In this document: piece after piece, positions 1-39,029 of the stretch
How the letters are laid out: every line of letters starts with the position of its first letter
Position numbering within the stretch: position 1 is the first letter of the stretch
The notes under the pieces: generated by a model
Told to the model about the DNA's origin: nothing
The model's input: the letters and a program-made list of their open reading frames with translations, nothing else
The model's database searches: none
Assembly (NCBI GenBank): GCA_011176615.1
Contig: DUEG01000125.1
Location: 1 to 39,029 of the forward strand
Direction of reading: 5' to 3'
DNA: 39,029 nt
Source: Anaerolineae bacterium
GTDB taxonomy: Bacteria > Chloroflexota > Anaerolineae > Anaerolineales > UBA11858
Made by a program: the position numbers and the translations under genes

Positions 1-512
1 ATGATGTCTTTGACGGTGTTGTGTCCTTGCATACTATTCACCATTTACCGATAAATGAGCATCTTGGAGCATATCAGGATTTATATCGAGTGCTTGCACA
101 TAATTCGAAGGCAGTGGTGGTCAATGGATGGAGTAATCCTCCAGTCGCCCGCATTTTTGCAAAACCGATTAGATGGACAAATCGATTGAGAGGTTTTATC
201 CGTAAACGTCTGGGCTTGCCTCCGATGGGTGCACCCGTGGTAAGTAATACGAATGCCAAACAGAAGAAAAAAGAGAAGAGCACTTATGTGAACAAGAATA
301 CACCAGCATGGTTTCAAAGGGAAGTTGCGACACAAGTTCCAGTGGACATATTTGTTTGGCGGAGTATTAATGTTCGGTTTATGCGAGCATTTATTTACCC
401 TGGGTGGGGTGGACGCGGGTTGTTGAAATTGATATATTGGCTTGAGGAGAAATTCCCTCACTTTTTGGGTAAGAATGGTCAATACCCGTTGGTAGTCATA
501 AATAAGGATTAA
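1..512 (+). CDS. Class I SAM-dependent methyltransferase, C-terminal part (5' truncated by window edge)
   Basis: The frame is open from base 3, so this is the C-terminal ~170 residues of a gene that starts before the window. A GTG at 21 is an internal codon, not a likely start. The first visible residues, DVFDGVVSLHTIHHLP, match the post-motif II region of class I (Rossmann) SAM methyltransferases of the Methyltransf_11 type, where an acidic patch is followed by a HxxHHL stretch. This is followed by YRVLAHNSKAVVVNG, the usual strand after the 'leader' helix. The C-terminal half is basic and aromatic and gives no further family signal. It probably methylates a sugar or lipid-linked glycan, judged from its neighbours only. 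The AdoMet-binding GxGxG loop must lie upstream and cannot be checked here. Confidence 0.75.
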   Translation, partial: DVFDGVVSLHTIHHLPINEHLGAYQDLYRVLAHNSKAVVVNGWSNPPVARIFAKPIRWTNRLRGFIRKRLGLPPMGAPVVSNTNAKQKKKEKSTYVNKNTPAWFQREVATQVPVDIFVWRSINVRFMRAFIYPGWGGRGLLKLIYWLEEKFPHFLGKNGQYPLVVINKD

Positions 513-571
513 ATTGATGAACGAAAAAACTGTCATTTTCGGGTTTTTTCTGAGATAGATTGGAGCAATCA

Positions 572-1579
572 ATGGAATGGGCAAATCAAAATGTTTTGGT
601 CACAGGTGGAACAGGTTCCTTTGGGAAGAAATTTGTGGAGATAATGCTTAAAGAGTTCCATCCTGCTAAATTGATTATTTATAGCCGCGATGAATTGAAG
701 CAGCACGAAATGCGCGGTAGCGGTTTTAATCATCCTAGTTTGCGATATTTCATTGGAGATGTTCGAGATTTACCCAGGTTACGCCGTGCAATGCGAGGAG
801 TGGATATTGTTGTGCATGCCGCAGCCCTTAAACAAGTGCCTGCATGTGAATATAACCCCATGGAAGCGGTCAAGACCAATATTTTGGGTAGTAGCAATGT
901 CGTTGACGCATCTTTAGATGAAGGTGTGAAGAAAGTATTGGCACTCAGTACGGACAAGGCGGTCAATCCTGTGAATTTATACGGAGCCACGAAATTGGCT
1001 GCTGAGAAATTAATTATCCAAAGCAATGCCTATGCTGGAGGCAGGGAAACACGCTTGTCATGTGTTCGGTATGGAAATGTTGTAGGATCGCGCGGTAGCG
1101 TTGTCCCTGTTTTTTTACGTCAACGAGACAAGGGAAGACTAACGATCACAGATGAACGCATGACCCGGTTTTGGCTTTCTCTTGAACAAGGCGCTCGTTT
1201 TGTCATAAGGTGTATTGAGCAAATGGAAGGCGGTGAAGTATTTGTTCCTAAGATACCTAGCATGAAAGTTTTCGACCTTGCCAGAACAATTGCACCCAAT
1301 GCGGAATTAAGAACAATTGGGATTCGACCAGGAGAAAAATTGCACGAAGTACTGATCTCTCGGGACGAGTCTCGTTCAACGATTGAACTAGAAGATATGT
1401 TTGTTGTACTCCCTGTCGAAGCGTTCTGGTTTGGCGGGGAATGGAAGGATAAGGGAAAACCTGTCATGGATGGTTTTCGATATTCAAGTGCGGATAATCC
1501 GGATTGGTTGAGTGTTCAACAAATCCGGGAAATTATTGCTCCATTTGAGGATGCATATTTACAAGGTAAACTTACTTGA
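572..1579 (+). CDS. pseB: UDP-N-acetylglucosamine 4,6-dehydratase (inverting), PseB family
   Basis: A 335-residue extended SDR, the usual length for PseB/FlaA1 (about 333). The NAD(P) loop TGGTGSFG is at residues 11-18. The catalytic set STDK (126-129) and YxxxK (Y137, K141) corresponds to the Asp-Lys-Tyr set known for H. pylori PseB. PseB converts UDP-GlcNAc to UDP-2-acetamido-2,6-dideoxy-L-arabino-hexos-4-ulose, the first step towards pseudaminic acid. Related CapE/WbjB enzymes feed UDP-L-FucNAc. I chose ATG 572 over TTG 560 because GGAG at 562-565 lies 6 bases before it. The gene ends inside the next start (TTGA overlap). PseC, PseH and PseG are not seen in this window, so the final product cannot be fixed: pseudaminic acid if they lie elsewhere, otherwise a FucNAc-like or other deoxysugar. 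Confidence 0.88.
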   Translation: MEWANQNVLVTGGTGSFGKKFVEIMLKEFHPAKLIIYSRDELKQHEMRGSGFNHPSLRYFIGDVRDLPRLRRAMRGVDIVVHAAALKQVPACEYNPMEAVKTNILGSSNVVDASLDEGVKKVLALSTDKAVNPVNLYGATKLAAEKLIIQSNAYAGGRETRLSCVRYGNVVGSRGSVVPVFLRQRDKGRLTITDERMTRFWLSLEQGARFVIRCIEQMEGGEVFVPKIPSMKVFDLARTIAPNAELRTIGIRPGEKLHEVLISRDESRSTIELEDMFVVLPVEAFWFGGEWKDKGKPVMDGFRYSSADNPDWLSVQQIREIIAPFEDAYLQGKLT

Positions 1580-2496
1580 CGCGAATCCTTATTACAGGAG
1601 CGAGCGGCTTACTTGGCTTGAATTTGGCGATAGAAGCCGCAAAACACCATGAGGTGTTTGGGGTGGTCAACAACCACCCAGTAAAAACCGAAGCCTTCAA
1701 AATTATGAAGGCAGACCTGTTGAAACCGGGCACAATTGAAAGCGTGTTCGATGAAACCCAGCCCGACTGGGTGATACATTGTGCGGCATTAACCAATTTG
1801 GATGCATGTGATCAAACGCCCGAATTGGCTTACCGTTTGAATGCCGATCTACCCCAAAAACTAGCGACTTATGTCGGTAGGAGCGGAGCGCGCATGATAC
1901 ATGTATCAACAGATGCGGTTTTTGATGGGCAACGTGGTGACTACTCGGAAGAAGACGCTCCAAATCCCATTAATGTATATGCTCGTACAAAATTTGAAGG
2001 CGAGCAGGCTGTTGCGAGCGTTTATCCGCGTGCAATAATCGCACGCGTCAATATGTTTGGCTGGAGCATGACAGGAAAACGCAGTTTGTCCGAATTTTTT
2101 TTCTATAATTTACAGAAAGGGCAATCGGTTATGGGGTTCACGGATGTCTATTTTTGCCCATTATTGGTAAATGATTTGGCTGATCTTTTTCTTCAAATGC
2201 TTTCGAAAGGATTATCAGGTTTATACCATGTTGTAAGCAATGAATGCATGACGAAATATAAATTTGGTGTTCATATCGCAAGGAAATTTGGTCTGGACGA
2301 GAGTCTTATCCAACCAGTGTTAGTAAAAAATTCAAGCCTTACTGCTGCTCGAGCACCACGATTAAGCCTGCGTGTCGACAAACTCATTAACGATTTGGGT
2401 CAAACTCCCCCCAAGTTAATACCCAGCATAAACAAACTATACGATTTGTATCTAGAAGGATACCCACAGAAATTAATGAAAATGAAAGCCGAGTAA
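1576..2496 (+). CDS. RmlD-like NAD(P)-dependent sugar reductase (SDR, dTDP-4-dehydrorhamnose reductase type)
   Basis: 306 residues with an N-terminal dinucleotide loop (TGASGLLG, residues 7-14), STDAVFDG around 111-118 and the catalytic YxxxK (Y135, K139). This is the arrangement of the RmlD_sub_bind family, which reduces 4-keto groups of nucleotide sugars. The TTG start shares bases with the pseB stop codon (TTGA), so translation is probably coupled. A natural guess is that it reduces the 4-keto product of the upstream dehydratase, as CapF/WbjC-type reductases do in L-FucNAc pathways. It may instead act on a dTDP-sugar. The family is clear; the substrate is inferred from position only. Confidence 0.8.
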   Translation: MTRILITGASGLLGLNLAIEAAKHHEVFGVVNNHPVKTEAFKIMKADLLKPGTIESVFDETQPDWVIHCAALTNLDACDQTPELAYRLNADLPQKLATYVGRSGARMIHVSTDAVFDGQRGDYSEEDAPNPINVYARTKFEGEQAVASVYPRAIIARVNMFGWSMTGKRSLSEFFFYNLQKGQSVMGFTDVYFCPLLVNDLADLFLQMLSKGLSGLYHVVSNECMTKYKFGVHIARKFGLDESLIQPVLVKNSSLTAARAPRLSLRVDKLINDLGQTPPKLIPSINKLYDLYLEGYPQKLMKMKAE

Positions 2497-2542
2497 ATCA
2501 TTAACATTATCGCGGTTATCCTTTTCTTATCTGGGAGGAACG

Positions 2543-3613
2543 ATGGAAATTCAGATTAATTCAAGAAAAATTGGCTCTAGTTATCCAACTTATTTTATTG
2601 CAGATATCGCTGCAAACCATGATGGAGATTTGGGGCGGGCGAAAATGCTCATTCGGTTAGCGAAAGACGCTGGGGCAGATGCCGCCAAGTTTCAGAATTT
2701 TCGTGCCCCGAAAATTGTATCGGATTATGGCTTCACATCCTTAGGTACCCAACTTTCGCATCAAGCAACGTGGAAGAAATCTGTGTATGAGGTTTATCAA
2801 GATGCTTCGATTCCGTTTGATTGGACGCCAACATTAAAAGAGACATGTGATCAAGTGGGGATTGATTATTTTTCTTCGCCCTATGATTTTGAAGCCATTG
2901 ACATGCTTGAGCCGTATATGCCTGCATATAAAGCAGGTTCCGGCTTGATCACTTGGATTGAAGCCTTAGAATATATGGCACAGAAGAACAAACCTTTGCT
3001 TATAGCAACAGGTGCTTCTGACCTCAGCGATGTTATCAGAGCAGTTAGAGCTGTATCTAAGATCAACAAAAAAATTGTTTTGATGCAGTGTAATACAAAT
3101 TACACGGGAAGTTCTGAGAATTTTGACCATCTGCACATCAATGTGTTAAAAACCTATGCAACATTGTTTCCCAATGTAATTCTAGGACTATCTGATCACA
3201 CGCATGGACATGCTGCTGTCCTGGGTGCGGTCACATTGGGCGCTCGAGTCGTTGAAAAGCATTTTACAGATGATAATGAACGAGAAGGTCCAGATCATAA
3301 ATTTGCGATGAATCCGGATTCTTGGGCGGAGATGGTAGCAAGAACTCGTGAACTTGAACGCGCATTAGGATCGACGGATAAATTTGTTGCTGAAAACGAG
3401 AAAGATACTGTGATTGTTCAACGGAGATGTCTGCGAGCAGCGCGCGATATCAAAGCAGGAGAGATTCTCACGCGCGAGATGCTTGAACCGTTACGTCCGA
3501 ATACCCCTGGCGCCATTCAACCATATGAACTAAGCGCGGTAATTGGCTTAAAAGTCTTGCGTGATATGCCGTTTGGTAAAGAGATGCGTTGGACAGATTT
3601 GGGCGCTGGATAA
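2543..3613 (+). CDS. NeuB-family nonulosonic acid synthase with SAF domain (copy 1)
   Basis: NeuB enzymes condense a 6-carbon sugar with phosphoenolpyruvate to give a nine-carbon 2-keto acid. This 356-residue protein has the NeuB TIM barrel (about 15-275) and a C-terminal SAF/antifreeze-like domain (about 293-356, RDIKAGEILT). Visible landmarks are ANHDGD (24-29), AKF (48-50), YKAGS (129-133), QCNTNY (182-187), GLSDHT (215-220) and EKHFT (238-242). The usual AEIGxNHxG acidic residue is Asp here (IADIAANHDG, D21), a conservative Glu-to-Asp change. Neu5Ac synthases typically carry TNxYPTP; this one has NTNYTG, so a Neu5Ac product is unlikely. GGGAGGA ends a few bases before ATG 2543. With pseB upstream and an SpsF-like gene downstream it resembles the SpsE/PseI role, but it is divergent. 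Confidence 0.88.
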   Translation: MEIQINSRKIGSSYPTYFIADIAANHDGDLGRAKMLIRLAKDAGADAAKFQNFRAPKIVSDYGFTSLGTQLSHQATWKKSVYEVYQDASIPFDWTPTLKETCDQVGIDYFSSPYDFEAIDMLEPYMPAYKAGSGLITWIEALEYMAQKNKPLLIATGASDLSDVIRAVRAVSKINKKIVLMQCNTNYTGSSENFDHLHINVLKTYATLFPNVILGLSDHTHGHAAVLGAVTLGARVVEKHFTDDNEREGPDHKFAMNPDSWAEMVARTRELERALGSTDKFVAENEKDTVIVQRRCLRAARDIKAGEILTREMLEPLRPNTPGAIQPYELSAVIGLKVLRDMPFGKEMRWTDLGAG

Positions 3614-3657
3614 TTGTCGTTGGATTTTTTGTACTTAATCACCCCATAAGAAATATT

Positions 3658-4767
3658 ATGCGCATCCTTTATTTTTCCAAAGACTATACAACACACGATT
3701 ATCGCTTTCTTTCTGCATTGGCAAGGACAGAGCATCACATTGGTTTCTTGCGATTGGAGCGCGGAAAACAGGTATTGGAAAAGCGTTCTTTGCCGTGTGA
3801 AATAGAAATTATTCCTTGGGCTGGAGGTAAAAGATCACAAAGAATCATTGATATTCCTAATCTATTGAGGTCTCTTAAACGGGTAATCAAAAAATTTCAT
3901 CCTGATATCATCCAAACGGGACCAATTCAACGCTCCGCTTTTTTAGTCGCTTTAACAGGATTTGAACCGCTTCTTACAATGTCTTGGGGATATGATTTAC
4001 TAGTCGATGCAAATAGAAACCGACTATGGCAATGGATAACAAGTTACACATTGAAGCGGAGTGCTGTACTCGTGGGAGATTGCGAAACAATACGACGAAG
4101 AGCAGTTTCTTTCGGTATGCGCCCTGATCGGATTATTACCTTTCCGTGGGGAGCCGATATCAACCGATATTCACCAGGGGATGATGGAGGTTTGCGTAAG
4201 CAGTTAGGTTGGGGAGATGACGTTTTTGTTTTACTCTCGACCCGCTCTTGGGAGCCGATTTATGGTGTAGTTGACTTGGTCAAGGCGTTCATTTTTGCAG
4301 CGCAGAAACGACCCGAATTACGCTTATTGTTATTAGGGGGTGGCTCTGAAGATATAGAGATTCATCGGTTGATTAACAGCGCGGGCGTAGGGGATAAGGT
4401 TAAATATGCTGGTTTGATATCACAAGAAGAACTGCCTCGTTATTATCGTGCTGCTGATATCTATGTAAGTGCTTCTTATAGCGACGGCACATCCATTTCT
4501 CTTCTTGAAGCGCTTGCAACAGGTTTGCCCGCAATAGTCTCAGATATTCCAGGTAATCGAGAATGGATCACACCCGGTCAAGAGGGCTGGTTGTTTTCTG
4601 TAGGAGACCCTGAGACACTTGTCAACGCAATTGTGTATGCAAACGATCATCGCAGTCAATTATTAACTATGGGGAGAAAAGCACGGTTATTAGCAGAACA
4701 AAGGGGAAATTGGGAGGAGAATTTCCCGAAATTATTCGATGCATTCACGATTGCTATGAATGACTGA
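3658..4767 (+). CDS. Glycosyltransferase family 4 (GT-B)
   Basis: 369 residues from ATG 3658 (MRILYFSKDY), the typical beginning of a GT4 enzyme. A longer frame from TTG 3589 would overlap the neuB gene with no useful sequence. The C-terminal donor-binding domain is clear: LLLLGGGSED, YAGLISQEELPRYYRAADIYVSAS and the E(x7)E-type region LLEALATGLPAIVSDIPGNREW, which binds the nucleotide-sugar. No signal peptide or membrane segment is seen, so it should act at the cytoplasmic face on a lipid-linked acceptor. Donor and acceptor cannot be read from sequence. It sits between the nonulosonate synthase and the acetyltransferase genes of the same run. Confidence 0.88.
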   Translation: MRILYFSKDYTTHDYRFLSALARTEHHIGFLRLERGKQVLEKRSLPCEIEIIPWAGGKRSQRIIDIPNLLRSLKRVIKKFHPDIIQTGPIQRSAFLVALTGFEPLLTMSWGYDLLVDANRNRLWQWITSYTLKRSAVLVGDCETIRRRAVSFGMRPDRIITFPWGADINRYSPGDDGGLRKQLGWGDDVFVLLSTRSWEPIYGVVDLVKAFIFAAQKRPELRLLLLGGGSEDIEIHRLINSAGVGDKVKYAGLISQEELPRYYRAADIYVSASYSDGTSISLLEALATGLPAIVSDIPGNREWITPGQEGWLFSVGDPETLVNAIVYANDHRSQLLTMGRKARLLAEQRGNWEENFPKLFDAFTIAMND

Positions 4768-4783
4768 ATGAAAAGGAGATAAG

Positions 4784-5545
4784 ATGTTCTCTTATGAAGA
4801 TATACTCAAGGGATTTAAATCGATAGAACTCACACCATCACGTGTGATTATGGTACACAGTTCTTACAAATCTTTAGGCGGTGTAGAGGGAGGGGCTGAA
4901 ACGGTAATTGATGCTCTTCAGGAATTTGTTGGATCAGATGGGACAGTCTTACTCCCTAATTTTAATTTCCAATCTTGGACTGAAAGCCATTATTTCGATA
5001 TAGAGGAAACGCCTTCCAAGATGGGGATCATTGGTGAATTAGCCCGTTTACATCCTGAAGCGCTTCGCACACCTCATCCAATTTATTCTTTTGCCGCGCT
5101 GGGTAAAAGAAAAGAAGAATTTAGCGCTTGTGATGACGAGGAGGCTTATGGCGATAAATCCGTGTTTGCCCTCTTTCACCATTTGAACGGCATGATCGTT
5201 AGTATAGGATTACATTGGAATAGCACCTTTTCAATGCATCATTATGTGGAATATAAAACCGGTTGTGATTATCGCAGAGTGAAGCGTTTTTCGGGCATTT
5301 ATGTGGGCTATGATGGCGTTCCAAAGGTCAAAACATATACGATGTTTGTACGAAAAAACTTCAATGTGATCACCGATATTGTCCCTGGTATGGATGAACT
5401 GTTTGAAAAGGGTGTAATTCGAGAAACACAAGTTGGCGCATCAAAAGTTCATTATGCTTCGGCGAATGCTTTCTTCGATAATATGTCTGTCATTGTCAGG
5501 GAACACCCTGAAAAATTACACAAGATCAAGCAGTCGAAATTTTAA
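4784..5545 (+). CDS. AAC(3)-fold N-acetyltransferase (sugar-acylating candidate)
   Basis: 253 residues of the Antibiotic_NAT family (aminoglycoside 3-N-acetyltransferase/YokD fold). Landmarks are VHSSYKSLGGVEGGAETVI (24-42), GTVLLPNFNF (53-62) and RTPHPIYSFAALG (95-107), which contains the conserved catalytic-type histidine H98. It is preceded by a strong AAGGAG site 5-6 bases before ATG. The family uses acetyl-CoA to acylate amino groups. In glycan clusters such proteins are best read as amino-sugar N-acyltransferases, and this one could replace the missing PseH. An antibiotic-resistance role is not suggested by the context. The fold assignment is firm; the substrate is inference. Confidence 0.82.
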   Translation: MFSYEDILKGFKSIELTPSRVIMVHSSYKSLGGVEGGAETVIDALQEFVGSDGTVLLPNFNFQSWTESHYFDIEETPSKMGIIGELARLHPEALRTPHPIYSFAALGKRKEEFSACDDEEAYGDKSVFALFHHLNGMIVSIGLHWNSTFSMHHYVEYKTGCDYRRVKRFSGIYVGYDGVPKVKTYTMFVRKNFNVITDIVPGMDELFEKGVIRETQVGASKVHYASANAFFDNMSVIVREHPEKLHKIKQSKF

Positions 5546-5564
5546 ATCTTGATACGAGTTTCTT

Positions 5565-6881
5565 ATGCTTAAAGATATTCTTAAAGAGATATATCCGTTA
5601 CATCGAACGCTTGCATCAGATGGCACAGATCAGGCGCTGGAGATCATTGAGGAAAATTTACCCCACGAGATGAACTATCAGATTGAAACTTATGCTCCGG
5701 GTACACCAGTTTGGACTTGGATAGTTCCGGAGAGATATATTGTCTCTCAGGCTTTCCTGGAGACAGAGGATGGGGAAAGGATTGTTGATTTTCGCGAAAA
5801 CCCGTTGCATTTGGTCTCGTATTCCTTGCCAGTAGATGAGATTCTGACATGGGAAGAATTGGAACCTCATTTGTTTACAGATGAAAAAAGACCTCGTGCG
5901 ATTCCTTGGATTTTTAAATACTATGAAAGGGACTGGGGATTTTGTCTGGCAAGAGAACAATATGATGGATTGTCTCATCAGAAACGGTATCATGCGGTCA
6001 TCCGTTCTGAATTTGTTACTGACCCGAATAAAGGTTTTCGGGTCGCACATGGGCTGATTTCTCCACAGGGGCATGATTCCTCGGACGTTGGGGAAATTAT
6101 TATTGCAGCGCATGTGTGTCATCCGATGCAAGCGAATGATGATGCAGCAGGTGTAGTAACAGCCATTGGTGTGGCTCAAAGATTGGCGGAGATACCATTA
6201 CCACCCGGATCGATGAGCGTGCGTTTTTGGTTTGGACCTGAAACGATTGGTTCGATTGCTTATCTTGCTCATCATGAAGATATCATTCCTCATCTGAAGG
6301 GCGGAATATTTTTAGAGATGACAGGGAATAATAACACCCTTGTTCTGCAGCATACTCGACAAGACGACCACTTGATGGATCGTATAGCACGCTATGTACT
6401 ATGTAAAATGAGTCCGGGGTTTCGGGAGGGTGAATTTGCCCAAGTTGTAGCGAACGATGAAAGAGTGATTAATGGTCCTGGTGTGAATGTACCCTGTATA
6501 TCCCTTAGCCGTTGGCCTTACGAGGAATATCATACTTCAGACGATAATCCAAGTATTATTCATGAGGAAATGCTTCAAAATGCTGTGGATGTCACTGAAG
6601 AGATCGTCCGCATTTTTGCTACGAACTATATTCCAAAACGCACTTTCAGAGGTCCGGTTTTTCTTTCTGGAAATGGCTTGTGGGTGGATTGGCGGGAAAA
6701 TTGGGCATTGAACCGCGCTATCGAGAAAATTATGCTTCGTTTTGAAGGGGAACATTCGGTCTTTGCAATTGCAGAAGAATTGGGACTTGATTATTGGGAA
6801 ACCCGCAGTTATATTGAGAAATTTCGCGAGAAAGGTTTTGTTACTGCAGAAAGTATACCAAGCGAGTCGCAGGAAGCATAA
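5565..6881 (+). CDS. DUF4910/DUF2172 aminopeptidase-like zinc hydrolase
   Basis: 438 residues in the M28-related DUF2172/DUF4910 family. Likely metal ligands are H183 and H186 (HVCHP), D192/D193 (ANDDAAG), E226 (GPETIG) and H323 (EYHTSDDNP). The last ~70 residues (about 365-430) look like a winged-helix module (FEGEHSVFAIAEELGLDYWETRSYIEKF), which is common at the end of this family. There is no signal peptide, so it acts in the cytoplasm. These genes recur in nonulosonate and polysaccharide clusters, and their substrate is not established as far as I know. Next to an AAC(3)-fold acyltransferase it could remove an N-acyl or aminoacyl group from a sugar intermediate; that is inference. Confidence 0.82.
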   Translation: MLKDILKEIYPLHRTLASDGTDQALEIIEENLPHEMNYQIETYAPGTPVWTWIVPERYIVSQAFLETEDGERIVDFRENPLHLVSYSLPVDEILTWEELEPHLFTDEKRPRAIPWIFKYYERDWGFCLAREQYDGLSHQKRYHAVIRSEFVTDPNKGFRVAHGLISPQGHDSSDVGEIIIAAHVCHPMQANDDAAGVVTAIGVAQRLAEIPLPPGSMSVRFWFGPETIGSIAYLAHHEDIIPHLKGGIFLEMTGNNNTLVLQHTRQDDHLMDRIARYVLCKMSPGFREGEFAQVVANDERVINGPGVNVPCISLSRWPYEEYHTSDDNPSIIHEEMLQNAVDVTEEIVRIFATNYIPKRTFRGPVFLSGNGLWVDWRENWALNRAIEKIMLRFEGEHSVFAIAEELGLDYWETRSYIEKFREKGFVTAESIPSESQEA

Positions 6882-6889
6882 GTGTTCAA

Positions 6890-7753
6890 ATGAGTATTCA
6901 AGACAAAAAAATTGTGGCTATAATTCAAGCCCGGATGGCTTCCAGCAGGTTGCCTGGAAAGGTTCTTAAAAATATTTGCGGAAAACCAATGCTGGCATGG
7001 GTTGTTGAGCGGACATCCCGTTCCGAGATTATAGGCGAAGTCGTTGTTGCGACAACGATTGATTCCAGTGATGATCCGATCATGGAGTATTGCCATACCG
7101 AGGGAATCACTTGCATGAGAGGAAGTGGTGAAGATGTCCTTGACCGTTATTATCAAGTCGCAAGTTTTTATAAAGCGGATGTGATTGTTCGAATCACAGC
7201 AGATTGTCCTTTTATAGATCCGGGTTTGATTGACAAATTATTATTCGCCTTTGATGAGACCGGTGTGGATTATGCTACGAACAGATTGCCGCCTCCGTGG
7301 GGGCGCACATATCCCATTGGACTGGATGAAGAAGTATGCACTATGGATGCATTGAGGAGAGCGTGGCAAGAGGCTGAATTCCCTTATCAACGTGAGCATG
7401 TAATGCCTTATTTTTACGAATTGGCTCCTGTTGATGAATATCAAACTTACAAGCAGATTAACCGTATTTGGAACGTACCTGCTCCGAGGAACTTCCGGGT
7501 TCTGTTGTTGAATCATGATTTGAATCTTGGAAATCTTCGATGGACAGTAGATACCGCCGAGGATTTATCGCTTGCGCAAGAAATCGGGCGTCATTTCCAA
7601 TGCCATGATGATTTCTCCTGGCAAGAAATCCTTCATTTTACTGAACAGAATCCGGATATAGCCCGAATCAATGCTCATGTTGAGCATAAAGGGTTCAAGG
7701 ATATCGATGAGCGCCAATCTAAAACAAGATATCGCCATCAATCCGGAAAGTAA
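6890..7753 (+). CDS. SpsF-type cytidylyltransferase (CMP-nonulosonate synthetase-like)
   Basis: 287 residues starting with the nucleotidyltransferase loop IIQARMASSRLPGKVLKN (11-28), the signature of the SpsF family (COG1861). It is followed by RITADCPFIDP, the acidic metal-binding strand. In Bacillus spore-coat operons SpsF accompanies the NeuB-like SpsE and is thought to activate the nonulosonate with CTP. Here it lies 3.3 kb after NeuB copy 1 and could play the same role for that product. The ATG start is 8 bases after the previous stop. Its 3' end overlaps the next gene if that gene starts at 7707. The family call is firm; the sugar is unknown. Confidence 0.8.
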   Translation: MSIQDKKIVAIIQARMASSRLPGKVLKNICGKPMLAWVVERTSRSEIIGEVVVATTIDSSDDPIMEYCHTEGITCMRGSGEDVLDRYYQVASFYKADVIVRITADCPFIDPGLIDKLLFAFDETGVDYATNRLPPPWGRTYPIGLDEEVCTMDALRRAWQEAEFPYQREHVMPYFYELAPVDEYQTYKQINRIWNVPAPRNFRVLLLNHDLNLGNLRWTVDTAEDLSLAQEIGRHFQCHDDFSWQEILHFTEQNPDIARINAHVEHKGFKDIDERQSKTRYRHQSGK

Positions 7754-8666
7754 TCCTTCAGAATTGACAAAAATGACCTTCTTAACGATTTTTTCAACTC
7801 CCAAACCTTTTACTGAGCCTCATATCAATATCATCCAACGAAATGCAATTAAATCGTGGCAACAATTGGGTCAAGATGTGGAAGTAATCCTCGTTGGCGA
7901 AGAAGAAGGTATGGATCAGATCGTTAAAGGATTTGGTGTAAAACATCTACCGAATGTAGAGCGCAATGAATTGGGCACGCCTTTGGTAAGTTCAATTTTT
8001 AGATTAGCAAGGGATGCCAGTACCAGTCCATTTCTTGCTTATGTCAATGCGGACATTCTCCTTTTCCCTGGTTTCCTGCTGGTTGCACGGCAGGTTGCTC
8101 AGCAATCCAGTCATTTTTTGATCTTAGGGCAGCGATGGGATTTGAATGTTGAGGAACTTATTAATTTTGATGAGGATTGGGTAGCAAGAATGCGCGCACG
8201 GGTTAATCGACATGGGAAATACCATGCGCCTTCGGGAAGTGATTACTTTATCTTCCCTCGAGATGCGTTTGCTGAGATCCCCGATTTTGCTATTGGTAGA
8301 GCGGGTTGGGATAACTGGATGATTTATCACGCTCGCCAGCAAGGATGGTTGGTTATTGATGCAACCCCCTCTTTGATGATTGTTCATCAGAATCATGATT
8401 ATCATCACTTGCCAAACGGGCAACCCCATTACGATTTGGAAGAAACTAAACTCAATGCAGCCCTTGGAGGGGGGATGGCGAACATGTATATTACTTTGGA
8501 TGCCAATCGGGTGTTTGAAGATGGTCGTATTCGGCGACCTGGAATTTCTTTTGTCAGAGTTTTGCGAACTCTTGAAAGATGGATTCAACCCCGAGATGAT
8601 ATTCATCAAGGAATTCGGTATAGGGTCGCTAGGCGTTTACGGCGCTTGCGACGCAAGTTGGTCTAG
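7707..8666 (+). CDS. GT-A-like glycosyltransferase of unknown specificity
   Basis: About 320 residues. The core starts MTFLTIFSTPKPF and continues with INIIQRNAIKSW, VEVILVGEEEG and FLAYVNADILLFPGF, where NADIL resembles the DxD-type metal site of GT-A enzymes. Later APSGSDYFIFPRDAF and GRAGWDNWMIYHA resemble the acceptor-side region of GT2-like proteins. I recognise this as a GT-A-like fold common in environmental glycan clusters but cannot assign a CAZy family. Start choice: ATG 7707 has AAGGA about 6 bases upstream and overlaps the previous gene. ATG 7773, after the previous stop, begins exactly at the conserved core but has no Shine-Dalgarno site. The C-terminus is strongly basic (RRLRRLRRKLV), suggesting attachment to the membrane face. 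Confidence 0.65.
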   Translation: MSANLKQDIAINPESNPSELTKMTFLTIFSTPKPFTEPHINIIQRNAIKSWQQLGQDVEVILVGEEEGMDQIVKGFGVKHLPNVERNELGTPLVSSIFRLARDASTSPFLAYVNADILLFPGFLLVARQVAQQSSHFLILGQRWDLNVEELINFDEDWVARMRARVNRHGKYHAPSGSDYFIFPRDAFAEIPDFAIGRAGWDNWMIYHARQQGWLVIDATPSLMIVHQNHDYHHLPNGQPHYDLEETKLNAALGGGMANMYITLDANRVFEDGRIRRPGISFVRVLRTLERWIQPRDDIHQGIRYRVARRLRRLRRKLV

Positions 8667-8677
8667 GGTAACAACAT

Positions 8678-9577
8678 ATGCCAGAATCAATTAATCAATG
8701 TCCTTTGTGTGGAAGTCAGCAGAGCAGGATTTTTGACAGGCGGAAATTCCGTGGTCATTTAGTAATCAATCGGCTCTGCACCAATTGTGGGCTAGTATTT
8801 CAATCTCCCCGGATGACTGAAGATGAGTTGGATGCGTTCTATAAAAAGGAGTATCGGCAGGTTTATCAGGGAGATTCGGGGCCAATGGCAAAAGATCTTT
8901 TTGTTCAGAAGGGTCGGGCACATTCTGCTGTTGCTTTCCTCGAAAGATCTATCCCTCCCCCACAAAGATTTTTAGATATTGGGGCATCATCTGGAATTTT
9001 ATTGGAATTTGTACAGAAAAAATTCGGAAGTGAAGTTGTAGGAATTGAACCTGGAGATTCTTATCGAGCATATGCACAGGAACGCGGTTTAGAAGTTTTC
9101 AAGAGCATTGAGGAAATGCATTCGGCAAACGTTACTGGCTTCGATTTGATTAGCATGATGCATGTTTTGGAGCATATTCCAGACCCTGTGGGATATTTGA
9201 GAATGTTACGTGAGGGTATGCTGTCAGATGAGGGATTTTTGCTCATCGAAGTGCCAAATTTGTATGCTCATGATTGTTTTGAGATTGCGCATATGACTTC
9301 TTTCAGCGTTCATACCCTTAAGGAAGTCTTGGAACAATCGGGCTATCAAATCTATGCAATTGAAAAGCATGGATACCCACGTTCAAACAATCTTCCACTG
9401 TATATAACAGCACTGGCTAAAGTAGAAGATGTCGAGAAAAAAAAGGTAAATCCAGAAAGATTTGTATTGATAAAAAGGAAAATTGGAATGCTACGACGGC
9501 GTATTTTGCAGAAATTGTTTCCTTCCAAAACATGGATTCCCCTTCCACAACCATCAGGAGGAACGAGTTGCGAGTAG
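8678..9577 (+). CDS. Zinc-ribbon class I SAM methyltransferase (copy 1)
   Basis: 299 residues. An N-terminal CxxC pair (C8/C11 and C34/C37) forms a small zinc ribbon, followed by the conserved FQSPRMTEDELDAFY linker. The Methyltransf_23-type Rossmann domain follows: LDIGASSG (about 98-105), the acidic strand end VVGIEPG, and MMHVLEHIPDPVGYL. Proteins with this layout usually act as C-methyltransferases or O-methyltransferases on nucleotide sugars or glycans. The C-terminal third lacks the KLKKLK-type MeT domain typical of TDP-sugar C-3 methyltransferases, so O-methylation is the simpler guess. It overlaps the next gene's preferred TTG start by 10 bases. Confidence 0.8.
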   Translation: MPESINQCPLCGSQQSRIFDRRKFRGHLVINRLCTNCGLVFQSPRMTEDELDAFYKKEYRQVYQGDSGPMAKDLFVQKGRAHSAVAFLERSIPPPQRFLDIGASSGILLEFVQKKFGSEVVGIEPGDSYRAYAQERGLEVFKSIEEMHSANVTGFDLISMMHVLEHIPDPVGYLRMLREGMLSDEGFLLIEVPNLYAHDCFEIAHMTSFSVHTLKEVLEQSGYQIYAIEKHGYPRSNNLPLYITALAKVEDVEKKKVNPERFVLIKRKIGMLRRRILQKLFPSKTWIPLPQPSGGTSCE

Positions 9578-10551
9578 GTCAGAATCCTGCAAAACGCATT
9601 CCTTATGTAGCGAAACCCGAAAGGGTTACGGTTGCAGTCATTACATACATCCCCTTTTTGGGAGGGTATTATGCTCAAAGCCTGGATGTGCTCAAGGTTT
9701 GTCTTAAGAGTATTTGGGAGAATACGGAACAACACTTTGATTTAATGATATTTGATAATGCAAGTTGCGAGGAAGTGCGAGCGTATCTTATTGATGAGCG
9801 CAATAAAGGTAATATTCAATATCTAATCTTATCCGATAAAAATATTGGGAAAGCGGGTGCTTGGAATTTTATTTTTCAGGCTGCACCGGGAGAATATATC
9901 GCGTATGCGGATAGTGATGTTTATCATTATCCCAAATGGTTGTCAGCGCTTGTCAAGGACATGGATTTGCTCCCGAAATTGGGAATGTTGACTGGAATGC
10001 CTCTACGTAGTTCGGAAGAGTATTCAACAGCCACGCTTGATTGGAGCAAAGCAAATCCTGATGCTTCTCTTGAGGTTGGTTCGTTCCTTCCATGGGAGGA
10101 TTTTTGGAAGCATGCACGATCTCTAGGCGCAGATGAGACAGAAATGCGTGCTCGTTATGCAGAAGGCGAAGATATCCGGTTGACTTATCAGCATAGACAG
10201 TTTTATGTTGGTGCAGGACATTTTCAATTTATGACGCGTAAGGATATTATCCAACAAGTATTACCAATTCCCTCAAGGCGCCCAATGGGTGAAGTTAGAT
10301 TATTAGATATTGCGTTGAATGATGCGGGTTTTCTCAGGTTATCAACCAAGGAATGGCATGTACAGCATATTGGAAATCAATTATCAGGTACATCTTTCGA
10401 GAGGGAATTGGGAAAACAGCCCTCTACAACAGGAAATCGAACGACTAAAAGAAAGAATAAATTTTTGAATTGGCATCCTGTTCGGCGAATCTTGCAAGGG
10501 ATATATCATTGGATTTTTAAAATTCTTTATATAGATCAGGAAGATAAATGA
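9568..10551 (+). CDS. Glycosyltransferase family 2
   Basis: A GT-A enzyme with DLMIFDNAS (58-66), SDKNIGKAGAWN (89-100) and the metal-binding DSD (115-117, AYADSDVYHYPKW). I choose TTG 9568 because a perfect AGGAGG (9556-9561) sits 6 bases before it. ATG 9532 lies deeper in the previous gene, has no such site and adds 12 poorly structured residues. The protein is then 327 residues. A basic C-terminal tail (KRKNKFLNWHPVRRILQG) followed by an aromatic helix suggests peripheral membrane binding. The donor is unknown. It ends in an ATGA overlap with the next gene, so the two are probably made together. Confidence 0.85.
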   Translation: MRVGQNPAKRIPYVAKPERVTVAVITYIPFLGGYYAQSLDVLKVCLKSIWENTEQHFDLMIFDNASCEEVRAYLIDERNKGNIQYLILSDKNIGKAGAWNFIFQAAPGEYIAYADSDVYHYPKWLSALVKDMDLLPKLGMLTGMPLRSSEEYSTATLDWSKANPDASLEVGSFLPWEDFWKHARSLGADETEMRARYAEGEDIRLTYQHRQFYVGAGHFQFMTRKDIIQQVLPIPSRRPMGEVRLLDIALNDAGFLRLSTKEWHVQHIGNQLSGTSFERELGKQPSTTGNRTTKRKNKFLNWHPVRRILQGIYHWIFKILYIDQEDK

Positions 10552-11972
10552 CAAAAAGAGTTTTTATCAGTGCAGATCATGGACTTGCGCTTATCTATTT
10601 TTTACAAAGCGATGTGATTTCCACATTGATAAAAGGTGGAACTGAGGTAATTTTGTTTACTGCGGGGTCTCTAAAAAGCAAAGTCAATGAGCGATTCGGT
10701 CAATCCGGATTGATCATCGAAGACCTCAGATTAGAGGCAGCCACAAAATATGCCCAGGAGGAACATGGCGCTATCCAATGGTGGCTAAACTTTTTCCGTC
10801 GGGCTGGGCCCTCTGCGCGAATGAACCTTGAGACTGTGAATAATTATGTTCATTGGATTGAAACAGAATCCAAAGGAATGCGGAAGAAAATCTTCCCGCT
10901 GGTTAAAGCAGGTGTATGGTTAATGCGTCATTCTCGTATCGTCAGGAAAATTCTTGTGAATATGCAAAATCAATTCACGCCTGATATCTATGGGGACTAT
11001 TTCGAGCGTTATAAACCAGACCTTGTCATCGGAAGTACTCCTGGTTGGCGGCTTGACCGTTACTTATTGCGGGAAGCAGCCGCCCGAGGAATACAAACGG
11101 CGGCTATTGTTCAAGGATGGGACAATCCAAGCAGCCATGCATTACCGGGGGCGAAGGTTGAATGGATTACTTGTTGGTCTCAACCCCAAAAGGAAGAATT
11201 GATTAATGGTTCTGATTGGCAATCCAATCAGATTAATATTGGAGGAATTCCAGCATATGATGGATATTTTGAGCAAAGATGGTTAATGCCAAAGAAGGAA
11301 TACTATCGATTGCATAATCTTGATCCAAATAAAAAGTTACTTGGTTATGCCTGTAGTTTTGTAACCTATTCACCTAATATCCAGAATATCAGAGCGCTTA
11401 TTGACCTGGTTGTATCTGATCGACTTGCAGAACCTTGTCAATTACTCATCCGATTACACCCAAATCATTTTACGAATGTTCCTCGTTGGGCAAATGAAAG
11501 GGAACAGATCCGTGAATTGGTTGGGGAGTATTCAGACGTTTATTTAGTTGAACCGGTACCTCTTGGAGAGGAATTTGGTTACTATTCCGGCGAGGATATG
11601 CCGGAGAAAACGTCAATGATGGCTTATTCGGATGTATTCCTGACAGTATATTCAACAATGGTGGTTGAGGCATCTATCCATGAACGACCAATTGTAAGCG
11701 TAACGATCAATTCAGAAACAGGATGGTCGGGGCAGTATTCTTTGAAGTTAACCGAAATTGGAAAATGGCCGACCCACTCCAGATTTCGTGCTTCAGGGGC
11801 GGGGTTGGTGGTCTCTGATAAGGATGCGTTATGTGATGCAATCAACACATATTTGCGAAAACCAAGCATTGATTTAGATGCCCAGCGAGCATTTATCAAA
11901 CAGGAATGTACCTTTACTGACGGGAGTTCAGGAAGGCGCACCGGTGAATACTTTCTTTCCCTTATAAAATGA
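10548..11972 (+). CDS. GT-B-like capsule/CDP-glycerol-type glycosyltransferase, unassigned family
   Basis: 474 residues, ATGA-overlapped at both ends. The second half has the GT-B pattern seen in capsule and teichoic-acid polymerases and 2-epimerase-like folds: CQLLIRLHPNHF (about 299-310) with the Hx(7)-type phosphate-binding histidine, and FLTVYSTMVVEASIHERPIVSV (about 364-385), where an acidic residue two turns after the ST motif would contact the donor ribose. The N-terminal half contains GSTPGWRLDRYLLREAAARGIQ and VQGWDNPSS, which recall the same families. No membrane helices or signal peptide. It may add a nucleotide-activated sugar or polyol phosphate. I cannot give a precise family. 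Confidence 0.65.
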   Translation: MTKRVFISADHGLALIYFLQSDVISTLIKGGTEVILFTAGSLKSKVNERFGQSGLIIEDLRLEAATKYAQEEHGAIQWWLNFFRRAGPSARMNLETVNNYVHWIETESKGMRKKIFPLVKAGVWLMRHSRIVRKILVNMQNQFTPDIYGDYFERYKPDLVIGSTPGWRLDRYLLREAAARGIQTAAIVQGWDNPSSHALPGAKVEWITCWSQPQKEELINGSDWQSNQINIGGIPAYDGYFEQRWLMPKKEYYRLHNLDPNKKLLGYACSFVTYSPNIQNIRALIDLVVSDRLAEPCQLLIRLHPNHFTNVPRWANEREQIRELVGEYSDVYLVEPVPLGEEFGYYSGEDMPEKTSMMAYSDVFLTVYSTMVVEASIHERPIVSVTINSETGWSGQYSLKLTEIGKWPTHSRFRASGAGLVVSDKDALCDAINTYLRKPSIDLDAQRAFIKQECTFTDGSSGRRTGEYFLSLIK

Positions 11973-13015
11973 GATACCTTAGCAAAATTACTCGCAGAGT
12001 GAATTTGGCTTTACAGGTTCTAATCAATGGTTTAGAGCCCGTAAGTCAGAGAAAAGAGATTCCTCCGATCTCTACTGAAGAGGTCGAGGAGATAAAAGCG
12101 ATCTTTCCTCTCGAGAAATTTTTCATCTTTGGGCATGCCCGTTCAGGTACGACCATCTTAGCACGACTCATTCGTTTACATCCAGAGATACATTGCAATT
12201 GGCAGGCGCATTTTTTCACCCGTCCGCCTCTATTAAAACGCTTGGTTGAAGACGAAGATGTCGGTCGGTGGTTAAGCAGGCGAAGTAATCGCTGGAATCA
12301 TGGTAAAGATCTATCGCCATTAGTATTACGGGCGGTTGCAGATACAATTTTAGAAAAAGATGCAAGAAAAGAGGGCGCTAGAGTTGTAGGAGATAAAAGC
12401 CCGAATGGTTTATTGAATGGAGAGGCAGTACGCTTACTTCACAATGTCTATCCAGATGCGCATTTAATATTTATTGTCCGGGATGGACGCGATACAGTCC
12501 TTTCTCATCGTTTTCAAACATTTATAGACGCTCCCCAACACTTAGGGCAAGAAGATTTGCGGATTAGAAACACTTTTGCAAAGGATTCTGTCCCATTCTT
12601 CAAAAAGGAGAAGTCTGTATTTACGAGGACCGGACTACGGAAAGAAGCAGAAGCCTGGGTTAAAAATATTACCGAAACCGATAAGTTTGGAAGAGAATTA
12701 TTTGGCACATCTTATTTGAGCCTGCGCTATAAGGACCTGATAGATGAGCCAAGAACGAGTGTTGAGGGCATCTGGGAGTTTTTAGGAGTTGAAAAGGAAT
12801 TCGCAGGTGTTGGTGAGGCAATCGATAGCGAGATGAGCGTAAATTTGGATGAGCAGTGGCAGAACGAAAAGGCTAAGGAAATTGCTAAATCGTTGCGGAA
12901 AGGCAAAACAGGAACATGGCAGGATTTATTCACTCCTCGGGATAAAGAAATTTTTAAGGAAATTGCTGGAGAGGCATTGATTACCTGGGGTTATGAAACG
13001 GATTTGGATTGGTAG
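11969..13015 (+). CDS. PAPS-dependent sulfotransferase (copy 1)
   Basis: 348 residues. The 5'-phosphosulfate loop GHARSGTT is at 55-62, and the 3'-phosphate site FIVRDGRDTVLSHR is near 168-181 with the conserved Arg171 and Ser179, so both PAPS contacts of the Sulfotransfer family are present. The C-terminus has GTWQDLF followed by an ending GYETDLDW that is shared with the two sulfotransferases at 29348 and 30215. It should transfer sulfate from PAPS to a hydroxyl of the glycan. It starts in an ATGA overlap with the GT-B-like gene. PAPS can be supplied by the fused Sat-CysC enzyme 10 kb downstream. Confidence 0.88.
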   Translation: MRYLSKITRRVNLALQVLINGLEPVSQRKEIPPISTEEVEEIKAIFPLEKFFIFGHARSGTTILARLIRLHPEIHCNWQAHFFTRPPLLKRLVEDEDVGRWLSRRSNRWNHGKDLSPLVLRAVADTILEKDARKEGARVVGDKSPNGLLNGEAVRLLHNVYPDAHLIFIVRDGRDTVLSHRFQTFIDAPQHLGQEDLRIRNTFAKDSVPFFKKEKSVFTRTGLRKEAEAWVKNITETDKFGRELFGTSYLSLRYKDLIDEPRTSVEGIWEFLGVEKEFAGVGEAIDSEMSVNLDEQWQNEKAKEIAKSLRKGKTGTWQDLFTPRDKEIFKEIAGEALITWGYETDLDW

Positions 13016-13032
13016 CGCATGGTGAACTAAGT

Positions 13033-14034
13033 ATGAAATTCCTTATTGTTGGATACGGCTCTATAGGGAGAAGACATTTTCGTAATTTGCAAGCATTAGG
13101 AGAGAAGGATATTCTCTTTTATCGCACAAATCGCGGCACGGTTTCAGATGAGGAGATCAAAGATTATCCGATTGAAACAGATCTGGAGCAAGCACTTGCA
13201 CACCGACCAGATGGGGCAATCATTGCGAATCCTACTGCTTATCATCTTGAAGTTGCTAACCCAGCGGTGGAAGCGGGGTGCCATATTCTCCTGGAAAAGC
13301 CAGTATCACACTCCATGGGAAAAGTGGAGGCTTTTAAAGACAGTGTAATCCGAAATCATGTTCGCGTCCTAGTTGGTTACCAATATCGTTTTCATCCAGG
13401 ATTGCGTAAAGTTGCTTCTTTGATCAAATCGAGAGCGGTTGGCGAACCTCTCTCAGTACACGTGCATTGGGGTGAATATCTGCCTGGATGGCATCCATGG
13501 GAAGATTACAAGAAAAGTTATAGCGCAAGGGCAGATCTTGGCGGTGGTGTTGTCTTGACCCTGTCGCACCCATTAGATTATCTGCGTTGGATCTTTGGGG
13601 AGATTGAATCTGTATTCGGGATGACATCATCAAATAGCAGTTTGGATATAGATGTTGATGATGTAGCAGAAATTACCCTAAAGTTTGTGAATGGTGTAAT
13701 TGGGCATGTTTCTTTGGATTATATTCAAAGACCACCAACACATAATCTGGAAATTATCGGTACTCAGGGTACAATCCGTTGGGATAATTCCGATGGCGCA
13801 GTACATGTCTATAGCGCGCATGGAGGAACTAATGCTATGTGGGAGGTTTATCCTGCACCTAAGGGCTTTTCAAGGAATGACATGTTTCGTGAGCAAATGA
13901 AGCATTTTATAAAAGTTGTAAAGGGAAAAGAAATCCCGTTATGTAGTTTGGATGATGGCGTACGTGCTTTGGAGATTGCTTTGGCAGTGCACGAATCAAC
14001 CAGAACACAGCGGATGGTCAAGGTTATCATATGA
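13033..14034 (+). CDS. Gfo/Idh/MocA-family NAD(P)-dependent oxidoreductase
   Basis: 333 residues from ATG 13033 (MKFLIVGYGSIGRRH). A GTG-like codon at 13009 would give a non-homologous 8-residue leader. Visible features are the Rossmann loop GYGSIG (7-12), the EKP motif (88-90) with the usual catalytic lysine K89, and GGGVVLTLSHPLDYLRW with the conserved histidine of the C-terminal domain. In glycan loci such enzymes oxidise or reduce nucleotide sugars or free sugars (for example WlbA-like 3-dehydrogenases). No PLP aminotransferase accompanies it here, so a 3-amino-sugar route is not supported. It ends in an ATGA overlap with the following methyltransferase. Confidence 0.83.
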   Translation: MKFLIVGYGSIGRRHFRNLQALGEKDILFYRTNRGTVSDEEIKDYPIETDLEQALAHRPDGAIIANPTAYHLEVANPAVEAGCHILLEKPVSHSMGKVEAFKDSVIRNHVRVLVGYQYRFHPGLRKVASLIKSRAVGEPLSVHVHWGEYLPGWHPWEDYKKSYSARADLGGGVVLTLSHPLDYLRWIFGEIESVFGMTSSNSSLDIDVDDVAEITLKFVNGVIGHVSLDYIQRPPTHNLEIIGTQGTIRWDNSDGAVHVYSAHGGTNAMWEVYPAPKGFSRNDMFREQMKHFIKVVKGKEIPLCSLDDGVRALEIALAVHESTRTQRMVKVII

Positions 14035-15005
14035 AAATGAAAGTTGGATTATCGGTTAAAGAGTTCGAATCTGTAAACTGTGTTATTTGTAATGATTCGA
14101 ATTTAAGATTGATAGCGAAAAAAGGCGAGTTTGGCTGGCCGACTTATGTTTCTATCTGTAAGGATTGTGGCTTGGTTTTCTTGAGCCCGAGATGGACAAA
14201 TAAAGACTATCAACGGTTTTATATTAATGAGTATGACCAGGTTTTACGTGCAGATACTGCAAAAGTCGAAGAAAAAGAAAAGAGAAAAGCAAAAATTGTT
14301 TGGCAGCGTCTGCAAGGTCACTTGTCCGATAAGAGGATAAAGGTTCTTGATATCGGATGTGGAATGGGATGGGCGTTGCAGCTGATTAAACAAGAAATAC
14401 CTGGTGCTGAGTTATATGCAATTGAGCCTTCTGAACGGTATAAGAAACATGTTCAAGAGGATGTAGGAGCACAAATTATTGCGACGGATGTGGACAGTGA
14501 TTGGTTTTTGAAATATGATGATCAATTCGATTTGATTATTATGCGGCATGTAATTGAACATCTATTAGACCCAGTTGCTGCCTTGAAAAAGATCAGTCAT
14601 GCCTTATCTCCGAAGGGTTTGTTATATATTGCAACACCGGATATGATGCATCCTGATGGGTCTCTGAACCAATTCTGGTATCGGTCTGTGCATACATATT
14701 ATTACTCAAAAGTCCCGATGCAAAGGATTGCAGCAAAAGCGATGCTGGAACATCTTGTCTTAAGGACTGAAAAGGCAGAACTTTGGGGAATTTTCCGCAA
14801 GAACCCACAGGTCACCGAAGTGAACCATTCGGTTTATCAGGAGCAAATGACAGTATTAAAACAGTATAAGATCAGGAGATTAGTCCGTTGGATTATTCGT
14901 CTTTTTGCTCCACAAAAGATTAGCAAGAGAATACCAAAGTCTTGGAAAGCGATCGTACCTAAAGAAATTAAGGATAAGTTTCGGAGTCTTGTATATCGTC
15001 ATTAA
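14031..15005 (+). CDS. Zinc-ribbon class I SAM methyltransferase (copy 2)
   Basis: 324 residues with the same plan as the gene at 8678: CxxC pairs at C17/C20 and C43/C46, the FLSPRWTNKDYQRFY linker, then LDIGCGMG (about 105-112) and MRHVIEHLLDPVAAL. The AdoMet loop is a better match to consensus than in copy 1. Basic C-terminal residues follow. It probably methylates a glycan or a nucleotide sugar. The ATGA overlap ties it to the Gfo/Idh/MocA oxidoreductase, so the two may act on the same sugar. The next gene begins after a 66-base spacer in which I see only an AAAGGA ribosome-binding site. Confidence 0.82.
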   Translation: MKMKVGLSVKEFESVNCVICNDSNLRLIAKKGEFGWPTYVSICKDCGLVFLSPRWTNKDYQRFYINEYDQVLRADTAKVEEKEKRKAKIVWQRLQGHLSDKRIKVLDIGCGMGWALQLIKQEIPGAELYAIEPSERYKKHVQEDVGAQIIATDVDSDWFLKYDDQFDLIIMRHVIEHLLDPVAALKKISHALSPKGLLYIATPDMMHPDGSLNQFWYRSVHTYYYSKVPMQRIAAKAMLEHLVLRTEKAELWGIFRKNPQVTEVNHSVYQEQMTVLKQYKIRRLVRWIIRLFAPQKISKRIPKSWKAIVPKEIKDKFRSLVYRH

Positions 15006-15071
15006 TCCGCTGGAACGATGGTGATGCATCAAATCTCCTAGGGTATGTGAAATAATTAAAGGATATCGATT

Positions 15072-16805
15072 ATGCAAAAGAATATACAATGTATCTTGAT
15101 AAAGCCAGAACACACAATACGGCAAGCAATGGAAGTTATCGAAAAAGCCCCCCACAATTGTGGCGTATCGGGCTTAGCAGTGGTTGTAGATGAAAACCAA
15201 CAGATGATTGGTGTAGTTACGGATGGTGATATACGGTCAGCGATCCTTCACCACCAAAGCCTTGATGATCAAGTCTCCATGATTATGACCTCTGACCCGA
15301 TTGCGGTCACAAATAATGCAAATCACATGAAAATGTATGAAGATGTTGTAACCATGTTGAATGGTAGTACCCGTATGTTAGATAGAGCAGCCGGAAAGAT
15401 TATTGTAGTGGACGAGGAACATAAAGTGGTTGATGTTGTTTCTTTCCTAAATCTAATTCAACAAGCAGACATTAAGACAAAGAAAATTGCGGTGATTGGG
15501 CTGGGATTCGTTGGTCTAACATTAGCGGTTGTCTTAGCAGATGTCGGCTTTACAGTTCTAGGTGTCGAGTTGCGAGATTCTGTACGTAAATCTTTGGAAG
15601 ATGGAAAACCACATTTCTACGAAGCAGGTTTGGCAAACCAACTTAGGTATCATATTGGGAAGCGTATGCAGATTGCTAAAGACCTTGCTGAAAGCGATTG
15701 TGATGTTTATGTGATTTCTGTGGGAACCCCAGTTGATTCAAGTAACCAGCCCATTCTTGATGATGTTCGAAAAGCAGTGAAAAGTATTGCACATGTGCTA
15801 AAACCAGATAACATCGTCATGCTTCGTTCTACTGTCCCAGTGGGAACTACGCGGGATTATGTGATTCCAATACTCGAAGAGATTTCTGGCTTAAGAGCAG
15901 GCAAGGATTTTTCGGTTGTCTTTGCCCCTGAACGAACAGTGGCGGGGAAAGCAATTAAGGAATTGCGAACCTTACCGCAAGTTATAGGTGCTACAGATTC
16001 CCAAGGCGCGGAGATTGCTGCGGCAATCTTCCGTGAAATGACAACAACAATTGTACGTGTTGATTCACTCGAAACTGCTGAGATGGTTAAATTGATCAAT
16101 AATAGTTTTAGGGATTTGATATTTTCTTTTTCAAACGAAATTGCTCTCTTATGCGAACATTGGAATTTAGATGCTTATCATGTTATAGAGGCAGCAAATG
16201 AAGGATATCCGCGGGATCCTGTGCCATATCCTAGCCCGGGTGTAGGTGGGGTGTGTTTGAAGAAAGACCCGCATTTGCTATATGCGAGTGCAAACGCGAT
16301 TGGACATCAATCGAACATATTTGGTATTAGCCGTCGTATTAATGAATTTATGCCAACGCATGTAATGCGAAAGTTCGAGAATTTTTGCCGATTAACAAAT
16401 CAAAACCCTGCCGAACTGAAGGTATTAGTTGTAGGGCTCGCGTTCAAAGGTTGGCCAGAAACTTCTGATATGCGGGATTCTACAGGCGTTGATTTAGTTA
16501 AAAATCTTCAAGAAATCGGTGTAAAAGTGCTGGGATATGATCCTGTTGTAAGTGATGATGAAATGCGTGCATTTATCGGGATTGACCCCGTAACCTTGGA
16601 GAAAGGGTTCATCTCTGCTAGTGCAGTTTTTGTGATGAACAATCATCCCTCTTATGAAGATTGGAACCTATATTCCTTATTGAGGTCGATGAATACGCCT
16701 GGGCTGTTCTTCGATGGCTGGAGAATGTTTCACGAGGAAGAAATTTTACGCATTCCTGGAATTAGTTATAGTACCGTGAGCCAAAATCTTGGTTGGCCTG
16801 AATAA
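15072..16805 (+). CDS. CBS-domain pair fused to UDP-sugar 6-dehydrogenase (WecC/Ugd type)
   Basis: 577 residues in two parts. Residues 1-130 form a CBS pair (ILIKPEHTIRQAMEVIE, VVDENQQMIGVVTDGDIR). Residues 137-577 form a complete UDPG/MGDP dehydrogenase: GLGFVG loop at 143-148, AEMVKLINNSFR with the catalytic-type Lys, and GVGGVCLKKDP with the catalytic Cys, then the C-terminal UDP-binding domain (VVGLAFKGWPETSDMRDS). It oxidises C6 of a UDP-hexose or UDP-HexNAc to a uronic acid in two NAD+ steps. The CBS part is of the type seen fused to sugar-1-phosphate nucleotidyltransferases such as PtmE in legionaminic acid loci; on a dehydrogenase it is unusual. CBS pairs bind adenine nucleotides, so allosteric control is plausible. 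AAAGGA lies 9 bases before ATG. Confidence 0.87.
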   Translation: MQKNIQCILIKPEHTIRQAMEVIEKAPHNCGVSGLAVVVDENQQMIGVVTDGDIRSAILHHQSLDDQVSMIMTSDPIAVTNNANHMKMYEDVVTMLNGSTRMLDRAAGKIIVVDEEHKVVDVVSFLNLIQQADIKTKKIAVIGLGFVGLTLAVVLADVGFTVLGVELRDSVRKSLEDGKPHFYEAGLANQLRYHIGKRMQIAKDLAESDCDVYVISVGTPVDSSNQPILDDVRKAVKSIAHVLKPDNIVMLRSTVPVGTTRDYVIPILEEISGLRAGKDFSVVFAPERTVAGKAIKELRTLPQVIGATDSQGAEIAAAIFREMTTTIVRVDSLETAEMVKLINNSFRDLIFSFSNEIALLCEHWNLDAYHVIEAANEGYPRDPVPYPSPGVGGVCLKKDPHLLYASANAIGHQSNIFGISRRINEFMPTHVMRKFENFCRLTNQNPAELKVLVVGLAFKGWPETSDMRDSTGVDLVKNLQEIGVKVLGYDPVVSDDEMRAFIGIDPVTLEKGFISASAVFVMNNHPSYEDWNLYSLLRSMNTPGLFFDGWRMFHEEEILRIPGISYSTVSQNLGWPE

Positions 16806-17912
16806 ATGATTGACACGAACTCATCCAATCTAAATTCATATGCTGTGATTATGGCAGGTGGACAAGGGAGTCGTTTGTGGCCCTTGAGCAGGTCAAACTT
16901 CCCTAAACAATTCTTGTCCTTGGGAATTGAAGACAGGAGTCTCTTGCAGGCTGCTGTCGAGAGGGCAAAGAAAATCGTTGGGTCTATGGACCGTATCATT
17001 GTTGTAGCACGCAAAGAGCAAGAAGACCTTGTTCGTGAACAATTACCCGATATTCCAGAATTAAACCTTTTACTTGAACCGGTTAGCAGGAACACAGCAG
17101 CATGTATCGGATATGCGGCTTTTAATTTGCTAAAAAGAGACTCAAATGCTGTGATGGCGGTATTCCCTGCGGATCACTTGTATAAGAATGAGGAGCCATG
17201 GATTGAAACAATAAAAACCGCACTCATTTTCGCCCAATCTTCAGAATACTTGGTTACGATTGGTCTTATCCCTGAATTTCCATCGCCAAATTACGGCTAC
17301 ATACAGAAGGGTGAGCCAATCCAGATAAGTGAAAAGAACTCAGTTTTCAAAGTGGTCAAATTTGTAGAAAAGCCGGAAATATCCGTTGCTGAAAAGTATG
17401 TTAAATCTGGTAAATATTTATGGAATACAGGAACATTTTGTTGGAGGGCGGATTCATTTCTAGAAACGCTGAAATCTTACCTTCCAGCCCATTATCAGGG
17501 TTTCCAACGAGTGATGGATGTTCAGAAACATGAAGATAAGTTTTTATCGATGTATCAGTCGCTGGAAAATATTTCCGTGGATTATGGTGTGATGGAGAGG
17601 GCAGAAAAAGTAGCAGTTGTCATGGGGAAATTTGAACGCATTGATCTTGGTAATCTACTTAATTTAAAAGCGATATACCCATCAGATAAACACGGAAATA
17701 TGCTTCATGGTCAATCAATCTGTTTCAAAGGAAAAGATAATATTATCTTTTCGCAGGAATCAAACGATCAATTAACTGTCTTATATGGGCTTTCTAACAT
17801 GGTCGTTATTCATATGGAAGATGTTGTTTTCGTATGCCCACAATCATCAGTAAATGAAATTAAAGCGCTAATTGGAAACCTCAAAGCGGAAGGGTTGAGT
17901 AAGTTTCTATGA
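16806..17912 (+). CDS. manC: Mannose-1-phosphate guanylyltransferase (type II, no isomerase domain)
   Basis: 368 residues starting directly after the previous stop. The nucleotidyltransferase loop GGQGSRLWPLSRSNFPKQ is at 18-35. RNTAACI, FPADHLY and KVVKFVEKPE follow in the order expected for GDP-mannose pyrophosphorylases. The C-terminal cupin phosphomannose isomerase domain of long ManC proteins is absent; a left-handed helix-like tail ends the protein. The usual WSDVGSW stretch is replaced by ERIDLGNLLNL, so a GDP-mannose product is likely but not certain; another hexose-1-phosphate is possible. GDP-mannose would serve mannosyltransferases or be a source of deoxyhexoses. The ATGA overlap couples it to the HAD phosphatase. 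Confidence 0.82.
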   Translation: MIDTNSSNLNSYAVIMAGGQGSRLWPLSRSNFPKQFLSLGIEDRSLLQAAVERAKKIVGSMDRIIVVARKEQEDLVREQLPDIPELNLLLEPVSRNTAACIGYAAFNLLKRDSNAVMAVFPADHLYKNEEPWIETIKTALIFAQSSEYLVTIGLIPEFPSPNYGYIQKGEPIQISEKNSVFKVVKFVEKPEISVAEKYVKSGKYLWNTGTFCWRADSFLETLKSYLPAHYQGFQRVMDVQKHEDKFLSMYQSLENISVDYGVMERAEKVAVVMGKFERIDLGNLLNLKAIYPSDKHGNMLHGQSICFKGKDNIIFSQESNDQLTVLYGLSNMVVIHMEDVVFVCPQSSVNEIKALIGNLKAEGLSKFL

Positions 17913-18568
17913 ACTCAAAATGGGTAATTGTATTCGATTGGGATGGAACATTGATTGATTCATTACCTTACAAAATCCAAAACGCAAGCCTATTATTTGC
18001 CCAACGATTTGGGGTTGAGGAAGAGCGTGTAAGGAATGCTTACAGACTACATTCTGGTATCCCGCGTAGACAGCTCTTTGATGCAATATGTGCGAACCTT
18101 TCGCTGCCACCTTTGACAGATGATACATTTTCCCAACTAAGTAAAAAGTTCTCGGATGTCAATCGCCATGTAATTTCCAAATTGAAAGTCCCGGATGATA
18201 CGATAAACACTTTAACAGCACTGAAAGAGAAGCAATATTCTCTCTTTATTTCCACCGCAGCCGCACAAGAAGAAGTATCCTATTTAGCGAGAAAATTAGG
18301 TGTATCCTTTTATTTTACCGAGGTACTTGGTTCGAAAGATGGGTTTACTAAGGGACCAGTGCATATAGCATATCTTCGAGAAAAGTATGGATATCCTGAT
18401 GAAAAATTTATTTTCGTAGGAGATGAACCAAACGACGTTCTCTTGGGAAAACAAGCGGGTATCTTGACTGCTGTGCGCCTAGGATCTCATGATGAAAAAA
18501 CTTTAAAATCCGCAGCCCCGGATTTTATTATCCACACGCTGTTCGAATTAATAGATATCCTAAATTAA
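17909..18568 (+). CDS. HAD-family sugar phosphatase (C1 cap), candidate nonulosonate-9-phosphatase
   Basis: 219 residues with all HAD motifs: DWDGT (D10 nucleophile, D12 acid/base), a helical C1 cap (about 20-90), FISTAAA (motif II Ser/Thr), the motif III lysine in GSKDGFTKGP, and FVGDEPNDV (motif IV acids). It sits immediately before a NeuB and a NeuA gene. Animals and Bacteroides make Neu5Ac or KDN through a 9-phosphate that a HAD enzyme removes. The HAD-NeuB-NeuA order here fits that plan, unlike the phosphate-free bacterial Neu/Leg/Pse routes. The fold is certain; the 9-phosphate role is inference from context. Confidence 0.8.
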   Translation: MNSKWVIVFDWDGTLIDSLPYKIQNASLLFAQRFGVEEERVRNAYRLHSGIPRRQLFDAICANLSLPPLTDDTFSQLSKKFSDVNRHVISKLKVPDDTINTLTALKEKQYSLFISTAAAQEEVSYLARKLGVSFYFTEVLGSKDGFTKGPVHIAYLREKYGYPDEKFIFVGDEPNDVLLGKQAGILTAVRLGSHDEKTLKSAAPDFIIHTLFELIDILN

Positions 18569-18624
18569 ACTTAGGGATTGATTAAGAAGGAGTATGAACA
18601 ATTTATATTTCAGGAGTAACACAT

Positions 18625-19578
18625 ATGCGAACTGTAATTGCTGAATTATGTCAAAACCATAATGGCGATCTTACATTATTAAAGGAAATGGTATGGGCTG
18701 CAGCAGAATCTGGAGCAACATATGCCAAGATTCAATCTATGCTTGCTGATGATTTAACAACCCGTGAGCGGTTTGAAGAAGGACGATGGGAAAATGGTGT
18801 TCAAGTTGCAATTAAACGACCCTATCTATCTGAATACAACCGGTTAAAACCAATGGATTTAGATGATGATGCACATTATTTATTCGCAGAGGAGTGTGTA
18901 AAAGCGGGTATCAAACCTCTCACCACTATATTTTCAAGGTCTCGGATTCCATTTATAAGCAGCCTGGGATGGGATGCAATTAAAGTAGCCAGTTATGATT
19001 GTGCCAGTTATCCAATGATCGAAGAATTAAAGGAACAATTTTCTCATTTATACATTTCGACTGGTGCGACTTTTGACCATGAGATTGAAAAAACATCAAA
19101 CATATTAAAAGGGCATAGTTTCTCTCTTTTGCATTGTGTTACTATTTACCCGACCCCGATGAATGAATTGAACTTAGCGCGTTTGGATTATTTGAAACAA
19201 TTCACGCAATCGGTCGGATTTAGTGATCACAGTTTGGTCTCACGGGATGGGATAAAAGCCTCGGTCGCCGCGATGGCTTATGGCGCGGATGTAGTTGAAA
19301 GGCACTTTACCATTCTTCCGCCAGACCAAACAAGAGATGGTCCTGTTTCGATAAATTCTGAACAATTGGCTGAATTGGTAAATTTCGCAAAAATGAGTAA
19401 TGAAGACCTACTTGATTATGTGGTTCGCGAAATACCTGAATTTGATACCATGATCGGTAAAGTACAGCGACAATTAAGTCATGAGGAAGAACTTAATCGG
19501 GATTATTATCGGGGAAGGTTTGCTAGTAAAGTTGGAGATGAAGTGATATACAATTGGCAAGATCGTCCTGTATTTTAG
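18625..19578 (+). CDS. NeuB-family nonulosonic acid synthase, short form without a complete SAF domain (copy 2)
   Basis: 317 residues. The barrel landmarks are present: AELCQNHNGD (6-15), YAKIQ (33-37), KVASYDC, HCVTIYPTP, GFSDHS and ERHFT. The protein stops after YYRGRFASKVGDEVIYNW, where other family members enter the SAF/antifreeze-like domain, so only a stub remains. In Neisseria NeuB an SAF arginine reaches into the partner's active site and contacts the N-acetyl group. Losing the SAF domain therefore suggests a substrate without that group (inference). The residue two before the barrel Tyr is Thr, whereas Neu5Ac synthases have Asn (TNxYPTP). AGGAG lies 8 bases before ATG. The HAD phosphatase is upstream and NeuA is 11 bases downstream. 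Confidence 0.85.
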   Translation: MRTVIAELCQNHNGDLTLLKEMVWAAAESGATYAKIQSMLADDLTTRERFEEGRWENGVQVAIKRPYLSEYNRLKPMDLDDDAHYLFAEECVKAGIKPLTTIFSRSRIPFISSLGWDAIKVASYDCASYPMIEELKEQFSHLYISTGATFDHEIEKTSNILKGHSFSLLHCVTIYPTPMNELNLARLDYLKQFTQSVGFSDHSLVSRDGIKASVAAMAYGADVVERHFTILPPDQTRDGPVSINSEQLAELVNFAKMSNEDLLDYVVREIPEFDTMIGKVQRQLSHEEELNRDYYRGRFASKVGDEVIYNWQDRPVF

Positions 19579-19589
19579 ATAGGTGAACT

Positions 19590-20318
19590 ATGAATGTTTT
19601 AGGTGTAATTCCCGCAAGAGGGGGCTCAAAATCAGTGCCGCGTAAGAATCTAACATTGATTTTTGGGCGTCCATTAATTGCCTTTACCATTGATGCAGCA
19701 AAGCGTAGTCATTACATTACACATTTTGTGCTATCGTCAGAGGATGATGAGATTATCTCAATTGGGCGAAAGTACGGTGCTCCTGTTCCCTTTAAAAGAC
19801 CCGCAAAATTGGCTACAGACAATGCGCCAACTTTACCTGTTGTACAGCATGCAGTACGAGAGTTAGAAACCCAAAATAGGCTCACATTTTCTTATGTTGT
19901 GCTTTTACAACCGACTACTCCAATGAGGCGACCAGAGGACATTGATAATGCAGTGGAAAAGTTGGTTAATACGGAAGCGGATTCCGTTATCTCTGTTTGT
20001 GATGTGGATGCCTATCACCCTGCAAGGATGCGTATGATTGTTGATGACCAGTTGATAGAATTACCGATAAAAGAGCCGCGCGAGATGGCGCGTCGTCAAG
20101 ATTTACCCAAGATTTATATTCGCAATGGTGCAGTGTATGCAGTTCGTCGCCAAGTTTTGATGGAGCAGAATAGCATGATTGGTCAAGTCAGTCGTCCTTA
20201 TATCATGCCAGTAGAACGCTCAGTAAATATTGATAGTAAATTAGATTTGCTTCTGGCTCAGTTATTAATGCACGAAGAAGACTACCAACACATTCCTAGG
20301 ATTAATGAAATTGCATAA
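19590..20318 (+). CDS. neuA: CMP-nonulosonate cytidylyltransferase, NeuA family (copy 1)
   Basis: 242 residues. The CTP-binding P-loop-like motif IPARGGSKSVPRKN is at 7-20. LLQPTTPMRRPEDID and IYIRNGAVYA (the YxxNGA-type sugar site) follow, then a C-terminal VNIDSKLDL stretch with the metal-binding acids of the family. It activates a 2-keto-3-deoxy acid with CTP to give the CMP-sugar used by sialyltransferase-like enzymes. It lies 11 bases after NeuB copy 2 and most probably uses that enzyme's product. The following dehydrogenase starts inside its last 14 bases, so the three genes form a tight unit. The length matches stand-alone CMP-sialate synthetases, with no C-terminal esterase domain. 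Confidence 0.88.
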   Translation: MNVLGVIPARGGSKSVPRKNLTLIFGRPLIAFTIDAAKRSHYITHFVLSSEDDEIISIGRKYGAPVPFKRPAKLATDNAPTLPVVQHAVRELETQNRLTFSYVVLLQPTTPMRRPEDIDNAVEKLVNTEADSVISVCDVDAYHPARMRMIVDDQLIELPIKEPREMARRQDLPKIYIRNGAVYAVRRQVLMEQNSMIGQVSRPYIMPVERSVNIDSKLDLLLAQLLMHEEDYQHIPRINEIA

Positions 20319-21279
20319 GAAACCGCTCCGCATAATCCTTGCTGAGGAATCGAGTTTTAGCCAGGAGGGCATACAAGCCCTAGCGGAACTTGGAAAGTTG
20401 GATACTACAAACCTCACACAGGAGGAATTGGTCGAGCGAATCCATAATTACGATGTACTTGTGCTCCGTTTAGGATTGTGTGCGGACAAACCCTTGTTTA
20501 TGGCAGGTAATCGGTTGAAAGTGATTGTTACACCGACTACTGGATTAGACCATATCGATTTAGAAGTGGCAGAACAGAAAGGAGTAACCGTTCTCAGTCT
20601 GAAAGGGGAGCGTGCATTCCTTGATCAAGTCTACTCGACCGCTGAACATGCTTTTGGTTTGCTTCTCGCATTGCTTCGCAAGATACCTTCGTCCTTCGAT
20701 GCAGTTAAGCAGTATCAATGGCGAAGAGACCTTTTTCGGGGGAGAGAGTTGGATGGGAAGGTTCTTGGTTTAATTGGTTGCGGGAGGTTAGGAACGATGA
20801 TGGTACGCTACGCAACCGCTTTTGGTATGGACGTATTGGTTTATGATCCTTATCAAAAGCAACTGCCAGAGATGATAACGCTTTGTTCTTCTCTTTATGA
20901 CCTTCTCAGTCGTAGTGATGTTGTTTCTCTTCATATTCCGCTCAATGAGGAAACTAGTGGTATGCTTTCTCGCCAGGAATTTGAATGGATGAAATCAGGT
21001 TCGTATTTAATTAACACTTCACGAGGAGCAGTCATTGATGAACAAGCGCTTTTAGATAACCTCATTTCTGGGAAATTAAACGGCGCGGCGCTAGATGTAT
21101 TGTGTGATGAGCATTTGATTGGAAAAAATCAGGAGAATCCCTTAATTGAGTATGCTAAAGAGCATGATAATCTAATTATTACGCCCCATATCGGGGGTGC
21201 TGCATACGAATCTGTACATAAAGCCGATATGTTTATCATTGATAAATTAAAAAAATGGTTGTTAGAAAATGGTTTCTGA
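20305..21279 (+). CDS. D-isomer-specific 2-hydroxyacid dehydrogenase (copy 1)
   Basis: 324 residues with the full family set: NAD loop GCGRLG (158-163) and catalytic R240 (NTSRGAV), E269 and H295 (TPHIGG). Relatives include 3-phosphoglycerate and hydroxypyruvate dehydrogenases. The C-terminal ACT or ASB domain of serine-pathway SerA is missing, and the gene overlaps neuA by 14 bases, so a housekeeping serine role is unlikely. It could supply a 2-hydroxyacyl group (for example D-glycerate or D-lactate) for sugar decoration, or act on the 2-keto acid itself; both are speculation. A second enzyme of the same family sits at 32835, also directly after a NeuA-like gene. Confidence 0.82.
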   Translation: MKLHKKPLRIILAEESSFSQEGIQALAELGKLDTTNLTQEELVERIHNYDVLVLRLGLCADKPLFMAGNRLKVIVTPTTGLDHIDLEVAEQKGVTVLSLKGERAFLDQVYSTAEHAFGLLLALLRKIPSSFDAVKQYQWRRDLFRGRELDGKVLGLIGCGRLGTMMVRYATAFGMDVLVYDPYQKQLPEMITLCSSLYDLLSRSDVVSLHIPLNEETSGMLSRQEFEWMKSGSYLINTSRGAVIDEQALLDNLISGKLNGAALDVLCDEHLIGKNQENPLIEYAKEHDNLIITPHIGGAAYESVHKADMFIIDKLKKWLLENGF

Positions 21280-21377
21280 ATTTTATTTACTGAAGCGTAA
21301 CATGAAATATGAAAAATCGCAATTCAGGTTTATTTTGTCATTCCCCTTCAATAATTGTGAATTTAATTTCATGATTC

Positions 21378-21398
21378 AATAGATTCTTCGGGTCTATT
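21378..21398 (+). repeat. Inverted repeat/hairpin upstream of the permease promoter
   Basis: AATAGATTC (21378-21386) can pair with GGGTCTATT (21390-21398) around a 3-base loop, giving 9 pairs including two G-T pairs in RNA. The core six pairs (AATAGA/TCTATT) are perfect. The right arm covers the place where a -35 element would lie for the TATAAT at 21417. It could be an operator-like site or a weak transcription stop; no U-run follows, so a classic terminator is less likely. Confidence 0.4.
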
Positions 21399-21413
21399 CA
21401 TTCATAAGAATGC

Positions 21414-21422
21414 TGCTATAAT
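21414..21422 (+). promoter_or_regulatory. Extended -10 promoter candidate (TGCTATAAT)
   Basis: A perfect TATAAT (21417-21422) is preceded by TGC, which makes the TGn extended -10 motif of sigma-70-type promoters. There is no good -35: TCTATT 17 bases upstream matches only two of six positions. This is typical for extended -10 promoters. A transcript would begin near 21429 and carry a ~60-80 base leader before the permease and the sulfate-activation gene. Confidence 0.5.
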
Positions 21423-21507
21423 TCAACACCTGAAATTTACTAGGATATTTATCTAGAAGAAAAACTCGAAAACAGGAGAGATTACTATTATTGCTGGCAC
21501 AAAATTT

Positions 21508-24917
<3,410 letters not shown>

Positions 24918-24944
24918 TGAGAATCTGGTTGGTGCGATAAAAAC

Positions 24945-25697
24945 ATGGAAAAACTAGAAGTCCTTGCTTTGATTCCTGCAAGAGGAGGATCTAAGAGTAT
25001 CCCTCGGAAAAATATCAAACCTCTCGCTGGCTTTCCTTTGATCGCTTATAGCATTGCAGCCGGAATCGCTGCGGAGACGGTTACGCGTGTTATTGTTTCG
25101 ACAGAAGATGAACAGATTGCTAAGATTGCTAAGTCTTATGGCGCAGAGGTGCCATTTTTACGTCCTGCAGAGTTCGCGCTTGACAATACGCCGGATCTGC
25201 CAGTTTTTGAGCATGCTTTGAAATGGCTGCAAGAGAATGAACAATATGAGCCTAATATTATTGTTCAATTACGTCCTACTTCGCCATTTAGAAGGGTTTG
25301 GCATATAAATCAAGCAGTGTTTAGATTGATTGAACATCCGGAAGCGGATTCGATTCGGACTGTGTGTGTTCCCTTCCAAAACCCATACAAAATGTGGCAG
25401 ATTTCGCCTGAAGGTTACATGAAGCCCTTACTTAAAACAGAAGGTGCGGAACCTTATAATATGCCTCGTCAGGCTCTTCCTGATGTTTATTGGCAAACCG
25501 GATACGTGGATGCGGCTTGGTCGGATACAATACGAAAAAAGAATTCAATGACAGGAGATTATATCCTGCCACTTGTCATTAATTCTACGGAATGGGTGGA
25601 TATTGACTCTGTAGATGATTGGAAAAGGGCGGAACAACTTTTACTGAGCGGGGCAATTAGTTTTGATGAGTTAGGTTTTTGTATAACGAAGGATTGA
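24945..25697 (+). CDS. neuA: CMP-nonulosonate cytidylyltransferase, NeuA/LegF-like (copy 2)
   Basis: 250 residues with LIPARGGSKSIPRKN (9-23), VQLRPTSPFRRV (the LQPTSPLR-type motif), the sugar-site stretch YWQTGYVDAAW and WVDIDSVDDW with acidic metal ligands. In YWQTGYVDA the usual NGA is TGY, which is common in the branch that handles legionaminate-like and related sugars. It differs clearly from the copy at 19590, so the two probably activate different sugars. It is followed 63 bases later by the NeuB-TIM fusion gene, its likely partner. The start has only a weak ribosome-binding site. Confidence 0.86.
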   Translation: MEKLEVLALIPARGGSKSIPRKNIKPLAGFPLIAYSIAAGIAAETVTRVIVSTEDEQIAKIAKSYGAEVPFLRPAEFALDNTPDLPVFEHALKWLQENEQYEPNIIVQLRPTSPFRRVWHINQAVFRLIEHPEADSIRTVCVPFQNPYKMWQISPEGYMKPLLKTEGAEPYNMPRQALPDVYWQTGYVDAAWSDTIRKKNSMTGDYILPLVINSTEWVDIDSVDDWKRAEQLLLSGAISFDELGFCITKD

Positions 25698-25760
25698 AAA
25701 CGCACGCAGGTGCAGGCCCGGATATTTTATTAAATAATGAATTCTCCAAAGGAGATTGAA

Positions 25761-27662
25761 ATGCCTGTAATTAAAATTGGCGATCGATTAGTGGGTGATG
25801 GTACCCCTACGTATATTATTGCAGAGATCGGTGTAAACCATAATGGTATTTTGGAATATGCATTTGAGTTAATTGATGCCGCGGTTGACGCAGGTACAGA
25901 TGCGGTTAAATTCCAAAAGCGTAAATTGGACCAGATATACCCCAAAAAATATTTAGAAAACTCAAATATTGGCGAGAAGAATCTTAATTATCTATTGCCA
26001 ATTCTTCAACGTGTTGAGTTATCTGATGAGGATTATTTTAAGATTGTTGAGTATTGTAAGGAGAAAGGTGTTACTTTCTTGTGCTCTGCGTTTGACACTG
26101 AAAGTGTAGATTTTATTGATTCTCTGGGTGTCCCTGCTTTCAAGGTTGCCTCTGCGGATATGATTAATCTTCCGCTCCTAGATTACCTTGTAACCAAAGG
26201 GAAACCATTAATTGTCTCAACAGGAATGTCCAGGATGGAGGAAGTGGATATCACAGTAAATTTCCTTAAAAAGAGAGACGCTGAATTCGCACTTTTGCAT
26301 TGCAATAGCACGTATCCGGCTGCTTTCGAGGATATCAATTTGCGATTTATGAATCGATTGCGGGACTATGGGGTGCCTGTGGGATATTCAGGACATGAAA
26401 GAGGCATTGCGGTTTCGACAGTTGCATCAGCACTTGGGGCAAGCATCATTGAGCGTCATATAACCCTTGATCGAACCATGGAAGGACCTGACCATGCCGC
26501 AAGTTTGGAACCTCATGGTTTCAAGAAAATGGTTCGTGATATTCGGCAAGTGGCAAGTGCTTTGGGAACGGGTCAGGAAAAATACATGTCCAGGGGAGAG
26601 ATTTTGAATCGTGAAGTGCTTGCAAAAAGCCTTGTCGCGAAAAGACGGATTGAACCAGGGGAAAGAGTTACACCTGGGATGGTTTCTGTGAAAGGGCCTG
26701 GACAAGGGCTCTCGCCACAACGATACACGGACTTGCTGGGCAAGAAAATTCAAAGAGTTATCGAAGAAGATGAGCCTTTCTTACCAAAAGATTTGGGAGT
26801 TACTATTACATTAGATGTTGAGCATACCCTGCCCATGATTTGGGGATTTGTTGTGAGATTTAACGATTATAAGGGAGTTTTAAAACATAAACCCAAGTTG
26901 TTGGAATTTCATTTAACTGACAAAGATCTGGATGAAGAATATGCTAACGAGAAACTGGATATGCAATTGGTTTTACATGCACCTGAATTCTGGTCAAATC
27001 ATTTGGTTGATTTATGTACGCGCGATAAAGGTCATCGGCAGGCATCGATTGATTTGATTCAGAGAGCTATCGATGTAACGAGAAAGATAGCCCCATATTT
27101 CAAAGGAACGCCGAAAGTAATTGTCCACCCTGGGGCTGCGAGCCTTGATCAACCCGAGGATGATGTCAGATTTTTATATGAGAACCTACGATATTCAGTT
27201 GAAGCCATAGATTTTGATGGGATTGAGTTCTTGCTGGAGAATTTACCGCCAAGACCCTGGTATTTTGGCGGGCAATGGTTAACAAATGTGTTCATGGATA
27301 CCTTTGAGATCAAAGAATTTCTTGATGAGATGGGTCTGAAGGTTTGTTTTGATACATCACATAGTAAATTATATTGTAACTATGCTCGAAAGGATTTTTA
27401 TGATCAGGTTAAAGTGATTCTTCCTTATGTATCTCATTTGCATCTATCTGATGCTGCCGGTTTAGATGGTGAGGGCTTGCAAATTGGTGAAGGGACGATA
27501 GATTGGATGGAGTTTTTCAGGATCGCTAAAAATTATCATGGGACAATGATTCCTGAAATTTGGCGTGGTCATCAAAGAGATGGAGAAGGATTTATCATTG
27601 CGATCAATCGTTTGTCTGAAGCATATTTTAAGGTGGTAGATGAGCAATCAGACAAACGCTGA
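25761..27662 (+). CDS. NeuB-SAF synthase fused to a TIM-barrel sugar isomerase/epimerase domain (copy 3)
   Basis: 633 residues from ATG 25761, chosen because AAAGGAG ends 6 bases upstream; ATG 25737 covers that site. Residues 1-270 are a full NeuB barrel: AEIGVNHNG (21-29), AVKFQ, FKVASAD, HCNSTYP (180-186), GYSGHE and ERHIT. Residues ~285-345 are an SAF domain (SLVAKRRIEPGE). Residues ~350-633 are an AP_endonuc_2/xylose-isomerase-like barrel with candidate metal ligands in VHPGA (H456), LLENLP (E493), FDTSH (D531, H534), HLHLSD (H559, H561) and IPEIW (E599). The synthase makes a nonulosonate; the second barrel could isomerise the sugar precursor and hand it over. Standard NeuB enzymes end near residue 345-360, so the extra 280 residues are remarkable. 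Confidence 0.9.
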   Translation: MPVIKIGDRLVGDGTPTYIIAEIGVNHNGILEYAFELIDAAVDAGTDAVKFQKRKLDQIYPKKYLENSNIGEKNLNYLLPILQRVELSDEDYFKIVEYCKEKGVTFLCSAFDTESVDFIDSLGVPAFKVASADMINLPLLDYLVTKGKPLIVSTGMSRMEEVDITVNFLKKRDAEFALLHCNSTYPAAFEDINLRFMNRLRDYGVPVGYSGHERGIAVSTVASALGASIIERHITLDRTMEGPDHAASLEPHGFKKMVRDIRQVASALGTGQEKYMSRGEILNREVLAKSLVAKRRIEPGERVTPGMVSVKGPGQGLSPQRYTDLLGKKIQRVIEEDEPFLPKDLGVTITLDVEHTLPMIWGFVVRFNDYKGVLKHKPKLLEFHLTDKDLDEEYANEKLDMQLVLHAPEFWSNHLVDLCTRDKGHRQASIDLIQRAIDVTRKIAPYFKGTPKVIVHPGAASLDQPEDDVRFLYENLRYSVEAIDFDGIEFLLENLPPRPWYFGGQWLTNVFMDTFEIKEFLDEMGLKVCFDTSHSKLYCNYARKDFYDQVKVILPYVSHLHLSDAAGLDGEGLQIGEGTIDWMEFFRIAKNYHGTMIPEIWRGHQRDGEGFIIAINRLSEAYFKVVDEQSDKR

Positions 27663-27699
27663 CAAGGTTGATTAGTAACACCCAGTGGATAATCATTTT

Positions 27700-29343
27700 A
27701 TGAATTTCGTTAATCGAATGAAGATTGGATATCTTCGTGCGCAAAGAGATTGGCGTTTGTTAAATCTGACAAAAAAGGTTGCAGCGAAGTCTCATCCGCG
27801 ATCTGTTCAGAAACCAGTGCTTATGTTTAATGCTTCAACACGGCTAGGTGGTTTTAGTCAGAATGCAGCATTCTCGTTATTGACATCTTGGGGATTGCAA
27901 TTGGCTGGTGTGCCAGTTGTTCATTTTGCATGTCGAGCAGGAATGAGCCGTTGTGTGCTTGGTACAAATCCGGATGATTACGCTGCTGCACCTCCTTGTA
28001 AGGTTTGTATCGCGCAATCAAAGAAATTATATTCTTCTGCTCCGGTACGCTGGTTCGATTATCAATCCAATAATGAACTCTTTAATGTCATTAAAGATTT
28101 GAGTCTTGAAACCCTAAGCACTTTTGAGTTTAAGCCTGACGGCACTAATTTGTCATTTAACGGAGTATCTATTCCATTAGGAGACTTGGTTCTTTCATCT
28201 TTGCGATGGGCATTACGCAGGTATCATCTTCAGGACGATGAACCGACAAGGTATCTGCTACGAGAGTATGTGCTATCTGCTTATCGAGTTGCAGAAGCCT
28301 TCGATCAAGTGCTAGACGAAGTAGAACCTAAGGTAGCAGTGATCTTTAATGGTTTGCAATTTCCTGAGGCTATTGCAAAGTGGGTAGCCAAAAGGAGAGG
28401 GATTCGGGTAATTACCTATGAAGTGAGTTTTACGCCATTTTCAGCGTTTTTCACGGATGGTGAGGCGACTGCATATCCAATTAAAATCTCTGAAACATTT
28501 AAATTGTCCCCTGAACAAGATGCAAAATTGGACAATTATTTGCGTCAGCGCTTTAAAGGTGATTTTACAATGGCGGGGATTCGTTTTTGGCCTGAAATTA
28601 ATGGGCTAAATGATGACTTTTTGTCGCGTGCTGGTCAGTTCAAACAAATTGTTCCTGTGTTTACGAACGTTATTTTTGATACCAGCCAAAAACATGCTAA
28701 TGTAGTCTTTCCGCATATGTTTGCTTGGTTGGATAGCATTTTGGAGGTCATACGAAAACATCAAGAAACCCTGTTTGTGATTCGAGCACATCCCGATGAA
28801 AAGCGTCCAGGAACCCGAAAACAAGCACGAGAAAGTGTTTCAGATTGGGTAGACAAAAATAAAGTATCTGATTTGAACAATGTAATATTTTATGATTCAA
28901 ACGAATATATAAATTCGTATGAATTGATAAAGAAAGGGAAATTCATCGCTATCTATAATTCTTCGATAGGATTAGAGGCTACAATACTGGGCGTACCAGT
29001 GCTTTGTGGGGGGAAAGCGAGATTTACTCAATACCCAATTGTATTCTTCCCTAAATCAATTGAAGCGTATTCTCGAAAAATGGAGCAATTTCTAGATAAA
29101 GATACAATATCGCTCCCCGAAGAATTTGTGGATAATGCACGGAAGTTCCTTTATCATCAATTGTTCAAGGTTTCGTTGCCGTTTGGGGAATTTTTAGAGG
29201 CTCATCCTACCCCTGGATATGTTCAGTTGAAGAGATTCTCATGGAAGAAATTGCGCCCTGAGCATTCTGAAACGATTAAAGTGATTACGGAGGGGATATT
29301 GAACCGTAAACCTTTTGTTATGCCGGACCGACTTGAAGATTAA
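27700..29343 (+). CDS. Capsule-type GT-B glycosyltransferase-like protein with a four-cysteine cluster
   Basis: About 547 residues from ATG 27700; a GTG at 27685 would add five, and neither has a clear ribosome-binding site. The C-terminal half resembles capsule polysaccharide (KpsC/KpsS-like) and other GT-B proteins: LFVIRAHPDEKRPGTR (about 358-373) and FIAIYNSSIGLEATILGVPVLCGG (about 415-438). The N-terminal half has FACRAGMSRC followed by PPCKVC (C78, C85, C100, C103), which could hold zinc or an iron-sulfur cluster. No membrane helix is seen. Because KpsC/S are CMP-Kdo transferases, a role with CMP-activated nonulosonates is attractive but is only inference. I cannot name the exact family. 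Confidence 0.65.
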   Translation: MNFVNRMKIGYLRAQRDWRLLNLTKKVAAKSHPRSVQKPVLMFNASTRLGGFSQNAAFSLLTSWGLQLAGVPVVHFACRAGMSRCVLGTNPDDYAAAPPCKVCIAQSKKLYSSAPVRWFDYQSNNELFNVIKDLSLETLSTFEFKPDGTNLSFNGVSIPLGDLVLSSLRWALRRYHLQDDEPTRYLLREYVLSAYRVAEAFDQVLDEVEPKVAVIFNGLQFPEAIAKWVAKRRGIRVITYEVSFTPFSAFFTDGEATAYPIKISETFKLSPEQDAKLDNYLRQRFKGDFTMAGIRFWPEINGLNDDFLSRAGQFKQIVPVFTNVIFDTSQKHANVVFPHMFAWLDSILEVIRKHQETLFVIRAHPDEKRPGTRKQARESVSDWVDKNKVSDLNNVIFYDSNEYINSYELIKKGKFIAIYNSSIGLEATILGVPVLCGGKARFTQYPIVFFPKSIEAYSRKMEQFLDKDTISLPEEFVDNARKFLYHQLFKVSLPFGEFLEAHPTPGYVQLKRFSWKKLRPEHSETIKVITEGILNRKPFVMPDRLED

Positions 29344-29347
29344 TGTT

Positions 29348-30211
29348 GTGGATGATTACTTTTCTGCTAAACACTCTGCTAAGATAGTTCGTTGGCGATT
29401 AAGAAGATTCGTAGCAGCAATGAAATGGGGGAACGGCAAACTGAAGCAAGCGCCGATAATCTTCGGAAACGCGATGCCTAAGTCAGGGTCTCATTTGCTA
29501 ACGCAAGTGTTACACGGGTTAACGTCAATAGGTCCTTTTGTGGATCCGGGTTTTCCTCCTGTAAATCGAACAGAGCAGAATCGACCTCGGTCACCAGATG
29601 ACATACTTAAAGATTTGCAAAGAATGTTGCCGGGTGATATTCGTTATGGCTATCTGCATGCACGCGAGCCTTACATAAGCGTCTTGACACAACCTAATTG
29701 GGCGACGATATTTATTACCCGCGACCCGCGTGATATGTTGGTTTCGCATGTTTTTTATGCTACAGAGATGAATGTTTCTCATGGTATGCATCGTTATTAT
29801 ATGGATCAGTTAACGAATATGGAGGAGCGCCTTAATGCTGCAATTGAGGGTGTCAAAGAAACCGGTTTTGAACTTGCGAGTGTTAAAGAACGTTATGATT
29901 CGTATATTGACTGGCTAAACAGACCAGAAATTCTTCCTATCCGATTTGAAGATTTGATACTTGATCGTAAAAACACTATTGAAAGAATCCTAAATTATCT
30001 GCAGCGAAGAGGATTTACACATATATTAGATATATCGGAAGAAATTTCTGCTTTAGAATCATCGATAAAACCAGGAAAGTCAGGTACATTTCGGAAAGGG
30101 CAGCCGGGGAACTGGAAAGAATATTTTACTGATGGCAATAAAAAACGTTTTAAAGAGGTTGCAGAAGATCTTCTTATTTGTTTGGGATATGAAAAAGATA
30201 ATGATTGGTAA
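29348..30211 (+). CDS. PAPS-dependent sulfotransferase (copy 2, tandem pair)
   Basis: About 287 residues. Both PAPS sites are visible: FGNAMPKSGSHLLTQVL (5'-phosphosulfate loop, PKSGSH) and TIFITRDPRDMLVSHVFY (3'-phosphate site). Other stretches are RPEILPIRFEDLI and GTFRKGQPGNWKEYF, the GxxGxWxxxF motif that closes over PAPS. The start is uncertain: GTG 29348 gives a sensible length, TTG 29315 lies inside the previous gene and ATG 29420 is the first ATG; none has a good ribosome-binding site. The neighbour at 30215 is a clear paralog. The basic N-terminal helix (KIVRWRLRRFVAAMK) may bind membrane. Confidence 0.87.
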   Translation: MDDYFSAKHSAKIVRWRLRRFVAAMKWGNGKLKQAPIIFGNAMPKSGSHLLTQVLHGLTSIGPFVDPGFPPVNRTEQNRPRSPDDILKDLQRMLPGDIRYGYLHAREPYISVLTQPNWATIFITRDPRDMLVSHVFYATEMNVSHGMHRYYMDQLTNMEERLNAAIEGVKETGFELASVKERYDSYIDWLNRPEILPIRFEDLILDRKNTIERILNYLQRRGFTHILDISEEISALESSIKPGKSGTFRKGQPGNWKEYFTDGNKKRFKEVAEDLLICLGYEKDNDW

Positions 30212-30214
30212 TAT

Positions 30215-31105
30215 TTGGGATGCTCGCTTTTGACAAATTATCCTCGTGATTCTTTAATAAATCAAGCCAAATTACTGAGGCGTCTGTTACGTCAACTTCG
30301 GCAGAAGGTCCGATTCAAACGCATTTCTTTAGAAGGCATTCCTATTCTTTTTGGAAATTCGTTTCCAAAAAGTGGTACGCATTTGCTTACCCAGATCTTA
30401 TCCGGCTTCGAAAAAGTCGCACCGGTTGTGGATAGCGGATTACCAGCAGTTCTTACCTATGAGGGTCCTACAGGGACCCCTCGAGAAGTTTCAGTCATCC
30501 TAAAGGATTTGAAAAGATTACAACCCGGTGATATCGCCTATGGTCATATCCATGCTTTGCCAGAATTGATCGCTTGGATGTGTAAAGAGGGTGTGGCGTC
30601 ATTTTTCATTTATCGAGACCCGCGGGATGTGGTTGTTTCCCATGTTCATTATGTGACACATATGGCGCCAAATCATGTGCATCACCGCTATTACCAGGAA
30701 GACCTTAAGAACTTCGATGAACGCTTGTGTGTTAGTATTACAGGCAGGGCAGACCTTGATATTCCATTTCCTAACATTCAAGAAAGATTTGCGCCATATC
30801 TGGGCTGGCTAAAAAGACCGGAAGTATTGAGTATTAAGTTTGAGGATTTGATTGATAATCGGACCGAAGCACTAGGGCGCATTGTTGACCACATTCTCGC
30901 GCGAGGATTGTCAATCGATATGGACCGGGATAGGATTGTACAGATTATCAGCGAGAATATCCACCCTGAGCGTTCTCCGACATACCGCAGTGGTAAAGTT
31001 GGGCGGTGGCGTGAGGCATTTTCTGATGACAACATAAAGTTGTTTAAGAAGGTTAGTGGGGATTTGTTAATTACCTTAGGATACGAGAATGGAACCGATT
31101 GGTGA
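30215..31105 (+). CDS. PAPS-dependent sulfotransferase (copy 3, tandem pair)
   Basis: 296 residues from TTG 30215, with TTG 30230 as an alternative (GGGA 9 bases upstream). It carries FGNSFPKSGTHLLTQIL, FFIYRDPRDVVVSHVHY, RPEVLSIKFEDLI and PTYRSGKVGRWREAF. It matches the preceding gene along its whole length (PGDIxYGxxHA, RYYxxxLxNxxERL, ending LGYExxxDW), so the pair arose by tandem duplication. Divergence is high enough that the two may sulfate different positions. No ATG start is available near the 5' end. Confidence 0.87.
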   Translation: MGCSLLTNYPRDSLINQAKLLRRLLRQLRQKVRFKRISLEGIPILFGNSFPKSGTHLLTQILSGFEKVAPVVDSGLPAVLTYEGPTGTPREVSVILKDLKRLQPGDIAYGHIHALPELIAWMCKEGVASFFIYRDPRDVVVSHVHYVTHMAPNHVHHRYYQEDLKNFDERLCVSITGRADLDIPFPNIQERFAPYLGWLKRPEVLSIKFEDLIDNRTEALGRIVDHILARGLSIDMDRDRIVQIISENIHPERSPTYRSGKVGRWREAFSDDNIKLFKKVSGDLLITLGYENGTDW

Positions 31106-31120
31106 GTTGATTACAAAAAT

Positions 31121-32116
31121 ATGATTACACAAAAAAACTTCTCTTTAAACCAGGGGAATTCTAAACCTATCTGTTCTATCGTGATCCGTGCTTATAATGA
31201 GGAACAACATATAGGGAAGTTGCTGACAGGGATAACCCAACAGTCTATAAAGGATTTGGAAATCATCCTTGTCGATTCGGGGTCCACAGATGCAACAGTG
31301 GCAATTGCATCACGTTTCCCAGTTGAAATTATTCATATTCATCCTGATGAGTTCACCTTTGGTTATGCTCTAAACGAGGGAATAAAGAATGCACAAGGGG
31401 AATATATTGTCATTGCAAGTGCTCATGTTTATCCAGTATATCCAGATTGGATCAAACAATTGCTTTCCCCATTTCTTGATCCTAAAATTGCTTTGACTTA
31501 TGGGAAACAGCGTGGCAATCACGATTCTGTATTCCCAGAACGTCAGATCTTTGCTCACTGGTTCCCGGAAGCCTCAGTTGCTAACCAATCTCATCCATTT
31601 TGCAACAATGCAAATGCAGCCATTCGAAGATCGTTATGGGAAAAGCATCCTTATAATGAAAGTCTTACAGGGTTGGAGGATCTAGAATGGGCAAACTGGG
31701 CGATCAAAAAGGGATATTTATTGGCATATGTTGCAGAGGCGGAGATTGTTCACATTCATCATGAGATCCCAAAGGCTGTTTATAATCGCTATCGCCGAGA
31801 AGCCATGGCTTTTAAGCAAATATTTCCAGAAGAACACTTTGGCTTTTGGGATTTTCTTCGCCTATACAGTTCGAATGTTTTTAGTGATTCATGGCATGCA
31901 TTAAAGGGCGGTATGCTCTTCACTAATATAAAAAATATTCTTTGGTTTCGTTTTATGCAGTTTTGGGGAACTTACAGGGGTTATCAGCAAACGGGTCCGA
32001 TAAATCCATCGTTAAGACAAACATTTTATTATCCGAGAGAATTCCACTCCGGGAGAGAAAAAAGTTCTCGAGATTTATCCCCCATCGATTACCGGGAGGA
32101 GGATGAAATTGTATAA
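31121..32116 (+). CDS. Glycosyltransferase family 2, rhamnosyltransferase-like
   Basis: 331 residues: CSIVIRAYNEEQHI (18-31), ILVDSGSTDAT, GEYIVIASAHVYPVYPDW and NNANAAIRRSLWEKHPYNESLTGLEDLEWANWA. An SAH triplet in place of DxD, together with the ED(L)EW catalytic region, is usual in the GT2 branch that contains O-antigen rhamnosyltransferases. No membrane helices. It acts on the cytoplasmic side. The 3' end overlaps the cytidylyltransferase gene by a few bases, so both belong to the same transcript. The sugar donor cannot be assigned from sequence. Confidence 0.86.
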   Translation: MITQKNFSLNQGNSKPICSIVIRAYNEEQHIGKLLTGITQQSIKDLEIILVDSGSTDATVAIASRFPVEIIHIHPDEFTFGYALNEGIKNAQGEYIVIASAHVYPVYPDWIKQLLSPFLDPKIALTYGKQRGNHDSVFPERQIFAHWFPEASVANQSHPFCNNANAAIRRSLWEKHPYNESLTGLEDLEWANWAIKKGYLLAYVAEAEIVHIHHEIPKAVYNRYRREAMAFKQIFPEEHFGFWDFLRLYSSNVFSDSWHALKGGMLFTNIKNILWFRFMQFWGTYRGYQQTGPINPSLRQTFYYPREFHSGREKSSRDLSPIDYREEDEIV

Positions 32117-32795
32117 TGAATCTATGAACACAATTATTGCTCTAGTACCTATGCGGCATCAGTCGCAACGAGTTCCTGAGAAGAATTATCGTCCAATCGC
32201 GGGAAGACCCCTTTATCAATATATCTTGACAACGCTGAGGTCTGTACCAGAAATATCACGCATTGTTGTCGATACAGATAGTCCGGTTATCGCTGAAGGT
32301 GTTCAACGCGTTTTTCCTGAAATTATGGTATTGGAAAGACCAAAACATTTACGCGGGAACGATGTTCCTATGAATGAAATCCTGGCTTATGATACAACGC
32401 AAGTGGAAGGGGACTTTTATCTTCAAACCCACAGCACAAATCCATTATTACGTTCGGAAACAATCACGCTAGCAATTAAAACATTCCTAAACCATTTTCC
32501 GTCATATGATTCTCTTTTCTCTGTAACGAAAACGCAAACGCGTTTATGGGATCAACTTGGACGGGCGATTAATCATAATCCTTCTATATTGCTACAAACA
32601 CAGGATTTGCCTCCAGTATATGAGGAAAATTCTTGTATTTATATTTTTACCCAGGAGACGCTCAGGTCACGCCGTAACCGTCTTGGCGAGAGACCGTTAA
32701 TGTTCGAAATTGACTCACAAGAAGCATGGGATATTGATGAGGAATTGGACTTTTCAATTGTTGATTTTCTTCTTAAGCGAAGGAAAGATAGTTAA
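32109..32795 (+). CDS. NeuA/KdsB-like cytidylyltransferase (copy 3)
   Basis: About 228 residues. The loop is ALVPMRHQSQRVPEKN, where MRHQSQ replaces the usual ARGGSK, followed by NYRPIAGRPLYQYIL. LQTHSTNPLLRSETI corresponds to LQPTSPLR, and YEENSCIYIF to the YxxNGAIY sugar site. It therefore forms a separate branch from the copies at 19590 and 24945. Start: AGGAGG (32097-32102) is ideally placed 6 bases before TTG 32109; it touches ATG 32103 directly and is 21 bases from ATG 32124, so TTG is preferred. A 2-hydroxyacid dehydrogenase and an SDR follow. No NeuB lies beside it. The CMP-sugar made is unknown. Confidence 0.78.
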   Translation: MYNESMNTIIALVPMRHQSQRVPEKNYRPIAGRPLYQYILTTLRSVPEISRIVVDTDSPVIAEGVQRVFPEIMVLERPKHLRGNDVPMNEILAYDTTQVEGDFYLQTHSTNPLLRSETITLAIKTFLNHFPSYDSLFSVTKTQTRLWDQLGRAINHNPSILLQTQDLPPVYEENSCIYIFTQETLRSRRNRLGERPLMFEIDSQEAWDIDEELDFSIVDFLLKRRKDS

Positions 32796-32834
32796 TTTAT
32801 ATATGATTAACCTTAAGTGAAGTAGGATAAATCT

Positions 32835-33791
32835 ATGACAACGATTTTGTTTTCTGCGCCCTATATGACTCCTGTCATTGATCGATTCCGTCCGCTATTT
32901 GAAAGGTATGGGATAGATTTACTTGTTGCACGCGTGAAAGAGCGTTTGAATGAGGATGATTTGCTCGAATACGCAGGGAAATTTGATGGTACTGTGTGTG
33001 GTGATGACCGGTATTCAGCAAGGGTACTTGAAGCTTGTTCTCCACGTTTAAAGGTTATCTCAAAGTGGGGCACAGGGATTGATTCAATCGATCAGCAGAA
33101 GGCAAGAGAACTGGGAATACAAGTTCGGAATACACCAAATGCTTTTACGGTTCCTGTTGCGGACACGGTTCTAGGGTACATCTTGTCATTTGCTAGGCAA
33201 TTGCCTTGGATGGACCGCAAGATGAAACAAGGTATTTGGGAGAAGATTCCTAGTGTAACTTTAAGCGAGTGCACATTGGGTGTAGTTGGAGTGGGGAATA
33301 TAGGAAAAGCAATTTTGAGAAGAGCCCGTGTTTTTGGTATGAAACTGCTTGGAAACGATATTATCGAGATAGCCCCCGATTTTATTTGGGAAAATAGGAT
33401 TGAAATGACTTCTCTCAGTGATTTGCTCTCTCGAGCGGATTTCGTAAGTTTGAATTGTGACCTAAATCCAACCTCTTACCATCTGATTAACCAAAAGACG
33501 ATCGAGGATATGAAAGAAACAGGAATCCTTATCAATGCCGCTCGTGGACCAATTGTGGAAGAAAAAGCACTAGTAAATGCATTGGAGTCTCACAAGATTG
33601 CTGGGGCGGCTTTGGATGTATATGAGAAAGAGCCGATTGATAGAGATAATCCTTTATTAAAATTCGATAATATATTGCTAGGTACTCACAATGCTAATTC
33701 AAGTCCCGTTGCTTGGGAACGTGTTCATTGGAATACGGTAAGAAATGTTTTAGATGGCTTAGGTTATTCCATTGATGATTTACACATTTGA
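32835..33791 (+). CDS. D-isomer-specific 2-hydroxyacid dehydrogenase (copy 2)
   Basis: 318 residues: SKWGTGIDSID, NAD loop GVGNIG (152-157), and the catalytic set R237 (NAARGPI), E266 (DVYEKEP) and H285 (GTHNANSS). No ACT domain. It differs from copy 1 at 20305 (for example THNANSS instead of PHIGGAA), so the two are not a recent duplication. Both stand directly after a cytidylyltransferase gene, which points to a shared role in a CMP-sugar pathway rather than serine synthesis. AGGA lies about 7 bases before ATG. The family is secure; the substrate is unknown. Confidence 0.82.
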   Translation: MTTILFSAPYMTPVIDRFRPLFERYGIDLLVARVKERLNEDDLLEYAGKFDGTVCGDDRYSARVLEACSPRLKVISKWGTGIDSIDQQKARELGIQVRNTPNAFTVPVADTVLGYILSFARQLPWMDRKMKQGIWEKIPSVTLSECTLGVVGVGNIGKAILRRARVFGMKLLGNDIIEIAPDFIWENRIEMTSLSDLLSRADFVSLNCDLNPTSYHLINQKTIEDMKETGILINAARGPIVEEKALVNALESHKIAGAALDVYEKEPIDRDNPLLKFDNILLGTHNANSSPVAWERVHWNTVRNVLDGLGYSIDDLHI

Positions 33792-33820
33792 TAATTGCTA
33801 ATAAACATGGAAGGGATTAT

Positions 33821-34582
33821 ATGGTTAACGACAAAGTCGTGTTAATTACTGGGGCTGCAGGTGGTATCGGAAGAGCCACTGTTAAGAATTTCAGTGAAAA
33901 CGGGTGGCGTGTTATTGGTGTGGACCGAGCGGATTTTGGGGAATCATTTCCTAATGATGGATTGTTCATTAAATCTGATATTTCTGAAGTTGAGCATTTG
34001 GAAGACATCTTTAGGAAAGCCGAGGAGTTTACAGGAAAATTAGATGCGCTTGTTAATAATGCCGCAGTTCAAATTGCTAAGCCATTATTAGATACTACTG
34101 TGCAGGAATGGGATGCTGTCATGGCATCAAATCTTCGCTCGGTATTCTTGTCTGCAAAGTTAGCGTATCCATTATTGAAGATGAATGAGGGCGGAGCGAT
34201 TGTAAATGTCTCATCTGTACATGCGATTGCCACTTCCGCAAACATCTCGGCTTATGCTGCTAGTAAGGGGGGCTTATTAGCATTGACGCGTGCGATGGCA
34301 ATTGAATTTGCACCCAACCATATTCGCGTGAATGCAATTTTGCCTGGTGCTGTTGATACCCCAATGTTGCGATCAGGACTAGGGCGAGGGCATGTCGGAG
34401 GTGAGGATGTGGCTCAGAGGTTAGAAAACCTTGCACGAAAAACCGTGATTGGACGTGTAGGGAAGCCAAAAGAAATAGCACATGCAATTTATTTCCTTGC
34501 AGATGAAAAACAATCTTCATTCATGACGGGACAAGCATTGGTGGTTGATGGAGGCGCAACAGCGAGGTTAAGTACTGAATGA
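33821..34582 (+). CDS. Classical short-chain dehydrogenase/reductase (SDR copy 2)
   Basis: 253 residues from ATG 33821 (AAGGGA about 5 bases upstream); the longer TTG 33788 frame overlaps the previous stop and adds nothing conserved. TGAAGGIG (10-17), NNAA (79-82), S132, Y145 and K149 (YAASK) and MTGQALVVDGG are all canonical, so it should be an active NAD(P)-dependent enzyme. It completes a cytidylyltransferase-hydroxyacid dehydrogenase-SDR trio (32109-34582). Members of this family reduce keto groups on many small molecules; here a sugar or sugar acid is likely. It ends in an ATGA overlap with the next gene. Confidence 0.85.
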   Translation: MVNDKVVLITGAAGGIGRATVKNFSENGWRVIGVDRADFGESFPNDGLFIKSDISEVEHLEDIFRKAEEFTGKLDALVNNAAVQIAKPLLDTTVQEWDAVMASNLRSVFLSAKLAYPLLKMNEGGAIVNVSSVHAIATSANISAYAASKGGLLALTRAMAIEFAPNHIRVNAILPGAVDTPMLRSGLGRGHVGGEDVAQRLENLARKTVIGRVGKPKEIAHAIYFLADEKQSSFMTGQALVVDGGATARLSTE

Positions 34583-35391
34583 ATGATATTAAATCTACCT
34601 TAAAAGGTAATATATCACCGTCATTTTATGATAGTTTGCGGAATATAAATGATGTATTTCGAAGGCTGTCATTGCTCCCGAGCGCTTATTTGCATCCGTG
34701 GAGACGGGAAAGCATTTCACGCTTGAGAGTGTACAAAAATCGACATCAGGGTAAGCGATGTATTATTATTGGGAATGGACCAAGTTTAAAAAAGATGGAT
34801 TTATCTCTTCTGAAAAATGAAATTACTTTCGGGATGAACCGTATTTATTTACTATTTCCCGAATTGGGATTTCCAACAACTTATTATGTATCCGTTAACA
34901 GTCTTGTGATTGAACAGTGTGCTCAGGATATCCGAGATTTGCCAATTCCACAGTTCCTTTCCTGGCGTTCGCGAAAGTTAATTATGCCTTCTGACAATAC
35001 AATGTTCTTGCATACAACGTATACGGGTCCGAAATTCGCAAAAGATATTCGTACCCGTGTCTGGGAAGGGGCAACAGTAACTTATGTGGCTTTGCAATTA
35101 GCATTTTATATGGGTTTTCAGCAGGTCATTCTCATTGGCGTTGATCATAGTTTTACAAGCAAAGGGAAGCCAAATACTACGATTGTCTCTCAAGGAGATG
35201 ACCCCGATCATTTTGACTCTAAATACTTTGGTAAAGGATTCCGTTGGCAGTTGCCCGATTTAGATACTTCGGAATTAGCATATCGGTTAGCAAAGAAAAC
35301 CTACGAAGAAAATGGGCGAGAAGTGCTGGATGCCACGATTGAGGGAAAACTCGAAGTTTTTCCTAAAATTGATTTTTATTCTCTATTCTAG
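34579..35391 (+). CDS. DUF115/MAF-like protein, candidate nonulosonate transferase
   Basis: 270 residues. KRCIIIGNGPSLKKMDLSLLK (59-79) is the signature of the DUF115/MAF_flag10 superfamily, which also resembles the GT42 sialyltransferase start (IxGNGPSLK). FGMNRIYLLF, VTYVALQLAFYMGFQQVILIGVDHSF (about 166-191) and a short C-terminal domain follow. MAF proteins transfer or help transfer pseudaminic or legionaminic acid to flagellin, and GT42 enzymes use CMP-sialic acid. With several CMP-nonulosonate enzymes in this locus, a transferase role is a reasonable guess. Alternatives are a different sugar transferase or a methyl/pterin-related enzyme of the same fold. ATGA-overlapped with the SDR. 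Confidence 0.7.
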   Translation: MNDIKSTLKGNISPSFYDSLRNINDVFRRLSLLPSAYLHPWRRESISRLRVYKNRHQGKRCIIIGNGPSLKKMDLSLLKNEITFGMNRIYLLFPELGFPTTYYVSVNSLVIEQCAQDIRDLPIPQFLSWRSRKLIMPSDNTMFLHTTYTGPKFAKDIRTRVWEGATVTYVALQLAFYMGFQQVILIGVDHSFTSKGKPNTTIVSQGDDPDHFDSKYFGKGFRWQLPDLDTSELAYRLAKKTYEENGREVLDATIEGKLEVFPKIDFYSLF

Positions 35392-35400
35392 TAATTATTT

Positions 35401-36924
35401 ATGACAATCATAAGTGAGCAAAAGAGTTTCTTTAGCCAGAGAAAATGGGCGACTTGGTTTGTCCCGCTTTTCATTATTGGTTTAGGATTATTATTGCGTT
35501 TTGTTGATCTAACTGATCCGCCCTTGGATTTCAATCCCACAAGACAATTACGAGCAGCGATCATTGCAAGGGGTATTTATTACTCACATTTAGAAGATTT
35601 TCCTTTAGAAAATAAGCCGAATGCAATTAGATTCGCTGATCAGATGAGTGTTTACGAGCCGACTATTTTTGAGCACTTGGTCGCTTGGACATATTTGCTT
35701 GTTGGGGATGAGAAGTTATGGATTGCACGTATTATCGCTATTTTATTCTGGTGTATTGGAAGCATAGGTTTGTTTGGACTAGCAAATGAGATCTTCGGAG
35801 TAGATGGCGCGATTGTTGCTCTTGGATTTTATCAGTTTCTTCCTTTTGGGGTTTTTGCAAGTCGATCATTCCAACCCGATCCTCTCATGGTCGTTGGAAT
35901 TATTTTTACCACTTGGGCGCTTTATCGCTGGAGTCTTACAAGGGCATGGATATATGCTGTATGGACGGGTTTGATTGGCGGATTCACTATACTCATAAAG
36001 GCGGGAGGAGTATTTTTCATCGGGGCGATGGTGATCGCTGTTATCTTGACAGGGAGAGGACTTAGAAAAAACATTGCTGACAAGAAATTCTGGTTAATAG
36101 CAGGGTTGATAATCGTTCAACCGGCAATTTATTATTTAATGACGATTGGGAAGAAATCCGCAAGTCTGTTCACAAATTGGACTTTGGTTTTAGCACATCT
36201 ATGGCTTTCGCCCTCGTTTTATATGCGTTGGCTGATCCGTCTTGATAGTTTGATTGGATTATTTGTCTTTTTCTTGGGATTGATTGGCGTGATATTGATT
36301 AAGGGGAAAGCAAAACCTTTACTTATAGGTTATTGGTTCGGTTACGGACTATTTGGGTTAGCCTTTCCACACCAAATTACGACTCATGATTATTATCACT
36401 TAGCGCTTATTCCACTTCTGGCATTGTCTCTTGCTTCAATTGGGAAAATACTATTTTCCAAAGCGGTTTCTTTGGAAAAAATATGGCAAGTGGTTCTTGT
36501 TGGTGTGCTGATTATTGGAATTACTTATCCGATATGGATGGCGAGATCAATTCTTGTAGGACAAGATTATCGCGCTGAACCAGTTTTCTGGAAACAAGTT
36601 GGGGAAGCTATACCTGCAGATGGTAAGGCAATCGCGCTTTCCCAAGATTATGGACACCGTCTGATGTATTATGGTTGGCGAAAAGTTAGTTGCTTTCCGA
36701 ATAGCGCTCAACAGAATCTTTCGGAATTACGCGGAAACACGGGGAAGGATTTCTATGAAATGTTTCAAGAAAAAACAAAGGGTTATGATTATTTCGTTGT
36801 CACTTCATTAAATCAATTGAACAAGCAGCCTTTGTTGAAAAGTATTCTTCAGGAAAATTATCCGGCATTAAAACAAGGGGACGGTTTCGTTATTTATGAT
36901 CTAAGGCATCCGGAGAAAGATTGA
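35401..36924 (+). CDS. ArnT/PMT-type integral membrane glycosyltransferase (GT-C)
   Basis: 507 residues with about 10-11 hydrophobic segments. The first begins near residue 18 (WFVPLFIIGLGLLLRFVDL) and is followed by the loop DLTDPPLDFNPTRQ, which contains the early acidic residues typical of GT-C enzymes (GT39/GT83). The membrane part ends near residue 385. A C-terminal domain of ~120 residues lies outside the membrane (EPVFWKQVGEAIP). GT-C proteins use polyprenyl-phosphate sugars on the outer face of the membrane, so this one probably modifies a flipped glycan or an exported protein. The PPLDFxPTRQ loop is a form I associate with Anaerolineae proteins (recall, not tested). The donor is unknown. 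Confidence 0.82.
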   Translation: MTIISEQKSFFSQRKWATWFVPLFIIGLGLLLRFVDLTDPPLDFNPTRQLRAAIIARGIYYSHLEDFPLENKPNAIRFADQMSVYEPTIFEHLVAWTYLLVGDEKLWIARIIAILFWCIGSIGLFGLANEIFGVDGAIVALGFYQFLPFGVFASRSFQPDPLMVVGIIFTTWALYRWSLTRAWIYAVWTGLIGGFTILIKAGGVFFIGAMVIAVILTGRGLRKNIADKKFWLIAGLIIVQPAIYYLMTIGKKSASLFTNWTLVLAHLWLSPSFYMRWLIRLDSLIGLFVFFLGLIGVILIKGKAKPLLIGYWFGYGLFGLAFPHQITTHDYYHLALIPLLALSLASIGKILFSKAVSLEKIWQVVLVGVLIIGITYPIWMARSILVGQDYRAEPVFWKQVGEAIPADGKAIALSQDYGHRLMYYGWRKVSCFPNSAQQNLSELRGNTGKDFYEMFQEKTKGYDYFVVTSLNQLNKQPLLKSILQENYPALKQGDGFVIYDLRHPEKD

Positions 36925-36940
36925 GATAGAGAATTAATTA

Positions 36941-37948
36941 ATGAAAAAGCATACCCCTCTTGTTTCAATCGTGACCCCTTCATATAACCAAGCGCAATAC
37001 TTGGAATCTACAATATTCTCTGTGTTGAACCAGGATTATTCGAATATCGAATACATAATTATTGATGGAGGCTCAACGGACGGGAGCAGGCAGATTATAA
37101 ATAAATATGCTTCTCGATTGGCTTACTGGGTTTCAGAAGATGATCGCGGACAGGCTGATGCAATCAATAAAGGGATGGCTCGCGCAAAAGGTGAAATTCT
37201 CGCATGGTTGAATTCCGATGATATTTACTTGCCAGATGCTGTTGGGCAAGCGGTCGATGTTTTTAATAGATATCCAGAAGCGGGGTTGATCTATGGAAAT
37301 GCGATTACTATTGATCAGGGCGGAAAATTATTAAATCCATTGATCTTCGGGGATTGGGGGATCAAGGAACTTTTGCAATTTAGGATTATTTGTCAACCAG
37401 CGGTCTTTTTTCGTCGAAGTGTATGGGAGAAAGTAGGTTCTCTTGATTTGAATTATCAATATATGCTTGATCATCACCTTTGGCTTCGCATGAGTAGCAT
37501 CACATCGATGGTTCATGTATCAAAATATTGGGCGGCAGCGAGGCACCATCCAGCGGCGAAAAATGTGGCTCATGCGGAGGCTTTTGCGGAAGAAATCAAG
37601 GAATTGCTTTCATGGATAACGGAAACCCCTGGTTTTAAAGAACAATATTTACTTGATAGGCGACGAATCGAGGGAGGAGGAAACCGTTTGATTGCCCGCT
37701 ACTACCTTGATGGTGAACTGCCTGGAAAGGCTTTGCGTTATTATTTTAAGGCGCTATATTATTGGCCTGCTTACGCTCTTAAACATTGGTATAAGATGCT
37801 TTTTGCCTTTAGTAGTCTATTCGGTGGCGCGAAACTTGGAAAGTATTATTATAGAAACATAAAACGAAATTATCTCCAAAATTTTGATCTAGATTTAGAT
37901 GGCTGGTATGGTATCCAAGGGAATAGTTCGCTACGCACAAAGGATTGA
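36941..37948 (+). CDS. Glycosyltransferase family 2 (WcaA type)
   Basis: 335 residues: VSIVTPSYNQAQYL (8-21), IIIDGGSTDGS, SEDDRGQADAINKGM and the metal-binding SDD in AWLNSDDIYLPDA. This is a standard GT2 GT-A domain with a C-terminal region containing aromatic and basic helices (YYWPAYALKHWYKMLF) that may attach it to the membrane. The N-terminal 45 residues are nearly the same as those of the partial gene at 38889, so the two are close paralogs on either side of a sulfotransferase. The donor is unknown. Confidence 0.87.
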   Translation: MKKHTPLVSIVTPSYNQAQYLESTIFSVLNQDYSNIEYIIIDGGSTDGSRQIINKYASRLAYWVSEDDRGQADAINKGMARAKGEILAWLNSDDIYLPDAVGQAVDVFNRYPEAGLIYGNAITIDQGGKLLNPLIFGDWGIKELLQFRIICQPAVFFRRSVWEKVGSLDLNYQYMLDHHLWLRMSSITSMVHVSKYWAAARHHPAAKNVAHAEAFAEEIKELLSWITETPGFKEQYLLDRRRIEGGGNRLIARYYLDGELPGKALRYYFKALYYWPAYALKHWYKMLFAFSSLFGGAKLGKYYYRNIKRNYLQNFDLDLDGWYGIQGNSSLRTKD

Positions 37949-38892
37949 TGAGAGTTATAAAACAACGAAATAATCCAATATTAATAACTGGTATCCATCG
38001 TTCAGGGACGACTTGGATAGGGAAAATGATTGCTGAAAGCCCTGATGTGGCATATGTAAGTGAACCACTAAATCGATGGCATCGGTCTGGAGTTTTCCGA
38101 GCAAATGTGAAATATTGGTATACATATATTCATGATGAGAATGAAGATGATTTTTTACCTGCATATAAAGAAATCATGATGTATAAATATCATTTGTGGG
38201 CTGAGATTAAATCAATCCGAAGCCGTAAAGACTTTTTCCGAATGTGGAGAGATTATTACAGAATGTGGCATGGAAGGATTCGGCACGCTCGGATACTTTT
38301 TAAAGACCCGTTTGCGATATTTTCGCTTCCATGGTTCGCTCAACGATTGGGATGTAAAATCGTTATCATGATTCGGCACCCCGCAGGTTTTGTGAGCAGT
38401 TTGAATCGATTGGGGTGGGGGTTTGATTTAAATGACCTTCTTGTCCAATCGTCATTGATGAAGAATATTCTTAATCCATTTAAGGGAGAAATTAACTTCG
38501 TATTGAATAGCAAAAGTGACATTATTACTCAAGCAAGTTTGCTTTGGAAAATAGTTTATAGTGTTGTGCTTGATTATCGCAAGAATTTTCCTGAATTCTA
38601 TTATCTTCGGCATGAGGATATTTCACGTCAACCACTAGATGAGTTTAGGAAATTGTTCTCATATTTGGATGTTGATTATAGCCAACAAATACACAGTAAT
38701 ATTATTAAATCTAGTGCGTCTCGAAATCCAAAAGAACTATCTGTCAATCGTGTTCATGCTGTTCGGCTAGACAGCAAGTCGAATTTAGAAAATTGGAAGC
38801 AAAGACTTTCTCGGGAGGAAATACTCCGCATCTATGAAATAACACATAATGTTGCAGATCACTATTACAAAGATGAGGACTGGTGGTCATGA
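37948..38892 (+). CDS. PAPS-dependent sulfotransferase (copy 4)
   Basis: 314 residues. [16 protein letters not shown] is the 5'-phosphosulfate loop and [21 protein letters not shown] the 3'-phosphate site (Arg and Ser present). [13 protein letters not shown] follows. It belongs to a different branch from copies 1-3: it lacks their C-terminal GYExxxDW and has a long aromatic insert (about 55-105, with [13 protein letters not shown]). The start overlaps the previous stop by one base (TGATG), with AAAGGA just upstream. It ends in an ATGA overlap with another GT2, so it is translated with its neighbours. The acceptor is probably a glycan hydroxyl. Confidence 0.85.
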
Positions 38893-39029
38893 GTAATCAA
38901 CCTTTGGTATCGATTGTTACGCCATCCTTTAACCAAGCGATGTTTCTTGAAGAAACGATTAGATCTGTATTGAGTCAAAGTTATTCTAATATCGAGTACA
39001 TCATTGTGGATGGTGGTTCTACTGATGGC
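38889..39029 (+). CDS. Glycosyltransferase family 2, N-terminal part (3' truncated by window edge)
   Basis: Starts at ATG 38889 in an ATGA overlap with the sulfotransferase and stays open to the end of the window (47 codons). [17 protein letters not shown] and [11 protein letters not shown] are the GT2 nucleotide-binding motifs. It differs from the start of the gene at 36941 at only a few positions. The catalytic DxD and the acceptor domain lie beyond the window. Confidence 0.82.

Follow-up and report, generated by a model that had tools for sequence, protein, structure and literature searches.

A packed set of six genes from an Anaerolineae bacterium (15072-21279 of the window, that is, of the whole 39,029-nucleotide stretch of DNA that was analysed) may tentatively be read as one operon for a CMP-activated nonulosonate, formed from PEP and an anionic sugar. 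The best candidate for this sugar is a hexuronic acid, which would give the product a second carboxylate; as a whole, this reading is possible rather than probable. The NeuB of the operon belongs to a separate clade of sialic-acid-type synthases, with invariant residues of its own, a confidently modelled fold and recurrent partner genes. These partners point to an acidic nine-carbon sugar, with a sugar acid as its possible starting material, and not to the KDN route through phosphates that is already known.

Gene content and origin of the operon

The operon includes a HAD phosphatase, NeuB, NeuA and three partners (Table 1). The first three had been recognised as consecutive genes in a sequence-only reading of this DNA, and they are confirmed as open reading frames on the forward strand with profile matches far past chance level. 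That reading was silent on two conserved flanking partners, the CBS-dehydrogenase fusion and the D-2-hydroxyacid dehydrogenase (HADH). The mannose-1-phosphate guanylyltransferase that it placed upstream is indeed ManC-like, although its TIGR01479 match is below the cut-off, and the order CBS-dehydrogenase, ManC, HAD was found again in a Myxococcales genome.

Table 1. Genes of the operon and motifs of its NeuB, with positions in the window
Feature	Position	Strand	Properties
CBS domain/nucleotide-sugar 6-dehydrogenase fusion	15072..16805	+	577 aa; Pfam CBS E=5.5e-9; UDPG_MGDP_dh N/central/C domains
ManC-like mannose-1-phosphate guanylyltransferase	16806..17912	+	368 aa; TIGR01479 E=2.6e-84, under curated cut-off; NTP_transferase E=1.3e-38
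HAD phosphatase, C1 (phosphoglycolate-phosphatase-like) type	17909..18568	+	219 aa; HAD_2 E=3.7e-22; 4-base overlap with ManC
NeuB without SAF, distinct clade	18625..19578	+	317 aa; PF03102 E=1.4e-48; AF2 pLDDT 96.7
NeuB signature segment K64-R65-P-Y-x-x-E70-x-x (protein 64-72)	18814..18840	+	R65, E70 invariant 43/43
NeuB C-terminal motif N291-R-D-Y-Y-R-G-R298-F, replaces start of SAF	19495..19521	+	Y294, R298 invariant 43/43
NeuA/PseF-type CMP-nonulosonate cytidylyltransferase	19590..20318	+	242 aa; PseF TIGR03584 E=3e-46, under cut-off; CTP_transf_3 E=1.4e-17
D-2-hydroxyacid dehydrogenase (HADH)	20305..21279	+	324 aa; 2-Hacid_dh_C E=1.2e-51; 14-base overlap with NeuA

Around the operon, the window carries further sugar and sulfate genes and forms a large polysaccharide cluster. 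No close relatives of the operon's NeuB were found in 400 genomes of the phylum, nor in 101 relatives, whereas a second long NeuB of the window (25737-27662), a fused protein in which SAF is present, has copies of 74-79% identity in relatives. The operon was therefore probably acquired from elsewhere, and vertical inheritance within the phylum was rejected.

The NeuB clade and its invariant residues

The window NeuB matches PF03102 and its catalytic residues are invariant, which places it in the NeuB family. Its score against the N-acetylneuraminate synthase equivalog TIGR03569 (164.8 bits) is below the curated cut-off of 399.65, and no SAF domain was matched in the profile search, so the architecture is not that of a canonical NeuB/PseI. 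The earlier remark that the protein ends before a complete SAF domain is correct, but this is a clade-wide trait: all 43 members of the clade alignment, from archaea, SAR11, Prochlorococcus, other bacteria and tailed phages, lack SAF. They are 38-66% identical to the window NeuB, an Ectothiorhodospiraceae homologue being put at 67%, and form one group in the tree (split support 0.87/1.0, with BT1714 left out of the set). The cellular proteins have 313-328 aa, and the phage versions terminate directly after YYxGRF. A truncated or decaying gene is ruled out, since the homologues end alike and the AlphaFold (AF2) model is confident over the full length, up to the last block of the C-terminal tail. 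A single-protein scan of viral contigs, with patterns that are not conserved, gave no match.

Across the clade, R65, E70, D238-G239, Y294 and R298 are invariant. In 59 other NeuB proteins used for comparison, the matching columns seldom or never hold E70, G239, Y294 or R298, D238 is common to both sets, and the K64-E70 segment corresponds mostly to a gap or to other residues, R65 itself mostly falling in the gap. In a pairwise alignment the R65 segment lies near N74 of nmNeuB, in a gapped loop within residues 70-85, the segment governing C4-C6 specificity (PMC7371886). It is likely, judging from the sequence, that the NeuB substrate is anionic, because invariant basic residues sit in the part that maps to this segment. 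The HCVTIYPTP sequence, which had been contrasted with TNxYPTP of Neu5Ac synthases, is present, but the contrast is weak: 53 of the 59 comparison NeuBs have Ser at the Asn column. The Asn is therefore a feature of the Neisseria type and not a family rule, and HCVTIYPTP was dropped as a substrate marker.

Partner genes and the routes they suggest

In the sequence-only reading, NeuB would condense PEP with mannose-6-phosphate (or ManNAc-6-phosphate), the HAD would remove the 9-phosphate and NeuA would form CMP-KDN or CMP-Neu5Ac; R65 would bind the phosphate, and elsewhere unlinked phosphatases would replace the HAD. The HAD gene directly before NeuB in the window, the HAD gene after NeuB in locus L040 (42% identity), the nearby ManC and the invariant arginine of the C4-C6 region are all consistent with this. 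However, a HAD adjoins NeuB in only 2 of 36 subfamily loci, and a close relative of it is present in 2 of 34 subfamily genomes and found nowhere in the other 32, so that the expected conservation of HAD with NeuB does not hold. Homologues mostly lacking the HAD gene was an outcome that the sequence-only reading had itself named as refuting, and by that standard the 9-phosphate route is disfavoured for this operon. The HAD class also differs from that of the KDN-9-P phosphatase to which it had been likened: its nearest NCBIfam model is phosphoglycolate phosphatase (below cut-off), its closest solved structure is 2hsz, and no KdsC-type or 3e81 match was found for it. Likewise, the SAF-less NeuBs of Bacteroidetes, which adjoin KdsC-type HADs matching 3e81, are placed inside the ordinary NeuB clade, apart from the window clade, and the conserved CBS-dehydrogenase, HADH and LarA are left unexplained by the 9-phosphate route. 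In Prymnesium, a Kdn-9-P synthetase has no identified phosphatase and unlinked phosphatases are argued to substitute (PMC6200933). Such phosphatases could substitute here too, and the 9-phosphate route therefore keeps its standing, as a rather unlikely explanation. The earlier interpretation is partly supported: the HAD-NeuB-NeuA string, the missing SAF, the link to ManC and a likely anionic substrate stand, while its 9-phosphate route fares poorly.

Full-length homologues of the CBS-dehydrogenase fusion are present in seven subfamily genomes (42-46% identity) and in four more (32-43%), two of these four beginning at query residue 28-34; none was found in plasmids or in 100 relatives, which also lack the clade NeuB. 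A dehydrogenase lies no more than 6 kb from NeuB in 15 of 36 subfamily loci, but in none of the 20 loci used for comparison (Fisher p=0.0003, for loci that are not independent). ManC is that close in one of 36 subfamily loci, and L153 has a ManC with a beta-helix domain at the matching place. These 6 kb counts miss more distant partners, for example the CBS-dehydrogenase-ManC-HAD string 11-15 kb from NeuB in L045.

Besides this fusion, the recurrent partners of the clade are NeuA-type cytidylyltransferases and an alpha-hydroxy-acid enzyme, either HADH or LarA. A NeuA/CMP-transferase adjoins NeuB in nearly all cellular clade loci, and the window NeuA finds its best relatives among the NeuAs encoded at loci of this clade, LarA-fused ones among them (about 50%). 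Within 6 kb of NeuB, HADH occurs in 8 and LarA in 6 of 36 subfamily loci, never both in one locus. The window HADH has the NAD-binding domain of the D-2-hydroxyacid dehydrogenase class, and the R/E/H catalytic positions are kept in the NeuB-linked copies. The same type is found in L044, L050, L052, L064, L065, L067 and L069 and in 15 phage loci; in phages it stands a few genes upstream of NeuB (15 of 19 loci). L114, a comparison locus, has an HADH that belongs to a different type.

HADH near NeuB in phages, and an enzyme class that suits a 2-keto acid, would also fit a route in which the NeuB product is reduced at its 2-keto group, giving a 3-deoxy-nononic acid that LarA would then invert, with no glycosidically linked nonulosonate. 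This is very improbable, given that the CMP-transferase beside the cellular NeuBs needs the 2-keto (hemiketal) form and that in the phages a KdsB-like transferase lies some 5 to 10 kb upstream.

In Thaumarchaeota, the LarA racemase domain is fused to NeuA. Its PHPYAGFSGGxK and TGTH motifs are intact, and LarC, the only cofactor gene searched, is present in all seven genomes with the fusion versus none of nine others; motifs and LarC together identify LarA-type racemases. The nearest models of these domains are malate and lactate racemases. Alpha-hydroxy acids are the substrates of LarA enzymes, one group of which occurs in a gene context of uronic acids (PMC7583248); the NeuA-LarA fusion was not found in the published LarA work searched. 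Among GT-B neighbour proteins, 19 of 24 have a GxGHxxR motif, and these neighbours have MurG/MJ1255-like matches only, with none to the PseG model.

Alternatively, NeuB might make an ordinary non-phosphorylated nonulosonate, with HADH or LarA supplying lactate or glycerate as a decoration and the CBS-dehydrogenase serving a different residue of the polysaccharide, for which it would make a uronic acid. The setting in a polysaccharide cluster and the racemase models nearest to LarA agree with this, as does comparison locus L111, where the genes for a SAF-bearing NeuB and a NeuC-like protein adjoin a NeuA-HADH pair of this type and a dehydrogenase is missing. Nevertheless, no dedicated acyltransferase was seen adjoining this pair, the LarA domain is joined to NeuA, the phages that retain HADH together with NeuB have no general polysaccharide set, and the invariant basic residues are unexplained. 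This alternative is rather unlikely.

In the preferred reading, from a hexuronic acid, the CBS-dehydrogenase would oxidise a nucleotide sugar at C6; this could be GDP-mannose, which would match the neighbouring ManC, or possibly UDP-HexNAc. The hexuronate would be freed from the nucleotide, here by the HAD acting on the sugar 1-phosphate and elsewhere, by conjecture, perhaps by the GT-B protein with GxGHxxR. NeuB would condense the hexuronate with PEP to a 3-deoxy-nonulosonate retaining the C9 carboxylate, R65 binding the negative group of the sugar and the YYxGR298F tail taking over the role of the missing SAF arginine, and NeuA would convert the product to the CMP sugar. The C8 hydroxyl, alpha to the C9 carboxylate, would be the site of action of HADH or, in Thaumarchaeota, of LarA. 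Several findings count against this. R65, aligned to N74 within a gapped loop, is as compatible with a 6-phosphate as with a carboxylate, SAR11 loci have neither the CBS-dehydrogenase nor HADH/LarA, and the phages have no dehydrogenase. Given the gene content of L111, HADH is no sure sign of a C9 carboxylate. The dehydrogenase itself scores best against UDP-ManNAc dehydrogenases and not GDP-mannose dehydrogenase. It is more doubtful that the pathway is widespread, with Thaumarchaeota, Prochlorococcus, other bacteria and phages all joining a hexuronic acid and PEP into a 3-deoxy-nonulosaric acid (C9 carboxylate) whose C8 is adjusted by HADH or by the nickel-dependent NeuA-fused LarA. The SAR11 members may have only the synthase step in common with it.

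If true, a different acidic nine-carbon sugar is the product of 'sialic acid synthesis' genes in phages and in several of the most abundant microbes of the sea, and its pathway includes a hydroxyacid dehydrogenase or a nickel enzyme. Genomes can be re-annotated immediately by the signature of the clade (RPYxxE and YYxGRF, SAF missing) and, even with a wrong substrate guess, how NeuB works without the SAF arginine poses a clean mechanistic question.

Comparison with known systems

The window NeuB shares the TIM-barrel NeuB fold with Neisseria NeuB (1xuu/1xuz; Foldseek E about 1e-19) and keeps its PEP and metal residues (E7, K35, Q37, K120, H202, E225, H227 and D238). Neisseria NeuB combines PF03102 with SAF, whereas the window NeuB, 27% identical, has the RPYxxE segment and the YYxGRF tail instead of SAF and therefore lacks Arg314 of the Neisseria enzyme. 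The SAF arginine is held to be essential in Neisseria NeuB. The top structural match is Leptospira NeuB 6ncs (E=1.4e-20; solved chain of 290 aa; 28% identity).

The Bacteroides-type KDN-9-P layout (phosphatase PDB 3e81/3e8m) likewise has a SAF-less NeuB adjoining a HAD near sugar genes. Its HAD is of the KdsC type (C0), however, and that of the window is of the C1 type; unlike in the window, there is no CBS-dehydrogenase or HADH at the Bacteroidetes loci.

Thaumarchaeal NeuA and NeuB have been annotated as ordinary sialic acid synthesis (PMC8397731). The genes reported there in Nitrosopumilus relatives are presumably of the same kind as this clade; the clade, the NeuA-LarA fusion and the partners are not described in the available part of that paper. 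With the LarA superfamily of nickel-pincer-nucleotide 2-hydroxyacid racemases and epimerases, the Thaumarchaeal proteins have the Lar_N domain, the motifs and LarC in common, and they differ from it in the fusion of the LarA domain to NeuA.

Gene content around the SAF-less NeuB

The HAD, NeuB and NeuA open reading frames called in the sequence-only reading are present as described, with matches to HAD_2, NeuB and PseF/NeuA cytidylyltransferases far beyond chance. Likewise, profile searching found no SAF domain in this NeuB, whereas the 641-aa NeuB of the window has a SAF match. The three genes are tightly packed with three others, in a MAG of 2.1 Mb (83 % complete).

Coordinates of the six-gene cluster and of other genes in the window
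Feature	Position	Remark
CBS-nucleotide-sugar dehydrogenase	15072-16805	
ManC	16806-17912	
HAD	17909-18568	4-base overlap with ManC
NeuB, SAF-less	18625-19578	
NeuA	19590-20318	
D-2-hydroxyacid dehydrogenase (HADH)	20305-21279	14-base overlap with NeuA
Third NeuB-type gene, full length	2543-3613	after PseB/RmlD-like genes
CDP-glycerol glycerophosphotransferase-like	10548-11972	474 aa
Second NeuA	24945-25697	adjoins next gene
NeuB + SAF + xylose-isomerase-like TIM barrel	25737-27662	single 641-aa protein

Relatives carry copies of the 641-aa NeuB that are 74-79 % identical; for the third NeuB-type gene, the nearest relatives found are just ~37 % identical. A TauE-like exporter, a sulfate adenylyltransferase/APS kinase fusion and a number of sulfotransferase-like genes (21508-24094, 11969, 29315, 30215, 37945) probably represent a sulfated polysaccharide cluster.

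A separate NeuB clade and its partners

A search of 101 relatives and 400 genomes of the phylum turned up no close relative of the SAF-less NeuB. A DNA-motif scan identified an IMG/VR contig protein with 50 % identity, and this pair, used as query, yielded 36 loci in cellular genomes and 20 on viral contigs. Among the organisms with a copy are Ectothiorhodospiraceae (67 % identity), Thaumarchaeota (53-61 %), Woesearchaeota, Hadesarchaea, Myxococcales, Elusimicrobia, SAR11, actinobacteria and Prochlorococcus. Intact cellular copies are all 313-328 aa, start-site uncertainty aside, and the tree sets the clade apart from all other NeuBs (split support 0.87/1.0). A search of open-licence papers on NeuB without SAF, nonulosaric acids and NeuB combined with partner enzymes found no description of the clade or its pathway; because of that coverage, this is not proof of novelty.

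Genes up to 6 kb from NeuB were surveyed for partners at 36 loci of the subfamily, including the window, and at 20 comparison loci from relatives. Cytidylyltransferases are present in at least 32 of the 36 and GT-B proteins in 22. Nucleotide-sugar dehydrogenases occur in 15 subfamily loci versus none of the comparison loci (p=0.0003, although the loci share ancestry), HADH in eight versus two, and LarA in six versus none. Most of these dehydrogenases have an N-terminal CBS domain; the fusion is found in 11/30 subfamily genomes, and in none of 100 relatives and no plasmids. In Woesearchaeota (L155, 8684-10682), HldE- and GmhA-like heptose genes adjoin the CBS-dehydrogenase and NeuB. Homologues of the CDP-glycerol glycerophosphotransferase-like protein, a candidate glycosyltransferase of the NeuB system, occur in loci L038, L153/L045 and probably L039 and L042, immediately following NeuA in L038 and L042.

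HADH and LarA never occur together in subfamily loci. HADH is joined to NeuA through a methyltransferase domain in L069, and in Thaumarchaeota the NeuA C-terminus carries a fused LarA with its catalytic motifs kept; LarC is present in 7/7 genomes with this fusion and 0/9 others. Marine Thaumarchaeota NeuA/NeuB have been interpreted as sialic acid synthesis (PMC8397731).

On tailed-phage contigs, one with a tail-sheath-like gene (L080), HADH lies 1-3 genes upstream of a NeuB terminating at YYxGRF, with a KdsB-like cytidylyltransferase farther upstream. These IMG/VR contigs (L075-L092) also encode a HisC-like aminotransferase, and L088 and L092 additionally a HAD-nucleotidyltransferase fusion. 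Phage contigs L035 and L036 have shorter SAF-less NeuBs (269-277 aa), directly after a DUF115/Maf-like protein and after a similar fragment, respectively.

Candidate substrates

Seven residues are invariant in the 43-sequence clade alignment (R65, E70, D238, G239, S242, Y294, R298); E70, G239, Y294 and R298 seldom or never occur in the comparison NeuBs, most of which have a gap at R65. The AlphaFold model (mean pLDDT 96.7, >90 through the C-terminal tail) best matches Leptospira and Neisseria NeuBs. In Neisseria NeuB, residues 70-85 are assigned as the C4-C6 specificity region (PMC7371886), and contact residues include Asn74 and Arg314 of SAF (PMC6795526). At this segment the clade has an invariant RPYxxE, and its YYxGRF tail, likewise invariant, takes the place of the SAF start. 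These motifs support a negatively charged sugar substrate, without indicating which.

A hexuronate is tentatively favoured, since a C6 dehydrogenase and two unrelated alpha-hydroxy-acid enzyme types, HADH and LarA, associate with NeuB, although the reading is somewhat short of probable. The product would have a C9 carboxylate, making the C8-OH part of an alpha-hydroxy acid. One LarA group has a uronic-acid context (PMC7583248). Weak points count against a hexuronate: comparison locus L111 has the same NeuA-HADH pair alongside NeuC and a SAF-bearing NeuB, and SAR11 loci have neither the dehydrogenase nor HADH/LarA. It is rather unlikely that HADH and LarA serve a substituent.

The HAD and a proposed 9-phosphate route

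The HAD, taken earlier as a sign of a 9-phosphate (KDN-like) route, is not a steady partner of NeuB. It is of C1 type, phosphoglycolate-phosphatase-like; close relatives occur in 2/34 subfamily genomes, and a HAD is near NeuB in 2/36 subfamily and 0/20 comparison loci (ManC in 1/36 subfamily loci). In L040 the relative (42 % identity) adjoins NeuB; the other belongs to L045, a Myxococcales locus, whose genome has CBS-dehydrogenase, ManC and HAD in the window's exact order on the same contig as NeuB, 11-15 kb away from it. The HAD is thus tied to the ManC/dehydrogenase arm no less than to NeuB. A 9-phosphate route is considered rather unlikely. In Bacteroidetes (L173-L186), a SAF-less NeuB recurs together with an SDR, a KdsC-type HAD and a sterol-desaturase-like membrane protein. 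The best solved match of these HADs is the Bacteroides KDN-9-P phosphatase (3e81), and the adjoining NeuBs, unlike the window clade, branch among ordinary NeuBs.
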